Assembly: GCA_018003315.1 (NCBI GenBank)
Contig: JAGNEJ010000002.1
Location: forward strand, 91,267-155,266
DNA: 64,000 bases
Reading direction: 5' to 3'
From: Verrucomicrobiales bacterium
GTDB taxonomy: Bacteria > Verrucomicrobiota > Verrucomicrobiia > Verrucomicrobiales > V1-33
Shown piece by piece: positions 1-64,000 of this stretch; position 1 is the stretch's first letter, and each line of letters begins with the position of its first letter. Both the position numbers and the translations under genes were made by a program. The notes under the pieces were generated by a model. The model saw only the letters and a list, made by a program, of their open reading frames with translations, made no database searches and was not told the DNA's origin.

Positions 1-91
1 CGGCGCGGATTCTGGCATGGATGCTGCGGAGGTGGTCGATGGCTAGGACGTCAGCCTCGCTGGCCTGGGGTGGAGTTGCGGTTTCCAACAT
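1..91 (-). CDS. Partial CDS, N-terminus only; possible MoxR-type AAA+ ATPase
   Basis: An open frame starts with ATG at 91 on the minus strand and runs off the left edge, so only about 30 residues are visible. The visible end reads ...LAIDHLRSIHARIRA. Many MoxR-family AAA+ ATPases begin with a short variable segment followed by a helix of this form just before the conserved VVGQ motif, which would lie outside the window. The family assignment is inference from this helix alone. No clear Shine-Dalgarno precedes the start. The next gene is divergent and starts at 439. Confidence 0.35.
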   Translation of the reverse strand, partial: MLETATPPQASEADVLAIDHLRSIHARIRA

Positions 92-438
92 GCGTTTGGA
101 TTTGGACGATGGTGAGTGAGGAAAATGAATGGCCAGCGGACCCGCTGGAGTCTGGAATTTATGAAAGCTAGCGCAGTGTCCGTTTGAGCGCCAAGCAAAG
201 AAACCGGCATTTGCAGAAAGTTTGCCTTGGCACCGTGGGGATGCTGTCCGGCGCAACTGGTTCCCCGGTTTTGTGCGGATGCAACCGGTGACTTCAACCC
301 CGTACGTGTCGCGCAGCACGCCTCCATTGCATTGTGCACCCGGCAAATTCCGGGTAATGGAATGCAGGGGTGGAAAAATCCGGAACCTGACGGAAATTAG
401 CCGCCACCAGACTGCATCGCTGAACCCTTCCCACGCCC
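92..438. other. Intergenic region between divergent genes
   Basis: This 347-base stretch separates the leftward partial gene from the rightward lipoprotein gene, so both promoters should lie here, but I see no convincing -35/-10 pair. A perfect 6-bp hairpin (CCAGCG at 133-138, loop GACC, CGCTGG at 143-148) has no T-run. Open frames through the region in either direction do not look like protein. I see nothing else in it. Confidence 0.4.
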
Positions 439-855
439 ATGCGCCCGATTTCCCTGCTGCTTTCCTTCGCCACCGCACTAATCGGTACCGCAATCCTTGG
501 GGGATGCGCCGGGACTGGAAGGCACTCCGCCGACCCGAACAAGCCGACCTATTGCTGCCTGTTCGATCCCGAAAAAGGCCATCGCATCATGCCGGAATCC
601 ACCGCCTCGCGGGTCCGTCTGGAACGCTGGGTGGAACGGCACACCGCCAAGCTGCAAAACGGCAAACCCCGTTTCCAGCTTCTCGCCGTTTCCTCCGACC
701 TGCGCATCCTCGACCGCGTGCCCATTTCCGACCAAATAACCCAAAAATCCAGGCACGCCCTGACTCCCGCCGACTGCGCGGAACTCCGGGCCTGCTTTTC
801 CGGCGGCCAGCCCGTCGCGGTGAATCTCGCTTCCGGCACCGTCACCGCACCCTGA
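439..855 (+). CDS. Hypothetical lipoprotein
   Basis: 138 residues. The N-terminus has a basic residue, a hydrophobic stretch and a lipobox (LGG-Cys, Cys about residue 23), so a lipid-anchored envelope protein is predicted. The mature part is small and polar, with a Cys pair after the anchor (YCC). I do not recognise the family. ATG at 439 is chosen because it directly precedes the signal peptide; there is no Shine-Dalgarno. The gamma-glutamyltransferase gene follows 26 bases downstream on the same strand, so the two may be co-transcribed. The stop codon lies inside a copy of the octamer CCTGACAA (851-858). Confidence 0.7.
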   Translation: MRPISLLLSFATALIGTAILGGCAGTGRHSADPNKPTYCCLFDPEKGHRIMPESTASRVRLERWVERHTAKLQNGKPRFQLLAVSSDLRILDRVPISDQITQKSRHALTPADCAELRACFSGGQPVAVNLASGTVTAP

Positions 856-881
856 CAATTCAAGCAGATTCCCGTCCGTTC

Positions 882-2612
882 ATGTCTGTGCCGCGACGCC
901 CCATTTCCGCTCTCGGCGGGCTCCGTCCTCTGAGCGCGGCCCTCCTCACGTTGTGCGCACCCTGGATGCCATCCCGCGCAGAGCCGCACCGGCAGGCGAC
1001 CGGATCCCGCGGAATGGTGGTCTGCGCCCATCCGCTCGCCGCCCAGGCTGGCATCCGCGCGCTCAACGACGGCGGGAATGCCGTGGATGCCGCCGTGGCC
1101 ACCGGGATGGCGCTGGCAGTGGTACACCCCTCGGCGGGAAACATCGGCGGCGGAGGGTTCATGCTCGTCCGCACCGCGGATGGAACGGTCACTTCCTTTG
1201 ATTTCCGGGAAAAAGCGCCGCAGGCAGCCACCGCGGAACTGTTTCTGGATGCCGCAGGAAAACTCATTCCCCAGTCCAATCACGAGGGGCACCGGGCCGT
1301 CGGCGTGCCAGGCACCGTGGCCGGATTCGATCTGGCACTGCGGCGGTTCGGGAAGAAATCCTGGGCTGCGGGGTGCGCGGCTGCCATCGACCTCGCCGAA
1401 CAGGGCTTCCCCCTAACGCCAGCCATGGCGGCGGAATTTGCCGCGCACAGCGCGGACTGGCTGAAAAATGCCGCGGCCAAGCGTGTCTTTCTGCGGCCCG
1501 ACGGCTCTCCATTTCCCGCTGGAGCTGCCTGGAAACAACCAGAGCTGGCCGCCACCCTGCGGCGCATCGCCGCACAGGGAGCCGCGGGATTCTACGGCGG
1601 CGAAACCGCGCGGCTGCTGGCCGCGGACATGGCGGCCCACGGCGGGATCATGGTGGAGGCGGATCTCGCGTCCTACCAGGCGAAGGAGCGCCCGCCCGTC
1701 CGGGGCACCTATCGCGGCTGGGAAGTCATTTCCATGGGACCGCCCAGTTCCGGCGGCGTGGCGCTCATCGAAATGCTGAACCTGCTGGAGCCGGACAAGG
1801 TGGGGGCGCTCCCACACCATTCCGCCCCGCACCTGCACCTGCTGGCGGAAGTGATGCGCCGCGCCTATGCGGACCGGGCCAGATTCCTTGGAGATCCGGA
1901 CTTCAATGCGGCGCTGCCCCTGACAAAACTCCTTTCCAAGGACCACGCCCTGGCCCTGCGGCGCAGCCTGCAGCCAGACAAGGCGGGGAAAAGCGCCCCA
2001 GCGGACGTGACCGAACCGGGAGAAAGCGAGGAAACCACCCATTTCTCCGTCGTCGATGCCGCGGGCAACGCGGTGGCCGTCACCTACACGCTGGAGTATT
2101 CCTACGGCGCCCGGATCGTGGCCGACGGCCTGGGATTCCTCTACAACAATGAAATGGGCGACTTCAACCCGCAGCCCGGACGGACCGATGCCACCGGGCT
2201 CATCGGCACGCCGCCCAACCGCATCAGCCCTGGCAAACGCATGCTGTCCAGCATGACCCCCACCCTGCTGGTGCGCGATGGCAAACTGCGGCTGGTGACC
2301 GGATCGCCCGGCGGACGCACCATCATCAACACCGTGCTGCAGGTCGTCAGCAACACCGTGGATTTCCAGATGGCCCTGCCCGCCGCCGTCGCCGCGGGAC
2401 GCATCCACCACCAGTGGCTGCCCGATGAAATCCGCGCGGAGCCCGCCGCCATGAACGACGCGGCACGGCACGCCCTGCAATCCATGGGCCACACCGTCCG
2501 CGTCGGATCCAAGCAGGGCCGGGTCATGGCCATTGCGGTCGATCCGGCTTCCGGCACCCGCACGGGCGTCGCCGATCCGCGTGATCCCGACGCCGCGGCC
2601 CTGGCCCAGTAG
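882..2612 (+). CDS. ggt: Gamma-glutamyltransferase (gamma-glutamyltranspeptidase)
   Basis: 576 residues; an N-terminal nucleophile hydrolase that cleaves gamma-glutamyl bonds of glutathione and related peptides, normally outside the cytoplasmic membrane. A signal-peptide-like start (hydrophobic to about residue 30) is followed by the large subunit. The autoprocessing and catalytic site is the TTHFSVVD motif, with Thr386 the expected nucleophile and the new N-terminus of the small subunit. The later PSSGG and SPGG motifs of the family are present. The length is typical. The frame stays open upstream to 222, but ATG 882 precedes the signal peptide and lies just after the lipoprotein gene. The stop is 10 bases from the end of the convergent U32 gene, leaving no room for a hairpin terminator. 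Confidence 0.93.
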   Translation: MSVPRRPISALGGLRPLSAALLTLCAPWMPSRAEPHRQATGSRGMVVCAHPLAAQAGIRALNDGGNAVDAAVATGMALAVVHPSAGNIGGGGFMLVRTADGTVTSFDFREKAPQAATAELFLDAAGKLIPQSNHEGHRAVGVPGTVAGFDLALRRFGKKSWAAGCAAAIDLAEQGFPLTPAMAAEFAAHSADWLKNAAAKRVFLRPDGSPFPAGAAWKQPELAATLRRIAAQGAAGFYGGETARLLAADMAAHGGIMVEADLASYQAKERPPVRGTYRGWEVISMGPPSSGGVALIEMLNLLEPDKVGALPHHSAPHLHLLAEVMRRAYADRARFLGDPDFNAALPLTKLLSKDHALALRRSLQPDKAGKSAPADVTEPGESEETTHFSVVDAAGNAVAVTYTLEYSYGARIVADGLGFLYNNEMGDFNPQPGRTDATGLIGTPPNRISPGKRMLSSMTPTLLVRDGKLRLVTGSPGGRTIINTVLQVVSNTVDFQMALPAAVAAGRIHHQWLPDEIRAEPAAMNDAARHALQSMGHTVRVGSKQGRVMAIAVDPASGTRTGVADPRDPDAAALAQ

Positions 2613-2622
2613 GCATCGTCGT

Positions 2623-5082
2623 TCAACTGGACGCCTGGCGCAGCGTGCCGCTGGTCACTCCGAGCTGCGAAGTGGCCCGCAGGTGCATCCAGAGGCTGGC
2701 GGCATCCACCTCTCCCGCCAGAAGTTTTTGATAGGACTGGATGATTTCCGCGGCTTCCTCCGCCGGTTCCTCCAGCAGTTCGATGCGATAGCGCCGCAGT
2801 CCGGCGGCCTGGAATTGCGGGAAATACCGGGCACCCGTTTGCGCCACCGCGTTGAACAGCGTGTTCCGGCAGCCCACGTCCGCCTTCAAAGGATGCTCCA
2901 TGCCCACCCGGTCTCGCAGTTTCACCGCATGCTTTTCGCAGGGCCGGCCGCAGTCCAGAAAGGTCTTTCCGCTGCTGAGAAATGCCGCAAACACACAGTG
3001 CTCCATGTGAAACATCGGCATGTGTTGGTGAATGGTTAGTTCAAACCAGGACGGTGGTGCGGCATGCAGCAAATCCAGTGCCTGCTCCGCATTGAGATCA
3101 TAGGAAACCGTCAGGCGCTCCAGCCCCTGGCGCATCAGGTGCCGGGCGGTGAGCGGGTTCGCAACGTTGAGGGAAAAGTCCCCCACACAGCGCCATCCCG
3201 CAGCGGTGAAATGGCGGATGCCGCCCAGATTGCGCACCAGAATTCCGTGCGGGGCGGCCAGTTCGATGAGCTTGAACACTCCCTGCTCTCCGGGTTTTTG
3301 GATGCGCGGAGTGGCCAGGAAAATACGGGTATCGCCTTCAGCTTTTGTCAGGTCCACCGCCTCGCGATACCGCCGCACCTCCTCGAAATCCACATAGAGC
3401 GTCCGAATGCCCGCCGCCAATGCAGCCCGGATCTGATCCATGGTGCGGCAGAGCACCACCAGCTCCGGCTCCAATGGCCGGTCGGCGGCAGCCCGTTGCG
3501 CGGCAATTTCCCCGAGATCCGCGGCGACCATGCCACTGGCCGGCGGCTTCCAGGTTCGTCGGGTCTGCCCGTCCAGCACGGTCAACAGTTGCCGCCGCAG
3601 CCGGTTCAGCTCGCTAGCCGGAAGCATCACCGATCCTGACAAATGATTCTCCGCCTCCGCCAACCTCCAGCCAGTGCCGCCCAGCCGCCCCAGCTGTTCC
3701 CGCAGCAGTTCCGTGGTGAGCGGGCGCCTGTCCGCAGCCTGCAGCGACATGGCGGACGACGCCGAAGCCAGCACCGTTCCGTCCTGCGAAATCGCTGCAA
3801 GCACCAGCGGCTCCCCGACACTTCCGGACACCCTGACATGCAGTTCCCGGCGCGGGCGCACGGGGATGTCTCCCTTGAACGAGCGGCGCAGTTCGCGGTC
3901 CAGTGCAGGATCACTCGTTTTCCAGACCCGGTCGCCGGGCTGCAGCCGGCTCCAGTCGATCTTTCCCCGCTGCAGCTCGATGCGTTGTCCGGCCACCGCG
4001 AACAGAAATCCGCCCTGCTCCCGGTCGGTGTCCTCGCCGGTGTCAAAAACAATGCCGTCGCCCGGTTTGAGCGGCGCCCGCATTTCATCCAGATCCGCGC
4101 CATCGCCCCGAATGGCAGCGATGCGCCCCACAAATGGCCCGCGCTTCTTGCCAAAGCGCGCCCCCACCAGTTCCTGATGATTGACGCCATGCATCCATCC
4201 GGAAAACAGACCGCGGGAAAACGTCATCTCCAGGGCATGACGGTCCGCGCTGGTTACCGGAGACGGTGAATTGGTTAGGGAAGCATCGATGGCCTTGCGG
4301 TAAACCTGGGTCACGGCAGCGACGTATTCCGGGCTCTTCAGGCGGCCTTCGATCTTGAAACTGGCGACGCCCAGGGACACGAGGCGCGGAATTTCATCCA
4401 CCGCCGCCAGGTCCTGCGGGGAAAGCAGATAGCGCTTGTCGCCCAGATCGCGCAGGACGCCGTCCACCACCAATTGATAGGGCATCCGGCACGCCTGGGC
4501 GCATTCTCCGCGGTTGGCGCTGCGCTGGCCGAGGCTTTCACTGGTGAGGCACTGTCCGGAGTACGCCACGCACAAGGCCCCGTGGACGAAAACTTCCAGC
4601 GGTACCGGCGGCTTGCCGAAGCGCTCCAGTTCGCGCAGGCTCAGCTCCCGCGCCAGCACCGCGCGGTCCACGCCCAGCTCCCGGGCAAATTCCAGCCCCT
4701 CCGGCGAGGTAATCGTCATCTGGGTGGAAGCGTGCAGTTCGACATCTGGCGCCACCCTCCGGACCAGCGTGGCCAAGCCCAGATCCTGCACGATCACGGC
4801 ATCCACTTCCGAGCGCTGCAGCCACGCCAGTTGCTCCTCCGCCGCTGCCAGTTCCGCGGTGAAGACCAGCGTATTGAAGGCGACAAACCCGCGGACTCCA
4901 TGGTCGTGCAAAAAGCGCATGAGGTCAGGCAGCTCCTCCGCAGAAAAATTGTCCGCACGCAGCCGGGCATTGAACCGGGGCAGCCCAAAATAGATGGCAT
5001 CCGCGCCATTGGCGACCGCCGCACGGGCGCAGTCCCAATTCCCAGCCGGGGCCAGCAATTCAATGTTCCGGAAATTTCCCAC
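2623..5082 (-). CDS. U32 family peptidase, RlhA-like (23S rRNA hydroxylation)
   Basis: 819 residues from a GTG at 5082, which has AGGA about 8 bases upstream; the frame is open further up but that part overlaps pheS. The N-terminus reads IELLAPAGNW, typical of U32 proteins. The signature with EVFVHGALC and SGQC lies near residue 164, followed by the Cys-containing segment RGECAQAC. A middle domain and a Cys-rich C-terminal part (EHCVFAAF, CGRPCEKH) match the long RlhA/DUF3656 form, which in E. coli hydroxylates C2501 of 23S rRNA. At over 800 residues it is longer than the E. coli protein (about 650), as in many other phyla. A role in rRNA hydroxylation is inferred from the family. It follows pheS on the same strand. 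Confidence 0.85.
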   Translation of the reverse strand: MGNFRNIELLAPAGNWDCARAAVANGADAIYFGLPRFNARLRADNFSAEELPDLMRFLHDHGVRGFVAFNTLVFTAELAAAEEQLAWLQRSEVDAVIVQDLGLATLVRRVAPDVELHASTQMTITSPEGLEFARELGVDRAVLARELSLRELERFGKPPVPLEVFVHGALCVAYSGQCLTSESLGQRSANRGECAQACRMPYQLVVDGVLRDLGDKRYLLSPQDLAAVDEIPRLVSLGVASFKIEGRLKSPEYVAAVTQVYRKAIDASLTNSPSPVTSADRHALEMTFSRGLFSGWMHGVNHQELVGARFGKKRGPFVGRIAAIRGDGADLDEMRAPLKPGDGIVFDTGEDTDREQGGFLFAVAGQRIELQRGKIDWSRLQPGDRVWKTSDPALDRELRRSFKGDIPVRPRRELHVRVSGSVGEPLVLAAISQDGTVLASASSAMSLQAADRRPLTTELLREQLGRLGGTGWRLAEAENHLSGSVMLPASELNRLRRQLLTVLDGQTRRTWKPPASGMVAADLGEIAAQRAAADRPLEPELVVLCRTMDQIRAALAAGIRTLYVDFEEVRRYREAVDLTKAEGDTRIFLATPRIQKPGEQGVFKLIELAAPHGILVRNLGGIRHFTAAGWRCVGDFSLNVANPLTARHLMRQGLERLTVSYDLNAEQALDLLHAAPPSWFELTIHQHMPMFHMEHCVFAAFLSSGKTFLDCGRPCEKHAVKLRDRVGMEHPLKADVGCRNTLFNAVAQTGARYFPQFQAAGLRRYRIELLEEPAEEAAEIIQSYQKLLAGEVDAASLWMHLRATSQLGVTSGTLRQASS

Positions 5083-5204
5083 GCGGCATCCTGCCGCCGC
5101 TTGTCCCGCCGTGCAATCGCTGATGCGTTGCCGATCCGTCGCCACCACTGCTGACTGAACCGGGAGCGAACCCTTCTGCTGCGCCAGAGGACCGGCGCGG
5201 AGCC

Positions 5205-6221
5205 TCAGGCAAACTGGGAGAGGAACCGGACGTCGTTTTCGATGAGGTGGCGGATGTCGCTGATGCCCCACTGGGTCATGGCCAGGCGTTCCAGACCCAT
5301 GCCGAAGGCGAAGCCGGTGACTTTGTCAGGGTGGTAGGCGTCGTCCCCGCGTTCCCTGGAGATGGCTTCGAACACGGCGGGGTCCACCATGCCGCAGCCG
5401 AGGATTTCCACCCAGCGCGGTTCCTGGCCGGCGGCGTGCAGCAGCACATCGACTTCATAACTGGGTTCGGTGAAGGGAAAGAAGTGCGGGCGAAAGCGCA
5501 CTTTGGTTCGCGGTCCGAGCAGGGCGCGGAAAAACGTTTCCAGGGTGCCTTTGAGGTCTCCCAGGCTCGCGTTGGCCGCCACGTAGAGCCCCTCCAACTG
5601 GGTGAAGGCGCTGAGGTGGGTCGCGTCGATTTCATCGCGCCGGAAGGCACTGCCCGGCGCAATGATGCGGATGGGCGGGGGCTGGGCGGTCATGGTGCGG
5701 ATTTGCACCGACGAGGTGTGGGTGCGCAGCAGCAGGCCGGAGTCGAAATAAAAGGTGTCACTCTCGTTGCGCGCCGGATGATTGGCGGGCGTGTTCAGGG
5801 CGTCAAAGCAGTGCCATTCGGTTTCGACTTCCGGACCGGTGGCCATGGCAAACCCCATGCGGCGCAAAATCTGCACCGCCTTGTGCAGCACCTGGGTCAT
5901 CGGGTGCAGTCCGCCGGAGGGCAGCGGACGCCCCGGCAGCGTCAGGTCGATGTCGGCCACTTCCGCCGCTTCCCGTGCCGCCATCAGTGCGGATTTTTTT
6001 GCGTCGATGGCTGCGGTGATTCCGTTGCGTGCTTCATTGAGCCGCGCCCCCACGGCGGCTTTTTGGTCGGGAGGCACCTCCCGCAAACCGGCGCTGGCTG
6101 CGGTCAGCGACCCTTTTTTTCCGAGAAATTTCAGCCGGAATTCCTCCAGCGCCGCCTCGTCGGAGACGGTGGTGATTTCCTCAAGGGCGGCGGCGAGCAG
6201 GCGGGTGAGTTGTTCTTCCAT
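5205..6221 (-). CDS. pheS: Phenylalanine--tRNA ligase alpha subunit
   Basis: 338 residues; the catalytic alpha chain of the heterotetrameric PheRS, charging tRNA-Phe in the cytoplasm. An N-terminal coiled-coil helix (MEEQLTRLL) is followed by the class II core: motif 2 with FRRDEIDATH near residue 193, and motif 3 with GMGLERLAM near residue 305. ATG 6221 gives the normal length; the upstream open frame has no protein-like sequence. The usual partner pheT is not adjacent: the next gene downstream is the U32 peptidase and the next upstream is divergent thiG. I saw no T-box or attenuator leader in the 158-base gap before the start. Confidence 0.95.
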   Translation of the reverse strand: MEEQLTRLLAAALEEITTVSDEAALEEFRLKFLGKKGSLTAASAGLREVPPDQKAAVGARLNEARNGITAAIDAKKSALMAAREAAEVADIDLTLPGRPLPSGGLHPMTQVLHKAVQILRRMGFAMATGPEVETEWHCFDALNTPANHPARNESDTFYFDSGLLLRTHTSSVQIRTMTAQPPPIRIIAPGSAFRRDEIDATHLSAFTQLEGLYVAANASLGDLKGTLETFFRALLGPRTKVRFRPHFFPFTEPSYEVDVLLHAAGQEPRWVEILGCGMVDPAVFEAISRERGDDAYHPDKVTGFAFGMGLERLAMTQWGISDIRHLIENDVRFLSQFA

Positions 6222-6379
6222 GAAGTCGTTGCAAAGTGAACCCGGACTCAAGCGCATTCCGGCACGGAGAAAAGGGGAAATTCGCCGCGGCCGGACGCAC
6301 AACGCGGTTGCAGACCGGCGCGGGTTCCGGATGATGGCGCGGTGCGCCCCGTGCCGCCCCCTTTCCATCCACATCCGCC

Positions 6380-7153
6380 ATGTTGAAAATTGCTGACCGA
6401 ACCTTTTCCTCCCGGCTGCTGCTGGGGACGGGAAAATTTGCCTCGCCCGAAATCATGCGCGAGACGATGGACGCATCCGGCACGGAAATGGTGACGGTAG
6501 CGCTGCGCCGGGCGGATTTGTCAGGAAAACGGGATCCCTTCGCCAACATTCTCGAATTCATCGACCCCGCCCGCTACCTGCTCTTGCCCAACACCTCCGG
6601 GGCGGTGAATGCAGAGGAGGCAGTGCGCCTGAGCCGGCTGGCGGCCGCGGCGGGCCTGCCGAGATGGGTGAAACTCGAAATCCATCCCGATCCGCGCTAT
6701 CTGTTGCCCGACCCGATTGAGACGCTCAAAGCCGCGGAGATTCTGGTGCGGGAGGGGTTTGCGGTGCTGCCCTACATCAATGCCGATCCGGTGCTGGCAA
6801 AGCGGCTGCAGGATGCGGGCACCGCCACCGTGATGCCGCTGGGCGCGCCCATCGGGTCAAATCGCGGCATCGAAACGCGGCGGCAGATTGAAATCATCAT
6901 CGAACAGGCCACGGTGCCGGTGGTGGTGGATGCGGGCATCGGGGCTCCGAGCCACGCGGCGGAGGCCATGGAAATGGGTGCCGATGCCGTGCTGGTGAAC
7001 ACGGCGATTGCCATCGCCCCCGACGCCCCCCGCATGGCCCGGGCGTTCCGCATGGCCGTGGAGGCGGGCCGCAGCGCCTTTGAAATCGGACTGGGCTCCC
7101 CGCGGCACGGCGCTTCACCCACCAGTCCCTTGAGCGGATTTCTGGAAAACTGA
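6380..7153 (+). CDS. thiG: Thiazole synthase ThiG
   Basis: 257 residues, the usual length. ThiG forms the thiazole phosphate ring of thiamine from deoxyxylulose phosphate, ThiS thiocarboxylate and dehydroglycine. Visible family landmarks are the N-terminal SRLLLGTGK, the Lys in WVKLEI expected to form the imine with the substrate, [10 protein letters not shown], and the phosphate-binding VVDAGIG segment. It stands alone: no thiS, thiF, thiH, thiO or thiC is near, and I found no TPP riboswitch (THI-box) sequence in the 158 bases before the start. No Shine-Dalgarno precedes the ATG. It converges on the dGTPase gene. Confidence 0.95.
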
Positions 7154-7211
7154 ACCGGCTCCCTGGGTTTCCCTTCGAACCCGCCGCGGGACGCGCATCA
7201 TTTGTCAGGTT

Positions 7212-7228
7212 GCGGCTGGTTTTGCCGC
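7212..7228. terminator. Weak hairpin between convergent thiG and dgt
   Basis: GCGGC at 7212-7216 pairs with GCCGC at 7224-7228 across a 7-base T-rich loop. It lies in the 86-base gap between the ends of two convergent genes, which suits a bidirectional terminator, but the stem is short and no clean T-run follows. A CCTGACAA octamer copy (reverse orientation, 7202-7209) sits beside it. Confidence 0.3.
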
Positions 7229-7239
7229 GCGGCATGGGC

Positions 7240-8517
7240 TCAGACCAGATCCACGATGGAGCCGAAATCGGCCTCGAAGAGACGCTTGTAGGTCCGCGCG
7301 GCAAAGCCGTCGGTCATGCGGCTCAGCGCATCGCAGAGCAGCCTGGCGGTGGACTCCGCATCCGGTGCGGCTGCCAGCGCCGCTTCGTCCGTTTCGCTCA
7401 GGAGATGGAGCCGGTGGACGGGAGGATCCTGAAGATACCGGCCACAGAAAGCCTCGAAGAGGCGTGTCAGGATGAAGTCCGCCTTGTACTCCAACTGCTG
7501 CAGTTGCCGGCTTCGGAAGACGAGGTGAAGCGCCATCCGCTTATAAAGCCGCGCCTCCTCGCGCGCCTCCTCGGTGATGCCCAGACGGAAACGATAGCGG
7601 TTGCTCAGCTCCGACATGAAATTGGCGTCCGGTTCCAGGGTGGCCGCGTCGATGGCATCGCCGATTTTCCGCCGCAGCCGCGCCTCGGCCCTCCCGCCCC
7701 CGCGGCGCATGCCTTCGAGCAGGGAGCGCACGTTTTCCGCATCGGATCCTGACAATTGTTGCGCCTCCGCCCAGTGCTCCACCCGTTCCGGGGTAATGAA
7801 TCCGGCGTTGATGCCGTCGGCGATGTCATTGAGCGAATAGGCGGTGTCGTCCGCCCAGTCCATGATCTGGCACTCGATGCTGCGGAAGGAGTCGCGGTGC
7901 CTGCCCGGAGGAAGTTCCGGCGGGATGGCATTGCCACCGAGGACGAAATCCAGATAGCGATCCTGGGCGTCGTAGAGAAAGTGATTTTCCGGAGCGGCCA
8001 GTTCGCTGAAGAGCGTCTTGTATTTGAGCACGCCGTCGAGCAGGGCGCGGCACGGGTTCATGCCCTGCCGGCGGCCGGTGAAAATGGTTTCCGTGAGCAG
8101 CCGCAGCGTCTGCGCATTGCCCTCAAATCCGCCCCAGGGTAGCAGCAGCCGGTGCAGGGTACGCTCCCCGGCATGGCCGAATGGCGGATGGCCGATGTCA
8201 TGGGCCAGACACGCGGCTTCCACGAGGTCCGGATCGATGAAAAAGTCCTCCGCCAGCAGCGGACTGCGGCGGCGCAGCGATTCGCAGATGCTGCGCCCGA
8301 TCTGCGAGACCTCGATGCTGTGGGTCAGCCGGGTGCGGTAGAAGTCGTATTCACCGGAAAGAAAAACCTGGGTCTTGCTCTGCAGCCGGCGGAAGGCGGA
8401 AGTGTGGATGATGCGGTCGCGGTTGATCTGAAAAATGCTGCGGTATTCCCCCTCACGGGAGCGGTGCGGCTCCAGCGTTTCCAGGTCGAAGGCGGAATAG
8501 AACTGATTGTCGGGCAT
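7240..8517 (-). CDS. dgt: dGTPase-type HD phosphohydrolase
   Basis: 425 residues. It belongs to the deoxyguanosine triphosphate triphosphohydrolase family, which releases tripolyphosphate from dGTP and helps control dNTP pools. HD-domain metal ligands are visible: His in RLTHSIEVSQ (about residue 62), His-Asp in CLAHDIGHPPFGH (about residue 105) and the later Asp in MDWADDTAYS. The HSREGEYRSIF-like N-terminus is also typical. ATG 8517 is preceded by GGAG at a good distance, one of few Shine-Dalgarno sequences in this window. It lies downstream of mutL on the same strand with a 123-base gap, so the pair may be one nucleotide-quality unit, though this is only inferred. Confidence 0.9.
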   Translation of the reverse strand: MPDNQFYSAFDLETLEPHRSREGEYRSIFQINRDRIIHTSAFRRLQSKTQVFLSGEYDFYRTRLTHSIEVSQIGRSICESLRRRSPLLAEDFFIDPDLVEAACLAHDIGHPPFGHAGERTLHRLLLPWGGFEGNAQTLRLLTETIFTGRRQGMNPCRALLDGVLKYKTLFSELAAPENHFLYDAQDRYLDFVLGGNAIPPELPPGRHRDSFRSIECQIMDWADDTAYSLNDIADGINAGFITPERVEHWAEAQQLSGSDAENVRSLLEGMRRGGGRAEARLRRKIGDAIDAATLEPDANFMSELSNRYRFRLGITEEAREEARLYKRMALHLVFRSRQLQQLEYKADFILTRLFEAFCGRYLQDPPVHRLHLLSETDEAALAAAPDAESTARLLCDALSRMTDGFAARTYKRLFEADFGSIVDLV

Positions 8518-8640
8518 GGCGCATCTCCGGTTAGCGGCAGCGCGGAGCATGGCAGGCCGCCTCCCGGCCCGCAACCGCCTTGTGGACGGAAATCACACCC
8601 TGCGCCGCGAGGACGCCGCCGCTGCGCCGCCTGCGGCCGC

Positions 8641-10482
8641 TTACGCCCGTTTGCCAAACTTGCGGGCCAGTTCGGACAGGGAGAGCTGAATGAGCGTGGC
8701 CTTGCCCGCCGGACAACAGTAGGGCATTTCGCAGGCGAGCAGCCGGGAAACCAGGCGGTCCAGCTCGGCGGGGTCCCCCGGCAGGCGCAGCCGTGCCGCC
8801 TGACGGGAAACGCCCGCTGCCACGGCCTCCACATCCAGTCTGCGCAGGGCTGCCTTTTCGCCGACCTGGCGCAGTTCCTCGAATAATTCGGTTAGGAAGG
8901 CCTCGGGATTGGCGGTGTCAGGAAACCCAGCGGGCAGCGCCTCCACCTTCAGCGTGTTCGGGCCAAACTCCTCCGCATGGACGCCCAGCCGCGCCAGCAC
9001 GGGCAGATGACTGCGGATGAAGTCAAACTCCCTGGGGCTGAGGTGCAGCGTCACCGGAACCAGAAGCTGCTGCGAGGCCGCCGGTTCCGTGCCGCTGCGC
9101 TGCCGCGCCTCCTCGTAAAGCACCCGTTCCCACGCCGCCCGAAAATCCATCAGCACCAGTCCCTCCTCGCCTTCCATGACCACATATTCGCCGGCCAGAA
9201 TCCCTAATATGCGATAGGGATTTCCCTTTGCCGCCGCCGGAGTCACCGGTGCCGTTGCGGGGGGGGGCGGTTGCCGGGACGGTTCCGAAAATTCATGCCA
9301 GTCATGCGGCAGCGCGTTTTGTTCTGCTGCAGGCAGGAGGTCCAACTGCCGCACCGGCGGCTGCCAGGCGGCACGGGGCGGGACCGGCTGCGGCGACGGT
9401 TTGTCAGGAACCTGGGCGGGGGTCACCGTGCCGGCGACTTCGGGCGAAACCGGCTGCTGTCGTCCTGCGGGCCGTGCACCGCCGGCCTGGTTTCCCTGCC
9501 GCAGCGCGGCGGTCAGGATTTCCGCAAGGCCAGCCTGAACGCCGATTCCATCCCGGAAGCGCACTTCGCGCTTGGCCGGGTGCACGTTCACGTCCACCTC
9601 CGCAGGGCTGATTTCCACAAACAAAAAGGCCACCGGATGCTGTCCGCGCGGCAGCGCCTCCCCGTAGGCGGCGCGGAAGGCCCCGGCAAACACCGGACTT
9701 TCCACCGGTCGCCCGTTGAGAAATGTCAGGCACCAGCCGCGGTTCGACCGCACCAGCCCGGGCTGGCCGATGAAGCCGTGGACCCGGATCCCGCTGCGCT
9801 CCGTTTCCACCACTTCCAACAACCGCTCCGCAAAGTCCAGGCCAGCCAGGCTGCGGATGCGATCCAGCAGCGAACTTCCGCCGGGCAGGTGAAACACCAG
9901 CCGGTCATCATGGCTCAGGCTGAAACTCACCTCCGGATGTGCCAGAGCCTGGACGCGGAGGTGGTGTTCGATGTGGCTGAATTCCGTTGCTTCGGCCCGC
10001 AGGAATTTCCGCCGCGCCGGCAGGTTGAAGAACAGATTGCGCACCTCGACCTGGGTGCCCGGCGCCTCCCCGCTGTCCTCCACACCGAGCACGCCCCCGC
10101 CGTCCACGGAAATTTTCGTTCCGCTCAGCGCCTGCGCTTCGCGCGTGTGCAGGGTGAATTTCGAAACACTGGCAATGCTCGGAAGCGCCTCCCCCCGGAA
10201 GCCCAGCGTCCGGATGGCCGCCAGGTCTTCCTTGGTTTTCAGCTTGCTGGTGGCGTGGCGTTCCAGACACATCAACGCATCCTCCCGGCTCATCCCATGC
10301 CCGTCATCCACCACGCGCAGCAATGAAATCCCCCCGCGCCGCACCAGCACTTCCACCCGCCGCGCCCCGGCATCCAGGCTGTTTTCCACCAGTTCTTTCA
10401 CCACCGAAGCCGGACGCTCCACGACTTCGCCGGCGGCCACCTGGCTCGCCAAAATGTCGGGAAGAACTTGAATTCGTTGCAT
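8641..10482 (-). CDS. mutL: DNA mismatch repair protein MutL
   Basis: 613 residues. MutL couples mismatch recognition by MutS to strand incision. The N-terminal GHKL ATPase is intact: ELVENSLDAGA (motif I), DDGHGM (motif II) and TLGFRGEALPSI (motif III). A Pro-rich linker of about 100 residues leads to the C-terminal dimerisation domain. There the metal-binding endonuclease motif DQHAxxE of most non-MutH bacteria reads DFRAAWE (about residue 444), and the zinc motif CPHGRP reads CPAGKA (about residue 586), so nicking activity is doubtful. ATG 10482 follows a run of T on the coding strand and has no Shine-Dalgarno. It is divergent from the Fe-S carrier gene. Confidence 0.93.
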   Translation of the reverse strand: MQRIQVLPDILASQVAAGEVVERPASVVKELVENSLDAGARRVEVLVRRGGISLLRVVDDGHGMSREDALMCLERHATSKLKTKEDLAAIRTLGFRGEALPSIASVSKFTLHTREAQALSGTKISVDGGGVLGVEDSGEAPGTQVEVRNLFFNLPARRKFLRAEATEFSHIEHHLRVQALAHPEVSFSLSHDDRLVFHLPGGSSLLDRIRSLAGLDFAERLLEVVETERSGIRVHGFIGQPGLVRSNRGWCLTFLNGRPVESPVFAGAFRAAYGEALPRGQHPVAFLFVEISPAEVDVNVHPAKREVRFRDGIGVQAGLAEILTAALRQGNQAGGARPAGRQQPVSPEVAGTVTPAQVPDKPSPQPVPPRAAWQPPVRQLDLLPAAEQNALPHDWHEFSEPSRQPPPPATAPVTPAAAKGNPYRILGILAGEYVVMEGEEGLVLMDFRAAWERVLYEEARQRSGTEPAASQQLLVPVTLHLSPREFDFIRSHLPVLARLGVHAEEFGPNTLKVEALPAGFPDTANPEAFLTELFEELRQVGEKAALRRLDVEAVAAGVSRQAARLRLPGDPAELDRLVSRLLACEMPYCCPAGKATLIQLSLSELARKFGKRA

Positions 10483-10552
10483 TTTTTTGAAAGAATCGAC
10501 CGAATTCCACGTAAATCTCAAGGGAAACAGATTGCTGCTTCGCAAAAATTAC

Positions 10553-10573
10553 ATGAATTTTAATAAAATTCAT
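10553..10573. promoter_or_regulatory. Perfect AT-rich inverted repeat (possible operator)
   Basis: ATGAATTTT (10553-10561) and AAAATTCAT (10565-10573) are perfect 9-bp arms around AAT. It sits in the AT-rich 114-base gap between divergent mutL and the Fe-S carrier gene, 24 bases before the latter's ATG. The symmetry suits a dimeric repressor site for the Fe-S gene, such as an Rrf2 or Fur type, but it does not match a consensus I can name. Confidence 0.4.
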
Positions 10574-10596
10574 TGTTTCCAACTTTTCCTACCAGA

Positions 10597-10995
10597 ATGC
10601 TCCGCATCACCGACAGCGCCGTCAGCCAGCTTCGCAAATTGCTCCAGGATCAAGGTCGATCCGAGGGCGGTGCCGGACTGCGTCTGATGGTCGAACGCGG
10701 AGGCTGCGCCGGGCTGCAATACGCCATGAAAATCGCGCAGCCCGAGCCTGGCGATGAGGTGTTTGAGCGGGATGGCGTGCGGTTCATCGTGCCGACCCCA
10801 AGCATTCCCTACCTGCGGGGTTGCCAGATTGATTTTGTGGATACACTCAATGACAGCGGCTTCCGCATCACCAATCCGAATGCGGCGCGCAGTTGCGGCT
10901 GCGGGACTTCTTTCGAACCGGTGACGGCGGACGCGGCATCCGCTGCGGCAGCCCTTCCCGAGGGCGAAGCCTGCCTGACTGAACGCCTTTCCTGA
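10597..10995 (+). CDS. A-type iron-sulfur carrier (IscA/ErpA/SufA family)
   Basis: 132 residues. A-type carriers bind and hand over Fe-S clusters to target enzymes in the cytoplasm. The three conserved cysteines are present: Cys37 in ERGGCAGL and Cys100 and Cys102 in the SCGCGTSF motif. The family body ends by about residue 108; the last 25 residues are an Ala/Glu-rich tail not usual for IscA. ATG 10597 gives the standard MLRITDSAV start; a TTG-type upstream extension to 10573 would run into the inverted repeat. No isc or suf genes are beside it, so ErpA-like delivery is more likely than a role in an assembly operon, but I cannot separate IscA, SufA and ErpA by eye. Confidence 0.88.
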   Translation: MLRITDSAVSQLRKLLQDQGRSEGGAGLRLMVERGGCAGLQYAMKIAQPEPGDEVFERDGVRFIVPTPSIPYLRGCQIDFVDTLNDSGFRITNPNAARSCGCGTSFEPVTADAASAAAALPEGEACLTERLS

Positions 10996-11060
10996 CATTT
11001 CTCTGCTGACTCTCCCGGTCCCTTTTTGCATTCCCAACCATTTTCTCCCAACCAGTCACC

Positions 11061-11921
11061 ATGCGCTTGAATGTTGAATTCATGAGTGCCGGCCGTTTTT
11101 CCCATTCGCGGACGGTGGCCCCCAAGGTCAAAGACTCCGGCCTCTTCTGGTGGGCGGTCATCATCACCCTGCTGCTGGGCGCAGCCATCGCTTCCTGGTT
11201 TTTCAGCATTTATCTCTTCGCCTATCCGGAAAAGCCGTTCAATTACCGGTTCCTCAACCGGCTGCACAAGCTGGAAACGATCACCAAATTCAAGCTCAAT
11301 GACGTGCCCGCCGGGAATTTCTACAGCCCCAAGGCCGCCTTCCAGGAGTTCAGCCGCCTGACCGACGACCAGCTTGCCAAAATGAGCGAGCGGCTGCGCC
11401 GCGCCTACATCACCAATTACAAGGGCGCGGATGACAAGCCGGTTTACCTGCGGGGCGACTTCAAAATTTACCAGGTGCGTCCGCTGACTGAGGCGGATGT
11501 GTTCCAAAGCGGCCTGGTGGTCCGGGCCCAGGCATTCGAAAAGCTGGAAAAATCCGTCGAAGTTTTTCCCAATACGCTCATTGAGTTCGTTCTGCCCACC
11601 AGCGGCCCCGCCCAGGCGGCCTTCAATGTGAATGACGTGCTGACGATCGACCAAAAATCGATCTTTGCCGCTGCCGATGATGCCGCGGGCGCCGGCAGCC
11701 GCCGTTCCTATGCCAGCGTGCTCAACATCCAAAAGCTGCCCGGAGAAAAGCTGCTCTTCACCACCGTGCCGCTGCTCTACGGCACCTATGAAATCAACCG
11801 CGAGCAGGGCGCCCGCATCACCCTGGAACCCCCGGCCAAACTGAACATGGACGGACGCTGGCCGCTCACCGATGAAGCGGTTGGAACCACGGTGAACGTC
11901 GCAGCCTTCAGCAATTCCTAG
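11061..11921 (+). CDS. Membrane-anchored hypothetical protein
   Basis: 286 residues. A short basic N-terminus is followed by one transmembrane helix (about residues 28-50, LFWWAVIITLLLGA), leaving a large soluble domain probably outside the cytoplasm. The domain has mixed alpha/beta character and no motif I recognise. ATG 11061 is given; ATG 11082 (MSAGRFSHS) is equally possible and still keeps the helix. No Shine-Dalgarno is visible. It lies 65 bases after the Fe-S carrier gene and 17 bases before the exonuclease gene, all on the plus strand, so the three may form a transcription unit. Confidence 0.75.
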   Translation: MRLNVEFMSAGRFSHSRTVAPKVKDSGLFWWAVIITLLLGAAIASWFFSIYLFAYPEKPFNYRFLNRLHKLETITKFKLNDVPAGNFYSPKAAFQEFSRLTDDQLAKMSERLRRAYITNYKGADDKPVYLRGDFKIYQVRPLTEADVFQSGLVVRAQAFEKLEKSVEVFPNTLIEFVLPTSGPAQAAFNVNDVLTIDQKSIFAAADDAAGAGSRRSYASVLNIQKLPGEKLLFTTVPLLYGTYEINREQGARITLEPPAKLNMDGRWPLTDEAVGTTVNVAAFSNS

Positions 11922-11938
11922 CCGGGAAATCCCGCGGC

Positions 11939-12550
11939 ATGCTCATCCGCGACACGGCGTTTGCGGCCATTGATTTTGAATCGGCGGGCACCACCCGCGG
12001 CAGCACGGATGCCCCGGTGCAGTTGGGGCTCGCCGTCCTGAGTGGAGGCGAACTGCCGCCGGAGTGGCAGTTCCGTTCCTACCTCCACACGGACCAGCCG
12101 GTGGCCTGGGCGGCCAGCAGAGTCCACGGCATCCGCAAGGAGGACCTTCAGGGCGCACCGAGCCTGCTGGACCTCTGGCCGCGGCTCAATGCCACGCTGC
12201 GCAGCCGGGTCGTGGTCGCACATGGCAAAGGCACCGAAAAGCGCTTTCTGCGGGCCTTTCCACTGCATGGGTTCGCCCCGTGGGTCGATACCCTGCAAGT
12301 CGCACAAGCCGCCTATCCGGAGCATCCGGACTTTTCCCTGGAAGCGCTGACCACCAGCCTGGAACTGCTGCCAGCGGTGCAGGCGATCTGCCCGGCGCTT
12401 TCCTTCCACGATGCGCTGTTCGATGCCGTGGCCTCGCTGCTCGTCCTGCGCCGCATCATCGCGGATGCGGGTCTCGCGGATGCCCCAGTGGACGCGCTGT
12501 GCTGCCCGGAGCGCAGCACGTATTTTGCCCGCAGACGCTGGCGTCACTGA
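11939..12550 (+). CDS. DnaQ-like 3'-5' exonuclease (DEDDh family)
   Basis: 203 residues. The DEDDh pattern is visible: Asp12 and Glu14 in AAIDFES (ExoI), the RVHGI segment with an Asp-containing helix, the ExoII region with AHGKGTEKR in place of the usual AHN.xFD, and the ExoIII motif FHDALFDA near residues 155-162. Such proteins proofread DNA synthesis or trim DNA or RNA ends. The ExoII aspartate is not in its usual setting (Glu or Lys where Asp is expected), which may affect metal binding. It is a stand-alone domain without polymerase, so the substrate is unknown. It follows the membrane protein gene closely. Confidence 0.8.
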
Positions 12551-12689
12551 GCGCGATGGCGCCACAACCGTCAACCCGCCCCTGTTGACTTCCGTCCTTG
12601 CACTCCGTTTCAACACCTCTATGGAGAAGGCATCCCCGTTGAGCCGCCGGGCCTTCCGTGCGGACTTTTTCCCCAGAAAACTCCATCCG

Positions 12690-14666
12690 ATGAACCAAGC
12701 CATCCTGCAACAAGCCGCCAATGAAGCCCGTGGCCTCGCCATGGACGCCATCCACAAGTGTTCCTCCGGCCACCTCGGCCTTCCGCTGGGAGCCGCGGAA
12801 ATCGGCGCCGTGCTTTTTGGAAATTCCCTCCAGTGCGATCCGGCATCGCCCCGGTGGCTCAACCGCGACCGGTTCGTGCTCTCCGCAGGACACGGCTCCA
12901 TGTTCCTCTATGCCTGGCTGCACCTCGCCGGATATGATCTGCCGATCGAGCAGGTGGCGAATTTTCGCCAACTCCACAGCGCCACTCCCGGACATCCGGA
13001 ATTCCATGAAACTCCCGGCGTGGAATGCACCACCGGACCGCTCGGCCAGGGCGTGGGAAATGCCGTTGGTTTTGCCATTTCCGGCAAAATGGCTGCCGCG
13101 CGCTACAACACCCCGGAGCACCGCATCTTCGACCACCATGTCATCGCGCTGGCTGGCGACGGCTGCCTGCAGGAAGGCGTGGCGCGGGAGGCCGTGGCCT
13201 TTGCCGCACACAACCAGCTCGACAACCTCATTCTCATTTTCGACAGCAATGACGTCACCCTCGACGCCATGGCCAAAGTAACCCAAAGCGAAGACACGGC
13301 CGCGCTCTACACCGCACTGGGCTGGGACGTGGTCACCGTGGACGGGCATGATCTCGCGGCCTTGAGCACGGCGATTGATTCCGCAAAACACAACGACAAT
13401 GGCCGGCCCAAGCTGGTGATTGCCCGCACGCTCATTGGCAAGGGCATTCCGGAAGTGGCCGGCACCGCAAAAGCCCACGGCGAAGGCGGCGCAAAGTTCG
13501 TGGATGCGGCGAAAAAGGCGCTGGGACTCCCGGAAGGCACGCATTTTTATGTCAGTGAGGAGGTGAAGGCTGCCTTTGCGGAGCTGAAAAAAACCCGCGC
13601 CGCCGCCCAGGCCCGCTGGCAGGAAACCTTCGCCGCCTGGGCGGACGCGAATCCTTCCCTGAAAGCCCAATTGGACGCCGCCCTCACCGGCCGCCCCAGC
13701 GCCGGGGATCTGCTGAAGGCCATCCCGGAATATCCCTCCGAAGGCAAGGCCGCCACCCGCAACAGCGGCGGGGAAATTCTCAACCATCTCGCCAGAGCCC
13801 TCCCCCACCTCGTCACCGGCAGTGCGGACTTGTTTGGTTCCACGAAAAACCACCTCAAGGACGGCGGAGATTTCTCCGCGGCTCAGCCAGGCGGACGGAA
13901 CATCTGGTTCGGCATCCGGGAACACGCCATGGGCGCCATCTGCAACGGCCTGGCCTACGACGGACTCTTCCGCGCCAGCGGCGCCACGTTCCTGGTCTTT
14001 GCAGACTACTGCCGCCCCAGCATCCGCCTGGCCGCGCTCTCCAGGCTGCCGGTCACCTATATTTTCACCCACGACTCGGTGGGAGTGGGCGAAGACGGCC
14101 CCACCCACCAGCCGGTGGAAACGGTCAGCGGCCTGCGGGTCATTCCGAATCTGGACGTGTTCCGGCCCGGCGACAGTGAAGAGACTGCCGCCGCCTTTGC
14201 CGCCGCCTTTTCCCGCGAGGATGGACCCACGCTGCTCGCCCTGACCCGGCAGGACATACCCCACCAGGGCCGCGTCCCGGCCACGACGCGCCGCGAAGGC
14301 ACTCTCAAGGGAGGTTACGTTCTGGTGCAGGAATCCGGACCGCTGCAAGCCATCCTGCTGGCCACCGGATCCGAACTCCAGCATGCCGTGGCTGCGGCCA
14401 GCGGCAAACCGGGAGTCCGCGTGGTGTCCCTGCCCTGTTTCGAGCGCTTCGACCGCCAGCCGAAAGCCTATCAGAATGAAGTCCTCCCGCCCTCCTGCAC
14501 CCGCCGCATCGCCATCGAAGCCGGCGTCACCGGCCTGTGGTGGAAATATGTCGGCACCGGCGGCACGGTCCTGGGCATCGACCGCTTCGGCATCAGCGCC
14601 CCCGGAAACACCGTCATGAAGGAACTGGGCATGACCGCCGAAGCGGTGGAAAAAGCACTGGCTTGA
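12690..14666 (+). CDS. tkt: Transketolase
   Basis: 658 residues, the normal length. It transfers two-carbon units between ketose and aldose phosphates in the pentose phosphate pathway, using thiamine diphosphate. The ThDP-binding motif begins at GDGCLQEG (about residue 155) and ends with the DSNDVTLD segment. The catalytic Glu lies in the middle PP/PYR domain ([10 protein letters not shown]), with [15 protein letters not shown] also characteristic. ATG 12690 matches the family start; an ATG at 12621 in the same frame would add 23 residues of unlikely sequence. A possible -35 (TTGACT, 12585-12590) lies upstream with a poor -10. No Shine-Dalgarno. Confidence 0.95.
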
Positions 14667-14672
14667 CCTGCC

Positions 14673-14688
14673 CCCGCCCGAATGCGGG
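14673..14688. terminator. Hairpin between convergent tkt and PEP-CTERM protease gene
   Basis: CCCGC (14673-14677) pairs with GCGGG (14684-14688), loop CCGAAT, seven bases after the tkt stop. The following bases (AATTCGTTTCC) are only modestly T-rich. A CCTGACAA octamer (14698-14705) follows. Its placement suits termination of tkt; the stem is short. Confidence 0.4.
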
Positions 14689-14721
14689 AATTCGTTTCCT
14701 GACAAAAAATCCGAACTTCCG

Positions 14722-15690
14722 TCAGCGCCGCCGGCGCAAGGTTCCCAGCAGCCCCAGCAGGGCCAGCGCGGCCGCGGAAGGCTCCGGAATCATCAGCCCC
14801 TGGATGACCGCCTGATAGGTGGCAAGGTCCGCATAGGTCGTGATGTTCCCGAATCCCGTGGTGCCCGCCGGCTGACCGGTGCCGGGATCAGATCCCACAT
14901 TGGTCATCACTCCGCTGAGCTGCCACGCCCCGGAGTTAATGGTGAAGGCTGGACCGCCGGAATCGCCGGAGGCACCGTTCAACTCCGTGGTTGTCAGGTA
15001 GTTTCCAGTCCCGGGATCATCGAAAACACTGAGAAAATTCACCGTGGTGCCGATGGTGATCAATGGCACCGCCGGCCCTGCCCACGAGGGCAGCAATGCG
15101 GTTTGATTGCTCCCCCAGCGGATCGCTCCGGCACCGGTCCACTCGAAATAGGTGGAATCCGTGCCCGGAAGCTGCCCGGCGTCGCTGTTGTTCGCATCGT
15201 TCGCGGTGGTTTCCACGCGGGCTCCGCGTCCGAATGCCAGCAAGCCGGTGGTCACCACCGGCGAACCGGTTGCCAGCACCACATTCGGAATCCCCGGAAG
15301 GGCTGGATCGCCCGTCTCTCCTCCGATCCGGTAGAGCCGCAAGTCCTGCGTGCCCACCGGCACATTGGCACGCACCGTGAAGTTCGTGCCATTGACCGTG
15401 ATGACACCGGAGCCCACCGCCAGTTGCCCCACATGCGCCGCGGTCAGCACCCAGCCGTAATTGCCGGATGCTCCCAGATAAACGCCGCTGGCCCCGTCCA
15501 CCGCGACCACGTTGTTCCAATAGGGAAAGGCAGGCAGCGCATTGCCGGAAACATACGTGTTGAGCGAAGCCTGGGTGATGTTGCCCGCTGCCGCCCCGTT
15601 GGGTCCGGCGATGACCACCGCCTGCGCCACCGGGGAAAACACCGCCAGGCATCCTGACAAGGCTGCCGCTTGCAAAAGGGAGAATTTCAT
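14722..15690 (-). CDS. Trypsin-like serine protease with PEP-CTERM sorting signal
   Basis: 322 residues. A signal peptide (MKFSLLQAAALSG, cleavage probably after AQA) precedes a chymotrypsin-fold domain: His in LTAAHVG near residue 83, a likely Asp in the DLRLYRI region near residue 112, and the nucleophile Ser in GASGDSGGP near residue 241. The C-terminus is a PEP-CTERM tail: IPEP, a hydrophobic stretch, then four Arg. Such tails are recognised by exosortase (EpsH/XrtA type), which cuts and may transfer the protein to the cell surface. No exosortase gene is in the window. The substrate is unknown. ATG 15690 is chosen for the signal peptide; the longer upstream frame is not protein-like. It is divergent from comM, 208 bases away. 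Confidence 0.88.
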   Translation of the reverse strand: MKFSLLQAAALSGCLAVFSPVAQAVVIAGPNGAAAGNITQASLNTYVSGNALPAFPYWNNVVAVDGASGVYLGASGNYGWVLTAAHVGQLAVGSGVITVNGTNFTVRANVPVGTQDLRLYRIGGETGDPALPGIPNVVLATGSPVVTTGLLAFGRGARVETTANDANNSDAGQLPGTDSTYFEWTGAGAIRWGSNQTALLPSWAGPAVPLITIGTTVNFLSVFDDPGTGNYLTTTELNGASGDSGGPAFTINSGAWQLSGVMTNVGSDPGTGQPAGTTGFGNITTYADLATYQAVIQGLMIPEPSAAALALLGLLGTLRRRR

Positions 15691-15898
15691 TGCGTTGGGG
15701 AATGCTGGAAGAACTGGGGCAAGGCTACTGAATGCGCATGGGTTCCCGCAAGGAAATTTTGACCCCGCGCTCTGAAATCCGCTGCAATGTTGTTCCCCTT
15801 CCGCCCGATGCCGACTGGGTGGCAGCAGGGGAGCACGGGCTGCCAGCCAGCCATCCGGCGCTTGCCAGCAGCGATGATCCCCTGCACTGTCCCGCCGC

Positions 15899-17452
<1,554 letters not shown>

Positions 17453-17458
17453 ACGGCG

Positions 17459-17477
17459 CAGCCGTGCCGCACGGCTG
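17459..17477 (+). terminator. Hairpin after comM
   Basis: CAGCCGTG (17459-17466), loop CCG, CACGGCTG (17470-17477): a perfect 8-bp GC-rich stem seven bases after the comM stop. No T-run follows, so it may be a weak or factor-assisted terminator. Confidence 0.45.
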
Positions 17478-17561
17478 GCTTCCTGACGGTATTCGCACCG
17501 AGATGTCCAACCCGCAGAAGCTTCGCCGTTTCATTTGGTTGAAAGATCGAAAAGGAACCCA

Positions 17562-17591
17562 TTGACAGGTTCAGGGGAAAACTCCTAGCAT
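17562..17591 (+). promoter_or_regulatory. Candidate sigma-70-type promoter for the giant secreted protein
   Basis: TTGACA at 17562-17567 is a perfect -35; TAGCAT at 17586-17591 is a fair -10 with an 18-base spacer. The pair lies 73 bases before the ATG of the 2140-residue gene, in a 211-base gap after comM and its hairpin, and points the right way. Confidence 0.55.
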
Positions 17592-17663
17592 TATCGATTC
17601 AACTCCTCGCCCTCGCGAGCGACCCCGCCTCATTGCCAATGCGGAACTCGACGCCCTCTCCCA

Positions 17664-20600
17664 ATGCACCTGTTCAAACTGCTCCCCATTTCCTGGTGTC
17701 TGACGGCACCGCTGCACGCCGCTGTGTTAACAACGTTCGATGAGGCTTCGCTTCCTGCGGAGATTTTTCTGGACATTCCGAATTCCTCTCTCGGCAACAT
17801 CCTTTTCGATTCCGTCAATGATGAACTCGACTTCAGTGCCTCGGGCAATACGGACATGTGGGGTGCGCGAAACAACGCCCCCATTGCCTGGACGGCGATT
17901 CCCTCCGGGCTGGTCAACGGCAACGTCTGGACGGTGGAGACCGAAGTGCGGCTGAACAACACGGCGCAGGGGGGGCAGATCACGGGCATCACCTTCTACG
18001 GCGGGCCGTCCGGAGCACGTCCGGATGTGACCTTTGGGCTGGACAACTGGACGCCTTCCGCGCGGGCAGTGCGCCTGCAGGGACTGGGCGACAACAATCC
18101 GAATGCCTCCCTGCCCACCACGGCTTCAAAAGTCATCCTCCGCGCCGTGGTGCAGGAGGCCGGGGCCTCGGACGTGTATAATTTCTTCTTCAAGGTGAAT
18201 CCCGGCGATCCCTGGCAGCAGATCCCCGGCGTGGCGATGAACTACCAGACGACCTTCGCCAACTCGCGCGTTGGATTGCACTATAAAACCAGCGGAGCCA
18301 CCGACGGCGTGGCCTTCACCTATTTCAAGGTGGAAGCGTGGTCTGCGCCGCCGGAGGTGGCGGTGCCGCCGGCAAATGTGACGGCATTCACGGGAGGAGT
18401 GGCCCGGTTCAATGTCGGGGCGATCGCCGGAACGTCCTATCAATGGAGAAAAAACGGCACGAACATCCCGACCGGTGGCAATGCGGCCACGCTGGTGGTG
18501 GATCCCATTGGCCCGAACGACAACGGAGCCGCATTCGACTGCGTCGTTTCCAATGCAAACGGCTCCGTGACCAGCGGAGCGGGCGTCCTTTCCACAGCCA
18601 ATCCGCCGGTGGGAAGCGGCTACTTTTCCAGCGCCGTGCAGGCGGAACCTTCGCTCATCGCCTACTTCCCCGTGGACGGCAGCACCGCCCCGGCAGTGGC
18701 GAATGTGAAGTCCCCCTCGTTCGGCGGCACGATGAACGGCGATACCGGCCATGACAGCACCGCTGCCCGCACCATCGGAACCAAAAGCACCTCCTCCAGC
18801 GCTGCAGGCTGGATTTCCGTAGCCAAGGACCCCCGCTGGGACTTCACGGACGGCACCGGCACCATCGAAATGTGGGCTTATCAAACCGCAACGGCCGGTT
18901 ACAATCCGGCGCTGATCGCCGTGCGCAACGATGGCGGCGGCGGCGTGCGCTACAGTTTCCATGCCGACTCCGCCGGCACGCGCATCTGGTATTGGAACGG
19001 CACGTCCGCCCCCACGATCACTCTCCCCATGAACAGCATCGGGCGGCTCATGCATCTGGCCTTTGTCTTCAACGCCAACAACACCTGCACGCTTTATCAC
19101 AACGGCACGGCCACCGGCACCTGGTCCCAGGGAATGGGCTCCCCGCTGAACCTGCCGGCGGAAATTGGCTCGGCCGGACCAAACACCCAGGAATCATTTC
19201 CCGGAAATCTGGATGACATCGCAGTCTATTCCGATGCCCTGCCCGCCTCGGCCATTCTTGCGCATTACAATGCCTTCCAAACCAGTGCCGCCGGGAGCGC
19301 ACCGGTGGTCAATGACCAACCGGATGACCAAGCAGCCAATGCAGGCTCCAGCGCCACCTTCAGCGTGGGGCTGGTCAATCATGCTGGAGCCATCTACCGC
19401 TGGCAGAAAAACGGAGTGGACATCGCCGGAGCCACCGCGGCCAGCTACACGCTGAATCCCGCCACCCAGGCCGACCACGGGGCCACATTCCGCTGCGTTG
19501 TTTACAATCCCTACGGCGGCACGCTGTCGGACGCCGCCCAGCTGACGGTGAATGACATCACCCCGCCGGTCCTGCAGGGGGCCATCTCTCCGGTCACCGC
19601 CGCGCAGGTTTTGCTCACGTTCGACGAACCTGTGGACATCGGCACCGCCACCTTCAGCATCCCCGGCGGTACCGTGACCGGAGCGGTGTCCGGACCGCTG
19701 CCGGGCATGGTTTCCCTGACCGTCACCGGACTCCTGCCGAACACCAGCTACAGCGTGACGGCAAACGGAGTGAAGGATCTCGTCGGCAACACCCTCACCA
19801 CTGCGAATACCACCTTCACCGCGGCGCCATCGCCGGTGCCCGCGCCCATCGACCTCGTGCGCCCCGGGGCGGAACCCATCGGACCGGCGACGCGCCGCGG
19901 ACCGTTCCTGCTTTCAGAAATTCACTATCATCCGCGCGACCGTGGAGATTTGAAAAACCTGGAGTTCATCGAACTAACAAATACGCAGCCGTGGCAGGAG
20001 GACCTGACCGGATTCCGGATCACGGGGGAAATCAGTTACGCCTTTCCCGCAGGCACCATCATCGCCTCCGGGGGCAGGTTGGTCATCGCCGCAGTGCCCG
20101 CGGACGTGCAGAGCGCCTATTCCATCAGCAGCGTGCTGGGTCCGTGGACGGGTTCCCTGAACAACAGCGGCGGCCAGGTGCGCCTGCGGGACCACTCCAA
20201 CGCAATCGTCTTTGAAGTGGACTATGACGGCGGCCACCCCTGGCCGCCCGCCGCGGACGGTGCGGGCCATTCGCTCGTGCTGGCACGCGCCAGCTACGGA
20301 ATGAAGGACCCTCGCGCCTGGGATGCGAGCTTCGATCTCGACGGTTCACCCGGCGCGGCGGAACCCGCCCCGGCAGACCCATACCGCACGGTTTACATCA
20401 ATGAAATTCAAGCGACGGCGGACGACCACATCGAACTCTTCAACTACAGCAGCAGCGCCGTGGACCTGAGCGGCTGCACCCTGAGCGATGACCGCGACGT
20501 GGCCAAATACGTCCTGCCCGCCGGCACGAACATCCCCGCCGGCGGAGTGCTGGGTTTTGCCCAGGCAACGCTGGGCTTCGCGCTCAAAGCCGGGGGCGAC

Positions 20601-23600
20601 ACCGTCTATTTCCGCGCTCCGGGAAGCCCTGGACGCGTGCTGGACTGCCGGCGGTTCGGAGCCCAGGAACAAAATACCGCCTGGGGCCGTCATCCGGACG
20701 GGGGCGTCCTCTTCCGCCGCCTGGACATGGAGCCGCCGGGCACTCCGGGCACGGCTGCAAAATCCGCACCAGCGGTGATTTCCGAAATCTGCTACAGCCC
20801 GCCGACCGGCAGCGCACAGCCGCCATTTGTGGAGATTGCGAACCTCCTGGCGGTGCCGCTGGATGTCAGCGGCTGGCGGTTGAGCGGCGGGGTCGATTTC
20901 ACCATCCCCGCCGGCACCATCCTGGCTGCCGGTGGAAGGCTCGCCATCAATGCCTTCTCCGGCTCACTCAATGGCGGCGTCGGCGAGCGCATCCGGCTGG
21001 AACGTCCCGTCGCCGACCCCGACGGCACCGGCACCGTTTATCCCGTGGTGGATGAAGTCACCTACGGCACGGGCGGACGCTGGGGCCGCGACAGCGACGG
21101 CGGCGGCTCGTCGCTGGAAAAGCGAAGCCTGCATGCGGACGGACGGCTCGCCGCCAACTGGGCGGACAGCAGCGAACCGGCGGAGCACGGCTGGGTCACC
21201 GTGCAGGCCACGGGAGTCATGGACCACGGCAGCGGCTCTCCGATCAACCGCCTCCATGTCATGCTCCTGGGCGCGGGGGAATGTCTGGTGGACGACGTGG
21301 AAGTTTTCCAGGGCGCAGGCAGCAACGTGGTGACCAATCCGGGGTTTGAATCCGCCGGGAGCGACTGGATGCTGCAGGGAACGCACGAAACCAGCACGGT
21401 GGAAGCGCCCGGCTTCAGCGGCGGCAGCGCCATGCACCTGCGCGCGACCGGCCGCGGCGACCTGGCCGGCAACCGGCTTTCGGTCCCCCTAACAGCCACC
21501 CTGGCCGCCAATGCCACGGCAACCATTCGCGCCAAAGTGAAATGGCTGCGCGGGCATCCTGAAATTCTGCTGCGTCTGGCGGGCGGCGTATTGGAAGCTA
21601 CGGGCAACATTCTCCCTGCGGGCCATACCCCAGGCACGCCCGATGCAGAAAACTCGGCAAATGCCGCAAACGTCGGCCCGGCCATATTCGAAGTCACGCA
21701 CCGTCCGGTCATTCCTCCCGCGGCACAGCCGGTCACCGTCTATGCCAAACTGGATGATCCCGACGGCACCAGCCTGGCCCTGCTGCGCTATCGGATCGAC
21801 CCATCCACCACGCTCAGCACCGTCGTGATGGCCTACCGCGGCGCGGGTATTTTCAGTGCGCAAATCCCGGCCCAGGCTGCCGGCAAACTGGCGGCTTTCA
21901 CCATCAGCGCATGGGACGACGCTGGGGCATCCTCCGTTTGTCCGGCGGATGGCAAGGAAGGACTGATCCGCTGGGGGGAAGGCAATTCCCCCGGCTCCCT
22001 CGGCACCTACCGGCTGTGGATGACGCAGAACACCCTGAACACCTGGAACGGACGACTCAAAAACAGCAACGCCCCGCTGGATGTCACGCTGGTGTATAAC
22101 AATTTCCGCCCGATCTACAATGCCACCGCGCAATACAGCGGCAGCCCGTGGCACAGCGGCGGCTTCAACGGCCCCGTCGGCAACAACTGCGACTACGACT
22201 GCACCGTGCCCGAAGATGACCGGCTGCTCGGCGCTACGGACTTCATCTTTGCCGGTCCGGGAACATTTGGCGATGACGCATCCTTCATTCGCGAGCAAGT
22301 CATCTGGTGGATGGCCCGCCAGCTGGGCCTCCAGAGCATCCACCGCCGCTTCTGCCGGGTCTGGGTCAACGGTGCGCAGAGGCAGACTGTCTTCGAGGAC
22401 ACCCAGCAGCCCAACGGGGACTGGATCGATCAATACTGGCCCGGTGACAACGACGGCAACCTGCACAAGGCCCAGGACTGGATCGAATTTGCCGACGACG
22501 GCATGACCTTCGGAACCACCCTGCGCGCCTTTCTGACAAAAATCACCACCACCGGCGGTGCGCACAAGGATGCCCGCTACCGCTACCAGTGGGCTCCGCG
22601 CTCCCTGGCCGGTTCCGCCAATGACTGGACACCGTTCCACACCCTGGTGGATGCGTTCGCCACCGGGGCCAACGGAAATGACCCCGCCTTCTTCAATGCG
22701 GTGGATCCGCTGGTGGACCAGGACTCGTGGATGCGCGCACTCGCCATCCAGCGCATTGCCGGAAACTGGGACTCCTGGGGCTATACCTACGGCAAAAACA
22801 TGTACCTCTACAAACCAACCCAGGGACCATGGGCGATGACCGCATGGGACATTGACTTCAGCTTCGGCCTCACCGGCCACAATGCCACCACCGGGCTGGA
22901 AGTGAACACCCAGGACCCGCTCTGCAGCAAATTCCGCACCCACCCCGCATTTCGGCGCGCCATGTGGTGCGCCTACCGCGAGGCTGTGGACGGCCCCATG
23001 GTTCCGGCCACGGCCAATGCCTGCATCGACCGCATGGTCGCAGGTCTCGCCGCCAGTGGCATCATTTCCAGCTACGACCAGGTGACGACCGTGAAGAATT
23101 ACATCGCGGACCGGCGAAACTACATCCTCGGCCAGCTCAACGCCGTGTATCCCGGCACCACCTTCACGCTCAACGGCAGCAGCACCCTGACAGATGCAGA
23201 CGGCACCGTCACCCTCACCGGTGCCGCACCACCTGGAGTGAAGTCTTTTCGCATCAACGAGGTGGACTACACGCCGCAGTGGACCAGCCAGACGGACTGG
23301 AGCCTTGCGCTCACGCTCTATGCGGCCAGCAATGCGCTCACCGTGCAGGGCCTCAGCCGCACCGGAGCAGTGCTCGGCAGTTTCGGCGTGGACATCACCG
23401 TTACCGGTCCTCCCGCGCTGCCGCCCGTCACCATCAATGAATGGATGGCCGACAACGCCGCTGACAGCGCCTTCTCCGATCCCGCCGATGGCAGCCACGA
23501 GGACTGGTTCGAACTCCACAACGCCGGACCAACACCGGTGAATCTGTCCGGCTTCCTCCTGACAGATACCACCGCGAATCTCAGCCAGTTCCAAATTCCC

Positions 23601-24086
23601 GCCGGCACCACCATTCCAGCCGGCGGCTGGCTGCTGGTCTGGGCCGACAACGAACCGGAGCAAAACGGCATCACGCCCGGCCAGGTGCACACCAATTTCC
23701 GCCTGAACGCCGGTGGCGAACAGATTGCGCTCTGCACGCCGGACGGCACGGTGGTGGATCTGGTCACCTTCGGCCCGCAGCCGACGAACCAAAGCCATGG
23801 CCGCTACCCTGACGGCACTGCCGCCATCCTGACGCCGGTCCCCACGCCTGGAAAACGCAATGCTCTCGTCCCGGACATCATCACCGTGGTGGATGCAGGC
23901 TCGGGACTCAGTGCGGTGAATTTCGCCACGGAGCCGACGCATGTTTATCAAATGGAAAGCACCACCGACCTCGCCACTTGGAGCAACTGGGGTGCTCCCA
24001 TCACCGCCGCCAGCGCCTCCACCAGCATCAGCGTCCCCCGCAGCGATCAGCGCCGCTGCTGGCGTCTGCGCATCGTGGTGCCGTAA
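17664..24086 (+). CDS. Giant secreted multidomain protein (Ig-like, LamG, lamin-tail, CotH-like)
   Basis: 2140 residues with a signal peptide (to about residue 19). Domains in order: a concanavalin-like beta sandwich (20-230); an Ig-like domain with YQWRKNGTN (230-315); a LamG-type sandwich with the IEMWAYQ and DIAVYSDALP landmarks (320-545); a second Ig-like domain with YRWQKNGVD (545-632); an SbsA/Big_5-like domain (633-727); three lamin-tail domains starting near 745 (FLLSEIHYHP), 909 (VYINEIQA) and 1037 (VISEICYSP); a carbohydrate-binding-like stretch (1180-1330); a CotH-kinase-like region (1440-1825) with TAWDIDFSFG; and a fourth lamin-tail domain near 1922 (VTINEWMADN). No PEP-CTERM tail or type IX signal ends it. 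Proteins of this build are common in Verrucomicrobiota and Planctomycetota; their role is not known, and surface adhesion or protein phosphorylation is only inferred. Third codon positions are GC-rich throughout, so it is a single intact gene. Confidence 0.88.
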   Translation: MHLFKLLPISWCLTAPLHAAVLTTFDEASLPAEIFLDIPNSSLGNILFDSVNDELDFSASGNTDMWGARNNAPIAWTAIPSGLVNGNVWTVETEVRLNNTAQGGQITGITFYGGPSGARPDVTFGLDNWTPSARAVRLQGLGDNNPNASLPTTASKVILRAVVQEAGASDVYNFFFKVNPGDPWQQIPGVAMNYQTTFANSRVGLHYKTSGATDGVAFTYFKVEAWSAPPEVAVPPANVTAFTGGVARFNVGAIAGTSYQWRKNGTNIPTGGNAATLVVDPIGPNDNGAAFDCVVSNANGSVTSGAGVLSTANPPVGSGYFSSAVQAEPSLIAYFPVDGSTAPAVANVKSPSFGGTMNGDTGHDSTAARTIGTKSTSSSAAGWISVAKDPRWDFTDGTGTIEMWAYQTATAGYNPALIAVRNDGGGGVRYSFHADSAGTRIWYWNGTSAPTITLPMNSIGRLMHLAFVFNANNTCTLYHNGTATGTWSQGMGSPLNLPAEIGSAGPNTQESFPGNLDDIAVYSDALPASAILAHYNAFQTSAAGSAPVVNDQPDDQAANAGSSATFSVGLVNHAGAIYRWQKNGVDIAGATAASYTLNPATQADHGATFRCVVYNPYGGTLSDAAQLTVNDITPPVLQGAISPVTAAQVLLTFDEPVDIGTATFSIPGGTVTGAVSGPLPGMVSLTVTGLLPNTSYSVTANGVKDLVGNTLTTANTTFTAAPSPVPAPIDLVRPGAEPIGPATRRGPFLLSEIHYHPRDRGDLKNLEFIELTNTQPWQEDLTGFRITGEISYAFPAGTIIASGGRLVIAAVPADVQSAYSISSVLGPWTGSLNNSGGQVRLRDHSNAIVFEVDYDGGHPWPPAADGAGHSLVLARASYGMKDPRAWDASFDLDGSPGAAEPAPADPYRTVYINEIQATADDHIELFNYSSSAVDLSGCTLSDDRDVAKYVLPAGTNIPAGGVLGFAQATLGFALKAGGDTVYFRAPGSPGRVLDCRRFGAQEQNTAWGRHPDGGVLFRRLDMEPPGTPGTAAKSAPAVISEICYSPPTGSAQPPFVEIANLLAVPLDVSGWRLSGGVDFTIPAGTILAAGGRLAINAFSGSLNGGVGERIRLERPVADPDGTGTVYPVVDEVTYGTGGRWGRDSDGGGSSLEKRSLHADGRLAANWADSSEPAEHGWVTVQATGVMDHGSGSPINRLHVMLLGAGECLVDDVEVFQGAGSNVVTNPGFESAGSDWMLQGTHETSTVEAPGFSGGSAMHLRATGRGDLAGNRLSVPLTATLAANATATIRAKVKWLRGHPEILLRLAGGVLEATGNILPAGHTPGTPDAENSANAANVGPAIFEVTHRPVIPPAAQPVTVYAKLDDPDGTSLALLRYRIDPSTTLSTVVMAYRGAGIFSAQIPAQAAGKLAAFTISAWDDAGASSVCPADGKEGLIRWGEGNSPGSLGTYRLWMTQNTLNTWNGRLKNSNAPLDVTLVYNNFRPIYNATAQYSGSPWHSGGFNGPVGNNCDYDCTVPEDDRLLGATDFIFAGPGTFGDDASFIREQVIWWMARQLGLQSIHRRFCRVWVNGAQRQTVFEDTQQPNGDWIDQYWPGDNDGNLHKAQDWIEFADDGMTFGTTLRAFLTKITTTGGAHKDARYRYQWAPRSLAGSANDWTPFHTLVDAFATGANGNDPAFFNAVDPLVDQDSWMRALAIQRIAGNWDSWGYTYGKNMYLYKPTQGPWAMTAWDIDFSFGLTGHNATTGLEVNTQDPLCSKFRTHPAFRRAMWCAYREAVDGPMVPATANACIDRMVAGLAASGIISSYDQVTTVKNYIADRRNYILGQLNAVYPGTTFTLNGSSTLTDADGTVTLTGAAPPGVKSFRINEVDYTPQWTSQTDWSLALTLYAASNALTVQGLSRTGAVLGSFGVDITVTGPPALPPVTINEWMADNAADSAFSDPADGSHEDWFELHNAGPTPVNLSGFLLTDTTANLSQFQIPAGTTIPAGGWLLVWADNEPEQNGITPGQVHTNFRLNAGGEQIALCTPDGTVVDLVTFGPQPTNQSHGRYPDGTAAILTPVPTPGKRNALVPDIITVVDAGSGLSAVNFATEPTHVYQMESTTDLATWSNWGAPITAASASTSISVPRSDQRRCWRLRIVVP

Positions 24087-24107
24087 GCGCCAGAAAAGTC
24101 CATGCAT

Positions 24108-24128
24108 CGCCGGCCGGACTGGTCGGCG
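24108..24128 (+). terminator. Hairpin after the giant gene
   Basis: CGCCGGCC (24108-24115) pairs with GGTCGGCG (24121-24128) with one G-U pair and a 5-base loop. It lies in the 98-base gap between convergent genes. There is no T-run. Confidence 0.4.
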
Positions 24129-24184
24129 CAATCCGTGGGGATGGGGCGCGGAAGACCTGCGCCTGGGCAGCGCAGCAACGCAGT

Positions 24185-25891
24185 TCACCGCCTGCCACGA
24201 GCCGCGCCTTGCTGTTCAGCAAAAAAACTCCGCAGTTCATCGGAGAAATACGTCAGGGCGTTTTTGATCGGCAGCGGCACGCCTCCGCCGAGGGCGCAGA
24301 GGGAGGTTTGTTCCATGGTCTCGAGCAGGTCGTCCAGCAGTTCACGGTCGATCCTGGATTGCCCGCTGCGCGCCTGCGCGACCAGTTCCTGACCGCGGGT
24401 GGAACCCAGTCGGCACGGGAAGCATTTGCCGCAGCTTTCATCCGCAGTGAACTGGAAGAGATGTTCGATGTAATCAATCATCGGCATCGATTCCGGGATG
24501 CAGACCACCCCGGCATGTCCCAGCAGGAATCCGGCCTGCCTGAACGATTCGAAGTCCACCGTGAGCGACTCGATTTTTTCCACCGGAACAATCCCGCCGA
24601 GCGGCCCGCCAATCTGCACCGCCTTGACCGGGTCTTTGAATCCCCCGGCCAGGTCATACAGCACCTTTGCCAGCGGCGTGCCCATGGCGACTTCATAGAG
24701 GCCAGGGCGGCGGAAATGAGTGTCCAGCGAGAGCAGTTTCGGGCCAGTGCTGGCCTCGGTTCCCAGCAACGCATAGTTCGCGCCGCCCATTGTCAGGATG
24801 GCATGCAGATTGGCAAACGTCTCCACGTTGTTGACGACGGTGGGCCTGCGGAACAGGCCCTCAGTCGTCGGAAACGGCGGACGCACCCGCACTTCCGGGC
24901 GCTGGCCTTCCAGACTGGCCAGCAGCGCCGTTTCCTCGCCGCAGATGTAGGCGCCGGCTCCCTTGACGATTTTGATTTCAAAGTCAAAGCCGGTTCCCTG
25001 AATGTTTCTCCCCAGCCAGCCCGCATCGCGCAGTTGCTGCACGGCATCCAGCATGCGGGTCACTGAATCTGGATACTCGGCGCGGACGTAGGCCACGCCG
25101 TGCCGTGCGCCGCAGAACCAGCCCGCGGCCATCATGCCGAAGAGCACGGAATACGGGCGCTCCTCCATCAAATACTTGTCAATGTAGGCTCCGGGATCCC
25201 CTTCATCCGCATTGCAGACGATGTATTTCACGCTGCCGGGCGCTTCGCGGCAGGACTGCCATTTCAGATGCACGGGGAAACCAGCTCCGCCGCGGCCGCG
25301 CAGTTTGGAATCGCGCAGCTCGGACTGCACCGCCTCGGGGCCGCGCTCAAACCAGGCCTTCAACGGGGAAAAATACGCATCAATCCCAGGAAACGACGCC
25401 GTCAGCACCGGGGTGGCCAGATCAGAAATGACTGCATAACGGTCTGTACCATCCACCTGCCCGGCCGTCAGCAGGGCATCAAACTGCTCGCGACTCATGC
25501 CGGAATAATTTTTCCCCTGATACTGGAAAGCCCCGCCCTGATGGCAGCGGCCCAGACAGCAGACATGGCCGATTTCCGGTGCTGCGAAGTGCCGCGCTGC
25601 CTCCTCCTGCAGTTTCTGCTGGGTGCCCGCGCAGAGGCAGGCGGATCCATTGCAAAACAGAATTTTCACTCCCGCCGCGGCTTTGACCGGATAATCGTAA
25701 AAGGTGGCGGCCCCGAGCGTCATGGCATCGCCGAAGAGAAATTCCTCCCCGATTTGATGGGCTGCTTCGTGCAGTTGTTCCGCGCTGACACCCTCCGCGG
25801 CCCCCAGCCGCTCTGCGGTTTCAACCAGATTCTCGAAGACTCCGTTTTCGAGTCCTTTGCGGAACGACAGGGCGCTGAGGTTTTTAGACAT
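24185..25891 (-). CDS. NuoE-NuoF fusion, NADH-binding diaphorase subunit (HndC/FdsB/HoxF-like)
   Basis: 568 residues. Residues 1-150 resemble the NuoE (24 kDa) thioredoxin-like subunit with [2Fe-2S] ligands CNGSAC (near 80) and CCLGRC (near 110). The rest is NuoF (51 kDa): the FMN/NADH-binding GRGGAGFP glycine loop near 197, NADEGDPGAY, and the N3 [4Fe-4S] ligands ESCGKCFPCR near 487 with a later Cys in SLCALGG. Together this is an NADH:acceptor diaphorase module as found in soluble formate dehydrogenases, bidirectional hydrogenases and electron-bifurcating enzymes. No gene for a catalytic partner (FdsA, HoxH, HndD or NuoG) flanks it. Complex I would normally keep nuoE and nuoF separate, so a soluble complex is more likely. 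The start ATG 25891 has no Shine-Dalgarno. Confidence 0.85.
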   Translation of the reverse strand: MSKNLSALSFRKGLENGVFENLVETAERLGAAEGVSAEQLHEAAHQIGEEFLFGDAMTLGAATFYDYPVKAAAGVKILFCNGSACLCAGTQQKLQEEAARHFAAPEIGHVCCLGRCHQGGAFQYQGKNYSGMSREQFDALLTAGQVDGTDRYAVISDLATPVLTASFPGIDAYFSPLKAWFERGPEAVQSELRDSKLRGRGGAGFPVHLKWQSCREAPGSVKYIVCNADEGDPGAYIDKYLMEERPYSVLFGMMAAGWFCGARHGVAYVRAEYPDSVTRMLDAVQQLRDAGWLGRNIQGTGFDFEIKIVKGAGAYICGEETALLASLEGQRPEVRVRPPFPTTEGLFRRPTVVNNVETFANLHAILTMGGANYALLGTEASTGPKLLSLDTHFRRPGLYEVAMGTPLAKVLYDLAGGFKDPVKAVQIGGPLGGIVPVEKIESLTVDFESFRQAGFLLGHAGVVCIPESMPMIDYIEHLFQFTADESCGKCFPCRLGSTRGQELVAQARSGQSRIDRELLDDLLETMEQTSLCALGGGVPLPIKNALTYFSDELRSFFAEQQGAARGRR

Positions 25892-26040
25892 GAGATGAAT
25901 GCGGATGAACCGGAGGACTGACGAACCCGTATTGGACTGACAAGGAAATCATCATCAATCCCGCCAAACATGCACGGCATTTTTTTCCCGTTTGGACGGC
26001 GGGAAAGCCCCGTGCCCCGGTGAAGAAATCGTCCCCAGGC

Positions 26041-27444
26041 TCACTGCGGCTTGAGGGTCACCTCCAGGGATGCGTCCTTTCCGCCGAAACGGACCTTGCT
26101 GGTATACTCCTGGTATCCTTCCGCGGAGACGATCACCTGCACCTCGGAATCCTCCCCAATGGTGAATTGAAACGTCCCATCCGCTCCAGCCACCGTTTTA
26201 GGCAGCTTCTGCCGCGACTCGCCGGGCCGCGAATAGCGCACGGCGGCCCCGGCGATGGGGTCACCCTTTTCACTTTTGACCGTGCCGCGCAAATGCAAGG
26301 CGGGGGGCAGGACAAAAACCGCCTGTTCACTCCTCAGCGCATCGCGGCTGACTCTGCGCCCGGCTGACTCCGTCCAGGACTCCTCAAACTCCTCACTGAG
26401 GCAATCCGGCTGCGACACTTCGAACCACAGGGACTCCGCCTCCAGAGGCGCTGCGGACGACCACCATCGCCCATCCGGACCGGTGTTGACGGTTTCCGCC
26501 AGCGTTTCCTTCAGCGTGCCGCTCACCCGCTTCTGCCAGTAAATCCGAATGGTGGCAGCATCCAGCGGCGCTCCGGCTGTGGATTTGACCACCCCGCCGA
26601 CCAAGAGTGCCGGTTTCAGGAGCAGATCCTGAGTCGCGGGCACATTTCCAGCCGTCCACTCCCGCGATTCGGGGGAGAAGCCCCGGGCCCGGACGGTCAA
26701 CTTCAATGGAGACTCCCCTCGGTTAGGGCCGAGGGCAATCCTGACATGCCCCTCCGCATCGGTGAAAAACGGACGCTCTGGCAGCCACAGTGTGTTGGCC
26801 CTCCGTTCCGCGGCGCGGACTTCCGCCCCGGCAACCGGAACTCCTGTGGCACTGCGGACGCTCACCTTGATCCCCTCCCCGCCCTTGGCTCCCGGTCCCC
26901 AGCCGTATTTTTTCACCAGTTCCAGCGTGGCGGGATCCGTCTCCCAGTTGAGTTCCGTTTCAAAAATGTCGCCGCCATAACTCAGGTTGATCACCCTGCC
27001 GTAGTGAAAGCAGCGCAGGATCGGCACCACCGGTCCATATTCCGCCAGTTGGACCTCCTTGACCTCCGCAAACGAGCGGCCGGCACGAAATTCCTTGCTG
27101 CTGAATTCATAGCCGTAAGACGGTTCAATTTTAGGGTCGGCGTGTTCCTCCGACCCGCCAGAAACCGGCGGTGCGCCCTTCGCTTTGGCAGGGGAAACCA
27201 GCGTCTCCTGCGGCAGATATTTCGGCACCAGATCGGAAAGAAAGGCCGGAAACGTTCCCTGATCCTTTTTGAAAGCGAAGAGCGCCGCGTGAATTTCCCG
27301 CAGGTGCCTGACATCCGTTTCCCGGTCCGCCTCCGTTGGCTTGGCCGTCTCCCCGCTCGCTGGTGCGGCCACACCGGAAACGACTGCCCACCTGAGGCAA
27401 ACCAGAAGTAGATAAAACACGCGCTGCGCCATCCGGAGGATCAT
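26041..27444 (-). CDS. Secreted protein with pseudopilin-like helix and carboxypeptidase-regulatory-like domains
   Basis: 467 residues from ATG 27444 (ATG 27432 is an alternative). A signal peptide (about residues 5-30) is followed by [15 protein letters not shown] and a [15 protein letters not shown] segment. This resembles the helix and following loop of type II secretion pseudopilins such as GspG, but without the prepilin cleavage motif at the N-terminus. Then come three beta-sandwich repeats of carboxypeptidase-regulatory/Ig-like type ([33 protein letters not shown]), each opening with the usual G.P..GA.V pattern. The function is unknown; a periplasmic or surface binding role is inferred. 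It is divergent from the M29 aminopeptidase and upstream of the diaphorase gene on the same strand (149-base gap). Confidence 0.75.
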
Positions 27445-27546
27445 GCAGCATCCACGCGGATTCTTCAATCGCTTCCGCGAATGTCCTGCGGGATGGGATC
27501 GGGATCTGCGGTTGACCGCATCCGTGGGAGCCGCCATGAATGCCCC

Positions 27547-28695
27547 ATGCACGACTCACGCATCGACCAACTCGCAAAACAGCTCATTGGCTATTCCGTC
27601 CGCCTCAAAAAAGGGGAACAAATCCTGTTCGACCTCCATGACGTTCCGGCGGAAGCGGGAATTTCCCTGATCCGCGCCGCCAGGGCCGCAGGCGGCATCC
27701 CATTCGTTAATGTTCACGATGCAAGGATCACCCGGGAAATGCAGCGCGGGGCCACCGAGGCCCAGTATGATGCGATTGCCGAAGTGCAGCTCAGGCAGAT
27801 CCAGCAGATGGATGCCTACATCGCCATCCGCGGCAGCCATAACATTACGGAAAATTCCGACGTGACTCCGGACAAAATGCGGCTGGTCATGGGTCGGCTG
27901 CGCCCGGTGCAGAACCACCGCGTAAACCAGACGAGATGGTGCGTGCTGCGCTGGCCGAACGCGGCGATGGCCCAGCTTGCCGGCATGAGCACTGAGGCAT
28001 TCGAGGATTTTTATTTCCGCGTCTGCCTGCTCGACTACGCGGCGCTGCTGCCCGCGATGAAAGCGCTGGAAAAATTGATGAACGCCACAAAAGACGTCCA
28101 CATCAAAGGTCCCGGAACCGATCTACGCTTCAGCATCAAGGGCATCAAAAGCATGGCCTGCGGCGGAGATAAAAACATCCCCGATGGCGAATGCTTTACT
28201 GCTCCCGTCAAGGATTCCGTGGAAGGCGTCCTCAGCTACAATGCCCCCACCATTTACCAGGGCATTGCCTTCGACAACATCCGGCTGGAATTCAGCAGGG
28301 GAAAAATCGTCAAGGCCACCGCGAACAACACCGCTGCTATCAATCGCATTCTCGATTCCGATGAGGGCGCCCGCTACATCGGGGAATTCGCACTCGGCTT
28401 CAACCGCGAAATCCTGCATCCGATGCGCGACATCCTTTTCGACGAAAAAATCGCCGGCTCCTTCCACTTCACGCCCGGCCAGGCCTATGAAGGTCCGTGC
28501 GACAATGGCAACCGCAGCCAGGTGCACTGGGACATGGTCTGCATCCAGCGTCCGGACTACGGCGGCGGGGAAATCTGGTTCGACGGCAGGCTCGTGCGCA
28601 AGGACGGCCAGTTCACCCTGCCGGAACTGATGCCGCTGAACTGGGGGACCGGAACGAAGCCGTCCCGGAAATCCACTCGCGGCAAAAAAAGCTAG
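27547..28695 (+). CDS. M29 family aminopeptidase
   Basis: 382 residues, the normal length for thermophilic-type metalloaminopeptidases (AmpS, aminopeptidase T, PL-5). These dinuclear metal enzymes remove N-terminal residues from peptides in the cytoplasm. Family landmarks are [15 protein letters not shown] near the N-terminus, the metal-binding Glu in PDGECFTAP, the GEFALGFN segment with a Glu ligand, and the C-terminal HWDMV with a His ligand. ATG 27547 is chosen because the upstream frame (from 27481) is not protein-like. The C-terminus has a Lys/Arg-rich tail. It is a single gene, divergent from the upstream secreted protein gene. Confidence 0.9.
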
Positions 28696-28707
28696 GCGGG
28701 CGCACCG

Positions 28708-28851
28708 CTACCCGAGCAACAGGACCATGCAGGGCGCCATTCCGGGGCAGCGCAGGGCCAGGCTGCGCGGGAAAATCTTTTTGTGAACCGGGATTCCGCT
28801 CTCGACCTCGTTCCCGCAATGCGGCAGAATACAATGGATTTCTCCCGTCAT
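28708..28851 (-). CDS. Small Cys-rich protein, possible zinc ribbon (47 residues)
   Basis: An open frame of 47 codons in the gap between the aminopeptidase and the reductase. It starts MTGEIHC and ends MVLLLG. Four cysteines fall as C7, C12, C33 and C40 (LPHCGN and RCPGMAPC contexts), which could bind zinc. Codon use is GC3-rich like the real genes here, and no better frame covers this gap. Its ATG at 28851 overlaps the ATG of the divergent reductase (28850), sharing the bases CATG, so one of the two starts may be misplaced. I do not recognise the family. Minimal size makes chance a real alternative. Confidence 0.45.
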   Translation of the reverse strand: MTGEIHCILPHCGNEVESGIPVHKKIFPRSLALRCPGMAPCMVLLLG

Positions 28852-29389
28852 GCCAAGTGTTGTTTACTTTGTCGCCATCAGTCTGGATGGATTCGTCGCC
28901 GCGGCGGACGGCAGCCAGGACTGGCTGCAGGAATTTGAAAGCGGTCCGGATGTCGGCGCGGGATTCGATGAATTTTACACTGACGTGGACGGCGTGATCA
29001 TGGGGCGGCGCGCTTACGAACAGGTGCTCCGTGCCAACGCTGCGGTCTTTTCTGGGAATCCCGTCTGGGTCTATTCGCACAGTCCTCAGAGTGCGGAGTT
29101 GAAGAACGTGCGCTTCACTGCCAAACCACCGGGTGCCTTGTTGGAGGAAATGGCGGACTGCGGGGTGACGCGGGCCTGGCTGGCGGGCGGACCGGAGACA
29201 GCGGCCCTGTTCCAGCGTGAAGGGCTCATTTCCGAATACATCGTGACCGTGATCCCGCGCATCCTCGGCTCCGGCATTCCGCTGTTTACCAGCCAGGGAA
29301 TCCAGCGTCCGCTCGACTTTTCCCGCTGCCGCGCCTTCACCAGCGGCCTGGTGGAACTCACCTACCGCGCCGCATCCGCAAACCCCTAA
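28850..29389 (+). CDS. Dihydrofolate reductase family protein (RibD C-terminal-like)
   Basis: 179 residues. The N-terminus VVYFVAISLDGFVAAADG is the hallmark of the RibD-C/YyaP-type branch of the DHFR fold. VDGVIMGRRAYEQVL and the nucleotide-binding WLAGGPETAALF helix also fit. Members are NADPH-dependent reductases of uncertain substrate; true folate reduction is not implied. ATG 28850 is the natural start. It lies 154 bases after the M29 gene on the same strand and converges on the rhodanese gene 18 bases away. Confidence 0.85.
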   Translation: MPSVVYFVAISLDGFVAAADGSQDWLQEFESGPDVGAGFDEFYTDVDGVIMGRRAYEQVLRANAAVFSGNPVWVYSHSPQSAELKNVRFTAKPPGALLEEMADCGVTRAWLAGGPETAALFQREGLISEYIVTVIPRILGSGIPLFTSQGIQRPLDFSRCRAFTSGLVELTYRAASANP

Positions 29390-29407
29390 CCGGTTTGTCC
29401 GTTCGGA

Positions 29408-29743
29408 TCAATACCGCGGCACGGCGGGATCGATGTCACGCGACCACTGGTCGATGCCTCCGGCGAGACTCCATGCGTTCTCCACTCCGAGGGCACGCAG
29501 CATCCGCACGGCCTGCATGGAACGCATGCCGTGGTGGCAGTAAACCACAATCGGTCGCTGTTCACCGGCGAAACGCCGCGGAGCCTCCGCAGCGAATTCC
29601 GACAGCGCGATCAATTCGGCTCCCTCGATCCGGCAGAAATTCCATTCGTCCCGTTCACGACAATCCACAAGCCGCAGCGAAGCCCCGGCGTTGCGCCGTT
29701 GCAGCAGCTCATCGCAACGGATTTCCAGAGTCCCGGAATTCAT
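29408..29743 (-). CDS. Single-domain rhodanese (sulfurtransferase)
   Basis: 111 residues, one rhodanese domain. The active-site loop is YCHHGMRS with Cys near residue 68; the LRLVDCRERDEW and LAGGIDQWSRD landmarks are present. Such proteins carry persulfide sulfur or act as GlpE-like thiosulfate sulfurtransferases in the cytoplasm. The start ATG overlaps the stop of the glycosyltransferase gene by four bases (ATGA), so translation is likely coupled; AAGGCGG upstream may serve as ribosome site. It is the last gene of the 32.9-29.4 kb minus-strand run. Confidence 0.9.
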   Translation of the reverse strand: MNSGTLEIRCDELLQRRNAGASLRLVDCRERDEWNFCRIEGAELIALSEFAAEAPRRFAGEQRPIVVYCHHGMRSMQAVRMLRALGVENAWSLAGGIDQWSRDIDPAVPRY

Positions 29744-30546
29744 GCCGCCTTGGTATTGGCAGCCGCTCCACGAGTCTTCCAGCGTCGCCAGCGCCAGAAA
29801 AACGGAAGTCGGAGGAGAAATCCGGCGAAGAGCCGCACATGCATCCAGGCGAGCAGACCGTTGTCGCGCAGATATTTGAAATGGGAAACGCCGCCCTGCT
29901 CCGCAGTGAAATACCTAACGGGACAGGAAAGATTCACTGGGCGCACGCCCTCCCAGCACAGACGCACGTTGACTTCCGGGTCAAAGTCATACCGACGCGC
30001 CCAGCGGATGCCATGCATCACCCTGCGCAGTTCTTTGACTGGATAGAGCTTGAAACCGAACAGGGAATCGCCGATACCGGCCCAGAGCGTTTCGACATCC
30101 GCCCAAAAGTTGGAAAGCTTTCTCCAGTAAACGCGCAGCAGGGGCGCGGTGGAATCAAAGACCGGCCGCCCCAGGATCATGGCGTCCGGATTCTCCTGGG
30201 AGAGCAGCATGAAATCCCGGATCTTTGCGGCGGGGTGCTGTCCGTCGGCATCCATGCACAGCACATGGGTGAAGCCCTTTTTGGCGGCAGCATCCAGAGC
30301 ATGCAGCACCGCTCCGCCCTTGCCGCGGTTTTTTTTGAGAACCAGGACCCTGAGATGCCGCTGGGTGGCGGCCAGTTCCTGCAGCAGCTTGCCGGTGCCG
30401 TCCGTGCTGCCATCCACCACCACCCAGACCGGCTGCCAGTGCGCCAGGGCTTCACGCACCACTTCCACCACCTTCTTCCCGGTATTGTAACTGGGCAGCA
30501 GCAGCAGATGGGTTTTGGAAGGCAGCGTGTGCGGAACGGGACTCAT
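29740..30546 (-). CDS. Family 2 glycosyltransferase
   Basis: 268 residues from ATG 30546. The GT-A fold nucleotide-sugar site is visible: LLLLPSYNTGK at the start, VVDGSTDGTG near residue 46, and the metal-binding MDADGQH near residue 97. A possible amphipathic or membrane-contacting C-terminus (HVRLFAGFLLRLPFFWRW) suggests action on a lipid-linked acceptor, as in dolichol-phosphate-mannose-synthase-like enzymes. The sugar and acceptor cannot be read from sequence. It is translationally coupled to the rhodanese and follows the ABC exporter (101-base gap), pointing to glycan assembly and export, which is inference. Confidence 0.88.
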   Translation of the reverse strand: MSPVPHTLPSKTHLLLLPSYNTGKKVVEVVREALAHWQPVWVVVDGSTDGTGKLLQELAATQRHLRVLVLKKNRGKGGAVLHALDAAAKKGFTHVLCMDADGQHPAAKIRDFMLLSQENPDAMILGRPVFDSTAPLLRVYWRKLSNFWADVETLWAGIGDSLFGFKLYPVKELRRVMHGIRWARRYDFDPEVNVRLCWEGVRPVNLSCPVRYFTAEQGGVSHFKYLRDNGLLAWMHVRLFAGFLLRLPFFWRWRRWKTRGAAANTKAA

Positions 30547-30647
30547 GCAAGGGACTCTGGCGCACGATGCTGTTCCTTTCCTGCGGCGCAATCGACAATC
30601 TCACGCCCGTTGGCGGGCTTCATGAAATTCTGCGCCGGATCAAACCC

Positions 30648-32393
30648 TTACAAATCCTCGCACAGCCGCCAGTAGGCACCGCGTCCGGCAAACAGAGCGT
30701 CGTGGCTGCCACTCTCAACCACCCGCCCCTCGCGCAGCACCAGGATGGTGTCCGCCCGGCGCACTGTGCTGAGACGATGGGCGATGATGAACGTGGTGCG
30801 GCCGCGCATGATTTCCTGGAGCGCGGCCTGAATGAGCGCTTCACTTTCGGGATCCAGGGCGCTGGTCGCCTCATCGAGCACCAGAATGGAGGGATTGCGC
30901 AAAATCGCTCTGGCCAGGGCGATGCGCTGGCGCTGTCCACCGGAAAGCTGCGCCCCGCGATCCCCCACCAGTGTTTCAAATCCGTGCGGCAGCCGAACGA
31001 TGAACTCCAGAGCATTGGCCTGACCGGCGGCGGACTCGATCTCCGCCTGCGTTGCACCCGGGGTTCCGTAGGCAATGTTTTCGGAAATGGTGCCGCCGAT
31101 GAGCAGCACTTCCTGGGGAACGAACGCCATCTGACGCCGCAGCCAGACCAATGGATAGGATGGCGCCGGGCGTCCGTCGAAAAGCACCGAGCCGGACTGT
31201 TCGCAATACAGCCGGCAGATCAGGGAAGCCACCGTGCTTTTCCCCGCACCGCTCGGTCCCACCAGGGCCAGGCACGCTCCCGCCTCGGCGGTAAAGCTGA
31301 TGCCGTTGAGGGCGGACACTCCCGGTCGGGCAGGATAGTGAAAGCGCACCTCGCGGAATTCCACACGACCGCCGAGTCGCTCCGCTGCGTCCGGCAGCCC
31401 TTCCTGTGGTTCCGGCTCTGCTTCCAGAATCTCCGCAATTCTCCGGTTGGCTCCCAGCGCCCGCTGCACTTTGGTAAAATTTTCCGCCAGCACCGCGGCG
31501 GCGCTGCCCGCAAAACCAAGGTAAAACATGAATGCCGTGAACTTGCCTGGCGTCAGCCGGTCGCGGCGAATCATCCAAGAGCCATGCCACATCATGTAAA
31601 CCCAGGTGCAGAGCAGCAGGAGCGTGACCAGACTGACAAAGAGGGCGCGGAACCGCCCGCCGCGCAGCGCCGCCGGAAGGTAATCCTGCATGGCGCGGTG
31701 GAAGCGCCCGGCTTCGTGCGCTTCGGTGACGCAGGTCTTCACATTCTGCATCCCCTGCAGGGTTTCCTCGACGACAACGGCCCCCAGGGCCAGTTTTTCC
31801 TGGGTGCGCGAGGCCAGCCGGCGGATGCGTGGACCAAACAGCCAGGCCAGAACCGCCACCAGCGGGGCCACCGCCAGGACAACGGCGGCCAAATCCCAGG
31901 AGGTGACCGCGAGCATGACCAGCCCCCCGCAAAGCAACGCCCCGTATGACAGCATCTGGCGCAGGTCGAAAATCCACAATTCCTGAATCTGGGCGAGGTC
32001 GGCCAGAATGCGGCTGTTCAAGTCGCCCGCCCGTTTGTCCGCGAACCACGACATCGGCAGCCTCACCAGTCTCGAAAAGGTTCGTTCCCGCAGCGCCGCC
32101 ATGGCGCATTCCCCCAATTCCATGAACCACGCGGATTCAAAATAACGCGCTGCCAAAACCAGCACCACCACTCCCAGCAGTCCGGCACAAATCAGGTCGA
32201 TGTCATGAAAAAGCGGATTGCCCAGATGCAGTGTTCCGTCCACCAGCAACTGCGCACCCAGCGGAAAAGCCAGCTGCAGCACTGCACCGAGGAGCAGCAC
32301 CGCCACCGCACGCAGACACAGTCCCCGGCGCTCCAAAACGTGCCCGAAGAGCCGCCATGCTTCGGTAAATCGCTGCGTGTCGCTTTCAGCCAC
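30648..32393 (-). CDS. ABC exporter, fused permease and ATPase (MsbA/ABCB type)
   Basis: 581 residues from a GTG at 32393, just after the upstream lipoprotein stop; an ATG at 32507 would overlap that gene by 101 bases. An N-terminal six-helix transmembrane domain (about 25-300) is followed by the nucleotide-binding domain: Walker A GPSGAGKST near residue 378, signature LSGGQRQR near 482, Walker B ILVLDEATSALD, and the switch His in IIAHRLSTV. Homodimers of this type flip lipids, lipid-linked sugars or peptides out of the cytoplasm. The neighbouring glycosyltransferase suggests a glycolipid, but the substrate is unknown. Confidence 0.9.
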   Translation of the reverse strand: MAESDTQRFTEAWRLFGHVLERRGLCLRAVAVLLLGAVLQLAFPLGAQLLVDGTLHLGNPLFHDIDLICAGLLGVVVLVLAARYFESAWFMELGECAMAALRERTFSRLVRLPMSWFADKRAGDLNSRILADLAQIQELWIFDLRQMLSYGALLCGGLVMLAVTSWDLAAVVLAVAPLVAVLAWLFGPRIRRLASRTQEKLALGAVVVEETLQGMQNVKTCVTEAHEAGRFHRAMQDYLPAALRGGRFRALFVSLVTLLLLCTWVYMMWHGSWMIRRDRLTPGKFTAFMFYLGFAGSAAAVLAENFTKVQRALGANRRIAEILEAEPEPQEGLPDAAERLGGRVEFREVRFHYPARPGVSALNGISFTAEAGACLALVGPSGAGKSTVASLICRLYCEQSGSVLFDGRPAPSYPLVWLRRQMAFVPQEVLLIGGTISENIAYGTPGATQAEIESAAGQANALEFIVRLPHGFETLVGDRGAQLSGGQRQRIALARAILRNPSILVLDEATSALDPESEALIQAALQEIMRGRTTFIIAHRLSTVRRADTILVLREGRVVESGSHDALFAGRGAYWRLCEDL

Positions 32394-32406
32394 CCGGTGC
32401 GGTTGG

Positions 32407-32910
32407 TTAGTAACCCCGTCCGGACCACTCCCGCCCCGGCAGCCGTTTCGGATCGTAATCCTCACGGGGATCAAAGAGGAATCCCGGACTGCGCTTGAGC
32501 ATCTCATACCGCGTCAGTTGGAATTCCGGCAACTCCAGATCCGCATTGGGATCATACACGATGCGCCCGGTGAAGCTCCCCCAGATCCGATATTCGTAGT
32601 TGTGGTCATAACCGTGGCCCGGACCGGATTCCGGAGCCTCCGGCAGGCGATCCGGCTGCTGCCGCACCCGCTCGTTCATCACCACCAGTTTGGAATTGTC
32701 CCACAATTCGCCCGGACGCCGCAGATACCCCCAGAAGCGGGTCCGCCAGGTCACGTATCGCCGCCCGATAAACCAGTCTCCCTTCGGTTCCATGCGAATT
32801 TCCGCGTCCCGCAGGCGCTTGGCCTCAGGATCATAGGACTGGCACGACGGCAGGATGCAGAGACCAAGTCCGCCCAAGGCGGCGGAGGAAAGGAAGCGGC
32901 GGCGAATCAT
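32407..32910 (-). CDS. Hypothetical lipoprotein with twin-arginine-like start
   Basis: 167 residues. It starts MIRRRFLSS, with an Arg run that resembles a Tat signal, and has a lipobox-like LPSCQ (Cys about residue 23). The mature part is rich in Tyr, Trp and Arg (RRYVTWRTRFWGYLRR) and has no motif I recognise. Its stop lies 13 bases before the GTG of the ABC exporter, so they are probably co-transcribed. A role in the envelope with the exporter is inferred from position only. Confidence 0.7.
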   Translation of the reverse strand: MIRRRFLSSAALGGLGLCILPSCQSYDPEAKRLRDAEIRMEPKGDWFIGRRYVTWRTRFWGYLRRPGELWDNSKLVVMNERVRQQPDRLPEAPESGPGHGYDHNYEYRIWGSFTGRIVYDPNADLELPEFQLTRYEMLKRSPGFLFDPREDYDPKRLPGREWSGRGY

Positions 32911-33074
32911 CCCCGGCGCTTACCCCGGAATGCCCGCAAGTTCAAGGCGCAATGCTGGCGATTCCGCCACGGCGCAGGGTTTCCCACCCTGTGCAGGACA
33001 AGGGCTGATGCGGATGGACTTGGGAGGGAGGAGGGACTGCACCATTGGCACGTCCGCGGCGAGGCGAGGCGGCC

Positions 33075-33417
33075 ATGAAATTGCCATCTGATGGCAGCAC
33101 CGGGCCGGTCTTCGGCACCTTCACCGTCACAGTATCCGATGAAGCCGCGCAACGGCTCGAAGCCGCCTCGCGGCTGGAGGCGGAAGACTTACTGGGCAGT
33201 TTCACGCCGACCGGCCAAAGCGGCACCCCGATCATTTGCGAGAACGGACAGCCGGTCGCGCTCGTGCAGCGGGCGGCTTGCGCGTTCCGCTGCCACTGCG
33301 CACCGGAAAAGAAGAACGATCTGTGCTTCGATGACGCGGGATCTGGGCAGCGCTCCACCACCAGCAGTCCCCAGCCTGAACGCCGTCCGCCCCGGCCCAG
33401 TGGGAAAAATTCAGTGA
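33075..33417 (+). pseudogene. Possible frameshifted ORF remnant
   Basis: From ATG 33075 a frame with GC-rich third positions reads MKLPSDGSTGPVFGTF... for about 90 codons, then loses protein character. A different frame (+1) takes over and ends cleanly at 33417 with ...PPPAVPSLNAVRPG. This suggests one small gene broken by a frameshift near 33340, but I recognise no family and a chance reading is possible. The segment lies in an otherwise gene-poor area beside an IS-scarred locus. Confidence 0.25.
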
Positions 33418-33592
33418 TGGGGGGCGTCAAAAGTTTGCGTCCCCTCCAGCAGCAATCCATTTACCCAAAAAGATCACATTGTTTCGCCTGGCGTTGGTCA
33501 CTCGCTCTTCAGATCCCGCAGCGCATACAGCCCGGCCCCGCGCTCCAGCATCCGCAGCCGCAGTTTTTTATTATTTGTCTGGCATTTAATTC
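33418..33592. other. Gene-free stretch with a coding-like tail on the minus strand
   Basis: Between the broken ORF and the small membrane protein gene. On the minus strand a short open tail of about 20 codons (33560 down to the TGA at 33498-33500) reads LRLRMLERGAGLYALRDLKS with GC-rich third positions, as if it were the C-terminus of a lost gene. The part next to 33593 is AT-rich. I see no promoter or RNA gene. Confidence 0.25.
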
Positions 33593-33865
33593 TTATTCTG
33601 GCTCGAATTTGAAATCAGGGTTCACAGGGTTAACCAGCACGGTACGGGAGCGCTGGCCCTTGATCTTTCCCAGCACGGGAAACTCGATCTCGACTTCGTT
33701 CACAGGTTTGGAGGCAGAGACAGCGGGTTTCTTGCCGTCCGGTGGTTTGGGTTTGGGAGCGGGTTCAGTGAACGCGGCTTTCCAAACGCCAATGAGCAGC
33801 AAGAGCAGCACCAACGCTGCAGCGCCAGTCCAGAGATTTTTGATCTGATCGGTCCAAAGTTTCAT
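33593..33865 (-). CDS. Small single-span membrane protein
   Basis: 90 residues. A short N-terminus, one transmembrane helix (about residues 13-31, TGAAALVLLLLLIGVW), a Pro/Lys-rich linker (PAPKPKPPDGKK), then a short polar domain ending NPDFKFEPE. This layout suits a bitopic protein of a pilus or secretion-type complex, but I recognise no family. Its ATG overlaps the stop of the upstream truncated gene by four bases (ATGA), so it was the downstream partner in an operon whose 5' part is now broken. Confidence 0.6.
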   Translation of the reverse strand: MKLWTDQIKNLWTGAAALVLLLLLIGVWKAAFTEPAPKPKPPDGKKPAVSASKPVNEVEIEFPVLGKIKGQRSRTVLVNPVNPDFKFEPE

Positions 33866-34455
33866 TTTCTAGGAGTCCATTTTTTGGCAGTGGAAGTGGG
33901 GAAGAGCCAGCCGCGGTCGTCCCACATGAGGATGGTCGTGGGAGTCGGCATGCGGATGTGCCACGGGGCCTCCGGCATGGAAAGTTCCGCGTCCCCGCTT
34001 TGGGGTCCTGCCTGCCACGCCGCGGGGGCTGCACTGGTCCCGCCGCCACTGAGCATGGTCATGGAGGCGGAGCCGGTGTCCGTGGGGACATTTAACCAGC
34101 GGAACACTTTTTTGGAGGCCCATTCCCACCGAGCGGGCAACGCACTGGGGGCCTGCATCGGCACCCCCGGCAGAAGGACCAGCGCCGCCTTCAACTGGGA
34201 AACGCTGAAGGGAGACGCCTTATGGCCCGCGGCGGCGGTAACGCTCTGGGTGAACTCATTTTCCACTTCGATCTGATCCGGGCGGCCGTTTTCGTAGGCC
34301 GCCTTGAGCATGAGATTGGGCGTGGAGTTCCCCGGCGAACCGCCAATGCGGGGCCAGCCCACGTCCAGCGCATCATACTGTGGTTGGCTAAAGCCACCGA
34401 TGCCTCCCGGCTGCGCCCGGCCCTCGCTGCCGCTCGGGACGGCCTGCGCGGACCC
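33862..34455 (-). pseudogene. 5'-truncated gene of unknown function
   Basis: About 195 codons of protein-like sequence on the minus strand, ending translationally coupled (ATGA) to the small membrane protein gene. The visible part runs from roughly SEGRAQPGGIGGF through NLMLKAAYENGRPDQIEVE to ILMWDDRGWLFPTS. Codon use is GC3-rich and the character is that of a C-terminal half of a longer protein. Upstream of about 34455 the frame runs into the end of a transposase fragment in another frame, so the 5' part of this gene appears to be lost. The family is not recognised; a pilus- or secretion-related role is only a guess from its small bitopic partner. Confidence 0.55.
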
Positions 34456-34460
34456 TAACT

Positions 34461-34730
34461 TTATCCGGGGATGTAGCGCCTTCTTGGTGCTTGCGACCAC
34501 CCAGCAACTGTGCCACGCTCCCAACCAATCAAGTCACCCCATTCGACCTGCCCCGGCTCCAAGCCGTTCGGCTTGGAGCTTGAAACCAAGACGGCCAAAA
34601 TTTGGCCGAAAACTGCCCGCCCGGCGGCTGCGATTTGCCATGTGGTGCCCACGCCGATCAGTTTACGCATGAGGAGGCTCAGGTTGAATGCGAGGATGCC
34701 GCAGAGATAGCGTTTGTTGATGTTTTCCAC
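34461..34730 (-). mobile_element. C-terminal fragment of a DDE transposase (IS remnant)
   Basis: About 90 codons on the minus strand. The start NKRYLCGILAFNLSLLMRKL followed by IGVGT is a pattern typical of the C-terminal end of IS4/IS1182-type DDE transposases. Just upstream in frame there is a TGA (in the 34731-34745 area), so the catalytic part is missing and the element is dead. The end of the fragment abuts the truncated gene at 33862-34455. No terminal inverted repeats or target duplication were identified by eye. Confidence 0.6.
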
Positions 34731-34828
34731 CTCACCACCTCACTGCCGCAGAAATTTTTTGCCCTACAACGATAGGAAAACTACTGGCGTTCTCCGGGTG
34801 AATGTGGTTTGGAGCCTCTCCGCCTCCC

Positions 34829-36400
34829 ATGGTGACCTCCTCCCGGGTATTGTTTTTTGCACTGCTGTTTCTGACAGCATGCCGCCTCGCACTGTCGGGA
34901 CTACTGGAGGCAACGCCGGAGGAATGCGCGCTGTGGGAATGGTCGCGCCGCTGGAGCATCGTGGGTTACGATGGAGGGGGGCTGGTTCCATTGCTCATGA
35001 AGGTCGGTGGTTTGTTTGGATCCGCTCCCTTGGCGTTACGGTGGTTTGCCCCGCTTTGCGCAGGAGCCACCTCCTGGGTGGTTTTTCGGCTCGTCCGTTC
35101 CTTCTCCACGGAAAAGGCAGCCGCCTGGTCGGTGGTGCTGCTCAATCTTCTGCCCGCCTTCAACCAGTGTGCGGTGCTGGCATCGCCGGAAGGTCCGGCC
35201 ATGACGTTCACCTCACTGGGCATTTTCCTGTTCTGGAAGGGACTGCACCGGGCAAAAACATGGGATTGGCACTGGCCGACGACCGGTGGTGTCTGGGCGC
35301 TGGCGCTCTGGGCATCGTGGTCCGCAGTGTGGCTGCCGGGGTGTGCGGTGTTTCTCTGTGCGGCATCCCGCCGGTGGCGTGGCCGGCTGTTTCATCCGGG
35401 TTTGTGGCTGCTGGTTTTCGTTTGGGCCTTGCTGGGGTTTGGTCCCTTTGTCTGGTGGAATGCCACCCACGCCGGGGCAGGCTGGGCGCATCTGGCGGAA
35501 TTCTCGGGGGCGGATCACATCGGACTGCGTTTCGCAGAACCCTTGCGGATGCTGGCTGCGGCTGCCGCAGGATTCTCGCCTTTGCTGCTGGTGGGCGTAG
35601 TTGTGGCGAGCGGTCTGGCGGCGCGCATCCGTCCATGGAAGGATGGGGTGGTGCTGCTGTTGTCCTTTGTGCTGCCGCCATTTGCTGTCTGCCTGACCGG
35701 TTCCCTGATGAGCCTTTTCCGCGCTTCCTTGCTGCTGCCATTGCTCCCGGCCGCCGCTGCGCTTTACGGCACGGTCTGGTTTGGAAATGGAGATGTCACG
35801 CTGGCACGGTTCCCAAAACGCTGGGGTCGATTCATCCCGTCCTTTCACTGGCATGCCCTGGCCTTGGGGGGCATCATGAGCCTGGCTGCGTTGAACACGG
35901 ACCTGTTGCGCCGCGCGGGACTGCTGCATTCCTATCAATGGGATGTCACCCGCGACGGGAGGGGCTGGAAGGAAACCGCTGCTGAGGCGGTTGCAATCAT
36001 CCGCGAAGCATCCCGCAGTTCGCCGGAACGGATTTTCCTGATTGCCGCCGATGACCGGCTGGCCTCGGCGCTGGACTATCATTTGCCACCGGAACTGCCG
36101 ATTTTCCAGCCCGACGCCTCCTGGCCAAGGCTGCAGGTCGTCGAATCGCCGGTGCCGACCAGCCAGTATGCCTTCTGGCCGCGGTATGATGCCGAGTCTC
36201 CTGGCACACCCTCGGTCATGGCAGGAAAAACTGCGCTCTATTTCACGGATCATGCCGGCAGTCCACATCCGCCGGCCGCCATCTCCCGGGCCTTTGCGAA
36301 AGTAGTGCCTGCCATGGTGTTCGACGTCGTCCGGGACGGCGCCGCACTGCGCCGCATCAGGGTCTTCGCCTGTTACGGGTATTCCGGGCTGCCGTTTTGA
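34829..36400 (+). CDS. Polytopic membrane glycosyltransferase (GT39/PMT/ArnT-like)
   Basis: 523 residues from ATG 34829 (ATG 34802 adds nine). About nine to eleven hydrophobic helices fill the first 380 residues, followed by a soluble C-terminal domain. The first periplasmic loop carries ATPEECALWEW, matching the acidic catalytic loop (E-containing, before the W) seen in dolichol- or undecaprenyl-phosphate-sugar-dependent enzymes such as ArnT and PMT. It would move a sugar from a lipid-phosphate donor to lipid A, protein or glycan outside the membrane. The acceptor is unknown. It converges with the UDP-glucuronate decarboxylase gene, 22 bases away. Confidence 0.75.
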   Translation: MVTSSRVLFFALLFLTACRLALSGLLEATPEECALWEWSRRWSIVGYDGGGLVPLLMKVGGLFGSAPLALRWFAPLCAGATSWVVFRLVRSFSTEKAAAWSVVLLNLLPAFNQCAVLASPEGPAMTFTSLGIFLFWKGLHRAKTWDWHWPTTGGVWALALWASWSAVWLPGCAVFLCAASRRWRGRLFHPGLWLLVFVWALLGFGPFVWWNATHAGAGWAHLAEFSGADHIGLRFAEPLRMLAAAAAGFSPLLLVGVVVASGLAARIRPWKDGVVLLLSFVLPPFAVCLTGSLMSLFRASLLLPLLPAAAALYGTVWFGNGDVTLARFPKRWGRFIPSFHWHALALGGIMSLAALNTDLLRRAGLLHSYQWDVTRDGRGWKETAAEAVAIIREASRSSPERIFLIAADDRLASALDYHLPPELPIFQPDASWPRLQVVESPVPTSQYAFWPRYDAESPGTPSVMAGKTALYFTDHAGSPHPPAAISRAFAKVVPAMVFDVVRDGAALRRIRVFACYGYSGLPF

Positions 36401-36422
36401 CTCCCGACGGCGGGCTGCCGGT

Positions 36423-37415
36423 TCACGGCTGCTTCAGCGTGCATTTGGCTTCGCTGCCAATGACCTCGATGAAATAACGGATCGTTTCCTTGATGCCCTC
36501 CTCAAAGGGAACTTTGGGCTCCCAGCCAAGGACCCGCTTCGCTTTGGCGATGTTCGGCTGCCGCACTTTGGGATCATCCACCGGCAGCGGTTTGTGCACG
36601 AGGCCAGCCGGGGAATCAATGATGTCGAGCACGGCGTCGGCAAACTGCCGGATGGTCATCTCCCGTGGATTGCCAATGTTCGTGGGTTCGTGTTCATCAC
36701 TGTGCGCCAGGCGGTAAATGCCGTCAATGAGATCACTCACATAGCAGAAGCTGCGGGTCTGGGATCCGTCGCCCTGGATTGTCAGCGCCTGACCCTTGAG
36801 CGCCTGCCCGATAAACGCCGGCACCACCCGTCCATCCTCCAGGCGCATCCGCGGGCCGTAGGTGTTGAAAATCCGGACGATCTTTGTGTCCAGACGGTGG
36901 AACCTGTGGTAGGCCATGGTCATCGCTTCCGCGAAGCGTTTGGCCTCGTCATAAACCCCGCGCGGTCCAACCGGATTCACATTCCCCCAGTAATCTTCCG
37001 TCTGGGGATGAATCAATGGATCTCCATAGACCTCGGAGGTGGATGCCAGCAGGAAGGTGGCCCCTTTGTTTTTGGCCAACCCCAACGCGTTGTGGGTGCC
37101 CAGTGCCCCCACTTTCAGAGTGGGAATGGGCAGTTCCAGATAGTCGATGGGACTCGCTGGCGAGGCAAAGTGGAAAACGAAATCGACCGGCCCCTCGATA
37201 TAGATGTAATTGCAGACATCATGCTTTATGAAGCGATAGTCCGGGTTTCCCGCCAGGTGGCCGATGTTTCTGGTGGAGCCGGTCAGCAGATTGTCGATGC
37301 CAATGACGCGATACCCCTCCCTCAGCAGCCGGTCGGTCAGGTGCGACCCCAGGAACCCGGCCCCGCCAGTGACCACACAAACTTTTTTTTGGCGGTAATT
37401 GTCAGATTTGAACAT
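36423..37415 (-). CDS. UDP-glucuronate decarboxylase (UDP-xylose synthase)
   Basis: 330 residues, an extended short-chain dehydrogenase. The Rossmann motif [11 protein letters not shown] lies near residue 12, the catalytic Tyr-Lys pair in [11 protein letters not shown] near 155, and [13 protein letters not shown] is characteristic of the UXS group, which turns UDP-glucuronate into UDP-xylose. The long frame upstream starts at 37472, but [11 protein letters not shown] at 37415 is the natural start, just before the beta strand. UDP-xylose would feed surface polysaccharide. The neighbouring membrane glycosyltransferase is convergent, so a link is suggestive only. Confidence 0.9.
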
Positions 37416-37499
37416 GCGGATGTGTAGGAGCCTGACGAAAAAGTGCAAGCCCCAATCTGTTCCTGGCGGCAAGGATTGGCGGGCGATTCCGCCGCAAAC

Positions 37500-37841
37500 T
37501 CAGGAACCCGGTTCCTTTGCGGTCTTCTGCGCAGCCGGCTTGGCGGGAGCTTTCGCACCTGTTTCTTCCGGCTTTTTTTTCTTCGAGACTTTGGCAACAA
37601 CGGGCCGCTGGGAATCTGCGGCCGGCTTCGGTTGAGCCTTTGCTGCGGCAGTTGCCTTGCGCTTGACCTCTGCAGGTTTCAGTTTGCTTACGCCCTCCTC
37701 ATACGGCATCCATTCGTCGCTGTCGGAGGAACGAATGAAATCCCCTTCCCGAAAGACTCCGCGCTGACAGAATGCAGTCAGTTCCGAGGCCAAAAACGGG
37801 CCAATTTCGACATAGGATCGGCTGAGATAATACGATTTCAT
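37500..37841 (-). CDS. GYF_2-like domain protein with basic Ala/Pro/Lys tail
   Basis: 113 residues. Residues 1-50 (MKSYYLSRSYVEIGPFLA... DEWMPYEE) match the bacterial GYF_2/DUF4339 fold, a small protein-interaction domain usually fused to membrane helices. Here it is instead followed by about 60 residues of Lys/Ala/Pro-rich sequence (KRKATAAAKAQPK, KVSKKKKPEE), like the tails of histone-H1-type or DNA-binding proteins. A nucleoid or adaptor role is inferred. It lies upstream of the UXS gene on the same strand and divergent from the next gene. Confidence 0.75.
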   Translation of the reverse strand: MKSYYLSRSYVEIGPFLASELTAFCQRGVFREGDFIRSSDSDEWMPYEEGVSKLKPAEVKRKATAAAKAQPKPAADSQRPVVAKVSKKKKPEETGAKAPAKPAAQKTAKEPGS

Positions 37842-37951
37842 CCGGCATCATCCCCCACATTCAGGTATTGTGCCATCTTTAGATCAATTTCCAACATTTC
37901 GAACCCACTTTCGGAAAAATCTTCGTGAAATCACACTTGATCACGGCAACC

Positions 37952-39955
37952 ATGCCGGTTCCCAACGGCGGTAATTTCCTTCGATCCGCCAATAGGAACT
38001 CACCCGCAAACCGATTGAGCATCTTGTCACCAGCCTTTCGTCTCTTTCAATGCACCGCCTGCAGCGTCGGGTTGCTGCTGCTGTTCGTCGCGCCGGGACT
38101 GCGCGCGGACATTACGCTGCCTGAAGACATGGTGCGGGCACCGATTCCGAATCCCGTGAAAGTCCGGGTCAGCCGGGGTGCGGTCGCGGAAATCACCCTG
38201 TCCGCACTGACAAGTTCCAACAAGGATGTTTTCTTTATTCTGCGCAGTGCCCCCGCGGCTGGAAAACTGCTGGATGCCAGCCCGGTTCGGAAATCGAAAA
38301 CGGAAACGACCGTCCGCTACCAGAGCGACCCGCAGCAAACCGCGAAATCCGATTCGTTCAAATTCGCGGCCAAACTCGAGGGAGGGGCCGTCTCCCCTGC
38401 ACAAACGGTTGAGATCACCCTCGTCGATCCGAAAATCGATCTGGTTGTTCCTGGGAAGGTGAACTTTGGCAGCATCCGGCTTGGCATGGAAGGGCGGGCG
38501 GAATTGCCCCTGGAGAACAAGGGGGATGCCGACTATCACCAGGAAGTCACCCTGCCTGCCGGGTTTTTGTGGGGAGATACCAAGTCCGCCAGGGCCCGTG
38601 TGGTCGTGCCTGCCGGCACCACCGTCAAACGTCTCCTCATTTTCAAACCCGCAGCGTCCAGCACTACGGGCACTGAAATTGTTTTTCAGAACATCCCGCC
38701 CGTGAAGACCCGTCTCGAGGCAGAAGTCGGTGCGCCCATCGCGGCGGCATCCGTGGTCTATCTCAAATGGAATCCCGAAACCAAGGCCAGGGAAGGTCTG
38801 CTGCGGCTGGAGAATCCAACAACCGATCCGGTGGCGGTGTCACTGGGAAGCCCGGACCAATTCAAGCTGGAGCACATCAAGGAACTCACCCTGCAGCCGG
38901 GAACCTCCATTGAAACACCGGTGCGCCTTTCGTCGGATCCCTCGCTGACATTCAAGGGGAAGCTCGACCTTTCCGCCTCGGGAATGCCGCTGAGCGTCAT
39001 CGTCTCCGCGGATCCAGCACCGTCCCTGATACTGGCAGACGGGGACATTAAGGATGGAGTCGTGGATTTTGGAACAGTCCCGGCGGAAGCGGCGGACAAG
39101 GAATCCCGCCGGATCGTGCTGCGCAATGCAGGCGGCACCGTCACGAATCTGTTTGGCAGTCTTCCTGTTTCTTTTTTCGTCGAAGGGTTTTCCAATGGCA
39201 TGTCTCTTGAACCAGGGAAGGAAGTGCCGTTTCTGGTGAAAATCAAACCGGGCTCCGAAGGCCGACTGCGCGGAACCCTGGACTGGCGCTGCGACCAGCA
39301 ATCGCTGACCTTTGCGCTGGCCGCCACGGTGGCGCGCGATCCCTCCGTGGTTGCCGTCAAAACGGTGCCACCTCCAGCCGGTGCCACGCTTTCCGGGGCG
39401 CTGGACAGCACGCCGCTCGATGAACAGAGCCAGGAAGCGGTGGACAGCCATATTCTGAGCAGTCGCGACGGGCTGTTCGTGGAGGATCTTAAATTCGACC
39501 TGACAAAACCTCGCATTGACGCCTACCAGAAGGCCCAGACTCCAGACTCCGTCACCTTGGCCTGGCTGCCCTTGCCTGGTGAAAACTGGAGTTACATTGT
39601 TTTCGAACGCGCCATTGCCAAGGTGGGCAACTATCCCCGGCCCGTGTGGATTCGTGCAAAAAACGTTTCCTTTGGACGCGCCGAAGGGGAGGTCACCGCC
39701 ACGCTCTCCAATCTGCCGGACAACTGGGCCAACTATGTCAGGGTGACAGGCCAGGGCCCGGATGGCACCTGCTCCCCTCCCACGCCCCCCCTCACCGCAG
39801 TGGCTGCGGTTCCGGAACCGGTTGCCTGGGGAAAATGGGTTGCCTATGCCGCACTGGCAGCGCTGCCGATTCTCCTGTGGCGCTGGCACAAACACCGGTC
39901 AGCCCAGGTCTTCCGTCGCAACTGGGCGGCCACGCTGCCGACCACCGACGGCTGA
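37952..39955 (+). CDS. Secreted repeat protein with ASH-like domains and C-terminal membrane anchor
   Basis: 667 residues from ATG 37952 (a GTG at 37925 would add nine). The signal peptide is unusually far in (hydrophobic core near residues 35-53, cut after LRA). The mature chain has immunoglobulin-like beta sandwiches of ASH/abnormal-spindle type: VNFGSIRLGMEGRAELPLEN near 180 and VDFGTVPAEAADKESRRIVL near 380 carry the usual phrase 'DFG.v..g....r.i.l.N'. A later fibronectin-III-like part precedes a single helix (about 628-648, WGKWVAYAALAALPILLW) and a short basic cytoplasmic end. The function is unknown. A hairpin ends the gene. Confidence 0.75.
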   Translation: MPVPNGGNFLRSANRNSPANRLSILSPAFRLFQCTACSVGLLLLFVAPGLRADITLPEDMVRAPIPNPVKVRVSRGAVAEITLSALTSSNKDVFFILRSAPAAGKLLDASPVRKSKTETTVRYQSDPQQTAKSDSFKFAAKLEGGAVSPAQTVEITLVDPKIDLVVPGKVNFGSIRLGMEGRAELPLENKGDADYHQEVTLPAGFLWGDTKSARARVVVPAGTTVKRLLIFKPAASSTTGTEIVFQNIPPVKTRLEAEVGAPIAAASVVYLKWNPETKAREGLLRLENPTTDPVAVSLGSPDQFKLEHIKELTLQPGTSIETPVRLSSDPSLTFKGKLDLSASGMPLSVIVSADPAPSLILADGDIKDGVVDFGTVPAEAADKESRRIVLRNAGGTVTNLFGSLPVSFFVEGFSNGMSLEPGKEVPFLVKIKPGSEGRLRGTLDWRCDQQSLTFALAATVARDPSVVAVKTVPPPAGATLSGALDSTPLDEQSQEAVDSHILSSRDGLFVEDLKFDLTKPRIDAYQKAQTPDSVTLAWLPLPGENWSYIVFERAIAKVGNYPRPVWIRAKNVSFGRAEGEVTATLSNLPDNWANYVRVTGQGPDGTCSPPTPPLTAVAAVPEPVAWGKWVAYAALAALPILLWRWHKHRSAQVFRRNWAATLPTTDG

Positions 39956-39962
39956 AAACGAG

Positions 39963-39987
39963 TGCGGGCGGATCACGTCCACCCGCA
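39963..39987. terminator. Bidirectional hairpin terminator between convergent genes
   Basis: TGCGGG-C-GGA (39963-39972) pairs with TCC-A-CCCGCA (39978-39987) across a 5-base loop, with one internal mismatch. It fills the 32-base gap between the two convergent stops. On the minus strand CTCGTTTTC follows, giving a short T-run. Confidence 0.55.
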
Positions 39988-40803
39988 TCACTGCATTTCG
40001 ACGGGGCCAATCCCGTGATCCTTCCGGCTCTGGCCGTTTTTGACCTTCCTGCGGTGAATCAGCCAGAGGGCGATGCCGCCTGCGGCGATGAGTGCGGCGA
40101 ATAATCCAATGGTGATCCCGTCCAGGCCGGGTTGCTGATTTTCAACCGCAGTGGTTGCTGCATCCGACGGGTTCAGCGCAATCAACCGGGAGACCCAGTC
40201 CTTTGCGGTCGTTTGAGCCCCGGAAATATCTGTGTCGCCGTTCACCGGACAGTTCACATAGCAGTAGAGCAGGCGCGCCTTCAGCAGCACTACAGAAGTG
40301 ACGACTGCCAGTTTCCGATCATTCTGGTGCAGGATCATCACATACGAAAAATGCCGCTCGCTCCGGTCATGGATTGGGTGTGCTTCAATTTGATCCACGG
40401 CCACTCCGGAGTTTTTCATCACGACCGCGGCTTCACGCTGGATTCTGACCTGTTCCTCGGCGGTTTCCTTCAGTGCCTGTTCCAGGCTGGTTTTGTTGCA
40501 TGGCCGGTGGATGAGCTGGCGCGAAATTTGAACATTGCACGTGCGTCCGGCTATTGATCCGGATGGAGATGAAGATGCCCGCTCGGCTTCCATGAACAGC
40601 GCGCAGAGCTTGTTGCCCGCGGCGACATTTTCGACGGCTGCAAAGGCAGGGTCCTCTGGGCCGACGGATGCAAATCCAGCGGGAATTGGAATTTCATAGG
40701 ACAGACTTCCGATTTGGATAGGAAGCCGGGTCGGTTCACCGAAAACCGCGGCGCACGAAGCCGCCAGGATTGCCAGAATGATCAGCTTGTTGAAAGGGCG
40801 CAC
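39988..40803 (-). CDS. Hypothetical secreted protein with C-terminal helix
   Basis: 271 residues. The signal peptide (MRPFNKLIILAILAASCAAVFGE) is followed by a soluble domain with several Cys (NKLCALF, GRTCNVQ, HRPCNKT, YCYVNCPVN), probably disulfide-bonded in the periplasm. A single helix (about 229-248, ITIGLFAALIAAGGIALWL) and a basic cytoplasmic tail follow. I recognise no family; the middle part resembles proteins that contain an alpha/beta stress-type fold but not clearly. It is a single gene followed by the convergent hairpin. Confidence 0.7.
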   Translation of the reverse strand: MRPFNKLIILAILAASCAAVFGEPTRLPIQIGSLSYEIPIPAGFASVGPEDPAFAAVENVAAGNKLCALFMEAERASSSPSGSIAGRTCNVQISRQLIHRPCNKTSLEQALKETAEEQVRIQREAAVVMKNSGVAVDQIEAHPIHDRSERHFSYVMILHQNDRKLAVVTSVVLLKARLLYCYVNCPVNGDTDISGAQTTAKDWVSRLIALNPSDAATTAVENQQPGLDGITIGLFAALIAAGGIALWLIHRRKVKNGQSRKDHGIGPVEMQ

Positions 40804-40990
40804 GGGAATGGGTTGCTCGTTTGGGAAAAAGTCGGATGCATCCAGGACCTGTCAGCGGTTCTAACTGGTGATGAGGCCTGCTGTCATGCGAATTCCACCC
40901 AGTGCCATGGCACGGCTCTGCTTGCCAGTGCGTTGTCTGCCCGCTTCCGGCGGCCAGGCTGTTGCCGGTCCACCAGCTCTGAGTGCCAAA

Positions 40991-41048
40991 CGACAACAGG
41001 AATGGCAAGGCACCATTCCTGTCGTCGAATATCCCGCTGCCTGCGGGA
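40991..41048 (-). terminator. Tandem hairpins after the LamG PEP-CTERM gene
   Basis: The larger hairpin has 15-bp arms (40991-41005 and 41013-41027, one G-U pair) around a 7-base loop and is followed by TTT on the minus strand, suiting termination of the gene that ends at 41080. A second 6-bp hairpin (TCCCGC 41032-41037 and GCGGGA 41043-41048) lies between it and the gene, and on the plus strand it is followed by six T (41053-41058). Confidence 0.6.
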
Positions 41049-41079
41049 ATTGTTTTTTGGGATGCGAGCCGCTGAAAAA

Positions 41080-41919
41080 TCAAGCCCGGCGGCGGCGGAA
41101 AACCAGCCCACCCAGCAGCACGCTGGAGAGGGTGAGGGTAACGGAAGGTTCCGGAATCGGTCCGGCCTGAAACGCATTCATCACCTCTGCGGAACTCCAG
41201 GCGGTGTCATAGATGGCAAACTGGTCATACGAGGCGTCGGCATTGTCATCTCCACCCCAGTTGCTGCGTCCCAGCCAGTTGTTGACGTCGGTGATGTCAT
41301 TCAGATTCATGCTATAAACACCGGCTGCGGCAGGCAGACCGTCCAGATACCAAATTGCCAGCGAGAGGTTCGGTGCCATGTCGTCCCAAGTCACCACCAT
41401 ATGGTGCTGGGTTCCGAGCGCAGAGACCAGGTTGGAGTCATCGACAGCGCCGTAGCCTCCGTCCTTCACTTCCCACCGCTGGGTGTTCGGTGAGGTGCCG
41501 CGGTTGAATGTCAGCCAAATACCATCGTTCGCGCTGCCAGCCCCGCCTGGACCGAACTGTTCTCCAGTGGTCGTGTTCCCGAAGTCGATCACCCGCCCCC
41601 AATTCCGGACGCTGTCCTGGGTGACCCAGGCTTCAAACGTGGCATCCGTCCGTGCGGAAATGATGCCATTGGGAAGGTCAATGTAAGCGGCCGATGCCGA
41701 ACTCCCGCCCGGCAGATCCACCGCAGCGATGCCATTGCCGCCCGTGAGGAAGCTGTTGGCCCCGGCACCGAGAATGGTGGCCAGTGCTCCATTGACACCG
41801 GTGGTGGTGGTGCCGCTGGCGATGGGACCGGCGGGAAGATCGTTGAATTTCCACATTTCGACCAGTGCGGCGGAAAGCGGCAGAGGAGACAGTGCCAATA
41901 GAAGTGCCAGGGTTTTCAT
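41080..41919 (-). CDS. LamG-like domain protein with PEP-CTERM sorting signal
   Basis: 279 residues. The signal peptide (MKTLALLLALSPLPLSAA) is followed by a concanavalin/LamG-type beta sandwich with ATFEAWVTQD, HHMVVTWDD and YDQFAIYDTAWSSAEVMNAF, the usual strand landmarks. The C-terminus is GPIPEP, a hydrophobic stretch and FRRRRA, a PEP-CTERM tail for exosortase sorting. The protein may bind extracellular polysaccharide, as proposed for PEP-CTERM proteins in biofilm formers; this is inference. ATG 41919 is the signal-peptide start; the long upstream frame is not protein-like. It follows prfA on the same strand with a 295-base gap that holds a hairpin. Confidence 0.88.
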   Translation of the reverse strand: MKTLALLLALSPLPLSAALVEMWKFNDLPAGPIASGTTTTGVNGALATILGAGANSFLTGGNGIAAVDLPGGSSASAAYIDLPNGIISARTDATFEAWVTQDSVRNWGRVIDFGNTTTGEQFGPGGAGSANDGIWLTFNRGTSPNTQRWEVKDGGYGAVDDSNLVSALGTQHHMVVTWDDMAPNLSLAIWYLDGLPAAAGVYSMNLNDITDVNNWLGRSNWGGDDNADASYDQFAIYDTAWSSAEVMNAFQAGPIPEPSVTLTLSSVLLGGLVFRRRRA

Positions 41920-42040
41920 GATCCGGTTCGCTTGGGGTTTGGTTTGAGGTTCGAAACAAAGACAAATGAACGATGCATTAATGACCGGGTCAGATGGTTC
42001 GATCAAGGATTTCTTAACGGTTTGGGGAAAAAATTTGAGG

Positions 42041-42075
42041 TCCATCCATACACACCCATCGTTGCAATGGATGGA
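42041..42075 (-). terminator. Hairpin downstream of prfA
   Basis: TCCATCCAT (42041-42049) and ATGGATGGA (42067-42075) form perfect 9-bp arms with a 17-base loop. On the minus strand CCTCAAATTTTTT follows, giving a T-run. It lies about 140 bases after the prfA stop. I see no gene in the rest of the 295-base gap. Confidence 0.45.
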
Positions 42076-42214
42076 GCAGCCGTGGATGTCGCGGTGCAAC
42101 GGCTGGTGACGACAGGAGCGTTGGGGTGGTGGGCACAGGGAGTCCGTGCGGGGGGTGCCTGGCACCTTGCCGGTGATGCGGAGAGGCCGGGGAAGGACTG
42201 GAGATCCATTCTGC

Positions 42215-43291
42215 TCAACCAATGCCCGCTTCCTTGAGGCGTTCCTGCATGTCGCTGGCCTGGAGGGACTTGACCATTTCTTCGAGGTCTCCTTCGACGA
42301 AATGCGTGAGATTGTAGAGGGTGAGGCCGATGCGGTGGTCGGTGACGCGGTTCTGCGGGAAATTGTAGGTGCGGATTTTTTCCTCGCGTCCGCCGGAGCC
42401 GATGAGACTGCGGCGGTGGGCGGAGTATTTGGCGGCGGCATCCTGCTGTTTGCGTTCGAGGAGCCGGGAGCGCAGCACGGTGAAGGCCCGTTCCTTGTTT
42501 TTGAGCTGACTGCGTCCGTCCTGGCAGCGGACAATGATGCCGGTGGGCAGGTGCAGAAGCTGGACCGCGGAATCGGTGGTATTCACCCCCTGGCCGCCGT
42601 GGCCGCTGGCGCGGCATACTTCCACGCGCACTTCTTCAGGTTTGATTTCAAGGTCCACTTCCTGCGCTTCCGGGAGCACGGCGACGGTGGCGGTGGAGGT
42701 ATGGATTCTGCCCTGAGCTTCGGTCACCGGAACGCGCTGCACCCGGTGCACGCCGCTCTCATATTTCAAGTATCGGAAAACTTCTTCCCCAGAGATTTTG
42801 ATAATAGCTTCGCGGATGCCGCCGACTTCGGATTCGCTCAATTCCATGGGCTCCACCTTCCATCCGTGGGCTTCCGCGTAGCGGGTGTACATGCGCAGGA
42901 GGTCTCCGGCAAAGAGGCTGGCCTCGCTGCCACCGGTGCCGGCACGGATTTCCACGATGGCATCCCGGTCTTCGGTGGCATCCCGCGGGAGAAGGGCATA
43001 CTGGATTTCCGTGTCCAGTTCCGCATGGCGCCTCTCCAGTTCCGGAATTTCGGCGGCGGCCATGGCGGCGAAATCCGGGTCCTCTCCCTTGGCGAGTTCT
43101 TGGTTTTCCACCAATTCTCGTTCGCATCGGAGCAAGCTCTCAAAGGTTGCCATCAACCGCTTCAACTGCGCATGTTCCCGCGTCAGATCCCCGGCTTTTC
43201 TGGGGTCGGCATAAAAATCCGGCAGCGCGATGACTTCCTCCAGTTCGCCAATGCGCTGTTGCTTTTTCTCGATGAGGCCGGTGTAGTCCAT
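42215..43291 (-). CDS. prfA: Peptide chain release factor 1
   Basis: 358 residues. RF1 reads UAA and UAG and triggers peptide release. The catalytic GGQ is in SGHGGQGVN near residue 230. The codon-recognition tripeptide reads PVT in QRVPVTEAQG, where most RF1 have PAT or PVT and RF2 has SPF, so this is RF1. HRIGLTLYNL near the C-terminus is also RF1-like. The start MDYTGLIEKK is standard. It follows rpmE on the same strand with a terminator between. The usual partner prmC (hemK) is not adjacent in this window. Confidence 0.95.
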   Translation of the reverse strand: MDYTGLIEKKQQRIGELEEVIALPDFYADPRKAGDLTREHAQLKRLMATFESLLRCERELVENQELAKGEDPDFAAMAAAEIPELERRHAELDTEIQYALLPRDATEDRDAIVEIRAGTGGSEASLFAGDLLRMYTRYAEAHGWKVEPMELSESEVGGIREAIIKISGEEVFRYLKYESGVHRVQRVPVTEAQGRIHTSTATVAVLPEAQEVDLEIKPEEVRVEVCRASGHGGQGVNTTDSAVQLLHLPTGIIVRCQDGRSQLKNKERAFTVLRSRLLERKQQDAAAKYSAHRRSLIGSGGREEKIRTYNFPQNRVTDHRIGLTLYNLTHFVEGDLEEMVKSLQASDMQERLKEAGIG

Positions 43292-43359
43292 GCTCTGAAA
43301 CGTTCAGAAGATTCGGGTTGGTCCGGCGCGTCTTGAAGCAGCCGGACGGGCTGAAAATG

Positions 43360-43399
43360 AAAAACGGCACCCGCCCCGAGACTGAGGGGGCGGATACCG
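43360..43399 (-). terminator. Strong Rho-independent terminator after rpmE
   Basis: A 13-bp stem (43387-43399 with 43365-43377 on the minus strand, two G-U pairs) with a 9-base loop is followed by five T at 43364-43360. It begins 24 bases after the rpmE stop and would separate rpmE from prfA. This is the clearest intrinsic terminator in the window. Confidence 0.85.
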
Positions 43400-43422
43400 T
43401 TGTGAAATCGGGGTGGATCGCG

Positions 43423-43668
43423 CTAGGTGCCGGCGGCGGCGAGTTTCGGCTTGGTCCGGCGCACGGCGGAGGTGGACTTGAAGCGCTGGTTGAATTTTTC
43501 GACGCGTCCGGCGGTGTCCACGAACTTTTGCTCCCCGGTGAAAAACGGATGGCAGGATGCACAAATCCCCACGCTGATTTCCTTGACGGTGGACCGGGTG
43601 TTGTAAACGGCGCCGCAGGTGCAGGTGATGATGGTATCAACGTATTTGGGATGAATGTTGTCTTTCAT
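43423..43668 (-). CDS. rpmE: 50S ribosomal protein L31, zinc-binding type
   Basis: 81 residues. L31 bridges the ribosomal subunits. It is the zinc (C+) form: Cys16, Cys18, Cys36 and Cys39 in TCTCG and CASC. The N-terminus MKDNIHPKYV and the HPFFTGEQKFVDTAGRV segment are standard. GGAGG is well placed before ATG 43668, one of the few strong Shine-Dalgarno sites here. It precedes prfA on the same strand and is followed by a strong terminator. A hairpin in its leader is listed separately. Confidence 0.95.
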   Translation of the reverse strand: MKDNIHPKYVDTIITCTCGAVYNTRSTVKEISVGICASCHPFFTGEQKFVDTAGRVEKFNQRFKSTSAVRRTKPKLAAAGT

Positions 43669-43712
43669 GGCAGGGTCCTCCGTGGTGTGGATGATGGTAG
43701 TGCAAAGAGAAA

Positions 43713-43743
43713 CGCCGGAGGCGGGCACTGGGCTGCTCCGGCG
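43713..43743 (-). promoter_or_regulatory. Leader hairpin of rpmE (candidate regulatory structure)
   Basis: Perfect 8-bp arms CGCCGGAG (43713-43720) and CTCCGGCG (43736-43743) enclose a 15-base loop, 45 bases upstream of the rpmE start on the minus strand. L31 genes in other phyla have autoregulatory leader structures; whether this is one is inference. A possible promoter further up reads TTGCGA, 16 bases, TAGATT. Confidence 0.35.
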
Positions 43744-43939
43744 GGAAAGTTGGGAAAGGGTGGTCAATCTAGACGGCTTCCTCCGCATCGCAAGCAGAAT
43801 CATTGATTTCGAAATGGCCCGAGTTGCCTCCTCAAGGACGATCCTGTCGCGGGAATGAAGAATGAAGGAATTTCCATTGGAAGGTTTGCGGATTGCGACT
43901 ACTAAAATTTCCGAACCATTGCCCCCTGTTCCTCAACCC

Positions 43940-44548
43940 ATGAAATCCGTTTTTGCAAGACTTGCGGCTCTTACTGCCGTGGCTGGCGCATTGCTGCTTA
44001 GCTCCTGCGTTACCACCGGGCTGACCGGCCAGACACAATATTTGCAACCCGGATCGTTCGGCCAGCAGCAGGTGGGACCGCCACCGGATGCGGTCAGTTT
44101 TTGGGACGGAGGTGCTGGGAATGGAGCCCCGCGTCTGCACATCAACCTGGCGGCGCAGGTCGTGGATTTTTACCGCGGGAACGTACTGGTCGGCCGCTCA
44201 AGGATTTCCAGCGGGGACACCAGCCACCCCAGCCCCACCGGGCGGATGTCGGTGCTGGAAAAAAACAAGAACCATGTGTCATCGCGTTACGGGGATTTTG
44301 TATTTCCCGATGGGACCGTGGCCCGGGCCAACGTGGATGCGCGGACGGACCGTCCGCCGGCTGGCGCACGGTTCAAGGGCTCGCCGATGCCCAACTTCAT
44401 GCGCATCACTTGGGATGGCGTCGGCATGCACGCCGGATTCCTCCCGGGCTACCCGGCCAGCCACGGGTGCATCCGCATGCCCGACCGCATGTCGGAAATC
44501 TTTTTCAGCAACGTCCAGGTAGGCACGCCGGTTCTCGTCACCAATTGA
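43940..44548 (+). CDS. L,D-transpeptidase (YkuD) lipoprotein
   Basis: 202 residues. The signal with lipobox LSSC (Cys about residue 23) predicts a lipid-anchored periplasmic protein. The YkuD catalytic motif reads HAGFLPG...SHGCIRMP, with catalytic His and Cys near residues 162 and 175. These enzymes form 3-3 peptidoglycan cross-links or attach proteins to peptidoglycan. ATG 43940 is preferred over the frame start at 43862 because it precedes the signal peptide directly. No Shine-Dalgarno. The PPK2 gene follows after 34 bases. A possible -10 (TAAAAT, 43903-43908) lies 31 bases upstream, without a good -35. Confidence 0.9.
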   Translation: MKSVFARLAALTAVAGALLLSSCVTTGLTGQTQYLQPGSFGQQQVGPPPDAVSFWDGGAGNGAPRLHINLAAQVVDFYRGNVLVGRSRISSGDTSHPSPTGRMSVLEKNKNHVSSRYGDFVFPDGTVARANVDARTDRPPAGARFKGSPMPNFMRITWDGVGMHAGFLPGYPASHGCIRMPDRMSEIFFSNVQVGTPVLVTN

Positions 44549-44582
44549 CGGCGGCGAACCGTTGCTTCAGGCCTGTGCCCGC

Positions 44583-45386
44583 ATGAAGATCTACCGCATC
44601 AAGCCTGGAAGCAAAGTCAAGCTGACGGAGTTCGATCCGGAGGGGCAGTGCGACCCTGCGGAGAACAAGGATCTCTGCCTGGCCCGCTTGGTGCATTTGA
44701 AAGATGCGATGCTCGACCTCCAGCGTCTGCTGCATGCGGAGCATGAGAAGCGGCTGCTCATCATCCTGCAGGGCATGGATGCCAGCGGAAAAGACGGCAC
44801 CGTCCGTCAGGTGTTTTCCGGACTGGATCCCCACGGATTTCGGGTCGCGGCCTTCAAGGCTCCCACGGCGGAGGAACTCGATCATGATTTCCTCTGGCGG
44901 GTGCATGCCCGGGTGCCGGCGAAGGGCGAAGTGGTGGTTTTCAACCGCAGCCATTATGAGGACATTGTCGCGGTCAAAGTGAAGAACCTGCGGCCCAAAG
45001 AGGTGTGGGAAAAGCGCTTTGAGCATGTGGTGAACTTCGAACGTCTGCTGGTGGATGAAGGAACCACGGTGCTGAAATTCTTCCTGCACGTTTCCCGTGA
45101 AGAGCAGCGCCGTCGGCTCCAGGGGCGGCTGGAAAATCCCAAGAAGCACTGGAAGTTCCACCCCGAGGACCTGCGGGACCGCGAGCGGTGGCCGGAATTT
45201 GTCGAGGCGTATGAGGAAACCATGAGCCGCACATCCTGGGAGGGAGCTCCCTGGCATGTCATTCCCGCGGACAACAAATGGTACCGCAACGTGGTGGTGG
45301 CGGAAATCGTGCGGGACACTCTGGCGAAACTGGAGCCGGCATGGCCGCAACCCCAGCACAACGTCCGCGGGTTGGTGGTGAAGTGA
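44583..45386 (+). CDS. ppk2: Polyphosphate kinase 2 family protein
   Basis: 267 residues, one PPK2 domain. The Walker A-like loop is GMDASGKDGTVRQV near residues 63-76 and the lid/Walker B region has FNRSHYEDIV. DRERWPEFVEAYEETMSRTS and HVIPADNKWYRN are also characteristic. PPK2 enzymes phosphorylate nucleoside mono- or diphosphates with polyphosphate. The length and sequence resemble the class I and III short forms; which nucleotide it uses cannot be told here. It is 34 bases after the L,D-transpeptidase gene; no ppk1 or ppx is near. Confidence 0.9.
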   Translation: MKIYRIKPGSKVKLTEFDPEGQCDPAENKDLCLARLVHLKDAMLDLQRLLHAEHEKRLLIILQGMDASGKDGTVRQVFSGLDPHGFRVAAFKAPTAEELDHDFLWRVHARVPAKGEVVVFNRSHYEDIVAVKVKNLRPKEVWEKRFEHVVNFERLLVDEGTTVLKFFLHVSREEQRRRLQGRLENPKKHWKFHPEDLRDRERWPEFVEAYEETMSRTSWEGAPWHVIPADNKWYRNVVVAEIVRDTLAKLEPAWPQPQHNVRGLVVK

Positions 45387-45477
45387 TTCCGGGCTGCACC
45401 CGGTGCCGCCCCGTTGCCGAAAAATTCACAACTTTCCGGCGGCAGGCCGTGTCTGCCGCCCGTATGATCCTCGCATC

Positions 45478-46959
45478 ATGAAATCCGTTGCAGCCCTGCT
45501 GCGCATCCTGCTGGGCTTGGCCGTGTCAAGCGCGGCAGCCGCCGGCCCCTCCATTCAAATCGACATCGGCAATGGGGTGACGCTCGACCTCATCCTGGTC
45601 CAGCCGGGGCAGTATTCCCAAGGTTCTCCGGAGGACGAAGCCGGACGCGGTGCCGATGAAGCCGCGCGGCCCGTTGCCCTGACAAAACCATTTTATCTTG
45701 GCAGGACCGAAGTGACCCGGCGGCAGTTCGAAACCTTTGTCCGGGCCACCGGTTACCGGACGGAGGCGGAGGATGGAAAATCCGGCGGTTACGGATGGGA
45801 CGGCCAGAAGCTGCTGCAGCGGAAGGGTTTCAACTGGCGTTCGCCGGGCATTGCCCAGACGGGGGAGCACCCGGTCTGCTGTGTCACCTGGTTTGATGCC
45901 CAGCGGTTCTGCGAGTGGCTCTCGCAGCGCAGTGGACGGAAATTCTCCCTGCCCAGCGAGGCGCAGTGGGAATATGCCTGCCGCGCCGGCACCCAGACTC
46001 CGTGGCCGCTGGAGGTGGATGAAATCGCCTGGCACAAGGGCAACAGCGGGTTTTCCACCCATGCCGCGGCCGGGTTGAAGGCGAATGCCTGGGGCTTTCA
46101 CGACATGGGCGGAAACGTGTGGGAGTGGTGCGAGGACTGGTATGCACCCTATCCTGCAGGACGGGCCATCGATCCGCTGCAGACCAATGACAAACTGAGC
46201 GACAAACCGCGCCGGGTGCTGCGCGGCGGAGGATTTTTGAAGGATGCCAGCGGCGCAAGGAGTGCCGCCCGTTTTCGGAATGACCCTCGCAGCCGCAATG
46301 CGGACAACGGATTCCGGGTGATGACCTTTACCCTCGTGCCCGTGCTGCCAAAAACGCCCGTGGAAGCGACGCATTCCGCTTCCAATGCGGTGGAGCAGCC
46401 GGCTGCGGATTCCTCGCCTGCTCAACCCGCACCGTCGCCAGTTGCTCCGGTTTCGGCCCCGCCTGCCCGCACTGCGGATGTTCCCAGAACGGGAGGCTCC
46501 AGTACGCTGCTGTGGGTGATCCTGAGCGGGCTGGGATTGTTGGTTTTTGCGGTCATTCGCAAACTGCGCGGCGTCACCAGGGGTGCCATCACCACGACAG
46601 AGCCGCCTGCGGCTCCCTCCAGAGGCGATGAACTGGTCCGTTTTGACCCCACTGCGGATGGATTTTGGCTGCGGGCCAGGGCAGAGCGCGGAAGCCGCAT
46701 CCGGTGGAGTTGTCAGGCAGGCGGCACGCCGCTCGAAGGCGTGCTGGAATATGAACCCGGACCGCGCGGCCAGTTCGTCTTTACCGGCCAGCCGCCTGAA
46801 AACATCGCGGCAGTCATTGTCGGCATGGCAGCAGCGCTGGGCATGGAACCGGAACGGCAATCCCCCTTTCCCCCGCCCCATTCCCAGCAGCCGCCGCAGC
46901 GTGAGGAACCTTCCCCGCCTGCCCGACGCAGCCAGCCGCGTTACCCATCGGCCTATTGA
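45478..46959 (+). CDS. FGE/SUMF1-fold secreted protein with membrane anchor, probably non-catalytic
   Basis: 493 residues. The signal peptide (to about residue 22) is followed by a formylglycine-generating-enzyme-type fold (30-280): GGNVWEWCEDWYAP, RVLRGGGFLKDA and NADNGFRVM are the landmarks. True FGEs use two cysteines after the RGGS motif (a C-x4-C pair); here this stretch reads LKDASGARSAARFR with none, so sulfatase maturation is unlikely and a binding role is more probable. A Pro/Ala-rich linker, a helix (343-361, LLWVILSGLGLLVFAV) and a cytoplasmic domain with a Pro-rich end (PPPHSQQPPQ) follow. No sulfatase gene is nearby. It lies 91 bases after PPK2. Confidence 0.82.
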   Translation: MKSVAALLRILLGLAVSSAAAAGPSIQIDIGNGVTLDLILVQPGQYSQGSPEDEAGRGADEAARPVALTKPFYLGRTEVTRRQFETFVRATGYRTEAEDGKSGGYGWDGQKLLQRKGFNWRSPGIAQTGEHPVCCVTWFDAQRFCEWLSQRSGRKFSLPSEAQWEYACRAGTQTPWPLEVDEIAWHKGNSGFSTHAAAGLKANAWGFHDMGGNVWEWCEDWYAPYPAGRAIDPLQTNDKLSDKPRRVLRGGGFLKDASGARSAARFRNDPRSRNADNGFRVMTFTLVPVLPKTPVEATHSASNAVEQPAADSSPAQPAPSPVAPVSAPPARTADVPRTGGSSTLLWVILSGLGLLVFAVIRKLRGVTRGAITTTEPPAAPSRGDELVRFDPTADGFWLRARAERGSRIRWSCQAGGTPLEGVLEYEPGPRGQFVFTGQPPENIAAVIVGMAAALGMEPERQSPFPPPHSQQPPQREEPSPPARRSQPRYPSAY

Positions 46960-47113
46960 CCCTGGCTGTGGTGGCCCACGGCGCTCCCTGGACGCTCCCA
47001 ACGCCATCGTTCGGCCGGAAAATTGAGGTTGAGGAAATTTCCTAATGGCCATGAAGGGCAACCCGTATTAAGAACAACGGGAAACATCAGAGCCAGGCAC
47101 CCGTTAAATTTGT

Positions 47114-47141
47114 TTGGCAAGGTGACGGTTGGTTTTATAAT
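47114..47141 (+). promoter_or_regulatory. Sigma-70-type promoter of the TPR-TolQ-ExbD operon
   Basis: TTGGCA (47114-47119), 16-base spacer, perfect TATAAT (47136-47141), 61 bases before the first ATG of the five-gene run. It is the best promoter match in the window. Confidence 0.7.
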
Positions 47142-47202
47142 CGCCGCCTTTCCGGGACAAAATGGCGGCTGCCGATCCCCTCACTAATCCGTTTTCATTT
47201 CC

Positions 47203-50200
47203 ATGAACCCACCGCCCCGCTCCTCCTTCCTGTTGTGCCTTTCCGCCGGAATGCTGCTGGCCGCCGCGCCGCAAATCTGGGCGGCTCCGCCCCCCAAGCC
47301 CGCGGACCCGAAGGAAAAGCCTGCCGCCCCTGCCGGCGGGGAAAAGCTGCCGACCAACCAGTTCGAAATGCAGCAACTGGCAAACGAAGCCAATGCCGCT
47401 TGGGAACGGGGTGATGCCAAAACCGTGGTGGCCAAACTGGTGCCCTACCTTGCGGCGTGTGAGAAACTCGGGATCACCGAGAAAATGGACATCCTGCTCT
47501 ACATGCTGGGGGTTTCCTACGCCACACCTCCCGATCCCGACTATGCCAAGGCTACCGAGACGCTGAAGAAATACGAAAACAAATTTCCCAAGGGCGACGC
47601 GATCAAGGACGTGATGCTGCTGATCGGAAAATGCCAGGCGCTGGGCGGGGACAACAAGGGCGCCATCGGACAGTTTGAAAAAATCAAAAACATCCCCGAC
47701 CTGCGCGAGCAGGTGCTGCCGATCCTCGCGGAAATTTACGAAAAGGACGACCAGGCCGGCAAGGCGGTCAGCACGCTGCAGGACTACCTCAAGGGTGGCT
47801 ACGGCTCGACGGAACGGGTGAATGCCGCCTTGCGCCTGGCGAAGATTTATTTCGACACCGACAAGGTGGACGAAGGCATCGCGGTGCTGGAACAGGTGAA
47901 AATCAGCCCGAGTGCCGCCGACTACGTGATCATCATCAATGGCCGTGCGCTGGATGCCGCATCCAAGCTCATGGAAGAAAAGCCGGAACTCGCCCTGCGG
48001 GCGCTCCAGGCGGTGCGTCGCCAAAAGGAAGTCGTGCGCCTGCAGAAGGAACGCAACGAGGTGCTCCGAGGGAAGATCGAGGAATGGAAGCGGAAGAAAA
48101 AAGATCCGAAATTCGCCTCCCTGGCCGAGGAGGGAACCACGCGACTCAAACAATTGGAGGAATTGCTCGGACAGGTGGAGAAGGAGGAATCCTACGACGC
48201 CGTGGTCATTTACCAGATCGGACGCTGCTACGCCACGCTGCACCGCTACTGGGAGGCGGAACTGGCGTTCAGGACCATCAATGAGAAATACCCCACCTTC
48301 GCCAACCGTTCCTCTGCCGCCTTTGGACAGATCATTTCGCTGTTCCAGCTCAAGATGAAAAAGGAGGCGCTGGACCTGTGCTGGAAATTCCTCAAGGATT
48401 TCCCGCAGACTGCCGAGGCCGACGAAGTTTCCGAACTGACCGTCACCATGGCCATGGAGGAGAAGGATTTCGACGGCGCCAAGCGGGCGGTGGAAAACGT
48501 CCTCGCGATCAAGGACAAGGACGGAAAGGACTTGCCGAACAAGAACAAAATGATGCTCTACAAGGTGGGCATTGATTTTGAACTCTACGCCTTCGACGCC
48601 GCCCGGGCCACCCTGGATGAATACCGCAAACTCTTTCCCAATGACGCCTTCAAGGAGGAGGTCGATTACCGCTATGCCCTGACCTATTTCTTCAAGAACG
48701 ACTACAAGAACACCATGGAACAGCTGAACAAGTTCCTGGATGCCTACCCGAACAGCCCCTACCTGCCGGACGCCAACTACCGCCTTGGCATCGTGATGTA
48801 CGGCGAGGAGCAGGCCAACAAAACCAAGGCGGCCAAAGCCAAGGAACTCGCGACCTACAAGTCGAACTTCAAGCGCGTCATCGACCACGCGGAGGACGTC
48901 ATCAAGCGCTTCCCGGATTCCACGGTGCTAGGGGAACTCTACGCCCTCATCGGTGACTGCTACGACCAGATGACACCGGCCGAAGTCGAGGAACTCAAGC
49001 TGGAAAGCGTCGATAAATCCTCCGGCGACGCCTACATGAACGCCGCGATGAAGGCGTCGAACGACAACGTCATGGAATACGGCCTGGAGCAGGCCCGCAC
49101 CAAGTTCCAAGCCATCGGGGCATGGAAGGAAATTCAGGCGCTTTACGAAGACTTCGTCACCCGCCATCCGGAACACCCAGACCGCCTCAAAGGCATCAAC
49201 TATATTTGCATGGCGATCAGCCGCCAGGCCACCAACGCCGAGGAGCGCGAGCAGCGGCGCGGGGAAATTCGGTCCCGGCTCATCAAGGAAATTCTGCCAA
49301 ACATCAACCGGCCGAACAAGGAAGGGGTGGAAATGCTGCTGCAGCAACTGGCGCAGGCCGCGATTCCCAAGCGCAAGCCCCGCCCCGCCACTCCGCCAGC
49401 AGGCGCTCCGGCCACACCGGGAACCGGGACCACCGCGCCACCGCCGCCACCGCCGCCTTCCGCTCCAGATGAGGACCCATATGATGTCGCCGTCAAGCAG
49501 CTCGACACGCAGATGGACGAAGAACTGGCCAAGGGGGGGATGAAGCTCAACAACACCGGCAAGGCCCGGATGCTCTACACCAAGGCCCAACTGCTCAAGA
49601 TGGTTGGAGCCAAACGGGACCCGGCTGATCCGAAGAAGAAGATCGACCGCACGCCGGATTACGAAAAACTCCTTGATCAGATTGGTACCGAATTTCAGCC
49701 GGAAGACCTGCCGTCCACCCTGCTGGCATTTGTTGGGGATCACCTGCGCAAGCGGGGCATTGTGGAAAAGGCGACTGCCTGCTACAATCGGCTGCTCCAG
49801 TTCTTCCCGCACAGCGACTTTCTGGACTTTGCCGTCGTGGGGCTGGGAGACATGGCCTATGAGGCCAAAAACTACGCCGAGGCGGAAAAGCAATACCGCA
49901 AGGCCAAGGACGAAGTTCCTGGAATGAAATACCCCAATGCGCTCATGGGTCTGGCCAAATCGCAGATTGCCCAAGGAAATTACAAGGACTGTGAAGCGCC
50001 GCTGACCGAGATTGTCGGCACCAAGGAATGGAAGGGCGAATTGACAGCGGAAGCGCTCTACTGGCTCGGTGAATCCTCCTTCAAACTTGGAAATTTCTCC
50101 GTTTCCGCCAATTACTACCAGCGGATTTTCCTCTCCTTTGCCAAGTATGCGGACTGGGCGGTCAAGGGTTACATCGGCGCCATCGAAAGCTTCATGGCAC

Positions 50201-50331
50201 TCGGCCAGAAACCCCAGGCCGCCGCCCATGCCAAGGAAGCCAAGGAATACCTCGTCAAGCGCAAGCTGGAAGCCGGGCCGCTCATGCAGCAGCTGCGGGA
50301 GGTCTGCGGCAAGCGCGGACTTCCCCTCTAA
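47203..50331 (+). CDS. Large secreted tetratricopeptide-repeat protein of a TolQ/ExbD operon
   Basis: 1042 residues. A signal peptide (about 1-27, ...LLAAAPQIWAA) is followed by TPR-type helical repeats along nearly the whole chain; motifs such as YDAVVIYQIGRCYATLHRYW, DYKNTMEQLNKFLDAYPNSP and LYWLGESSFKLGNFSVSANY show the paired helices with Gly/Ala and Pro-capped turns. A Pro-rich linker (PPPPPPPSAPDEDP) near residue 740-760 splits it in two. In the periplasm it could serve as a scaffold or an outer-membrane-linked lever for the motor genes that follow; that is inference from operon position. The 28-base gap to the next gene and lack of a terminator indicate one transcript. Confidence 0.85.
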   Translation: MNPPPRSSFLLCLSAGMLLAAAPQIWAAPPPKPADPKEKPAAPAGGEKLPTNQFEMQQLANEANAAWERGDAKTVVAKLVPYLAACEKLGITEKMDILLYMLGVSYATPPDPDYAKATETLKKYENKFPKGDAIKDVMLLIGKCQALGGDNKGAIGQFEKIKNIPDLREQVLPILAEIYEKDDQAGKAVSTLQDYLKGGYGSTERVNAALRLAKIYFDTDKVDEGIAVLEQVKISPSAADYVIIINGRALDAASKLMEEKPELALRALQAVRRQKEVVRLQKERNEVLRGKIEEWKRKKKDPKFASLAEEGTTRLKQLEELLGQVEKEESYDAVVIYQIGRCYATLHRYWEAELAFRTINEKYPTFANRSSAAFGQIISLFQLKMKKEALDLCWKFLKDFPQTAEADEVSELTVTMAMEEKDFDGAKRAVENVLAIKDKDGKDLPNKNKMMLYKVGIDFELYAFDAARATLDEYRKLFPNDAFKEEVDYRYALTYFFKNDYKNTMEQLNKFLDAYPNSPYLPDANYRLGIVMYGEEQANKTKAAKAKELATYKSNFKRVIDHAEDVIKRFPDSTVLGELYALIGDCYDQMTPAEVEELKLESVDKSSGDAYMNAAMKASNDNVMEYGLEQARTKFQAIGAWKEIQALYEDFVTRHPEHPDRLKGINYICMAISRQATNAEEREQRRGEIRSRLIKEILPNINRPNKEGVEMLLQQLAQAAIPKRKPRPATPPAGAPATPGTGTTAPPPPPPPSAPDEDPYDVAVKQLDTQMDEELAKGGMKLNNTGKARMLYTKAQLLKMVGAKRDPADPKKKIDRTPDYEKLLDQIGTEFQPEDLPSTLLAFVGDHLRKRGIVEKATACYNRLLQFFPHSDFLDFAVVGLGDMAYEAKNYAEAEKQYRKAKDEVPGMKYPNALMGLAKSQIAQGNYKDCEAPLTEIVGTKEWKGELTAEALYWLGESSFKLGNFSVSANYYQRIFLSFAKYADWAVKGYIGAIESFMALGQKPQAAAHAKEAKEYLVKRKLEAGPLMQQLREVCGKRGLPL

Positions 50332-50358
50332 GAACCAGACAATCCCACTGAGTCATTC

Positions 50359-51285
50359 ATGAAACTGCCACTGTTCATTCTCACGCTCGGCGTCTTCGCC
50401 TGGAGTGCGCTGCCCGCCTTCAGTCAGCGCCTCTTTACCAAGGATGGCAAGGAATTGCCCTGGGCCGACTGTGTGATTCAGGGGTCCAACGTGGCGTGGA
50501 AAACCAAGGACGCCCTCGGCAAGGACCGGATCATCAATATTCTCGGCACGGACATCGTCCGCATCGACTATCCAGAACCGGTGGAGTTGCAGGATGCAGC
50601 CGCCGCGGCAACGCGGGGCGATGGAGACACCGCCCTGACCAAGGCGGATGTGGTGCTCAAGCAGTTTGAAGGGTTCAAGCTGACCGCCGGTTCCTGGTGG
50701 GTGTCCGCTGCGCTGGTGAAGCTGGAAGCGCTGGGAATCAAGAAGGACGAAGCCGGGTTCGACAAACTCAATGCCGAATTGAAGGCGATGACCCTTGGTC
50801 CATCCGATCAACTTCGCCTGCGTGCCGCGCAGGGAGCACAGGAATATTACAAGGGCGCACCGGGTCCGGCCAAGCAGATCGTCGAAGAGATCATCCCCAA
50901 GACCGATGACGCCGCGGTGCTGGCGAAACTCTACCTGCTGCTCGGAGACATCGAGTATAAACGGCAGTCATTCGCCGATGCCCGCGAGGCCTACCTTCAC
51001 GTGCCCGTGTTTTACGGCTCCCAGGGACTGCTGCTGCCCAATGCCGAACTTGGGGCCGCGCGGTCGCTGGTGAAATTGCAGCGGCTCGAAGACGCTTCCG
51101 AAATGCTTTCGGGCATCGTGGACCGCTACCCGGGAACCCCCCAGGCGAAAGCGGCGGATGAGGAACGCAAGCAACTGCTCAAGGCGCTGGGGGAAACCGA
51201 ACAGAGCATGGCGGAAAAGCAGGGCAACGCGGACGCCAAGGAGAAGCCCGAGGGGGAAACACCTGCAGAAGAGGAGAAAAAGTAA
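50359..51285 (+). CDS. Secreted TPR-like partner protein
   Basis: 308 residues. The signal peptide (MKLPLFILTLGVFAWSALPAF, cut near residue 22) is followed by a short beta part (TKDGKELPWADCVIQG...VRIDYPEP). Four or so TPR-like helical pairs follow (LAKLYLLLGDIEYKRQSFAD is the clearest) and an acidic Lys/Glu-rich tail (NADAKEKPEGETPAEEEKK). It lies 28 bases after the large TPR gene and 81 before the TolQ-like gene. The paired TPR proteins are probably periplasmic parts of the same complex. A weak internal promoter (TTGACG 51319-51324, TAACCA 51342-51347) may lie in the following gap. Confidence 0.8.
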   Translation: MKLPLFILTLGVFAWSALPAFSQRLFTKDGKELPWADCVIQGSNVAWKTKDALGKDRIINILGTDIVRIDYPEPVELQDAAAAATRGDGDTALTKADVVLKQFEGFKLTAGSWWVSAALVKLEALGIKKDEAGFDKLNAELKAMTLGPSDQLRLRAAQGAQEYYKGAPGPAKQIVEEIIPKTDDAAVLAKLYLLLGDIEYKRQSFADAREAYLHVPVFYGSQGLLLPNAELGAARSLVKLQRLEDASEMLSGIVDRYPGTPQAKAADEERKQLLKALGETEQSMAEKQGNADAKEKPEGETPAEEEKK

Positions 51286-51366
51286 CCGCAATCTGCTCCG
51301 CCTGTTTGACAATGACACTTGACGCTTTACGACCAAACGCTTAACCAGACACACGAAAATCAACTC

Positions 51367-52161
51367 ATGAAATTCAAGTCCCTTTCTCTCGCCTTCACCA
51401 CCGCGCTGCTCGTGGCACTCCCATCCTTGGCCTCAGCCCAGGAGGTTCACTCCAAGAGTTTTTTCAAGAAACTGGAAGAGGGCGGCTGGGTCATGATCCC
51501 CCTGGCCATCTGTTCGATCGCCATGCTCTGGCTGCTGGTCGATGGCATTCTGCGCACCCGCCCGCTGCGTCTGGTTCCACCCATGGAACTCGAAAAGCTG
51601 CGCAATGCCTTCCGGGCCGGTGACTACGTGGGCGCTTATCAGGTCACTCAGGAAGTCCCGTGTGCCATCAACAACGTCGTCCGCGCCGGATTGGTGAGCC
51701 TTGGGGACGGCAAGGATGCCACGGAGGAAGCCATGCTCGCAGAAATCAACAAAGAGCAGGCCCGCGGAGCCGTGAGACTTTCGTATCTTTCCGTGCTCGG
51801 CGTCTGCACTCCGATGATCGGACTCATCGGAACCGTGACCGGGATGATTCGAGCCTTCGAAGCCTTGGGACAGGGCAACGTCGCCCAGAATGCCGACCAG
51901 CTCGCTTCCGCCATCGGTGAAGTGCTCGTGGCCACGGCAACGGGTCTGTTCATCGCCGTTCCGGCGTTCATGGCCTATTACTTCCTGCGCAACCGCCTGC
52001 AGAATGCGATGCAGGAAGTGGAATACGAAGCCATGAACCTGTTCCGCAAACTGCCCTATCATCTCGCCGAAGGCGTGCACATCGGAGATCAGGAACTTTA
52101 TGCCAATACTCCGAACTGGGTCGATGCCCCGGGCGGCGAAACGGCTGCGCCTGCGGCCTGA
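51367..52161 (+). CDS. MotA/TolQ/ExbB proton channel family protein
   Basis: 264 residues. Unlike E. coli TolQ, it starts with a cleavable signal peptide (MKFKSLSLAFTTALLVALP...ASAQ), then three transmembrane helices: near 40 (WVMIPLAICSIAMLWLLV), near 150 (GVCTPMIGLIGTVTGMI) and near 190 (VATATGLFIAVPAFMAY). The last two carry the family Thr/Gly/Pro pattern LIGTVTGMI..F and LVATATGLFIAVPA. The channel uses the proton gradient to drive its ExbD/TolR partners, which are encoded next. ATG 51367 is chosen over an upstream TTG. A gap of 92 bases precedes the first exbD. Confidence 0.9.
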   Translation: MKFKSLSLAFTTALLVALPSLASAQEVHSKSFFKKLEEGGWVMIPLAICSIAMLWLLVDGILRTRPLRLVPPMELEKLRNAFRAGDYVGAYQVTQEVPCAINNVVRAGLVSLGDGKDATEEAMLAEINKEQARGAVRLSYLSVLGVCTPMIGLIGTVTGMIRAFEALGQGNVAQNADQLASAIGEVLVATATGLFIAVPAFMAYYFLRNRLQNAMQEVEYEAMNLFRKLPYHLAEGVHIGDQELYANTPNWVDAPGGETAAPAA

Positions 52162-52253
52162 CGAATTCCCGGAAAGGAGGCCGCTGCTTGCGAGCGGCGG
52201 CATTCCTTTTTGTGCTTTTCCCACTCACACCAACCTTTTACTGACACAAGCTT

Positions 52254-52682
52254 ATGGCAGGCGGCGGCGGCGGCGGTGAAGGCGAACCGGAGTTTCAGAT
52301 TGCTCCGATGATCGACGTGTTGCTCACGTTGCTCATTTTCTTCATGAGCATCACCACTTCCCAGGTGGAAAAGGTGGACCGTGACATCAAGCTTCCCGTT
52401 GCGCCCGATGCCAAGGAGCGGAAGCCGGACGGCAAGCAGGCGATCATCAACGTCAAATGGAACCCGTCTGATCAGAAATCCACCATCACCTTTGACAGCA
52501 AACCCTACGAGGACATGGAGGAACTGAAAACCGCCTTGGAGGCCAAGAGGGGAGCCCGCACCGACCTTGAGATTCTGATCCGCGGGGACCGCGACCTGCC
52601 GGCGAAGGAGATTCAAAAGATCATGCAGGCGGCGGGCATGGCCGGCATCGACTCGCTCGCCTACTCCACTTATAACCAATAG
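52254..52682 (+). CDS. ExbD/TolR family protein (first of two)
   Basis: 142 residues. A short Gly-rich cytoplasmic start (MAGGGGGGEGEPEFQ) precedes one transmembrane helix with the essential Asp in APMIDVLLTLLIFFM (about residue 21). A periplasmic domain ending with the typical QKIMQAAGMAGIDSLAY follows. It is predicted to work with the TolQ-like channel before it. The gene ends 11 bases before a second exbD, and the two differ clearly in sequence, so they are probably non-equivalent subunits. Confidence 0.9.
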   Translation: MAGGGGGGEGEPEFQIAPMIDVLLTLLIFFMSITTSQVEKVDRDIKLPVAPDAKERKPDGKQAIINVKWNPSDQKSTITFDSKPYEDMEELKTALEAKRGARTDLEILIRGDRDLPAKEIQKIMQAAGMAGIDSLAYSTYNQ

Positions 52683-52693
52683 TCCGCGACACC

Positions 52694-53167
52694 ATGAGCC
52701 GCATTCGCCGCGAAAACAAGAACGAGGACGTCGGGTTCCAAATTGCCCCCATGATCGACGTGGTCTTCGTCATCATGCTTTTCTTCATGGTGAAAGTGGG
52801 TGCCCGCCAGGTCGAAATGGAAATCAAATCCAAGCTTCCCGGCAGTGCGGAGACCTCCACCAGCATCAGCGGCATGGAAGCGCTGGAGGAAAACATCGCC
52901 ATTGATCAGGACGGGATCATCTCTCACAACGAGGAAATGCTGGACGGCATGGGACAGGTGGACAGCAAGGGGGAGGGTGCCGACGAAAAACAGTTGAAGG
53001 AACGGATGAAACGCCTCGCCGAACAGGGCAAGGCCGACAAGACCGAGGTCATTGTCACCGTCAGCACCCAGCCGGATACGAAATACAGCCGGATCATCAA
53101 GGTCATGAACGCCCTGCAGTATGCGGGCATTCGCAATGTGACCTTCACGGTGGCCGAAGAACTTTGA
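52694..53167 (+). CDS. ExbD/TolR family protein (second of two)
   Basis: 157 residues. The start has several Arg/Lys (MSRIRRENKNEDVGFQ). The transmembrane helix carries the essential Asp in APMIDVVFVIMLFFMV, and the periplasmic part includes an inserted acidic region (GQVDSKGEGADEKQ). The end reads YSRIIKVMNALQYAGIRNVTF, the usual peptidoglycan- or partner-facing tail. With two ExbD proteins and one TolQ-like protein the set resembles the AglRQS and GldLM-type logic rather than simple ExbBD. It closes the operon; an inverted repeat follows. Confidence 0.9.
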   Translation: MSRIRRENKNEDVGFQIAPMIDVVFVIMLFFMVKVGARQVEMEIKSKLPGSAETSTSISGMEALEENIAIDQDGIISHNEEMLDGMGQVDSKGEGADEKQLKERMKRLAEQGKADKTEVIVTVSTQPDTKYSRIIKVMNALQYAGIRNVTFTVAEEL

Positions 53168-53168
53168 T

Positions 53169-53208
53169 TGGCAGGATTGCGGGAATGCAGTGGTGAACTC
53201 CCCTGCCA
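53169..53208 (+). terminator. Inverted repeat after the ExbD operon
   Basis: TGGCAGG (53169-53175) pairs with CCTGCCA (53202-53208), arms 7 bp, loop 26 bases. It begins directly after the second exbD stop and is followed by GACTTT. The long loop makes it a poor intrinsic terminator. Confidence 0.3.
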
Positions 53209-53254
53209 GACTTTCGGTGATGGAATTTCCGGAGGTGAACGCTGGAATGCCCAT

Positions 53255-53283
53255 TTGACAACGCTCGTCCCGGCCCCAATTTA
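53255..53283 (+). promoter_or_regulatory. Promoter of the tRNA-Trp gene
   Basis: TTGACA (53255-53260) with a 17-base spacer to AATTTA (53278-53283), ending 11 bases before the first tRNA base. The -35 is perfect; the -10 is poor. Confidence 0.5.
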
Positions 53284-53294
53284 GTTTCCACAAA

Positions 53295-53370
53295 ACGCCA
53301 GTAGCTCAATTGGTAGAGTAGCGGTCTCCAAAACCGTTGGTTGGGGGTTCGATTCCCTCCTGGCGTGCCA
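53295..53370 (+). tRNA. trnW: tRNA-Trp (anticodon CCA)
   Basis: 76 bases with the CCA tail encoded. The acceptor stem ACGCCAG/CTGGCGT pairs over 7 bp; the anticodon stem GCGGT/ACCGT (one G-U) carries the loop CTCCAAA, giving anticodon CCA at 53328-53330; the T stem GGGGG/CCCTC encloses TTCGATT. It stands alone between the ExbD operon and the beta-barrel gene. Confidence 0.97.
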
Positions 53371-53438
53371 CCCTTTTCCTGTCCGGAACAGTGGCCGATT
53401 TCGCTGGTTCCCCCCCCTGAATCTCAACGGGAGGCAAA

Positions 53439-54203
53439 TCAGAATCCCACGGTCAACTTGACTCCTCCGTAGAGATCATCATCCAGTTCGCCCAGTTGGG
53501 CGAAGGGGAAATTACCGGCGATGTAGGGAGTAAGTTCAACATGCTCACTTAGTTTGAGCGGAAAGGAGAGTGAGAGCATGAGGTGGTTGAATCCCGTTCC
53601 CTCCGCGAAGTAGTCGGAATCCCAGCCCAGTGCCACGCCCGGTTGGATGGTGACAACGTCGTTGAGTTGATAGGGAAGCTCCGCAGCCAGTTCGTAATAG
53701 AACGCCTCGCGGGTGAAGCTGTAGGTGCCCATCACGGTCACACTGGCGGGACCGACATCGCGGCTGACGGAGAAGATCATTTCCTGTTCGTCGTCGATTC
53801 CCTCGCCGGCGCCGAGAGACCCCTGCGGATAGTAGTATCCAGCGTAACCCAGGCCGAATTCGTATTTGCCGAAACTGAGCAGGAATCCGGCGTTGAGGTC
53901 GAACTCGTTGTAGTCATCGTCCATGTCGTGGAGATACCAAGGGGTGACCGCGAAGAACAGGCTTTCGGTCAGCGGAACAGTCAGGGAAAGCTGCGCCCAC
54001 GGGGTGTTTTTCTGCAGCAGCTCACCGCGGAAAATGTAATGGGAATCATATCCGATGGCGGCCTCGATTTCCAGGCCGCTCGACTCAGCAGATTCCGGAG
54101 GCGGCACCGGGGCTTGGGAGGCCGAGGTGGAACCTGCCAGAGCAGTGGATGCGGCAGCAAGGGCTGCGACGGTCGCAAGAAAAGCGGAAGGGAATTTTTT
54201 CAT
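53439..54203 (-). CDS. Outer-membrane beta-barrel protein
   Basis: 254 residues. The signal peptide (MKKFPSAFLATVAALAAAST...AGS) is followed by alternating hydrophobic strands ending in GGVKLTVGF, an aromatic C-terminal residue as recognised by BAM. The GLEIEAAIGYDSHYIFRGE opening resembles the TorF/DUF-type porin-like barrels ('GYDSRYIFRG') seen in marine bacteria. Acidic loops (MDDDYNEFDLN) face outward. Its solute is unknown. ATG 54203 is the signal-peptide start. It is a single gene, convergent with the tRNA. Confidence 0.8.
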   Translation of the reverse strand: MKKFPSAFLATVAALAAASTALAGSTSASQAPVPPPESAESSGLEIEAAIGYDSHYIFRGELLQKNTPWAQLSLTVPLTESLFFAVTPWYLHDMDDDYNEFDLNAGFLLSFGKYEFGLGYAGYYYPQGSLGAGEGIDDEQEMIFSVSRDVGPASVTVMGTYSFTREAFYYELAAELPYQLNDVVTIQPGVALGWDSDYFAEGTGFNHLMLSLSFPLKLSEHVELTPYIAGNFPFAQLGELDDDLYGGVKLTVGF

Positions 54204-54352
54204 GCTGAAGGGATCTCGGTGAGTTGGCGAAAACCAATGGCAATCGTGACATGATTTCACCCGGCTGCGAAGGGAAAAGCGCACATTTTCTCGAATTTAG
54301 GTGTTGCGTGACGCCCCTCGGCGGCGCCGGCAGTGTGCCGTTGCCGGTCCGA

Positions 54353-55336
54353 CTAAAATCCCAATGGCATGGCCGCAGGTTTGGCGACGGATGCCGGAGC
54401 TGTCGGGGCGCGGTCGATCTGGATGATGGTGATGATGAAAATGAGGATGATGAACAGTCCGCCCCACCCGCAGGTAATCAGAATGCCGGTGAGCAGGATG
54501 AACGGAGAAATAAGGAGCAGGCCAGCGATGGAGCGGGTAGGCGCCTGCTCCCATGGGACCAGGCAAAGTTTCAAGTGGGCGCGACCCAACTGCAGCCCCA
54601 GCACGGCATAGAGGGCAAAAATGGCGAGTAAGCACACGAGAATGTAGAAAAACACTATCGGCGAAAGTTTGGAAATGCCGAAGAGGGCGGGACCTTCCAA
54701 AACGATGGTGTTGACGGCAACCACCACCGATAAAACATAAATTAGACCAATGAACAGGATGGGAAGGCGGACACTGTAGCGGGAATAGCCGGAGGTGCCG
54801 ATGATGAGGCCGCTGTTGGCGAGGCTGGCTCCGATGACTGCGAGCAGTTGGATGGCGCTTTCCGTGATTTCGATACCGCCGAAAAAATAGCGCACGATGG
54901 CATAGGGAAGCAGCGAACTGACGACCAGCAGGGTGAGAAACATCTGGACCATCCATTTGCCGCGGACAATTTTCCAGCGAGTCAGGCCTGCCATGAGGAG
55001 GAGTTCCGTGTTTCCCCGCTGCCGTTCTTCCTGGAGCGCGTCGAATCCGCGCAGCGGCATCAGGTAGGCCACCACCAGATAGGCCGCCTCCCAGAACGCC
55101 AGTTTTCCCAGCGTGGGGTGGATGAGGGGGCGGACGCCCTGGCTGGTGGCTTGGGATTGCTGGAGGGCCATCCACTCGACCGCCAGAGTCCCGAGCAAGA
55201 TGAAATGCACTGTAATGAACGGAACTAGAAAGAAGCGGTGCTGCAGCGCCTGGCGCAGTTCCTTGACCACCATGGGGTCCATCCATTCGGGAAAATCCCT
55301 CTGCGGTGCGTCCGGAGCAGCAGTGGTGGGGACCAT
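54353..55336 (-). CDS. ABC-2-type permease-like membrane protein
   Basis: 327 residues with about seven hydrophobic helices. The N-terminus PEWMDPMVVKELRQALQHR is the usual cytoplasmic start before the first helix of ABC-2 exporters related to ABC transporter permease subunits in Gram-negatives. The middle part has EERQRGNTELLLMAGLTRWKI, the conserved coupling-helix segment. No ATPase gene is adjacent, so the partner must be encoded elsewhere. It lies 36 bases after the D-Ala-D-Ala carboxypeptidase on the same strand and may be co-transcribed with it. Confidence 0.75.
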   Translation of the reverse strand: MVPTTAAPDAPQRDFPEWMDPMVVKELRQALQHRFFLVPFITVHFILLGTLAVEWMALQQSQATSQGVRPLIHPTLGKLAFWEAAYLVVAYLMPLRGFDALQEERQRGNTELLLMAGLTRWKIVRGKWMVQMFLTLLVVSSLLPYAIVRYFFGGIEITESAIQLLAVIGASLANSGLIIGTSGYSRYSVRLPILFIGLIYVLSVVVAVNTIVLEGPALFGISKLSPIVFFYILVCLLAIFALYAVLGLQLGRAHLKLCLVPWEQAPTRSIAGLLLISPFILLTGILITCGWGGLFIILIFIITIIQIDRAPTAPASVAKPAAMPLGF

Positions 55337-55372
55337 GACGGACAGGGAAGTTTGGCCAGGAGTCAGCGGGCG

Positions 55373-56248
55373 TCATTGGCCCAGTCCCCAGGACATCATC
55401 GCCCGGGCATCATCCCAGATGTAACGGGTCTTCGTGCCAAGCTGGACGAGGATGACGTCCCGCCTTCCGTTGTGGGCGGTGGAAATCAAGCAGCGCCCGG
55501 CAGCGACTGTGTAGCCTGTTTTCATGCCATTGCATTCGGGCATGGACCCCAGCAGATTGTTGGTGTTCTTCAGCTGGCGTCCGTGGAAGCCGAGGTATTT
55601 GCGCCGGACAATGTCGCGAATGACCGGGTGACGGTAGGCGGCCATGGCGATGCGGGCCATGTCCCGGGCGGTGGAGGCATTGCCGGAAGCGGTGAGACCG
55701 TGAGGATTGGCGAACCGGGAGCGGGTGGCGCCCAGGGAGCGAGCCTTCGCATTCATGCGGGCGGCGAAGGCAGGAATGCTCCCGGCCGTTTCGCGAGCGA
55801 GTACATTGGCGGCGTCATTCGCGCTTTTCACCAGGAACGCATAGAGCAGTTCGCGTCGGGAATAGGCCTCGCCAGGGCGCACCCCCAGTTTGGTCGGTTC
55901 GACCCGAATGTCCGAGGTCTGGACTCTGACCGTGCGGTCGAGACCACCCGCATCGAGCACCACCAGGGCGGTGAGGATTTTTTGGGTGGAAGCGACCGGA
56001 CGGATGGTGTCGGCATTGCGTGAAGCCAGCGTGGCACCGGTCCGTGCATCGAGCAGGATGTAGGAAGCGGCACGGATTTCCGGCGGGCGGGTGCGGGGGA
56101 AGAAGGGAGCGGGAGAGGGGTTGGCAGACCCCATGCCTGGCGGAGGGTAGGCCGGGGGTGTGGATGCGCACGAGGCAAGAAACCCGGCCAGTCCTGCCAG
56201 GAGCACCGGCCGCGAAATGGCCCGGAAGAGTCGGTGACAACGAAACAT
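55373..56248 (-). CDS. D-alanyl-D-alanine carboxypeptidase lipoprotein (DacA/PBP5 family)
   Basis: 291 residues. The lipobox LASC gives Cys27 as lipid anchor. The penicillin-binding motifs are complete: S87-TQK90 (SxxK), S142-A-N144 and K243-TG. It trims the terminal D-Ala from peptidoglycan stem peptides in the periplasm. The protein is shorter than DacA because the usual C-terminal PBP5 domain and membrane helix are absent; the lipid replaces the membrane anchor. ATG 56248 is chosen for the signal. It is divergent from the ParA gene, 138 bases away. Confidence 0.9.
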
Positions 56249-56386
56249 GGCCGCACCTTGGCTGCAATGCGGGGCAAAGCAAACGCGGGCAGGCAGGAAA
56301 AGTCCGCGGAATTCTGCTGGCGGGTTTGGAACGCCTGTGGAATAAACCCTTTGCCGTTCTCCCCGCCACACAGAACCCAAGCATTC

Positions 56387-57178
56387 ATGAAGATCATCGC
56401 CATCGCCAACCAAAAGGGTGGGGTCGGAAAGACCACAACAGCCATCAACCTCGCCGCCTGCCTGGCCCAGCGGGAGAAACGCGTACTTCTGCTGGATCTC
56501 GATCCTCAGGGGAACGCCTCCAGCGGCCTCGGATACCGTGCAGGTGAGGGCCAGAGCCTCTATCGCGTCCTGATTGGTCAGGACACCCTCGCGGGAAAAA
56601 TCCTCCCCACGCGATTTCCGACGCTCTCGCTCATTCCCGCACAAATGGAACTTGCCGGATGCGAGGTCGAACTGGTCCGCGCCGACAATCACCTGACCCG
56701 CCTGCGTGAAGTGCTGCAGCCGCTCAAGGAAAGCGGCGAATTTGATTTTCTCATCATTGACTGTCCGCCCTCACTGGGCGTGCTGATGACTTCGGCTCTG
56801 GCTGCGGCGGACGGATTGCTCATTCCCATTCAGTGCGAGTATTTCGGCCTCGAAGGACTGGCCCGCATTGTGGATATCCATGACCAGATCGCGGCCTCCG
56901 GCGTCAATCCCTCCGTCTCTCTTGAGGGCATCCTGATGACCATGTTTGACGGACGCACCGGCCATGCCCGCTCTGTGGTGGAGGAGGTCCGCAGGGTCTT
57001 TGAGAACGTGGTCTATCAGACGGTGATTCCTCGCAGCATCATCGTGGCGGAAAGCCAGAGTTACGAAAAGGCCCTCATCGAATACGACCGCAACAACCGG
57101 GCCACCCAGGCCTACCGGGCCTTGGCGGAGGAATTCATCCAGCGCCAGGTGCCCGAGGGCGAGCCAGTGGCCGCCTGA
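56387..57178 (+). CDS. ParA/Soj family ATPase
   Basis: 263 residues, the length of chromosomal Soj/ParA. The deviant Walker A motif KGGVGKTTT lies near residues 10-18, Walker B reads [10 protein letters not shown], and [12 protein letters not shown] is the signature loop. These dimeric ATPases bind DNA nonspecifically and move ParB-parS complexes. No parB lies next to it, which is unusual because soj and spo0J normally sit together, and no parS-like site was seen by eye. It could be an orphan of MinD/MipZ type, but the sequence is closer to ParA. Confidence 0.9.
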
Positions 57179-57230
57179 GCGGCGTCCGCATGCGTTTGCC
57201 TTCGCTCCGCAGATCATCCGGGTTTGCACC

Positions 57231-57983
57231 ATGTCCGCACAGCCAGAGGAGTCACCCCAGCAGGTCATTCTTGTTACCGGTGCCAACGGAGGACTGGGTC
57301 TTGCCATCTGCCGGGCCTTTCTGGAGCACAGCGCGGGGAATTTTGTCTGGCTGGCGGTGAATCACCGGCGGGATGCCGCGGCGCTCCTCGCGTCGGAATT
57401 TCCCGGCAGGGCGGATCTGGTGGATCTGGATGTCACGGTGGAATCCGGCTGGACAGAGGCGGTGGAAGTGATCGTGTCACGCCATGGCAGGCTGGACGTG
57501 CTCGTCAACAATGCCGGACGGCATGAGGATGCCCTGCTTGCCACCATGTCATCGGAACAATGGAGCCGCGTGCTCGATGTCAATTTGCACAGCGTTTTTC
57601 TTGGCTGCCGTGCCGTCATTCGCAGCATGATGGGGCGGCGCTTCGGACGCATCATCAATATTGCCAGCCTCAGCGCCCTGCTGGCGCCTCCGGGACAAAC
57701 CAATTATGCAGCGGCGAAGGCCGGAGTGATCGGCCTGACACAAAGCCTGGCCAAGGAAACCGCCCGGGCGGGCATCACCGTCAACGGCATCTGTCCCGGA
57801 TACATCGAAACCGACGCCCTTTCCTCCATGACCCCCGAGGAGCGGATGGCGCGCTGCCGAGAAATCCCGATGCGCCGGTTCGGCCGTCCGGAGGAGGTGG
57901 CCGCTGCCGTCCGGTTCCTGGCTTCGGAGGAGGCGGGCTACATCACGGGCGCAGTGCTCAAGATCGACGGGGGAATTTTTTGA
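57231..57983 (+). CDS. SDR family oxidoreductase (FabG-like)
   Basis: 250 residues. A classical short-chain dehydrogenase: TGANGGLGLAIC cofactor motif near residue 17, NNAGRHEDALL, catalytic Ser in NIASLSALLA and the YAAAK pair near residues 160-164. The GFP-type end ITGAVLKIDGGIF is typical of 3-oxoacyl-ACP reductases. It may be a fatty acid synthesis enzyme, but many SDRs share this form and no fab cluster is near. The start ATG has no Shine-Dalgarno and lies 52 bases after parA. Confidence 0.85.
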   Translation: MSAQPEESPQQVILVTGANGGLGLAICRAFLEHSAGNFVWLAVNHRRDAAALLASEFPGRADLVDLDVTVESGWTEAVEVIVSRHGRLDVLVNNAGRHEDALLATMSSEQWSRVLDVNLHSVFLGCRAVIRSMMGRRFGRIINIASLSALLAPPGQTNYAAAKAGVIGLTQSLAKETARAGITVNGICPGYIETDALSSMTPEERMARCREIPMRRFGRPEEVAAAVRFLASEEAGYITGAVLKIDGGIF

Positions 57984-58107
57984 GTCCACCGTGGCGGAAT
58001 CGCCAGCATTGCACCGTCGCGGCATCTCCTTGTTGTCCTTCTTTGTCCGTACTCTCTTCTCCCTAACACGGCTCCATTTCCCGTGCTCTTCGCCCTCTGC
58101 CCTGACG

Positions 58108-58485
58108 ATGGAACTGCAGGCCGATGATGTTTTTCTGGTCTGGCCGACGCAGTTTGCCCGGCATTATGTTATTGAGCAATCCAGCGATCTAGCCGCTTGA
58201 GCGGCACAGCCGGAAACACATTTGGGCACCGGTGCCGACGCCCGGCGCTATCTGTTTTCCCTCACTCCACCGTCGCAGGGCGTTTCCGGTCCGTGGACGC
58301 CGCCGAATTCAGACATGGTGCGCCAGCATTTCGATTGGCAGGCTGAAACCGGATCCACTCCGCCGTTTGGCGGTGACGCCCACGAAAAAGCCCACCAGGA
58401 AATGCCGGAATTCCGCCTGCGCCTGAGCGTGTCATCCCCGCGCGCTCATTGCAAGCGGATGCGCACCTCTTTGGCATCGCCATGA
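58108..58485 (+). pseudogene. Degraded gene for a secreted protein's C-terminus, with nonsense codon
   Basis: From ATG 58108 a frame reads FLVWPTQFARHYVIEQSSDL, the end-domain phrase common in verrucomicrobial secreted proteins ('..VIEQSSDLATW..'). It then meets TGA at 58198-58200 and continues in the same frame as AAQPETHLGTGADARRYLFS to a stop at 58485. The conserved Trp of the phrase falls at this TGA, consistent with a TGG to TGA change. The gene lacks a start and signal peptide, so it is a fragment. Confidence 0.4.
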
Positions 58486-58550
58486 ATGCTGATGCTGGCC
58501 ACCTTCCAGGGAGCTTGAATGGACTGCCCGTGAAATGCTTCGATGGTCAT
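58446..58550 (-). mobile_element. Possible N-terminal transposase remnant
   Basis: A 34-codon frame on the minus strand reads MTIEAFHGQSIQAPWKVASI...HGDAKEVRIRLQ. The pattern of a short helix, then a Trp-containing PW.V segment and a strand ending ..KEV.I.L resembles the start of ISL3-type transposases. It is overlapped by the degraded gene, and nothing downstream in frame continues it. The match is by eye and weak. Confidence 0.3.
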
Positions 58551-58702
58551 CCTCAACCAATGTCCCTCCCAAACGCGCTTGCACCAAAAACACTCCCCGT
58601 CATTTCCCGCAGAGCCTTGAGCGCTCGCCCTGCCCTGATCATGCGGGCAGCAACCGACAGATTGTCCATTGCAGTTTCGGCTTCCTGCGCCACCCGTTTT
58701 GC

Positions 58703-59731
58703 ATGCCGCAGTCCCATTCCAGAGCCGGGCTCCTCGCCGGTGGAAATTTCATCATCGATCATGTCAAGATCATCGACTACTATCCGGAAGAGGAAACCCT
58801 GGCCACGATCCTGACCCAGTCGTCCGGCAATGGCGGCGGTCCCTACAATGTGCTGAAGGATCTGGCGAAACTTGGTGCCGGATTCCCGCTGGAAGCGGCC
58901 GGCCTCATCGGGTGCGATGAAGGGGCGGACTGGATTGTCCAGGACTGCGCCCGGCACGTCATCCTAACTGATCGATTGCAGCGTTCGCCTGACCATGGCA
59001 CTTCCTACACGGATGCCTTCACGGTGCAGGGCACGGGGCGCCGAACATTTTTCCACCAGCCGGGTGCCAACGCGCACCTGGCTCCGCAGCATTTCGATTT
59101 TCAGGACGGATCCGGGCGGTGGTTTTATCTGGCCTATCTGATGCTGCTCGACACCCTCGACGCCATGCAGCCTGACGGACGCACCGGCGCATCGCGGGTG
59201 CTGGAGGCGGCGAGCGCTGCGGGATTCCTGACCATTGCGGACATTGTGAGCAAGGAAAGCCCGCAGTTCTCCGCCACCGTCCGCGCCTCGCTGCCGCACC
59301 TTGATTGCCTGCTGCTCAATGAACTGGAGGCCGGACGCATTGTGCAAAGGAATCTGCGCCAGGGCGGCACCCTCGATTTCCAGGCAGCGGTCGCTGCGGC
59401 GCGGGAGATTCTGGCCTGCGGGGTGCGGCGCTGGGTGGTGCTGCATGCGGTCGAGGGAGCGCTGGCGGTTTCTGCCGGCGGAGAAACCATTTGTCAGGGC
59501 TCGGTTTCCTTGCCGGCGGGTTTCATCAAAGGCTCCACCGGTGCAGGGGATGCCTTTGCCGCAGGGGTGATCCACGGACTCCACGAAGATCTGCCGATGG
59601 ACCAATGCCTGAAGCAGGGCGTGTGCGCCGCTGCGAGCTGCCTGCGCCACCCCAGTGCCTCCGAGGGCATCCTGCCGCTGGAGGACTGTCTGGCACTCGG
59701 CGGACGCTGCGGGTTTCGAGCGTTTCCCTAG
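58703..59731 (+). CDS. PfkB family carbohydrate kinase
   Basis: 342 residues. A ribokinase/PfkB fold: an early GGNFIIDHVK start, then SGNGGGPYNVLKDLAKLGA in the substrate site, and the anion-hole/catalytic motif GSTGAGDAFAAGV near residues 276-288, with Asp as base. A sugar or nucleoside is phosphorylated with ATP; which one cannot be told. The start MPQSHSRAGLLAGGNF is odd in having 11 residues before the first strand, but ATG 58703 is the only reasonable one. The gap before it (57984-58702) holds the fragments described and no other gene. Confidence 0.85.
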   Translation: MPQSHSRAGLLAGGNFIIDHVKIIDYYPEEETLATILTQSSGNGGGPYNVLKDLAKLGAGFPLEAAGLIGCDEGADWIVQDCARHVILTDRLQRSPDHGTSYTDAFTVQGTGRRTFFHQPGANAHLAPQHFDFQDGSGRWFYLAYLMLLDTLDAMQPDGRTGASRVLEAASAAGFLTIADIVSKESPQFSATVRASLPHLDCLLLNELEAGRIVQRNLRQGGTLDFQAAVAAAREILACGVRRWVVLHAVEGALAVSAGGETICQGSVSLPAGFIKGSTGAGDAFAAGVIHGLHEDLPMDQCLKQGVCAAASCLRHPSASEGILPLEDCLALGGRCGFRAFP

Positions 59732-59751
59732 CAGTACTCCGCTGCTGCGGC

Positions 59752-60525
59752 CTATTTGCCCTGCATGCCGCGGTAGCGCCAGGCGGTGTAGCCTTCGGCC
59801 AGCATGTCTGCCAATGCGTAGTCCCTGCGCTGCACTTTCGCCGACGCTTCATAGACGGAGGCGCGCTGGCGGTCATCGGATGCCCAGGCTGCGAACAGGC
59901 GCACATGGGCATTGTGCTTGTTGAAAATGTCCCCCGGCTGCAGTTGGGACAGGTCCTCGACCGGATCGCACAGTTGCGGCAGCTCGCGGGTGGAGTAGCT
60001 GCGGGGAAGCTTCCAGCAGCGGGAGACAAATCCGCTGCAGTCGATGCCCACGGCGTGTCGGCTCACGGCATCGTCCAGCAGCCGACGCTTTTCCTCCGAA
60101 TAGGCGTCGCCGGCAAATTTCCCGGCGCGCAGTCCGGCGTCGAATTCATCGGGCAGATCGAATCCGCCCCATTTATAGGGAATGCCTACGTTCGTCTGGT
60201 CGGGATGCCACCATCCCTCCCGGGTTCCACCGGGGGCATATCCGGCATCCAGGGTGTCCAGCCGGACGCCGTCGGGGTCCGTTCCGTGAAAGGCGTTTTT
60301 CGGACCGGCCGTCCACGCGTGGGCAACGTATTGCTGGGCCAGCGCCAGTGCTTCGCTTGGAGTGACCGAGCTGGGCGGGGTGTTGCGCGGTCGCAGGAGG
60401 TAAACAGTCCCTGCCGCCACCAGGACGGCAGCCGCGGCGAGGAGGAGCCAGCGCCGGTTTCGCACGGGGGTTGGTTTTGCCGCGCGGCAGCAGGCATTGG
60501 TGCCGAAGTCGGGCGTCATGGTCAT
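59752..60525 (-). CDS. NlpC/P60-like cysteine peptidase-fold membrane protein
   Basis: 257 residues. A short cytoplasmic start and one helix (about 26-43, WLLLAAAAVLVAAGTVYLL) are followed by a periplasmic domain with the NlpC/P60-type Cys motif GIDCSGFVSRC near residue 164. A His motif in NKHNAHVRLFAAW lies further on, giving the expected Cys-His pair. Peptidoglycan peptide or amide hydrolysis is inferred. Its start overlaps the stop of the upstream zinc-ribbon gene by four bases (ATGA), so the two are translated together. It converges with the PfkB gene. Confidence 0.75.
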   Translation of the reverse strand: MTMTPDFGTNACCRAAKPTPVRNRRWLLLAAAAVLVAAGTVYLLRPRNTPPSSVTPSEALALAQQYVAHAWTAGPKNAFHGTDPDGVRLDTLDAGYAPGGTREGWWHPDQTNVGIPYKWGGFDLPDEFDAGLRAGKFAGDAYSEEKRRLLDDAVSRHAVGIDCSGFVSRCWKLPRSYSTRELPQLCDPVEDLSQLQPGDIFNKHNAHVRLFAAWASDDRQRASVYEASAKVQRRDYALADMLAEGYTAWRYRGMQGK

Positions 60526-61883
60526 GGTTGGTCCTGATTTGGAGTGGCTAGGGAAGGTGGCAGGGATTTGCCGGGCATGGGAATGTCCTCCATGCGCAGC
60601 ACCCAGCCCTTCTGGATGAATTCGGTGATTTCCACCTGTTCGGCGGTGGTGGAATTTTCCGGATAGCGGAGGCGGACCACGCCGAAAAGTCTGCCGGGAT
60701 GACCGGCAGATGCTGCCAGGACTTCCTGCTGCACGGTGCCACCCGCCGGCATGTAGCCGTAGATGTGCCGCGCGGCACCCAGCGGCAGCCCCAGACCCAG
60801 GCGCAGGCAGGCATGTGTGGACTTGTCAGGAAAATCCTGGTTGAAGTAGTCCGAAGCGGAAATCGTCACCCGCATCAGCACAGGGGCCGTGGGCCGCTCT
60901 TTGAGAAACTGCTCCGCGGACATTTCTCCGTACCCGGCAAAACTTTCCCAGTCCACTTTGAATCCGGCAGGAGTTTTTTCCAGTGTGACCGGGATGGATT
61001 GATAGGATTCTGTCTCCGCCATGACAACGACGAAGCGCCGGTGCGTGAGGATTCCGCCATTGGCGATGTCGGGCAGCCGCTTGAGACGCAGGGGGGTGAA
61101 TGGCTGCTGCTCCGCGTAATAATGCTCCAGCAGAGGGAATACCCGCTCCGGTTCCCGGATGAAGGGGCGCAGTTCCTTCGGTGTTTCCGCGGCAAAGAAA
61201 TCGGAAAGCACCCGGTTGACCGCAGGCAGATAGTCTGCGGTGGCCATCAGTTCCAGCAGGTCGTCCGGATTGGCCGATGCCGCGGCTTTTTTTTCGGTCG
61301 CAGGGGCGATGACCTGGACCGGGCCCTTTTTGAAGGCGGAGCGCAGCGAGAGATACAGCGCGGTGGCGAAGAGCGCCGTGAAGATGCCCACGATCCCCCA
61401 GGGAATGCGCCGCCAGAAGCCCCGACGCCGCGCGCTGCGTTTGGCTGATGCCGCCTCGGAATCCCATTCCGTGCCGGAAGGAGTCCCGGCCAGGCGTCTG
61501 TTTTTTTTGACTCGGCGCCCCTTGTTGGCGTTCGCATCCTGAAACAATTCGGGATCGCTGGTTTTTTGCAGCCGGTCTTTGAAATCAACCTCCTTGAGCG
61601 GACGATCCGTCTGCCAGCCTTCCCTGCCAGTCCCCCGGGCCTTTATCGGCTGTGGATCAAATGCGCGCTGGGTTGGAAGGGACACATGGGCCGATTTTGT
61701 CGGCGCAGACGGGACGGAGTCGGCTGCCTGCGGAACGGATGACGCCGCCGCTGCGCCGGGTTCTCCAGCCAGCACCGCACCGCAGCGCGGACAGGCAATG
61801 CGGGCCGCGGTTGGTGTGGCGGGAAGTTTGATGAGTCCCGCACAGTGGGGACACGGGGAAATGTGCCATTCGGCGGCTTCCAT
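60522..61883 (-). CDS. Zinc-ribbon membrane protein coupled to the NlpC/P60-like gene
   Basis: 453 residues. Residues 10-36 form a zinc ribbon (CPHCAGLIKL ... ACPRCGAVL). A long Ser/Pro/Lys-rich linker, a helix near 168-184 (WGIVGIFTALFATALYL) and a large extracytoplasmic domain (210-450) follow, with no motif I recognise. The zinc ribbon is followed by basic cytoplasmic residues, so it is inside. The arrangement resembles verrucomicrobial 'zinc-ribbon membrane' proteins whose function is unknown. It is upstream of the NlpC/P60-like gene with a 4-base overlap. ATG 61883 has no Shine-Dalgarno. Confidence 0.7.
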   Translation of the reverse strand: MEAAEWHISPCPHCAGLIKLPATPTAARIACPRCGAVLAGEPGAAAASSVPQAADSVPSAPTKSAHVSLPTQRAFDPQPIKARGTGREGWQTDRPLKEVDFKDRLQKTSDPELFQDANANKGRRVKKNRRLAGTPSGTEWDSEAASAKRSARRRGFWRRIPWGIVGIFTALFATALYLSLRSAFKKGPVQVIAPATEKKAAASANPDDLLELMATADYLPAVNRVLSDFFAAETPKELRPFIREPERVFPLLEHYYAEQQPFTPLRLKRLPDIANGGILTHRRFVVVMAETESYQSIPVTLEKTPAGFKVDWESFAGYGEMSAEQFLKERPTAPVLMRVTISASDYFNQDFPDKSTHACLRLGLGLPLGAARHIYGYMPAGGTVQQEVLAASAGHPGRLFGVVRLRYPENSTTAEQVEITEFIQKGWVLRMEDIPMPGKSLPPSLATPNQDQP

Positions 61884-61969
61884 GAGAATTGGGGCGGATG
61901 TTGGCCGCTTCCCGGTCGAAGTTCAAGAACAGAACCGCGCTCTCCGGCACGCAGGCGTCCCCGTCGGTT

Positions 61970-62605
61970 TCAGCGCGGCTTGGGCACCCGATCCGGCGGG
62001 CATTCGAGCCGCGCGATGGCTTCCATGATTCGTTCGCTGATGACCTTGTAGGCCTCCTTGCCGCCGCCCAGTTCCTCCGGAGTGAAGCGGATGGGGTCGC
62101 CGACGACGGTGGTGATTTTGCGCAGCCGGATCTTTTTGCTGCTGCGGGGCAGTGCCTCGTAGGCGCCAAAGATGCGAATGGGGATGACGGGAGCGCCGCT
62201 TTTGGCGACCATGAAGCCCGTCCCCGCTTCGGCAGGCTGGAGACCTCCGTCCTCGGACCGGTTGCCTTCCGGAAAGATCAGCACATGCTTGTTCTCCTTG
62301 AGCAGGCGCAGCACGGTTTTCATCGCCCCGATTTCCGGACGCTCCTGGTCCACCGGGATGACGTTGAGCCGCGGAAAAAGCCAGCGGGCAAAGGCATTGC
62401 TGTAGAGCGAGCTGCGGGCCAGAAAATGGATGGGGATGGGAAACGTAATGGCGACGAGCGGCGGGTCGAAATAGCTGACATGGTTGGCCGCGATGAGTGC
62501 CGGGCCTTCCAGCAGGAGTTTTTCGCGGTGCATGATCCGGAAGCGGAACAGGAGCTTTGCAGCAAGCAATGTGAGCGCGATGGCAAGGCGGTAGGTCCAG
62601 TTCAT
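61970..62605 (-). CDS. plsC: 1-acyl-sn-glycerol-3-phosphate acyltransferase
   Basis: 211 residues. The PlsC-family motifs are clear: N41-HVSYFD47 (NHx4D) and FPEGNRS near residues 111-117. It makes phosphatidic acid from lysophosphatidic acid at the cytoplasmic membrane. An N-terminal hydrophobic stretch (LAIALTLLAAKLLF) anchors it. ATG 62605 is preferred; ATG 62635 would overlap the cmk stop. It lies 23 bases after cmk, an arrangement seen in other bacteria, and the pair is probably one operon. Confidence 0.9.
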   Translation of the reverse strand: MNWTYRLAIALTLLAAKLLFRFRIMHREKLLLEGPALIAANHVSYFDPPLVAITFPIPIHFLARSSLYSNAFARWLFPRLNVIPVDQERPEIGAMKTVLRLLKENKHVLIFPEGNRSEDGGLQPAEAGTGFMVAKSGAPVIPIRIFGAYEALPRSSKKIRLRKITTVVGDPIRFTPEELGGGKEAYKVISERIMEAIARLECPPDRVPKPR

Positions 62606-62628
62606 GCCGGGAGCGGACGGGGGATTGC

Positions 62629-63273
62629 CTAGCAAACATGGACGCCCTGCCGGGCCAGATGCCGTTCGATTTCCCCGACAACGGCGTCGATGGACAGGTT
62701 CGAGGAGTCCACAACCACCGCGTCGGGCGCCACGGTTAAGGGGGCCGTTTTCCGGGTGGAATCCTGGGCGTCACGGGAGGCGATGGAGTCGGTCTCCCCC
62801 TGAGCGCGGCGGCGGGCGGCGCGGACCTCCTCGGAGGCGTCGATGTAAAATTTGTGAGGCGTGTCCGGAAATACGACCGACCCGATGTCGCGGCCTTCCA
62901 TGACCACGGGACCCAAGGCCGCGTAGCTGCGCAGCTTCTCCACCAGAATGCGGCGCACCTCCGGCACCGCGGAAAGAATGGAGACGGCGGCGTTGACTTC
63001 GGGATCGCGCAGGTGCGGTTCCGGATCGCTGCCGTCAATCCGAATGGCGCTGCGCCCGTCCTGGGCGAGACAGGAAATCTCCAGCGATTGCACCCAGTGC
63101 GCCACCGCCTCGGCATTGGAAACCGCCACCCCGTCCCGCAAGGCGGCCCATGTGACCGCCCGATACATGGCACCGCTGTTCACAAATACGGCGTGGAGTT
63201 TTGCGGCGAGCTTTCGCCCCACGCTGCTCTTCCCGGAAGCGGCCGGGCCGTCGATGGCAATGACTAGGGACAT
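62629..63273 (-). CDS. cmk: Cytidylate kinase
   Basis: 214 residues, the normal length. Cmk phosphorylates CMP and dCMP with ATP. The P-loop is GPAASGKSS (residues 9-17); DIGSVVFP near 130, and the CMP-binding SRDAQDSTRKTAPL near 178 are present. The frame is open upstream to 63462, but MSLVIAIDGPAASG at 63273 is the standard start. It precedes plsC on the same strand and is divergent from the CsgG-like gene. Confidence 0.95.
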   Translation of the reverse strand: MSLVIAIDGPAASGKSSVGRKLAAKLHAVFVNSGAMYRAVTWAALRDGVAVSNAEAVAHWVQSLEISCLAQDGRSAIRIDGSDPEPHLRDPEVNAAVSILSAVPEVRRILVEKLRSYAALGPVVMEGRDIGSVVFPDTPHKFYIDASEEVRAARRRAQGETDSIASRDAQDSTRKTAPLTVAPDAVVVDSSNLSIDAVVGEIERHLARQGVHVC

Positions 63274-63488
63274 GCGTTTACTGTTCCCAGTAACCAGCAA
63301 TCCCGCGCTGACAACCATTTTGCGCCGCTTCGAAGGCGGGAAGCGGCATTGCGATCCTTCCTTACAGACAAATTTTTGCAAATTCATGCGGCCTGCGCCG
63401 TCGTTTGGAATTTCGCAAAGAAGTGGGAATTTCATTGTATTTTCAAAATTGATTGCCAGCACTGCGAGTCTCCGGTAGGGTCTGAGGC

Positions 63489-64000
63489 ATGAATTTCCTC
63501 CAATTCCGTGCGGTTTTGCTGCCGGTAGTGCTGTTTTCTGCCGGCGGGCTTCTGGCGGCGGAGGAAAGCACCGCCAAGCCCTCCGCGGAGCCGCTTCCGC
63601 CCATGTCTGCCAAGGAGTTGAAAAAACTCTCCGGGGACCTGCTGCCGGAATCGATGAAACCGAAAATCGCAGTGCTGGACGCCACCGTCAGCCTGGATGG
63701 AGTGCTGCGTCCGGACCTTGGGATTGCCATTTCCGATACGATCGCGGCACGGCTGCTCAGGGAGGATGATTTTGAAATTCTGGATTCCAGCACATCCGGA
63801 CCGGTGGGGCAGATGCCGCTGCCCGGCACCGAACCAGCGCGACTGGCACCTCCGGGACCGAGCGTGGCGGTGGAGACGGGCAAGGCCCTGGGGGCGGATT
63901 TCGTGGTAGTCCCCACCATCATCGGCCAGACCGGAGAATTCCGGGTGACCATGCGCAAACTCCGGGTCGAAGGCGGCAAGGTGGAAAGCATTCTGCTGGA
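63489..64000 (+). CDS. Partial CDS: secreted CsgG/LpoB/FlgO-like protein
   Basis: The frame starts with ATG 63489 and runs off the right edge, so about 170 codons are visible. A signal peptide (MNFLQFRAVLLPVVLFSAGG...AA) is followed by PKIAVLDATVSLDG, ISDTIAARLLREDDFEILD and GKALGADFVVVPTI. This is the order 'iavldf..g..is..l...L...gfevld......GK.lGad.vv.g' seen in CsgG-type and LpoB/FlgO-type proteins. These act in curli secretion, PBP activation or flagellar outer membrane roles; the role here is unknown. The start was chosen because the signal peptide begins there; the upstream 215 bases hold no further gene. Confidence 0.7.
   Translation, partial: MNFLQFRAVLLPVVLFSAGGLLAAEESTAKPSAEPLPPMSAKELKKLSGDLLPESMKPKIAVLDATVSLDGVLRPDLGIAISDTIAARLLREDDFEILDSSTSGPVGQMPLPGTEPARLAPPGPSVAVETGKALGADFVVVPTIIGQTGEFRVTMRKLRVEGGKVESILL

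Follow-up and report, generated by a model that had tools for sequence, protein, structure and literature searches.

A conserved ExbB/ExbD-type motor operon of Verrucomicrobiota with two ExbDs and secreted TPR proteins, and the TonB/TolA-like arms that it probably drives

Gene content and conservation of the locus

The window, a stretch of 64,000 nucleotides from a Verrucomicrobiales bacterium, carries at positions 47203–53167 a single run of five open reading frames that encode two TPR proteins, an ExbB/TolQ-type channel and two distinct ExbDs. The features of the locus are as follows.

47114–47141, + strand: sigma-70-like promoter candidate, TTGGCA-16-TATAAT, 11 of 12 consensus positions, about 60 bases 5' of the TPR1 start
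47203–50331, + strand: TPR1, 1042 aa, secreted, with YbgF/CpoB/BamD-like repeats (PF13174, E 3e-21; TIGR02795, E 9.8e-30)
50359–51285, + strand: TPR2, 308 aa, secreted, with an N-terminal beta domain at residues ~24–70 (weak PF14559 and TIGR02795 matches)
51367–52161, + strand: channel of the ExbB/TolQ type, with a signal-like segment of its own at the N terminus, ATG at 51367 (PF01618, MotA_ExbB, E 8.6e-27)
52170–52212, + strand: terminator- or attenuator-like hairpin with a U-run, between exbB and exbD-A (strong, z -2.57)
52254–52682, + strand: ExbD-A, 142 aa, transmembrane Asp D21 within PMIDV (PF02472, E 9.8e-21)
52694–53167, + strand: ExbD-B, 157 aa, transmembrane Asp D22 within PMIDV (PF02472, E 3e-17)
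53295–53370, + strand: tRNA-Trp (ARAGORN), directly 3' of the operon

A sequence-only reading of this DNA had described a promoter-led operon of two TPR genes, tolQ/exbB and two exbD genes, separated by 28, 81, 92 and 11 bases. All five reading frames are present, and the last three gaps are as described; the first is 27 bases. The promoter is less secure: the match exists, but shuffled sequence yields 1.6 equal sites per region, so that it is not significant alone, and the U-tailed hairpin within the run limits us to calling a single continuous transcript likely. The reported absence of TonB, TolA, TolB, Pal and receptor genes agrees with our own inspection of translations, in which none was recognised among the ORFs of 44000–56500. 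The gene-order comparison that the same reading had suggested found the five genes in identical order in 75 of 80 named Verrucomicrobiota loci, the other five being contig ends or having an ExbD that is extra or re-ordered; given this conservation, a chance origin of the run is excluded. Among cultured relatives, Prosthecobacter/Brevifollis gellanilyticus NBRC 108608 and Luteolibacter pohnpeiensis KCTC 22041 have the five genes.

The channel combines the MotA_ExbB domain with the pore threonines T156 and T190, which places it in the ExbB/TolQ/MotA family; both threonines and P199 are invariant across 17 orthologues, and E185 is present in the window protein. An alternative in-frame TTG lies upstream, at 51319. 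Each ExbD copy has the ExbD/TolR domain together with the transmembrane Asp, which is retained in 79/79 scored relatives of ExbD-A and 80/80 of ExbD-B. The two form orthologous clades of their own (support 0.97 and 0.998, respectively) and are thus two old, separate lineages that occur together, in line with the earlier proposal of a motor with two distinct ExbDs.

TPR1 orthologues in relatives share 25–55% identity, and in a sequence search of the PDB the only match to TPR1 was a weak one, to CpoB. For TPR2 the same search found no relative; its AlphaFold model (pLDDT 91) confidently shows a small beta domain followed by a TPR solenoid, with BamD and consensus TPR proteins as top PDB fold matches. 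The signal peptides of TPR1, TPR2 and ExbB were called by eye from sequence. As had been claimed, secreted TPR proteins go with the motor: both are present here, are conserved in order across the phylum and accompany it in nearly every orthologous locus, with a single exception seen (L054). Taken together, these features support the view that the operon encodes a motor of the ExbB/ExbD type, driven by protons, in which two different ExbDs are combined with secreted TPR proteins.

Putative force-transmitting arms next to the operon and in trans

In ten orthologous loci of relatives, the final ExbD gene is followed by one for a membrane-anchored arm of TonB/TolA topology that carries a Ser-x3-His motor-docking motif; the arm gene overlaps ExbD-B or follows it after 4–83 bp. 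The head of this arm is a vWA domain in four of them (L038, L039, L040 and L051). The 3' neighbour of ExbD-B thus differs between genomes, being an arm gene in some relatives and the tRNA-Trp gene in the window. The arm of the relatives is a functional analogue of TonB/TolA without TonB_C-domain homology, so that a TonB/TolA counterpart does, in substance, occur at the same locus elsewhere.

The window's own genome encodes three such arms, none within the operon and all on other contigs (C104, C53 and C112). Their docking modules, 54–65% identical to one another, are each made up of a transmembrane helix that bears GGGSLxxSxxxH and, after it, a VDFLPGGG linker, and the Ser-x3-His is invariant in 46/46 modules. 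Of the SHLS motif, the arms of this genome hold the Ser-His half and lack the Leu-Ser half; in cryo-EM structures of the Ton and Tol systems, the Ser and His of the motif contact ExbB/TolQ (PMC12215075). No relative of the arm module was found in the PDB; weak matches to tau protein, caused by its PGGG stretch, were discarded. These arms, and those of the relatives, argue against the proposal that the TPR proteins stand in place of TonB or TolA.

The periplasmic heads differ. Those of the three arms are a toroid, a vWA domain (the vWA arm being at C112) and a vWA-like domain, and BLASTP between heads detected no homology in the two pairs compared. Across genomes, which have up to 11 arms each, domain matches are to vWA, toroid or PA14-like domains, or there are none; the non-vWA heads comprise a squalene-cyclase-like alpha/alpha toroid, supported by AlphaFold and Foldseek, and a weak PA14-like domain. 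That the toroid is an active cyclase was considered but is not supported: its fold matches are scattered over AprG, squalene-hopene cyclases and GH76, its NCBIfam cyclase scores are far under the cut-offs, and inspection by eye revealed no DxDD-type motif. A Verru_Chthon cassette protein A is encoded just 5' of the arm at C53; since no other listed arm adjoined a listed cassette gene in the 37 genomes searched, we regard it as a coincidental neighbour and discard a link between arms and cassette.

What connects motor and arms in the window's genome is homology, not proximity. Among 286 genomes of the class, with TPR1 presence set by three uniform criteria, the docking module is found in 41 of the 48 that have a TPR1 orthologue and in 3 of the 238 that do not (by genus, 20/23 versus 3/115), a co-occurrence that is inflated, because detection of both TPR1 and the module falls off with phylogenetic distance. 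A split within one family (f2) nevertheless suggests that distance is not the whole cause: three of its genera (g19, g20 and g22) have both components, and the genomes of another (g5) have neither the module nor a strong TPR1 match. Three TPR1 genomes of one further genus (g73) are without a detectable module, and most sampled genomes of the class have neither part.

These distributions bear on the idea that the motor is self-contained, TPR1 and/or TPR2 taking force directly from the ExbDs with no need for a TonB/TolA-like arm. The window's operon does lack an arm gene, and the two TPR proteins are the most constant extra partners of the motor. We nonetheless consider this idea very improbable: both proteins read as secreted and soluble, without a docking helix; in relatives an arm gene comes after these five genes, and this genome has arms as well; and TPR1 and the module co-occur class-wide.

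Because the trans-encoded arms have a common docking module, one motor probably energises several of them. Our preferred reading, to which we assign a probability of roughly 0.7, is that several trans-encoded arms are powered by one dedicated motor, which has two kinds of ExbD and a scaffold of TPR proteins. The ExbB/TolQ channel and the two different ExbDs would form a proton-driven motor of the 5:2 type, probably with an ExbD-A/ExbD-B heterodimer as rotor; TPR1 and TPR2 would be a periplasmic scaffold bridging motor, arms and outer-membrane targets; and the arms, with their different periplasmic heads, would dock on the motor through the common module and transmit its force. The genome has five further ExbB-like proteins, which could in principle drive some of the arms.

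Comparison with known systems

The closest described counterparts are clusters of PVC bacteria that contain a TPR gene, tolQ, two tolR and a vWA force transducer, and for which the vWA arm has been modelled docked on the motor (PMC12204202; Mol Biol Evol 2025). The likeness lies in the single-helix arm, the Ser-x3-His and the disordered linker, and the vWA head itself recurs, both among relatives and on one of this genome's arms. The system described here differs in having two TPR genes, an arm encoded in trans and not in the operon, alpha/alpha toroid and PA14-like heads in addition, and several arms per motor.

Tol-Pal (TolQRA-TolB-Pal-CpoB) also has a proton-driven TolQ/TolR-type motor and a CpoB-like secreted TPR partner, and TolA shares the Ser-His docking motif with the arms. 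The machine could accordingly serve envelope maintenance, the TPR proteins taking the role of CpoB and the arms pulling partners bound to outer membrane or peptidoglycan and so tethering the outer membrane. The best-scoring models, YbgF/CpoB for TPR1 (NCBIfam) and TolQ and TolR for the channel and the ExbDs, point in this direction. However, there are two ExbD/TolR types here and a far larger TPR protein, TolA, TolB and Pal were not seen with the motor, most sampled genomes of the class lack both parts, and several different heads per genome fit poorly with one housekeeping job; we therefore think this role unlikely.

A variant of TonB-type uptake, in which the heads recognise different outer-membrane partners for particular nutrients or polymers, seems to us equally doubtful. 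It has precedents for the unusual components: the TonB2 system of Vibrio (TtpB, TtpC, ExbB, ExbD, TonB, TtpD) includes in its operon a TPR protein, TtpD2, that is essential for function (PMC6957404), and the Riemerella operon exbB2-exbD21-exbD22-tonB2 combines one ExbB with two different ExbDs (PMC4446302). The PA14-like and toroid heads, moreover, resemble folds of carbohydrate-active proteins. Yet the Vibrio system has TonB, TtpC and one ExbD, whereas the present operon has two ExbDs and no TonB_C protein, and the Riemerella operon, of four genes, includes TonB and lacks a TPR gene. The arms have no TonB_C domain, and no receptor was seen at the locus. TonB_C matches in the genome are confined to two sites (C1 and C100), neither at the operon, and one adjoins its own ExbB/ExbD; the operon motor is therefore distinct from the standard Ton system, which has a separate locus.

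Implications

The textbook systems Ton and Tol use a single head design, the C-terminal domain of TonB/TolA, whereas the Verrucomicrobiota-wide motor appears to serve several arms with heads unrelated both to each other and to TonB/TolA. Extending the preferred reading, we give even odds to a hub-and-heads arrangement in which one TPR/ExbB/ExbD-A/ExbD-B motor per genome powers up to 11 interchangeable arms with a common docking module and unrelated heads (vWA types, squalene-cyclase-like toroid, PA14-like), delivering proton-motive force to several envelope tasks and acquiring new ones by head swapping. The paired ExbDs offer a way to test rotor asymmetry. If the proposal is true, the role of such motors outside Proteobacteria would become testable, the membrane-anchored vWA and squalene-cyclase-like proteins of the phylum would gain a proposed function, and their diversity would amount to natural head-swap experiments on force transmission.

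The motor operon and its conservation

ORF calls in the window confirm the five genes that the sequence-only reading had placed at 47203-53167. Pfam and NCBIfam assign their products to TPR (TPR1), weak TPR (TPR2), MotA_ExbB (ExbB) and two ExbD/TolR proteins (ExbD-A and ExbD-B), and the intergenic gaps are 27, 81, 92 and 11 bases. A promoter-like site lies 5' of TPR1, and two further features were located within and after the operon:

52170-52212, stable hairpin with a U-tail (z -2.57), in the gap from exbB to exbD-A
53295-53370, tRNA-Trp, after the operon end

The hairpin could be an attenuator that sets ExbB:ExbD output, and it may leave ExbD less expressed than ExbB.

The order TPR1, TPR2, ExbB, ExbD-A, ExbD-B is shared by relatives inside and outside the family. 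When the ExbB alignment was used to scan named bacterial genomes, it yielded 80 loci, all titled as Verrucomicrobiota groups except for a few broader or doubtful labels (one PVC group, one Lentisphaerae, several 'Akkermansia muciniphila' MAGs). The exact five-gene order is present in 75 of these, and cultivated bacteria are represented, for example Brevifollis gellanilyticus NBRC 108608 (now Prosthecobacter) and Luteolibacter pohnpeiensis KCTC 22041; among the other five, two start at TPR2 and one stops at ExbB (contig limits), one carries an additional ExbD-B, and in another the ExbDs are swapped. A third ExbD, of the ExbD-B type, occurs in the operons of two relatives, G001 (L037:8197-9553) and G030 (L052:9670-11269). 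At L054:9519-14360, genome G022 encodes a motor trio with no detectable TPR1 or TPR2, followed by a 997-aa protein that, by eye, resembles a TolB-type propeller fused to an M28-type peptidase and a PDZ domain.

ExbB, the two ExbDs and the TPR proteins

ExbB of the window keeps E185, aligned with the pore glutamate of ExbB/TolQ, and T156, T190 and P199 do not vary among 17 orthologues; in four relatives (L041, L043, L044, L045) the position of E185 is occupied by His (IGHVL). Both ExbDs retain the transmembrane Asp in all relatives scored and on this ground both look competent. They come from two distinct clades (support 0.97 and 0.998), between which the genome's other ExbDs fall, and the pair is therefore old. 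For the proton-driven motor with two ExbD types that had been proposed, a putative heterodimeric ExbD-A/ExbD-B rotor is the simplest reading. The same genome encodes a second ExbB-ExbD pair followed by an 831-aa TPR protein (L059:800-4686, contig C59), as well as ordinary TonB_C proteins, one at G000:C1:48575-50207, beside its own ExbB/ExbD, and one at G000:C100:40238-40468.

TPR2 is predicted with high confidence to fold into a TPR solenoid preceded by a small beta domain, with BamD and designed TPR repeats as its nearest folds. The repeats of TPR1 come nearest in sequence to those of the CpoB/YbgF and BamD types. TtpD2 of Vibrio vulnificus (PMC6957404) is a precedent for a Ton operon with an essential TPR protein. 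The TPR proteins, which the sequence-only reading had tentatively put in the place of TonB or TolA, would most likely serve as a scaffold linking the motor, the outer membrane and the TonB/TolA-like single-helix proteins described below ("arms").

Arms with a shared, putative docking module and diverse heads

In four relatives (G003, G005, G010, G004), the product of the gene after the operon is a single-helix protein bearing a vWA head. In family f4 the protein encoded at this place shares the N-terminal helix and linker but ends in a squalene-hopene-cyclase-like head (toroid). A search with these arm proteins recovered three more from the genome to which the window belongs, none of the three on the motor contig:

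P0014, contig C104, toroid head
P0015, contig C53, vWA-like head, by its DVSRSM motif (no Pfam match)
P0016, contig C112, vWA head

In BLASTP, P0014 and P0015 share 65% identity across 155 residues of N-terminal module and linker, whereas their heads give no significant match; P0014 and P0016 share 54% across 112 residues. In the region L123:5345-11721, the gene directly before P0015 encodes a Verru_Chthon cassette protein A (TIGR02600, E 6.7e-220), and P0015 itself has a 4-base overlap with the gene of a separate secreted protein of 389 aa that is squalene-cyclase-like.

Within the module, the Ser and His of a Ser-x3-His motif are unchanged across 46 aligned sequences, and the same two residues of E. 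coli TonB and TolA touch ExbB or TolQ (PMC12215075). The arms of the window genome lack the Leu-Ser half of the SHLS motif, which PMC12215075 describes as less conserved in Ton. The helix is followed by a conserved VDFLPGGG segment, whose site roughly matches the location of the TonB D-box, which binds ExbD (PMC10907165), and which may be its equivalent.

Grouped by end motifs, the 46 arms comprise 24 toroids, 8 vWA (strict motif), 4 PA14-like and 10 unsorted, the last including some that are vWA by Pfam (P0006) and some cut off at the locus end; the PA14 matches, at 17 and 18.8 bits, are under the Pfam cut-off of 24. In the AlphaFold model of an L144 toroid arm (mean pLDDT 62, lowered by disordered parts, from an alignment of only nine sequences), residues 39-72 form a single helix, residues 73-187 are of low confidence, in keeping with a disordered linker, and the head is helical and for the most part confident. 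In the PDB the model best matches the alpha/alpha-barrel proteins AprG, squalene-hopene cyclases and GH76 (E 3.9e-5 and weaker, TM ~0.6 by target length). By the module profile, arms number up to 9 (G030) and 11 (G247) per genome; on contig C116 of G030, three with PA14-like and vWA heads stand in tandem (L129:8352-12706).

Co-occurrence of the module and TPR1

We compared the module and TPR1 profiles over 286 genomes of the class. With TPR1 called at a best-hit E <= 1e-55, both are found in 41 genomes, TPR1 alone in 7, the module alone in 3 and neither in 235; the corresponding counts are 39, 3, 5 and 239 at summed bits >= 400, and 35, 3, 9 and 239 at E <= 1e-100. Under these three criteria both occur in 20, 20 and 19 of the 23 module genera. 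Fisher values are < 1e-17, with shared ancestry ignored and both profiles weakening with distance. The best evidence that co-occurrence exceeds shared divergence is the split within family f2, where genera g19, g20 and g22 have both and g5 genomes have neither the module nor a strong TPR1 match. Outside the class, seven genomes (G316, G358, G396, G419, G504, G505, G528) have module and TPR1-like matches on one contig, no more than a few kb apart, most with weak scores; others have weak module matches and no TPR1 match at 1e-55.

Relation to known systems

Clusters that combine TPR, tolQ and two tolR genes with a vWA arm have been described in PVC bacteria, and the arm was proposed to act like TonB/TolA (PMC12204202). 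The open-licence PMC papers searched contain no report of heads of the toroid or PA14-like types, of arms encoded in trans or of several arms per motor, which is not proof of absence. The motor operon in the window is genuine and deeply conserved, and it belongs to this recently described kind. Whereas the known clusters contain the arm gene, the form of the motor in the window has arms that are diverse and encoded elsewhere.
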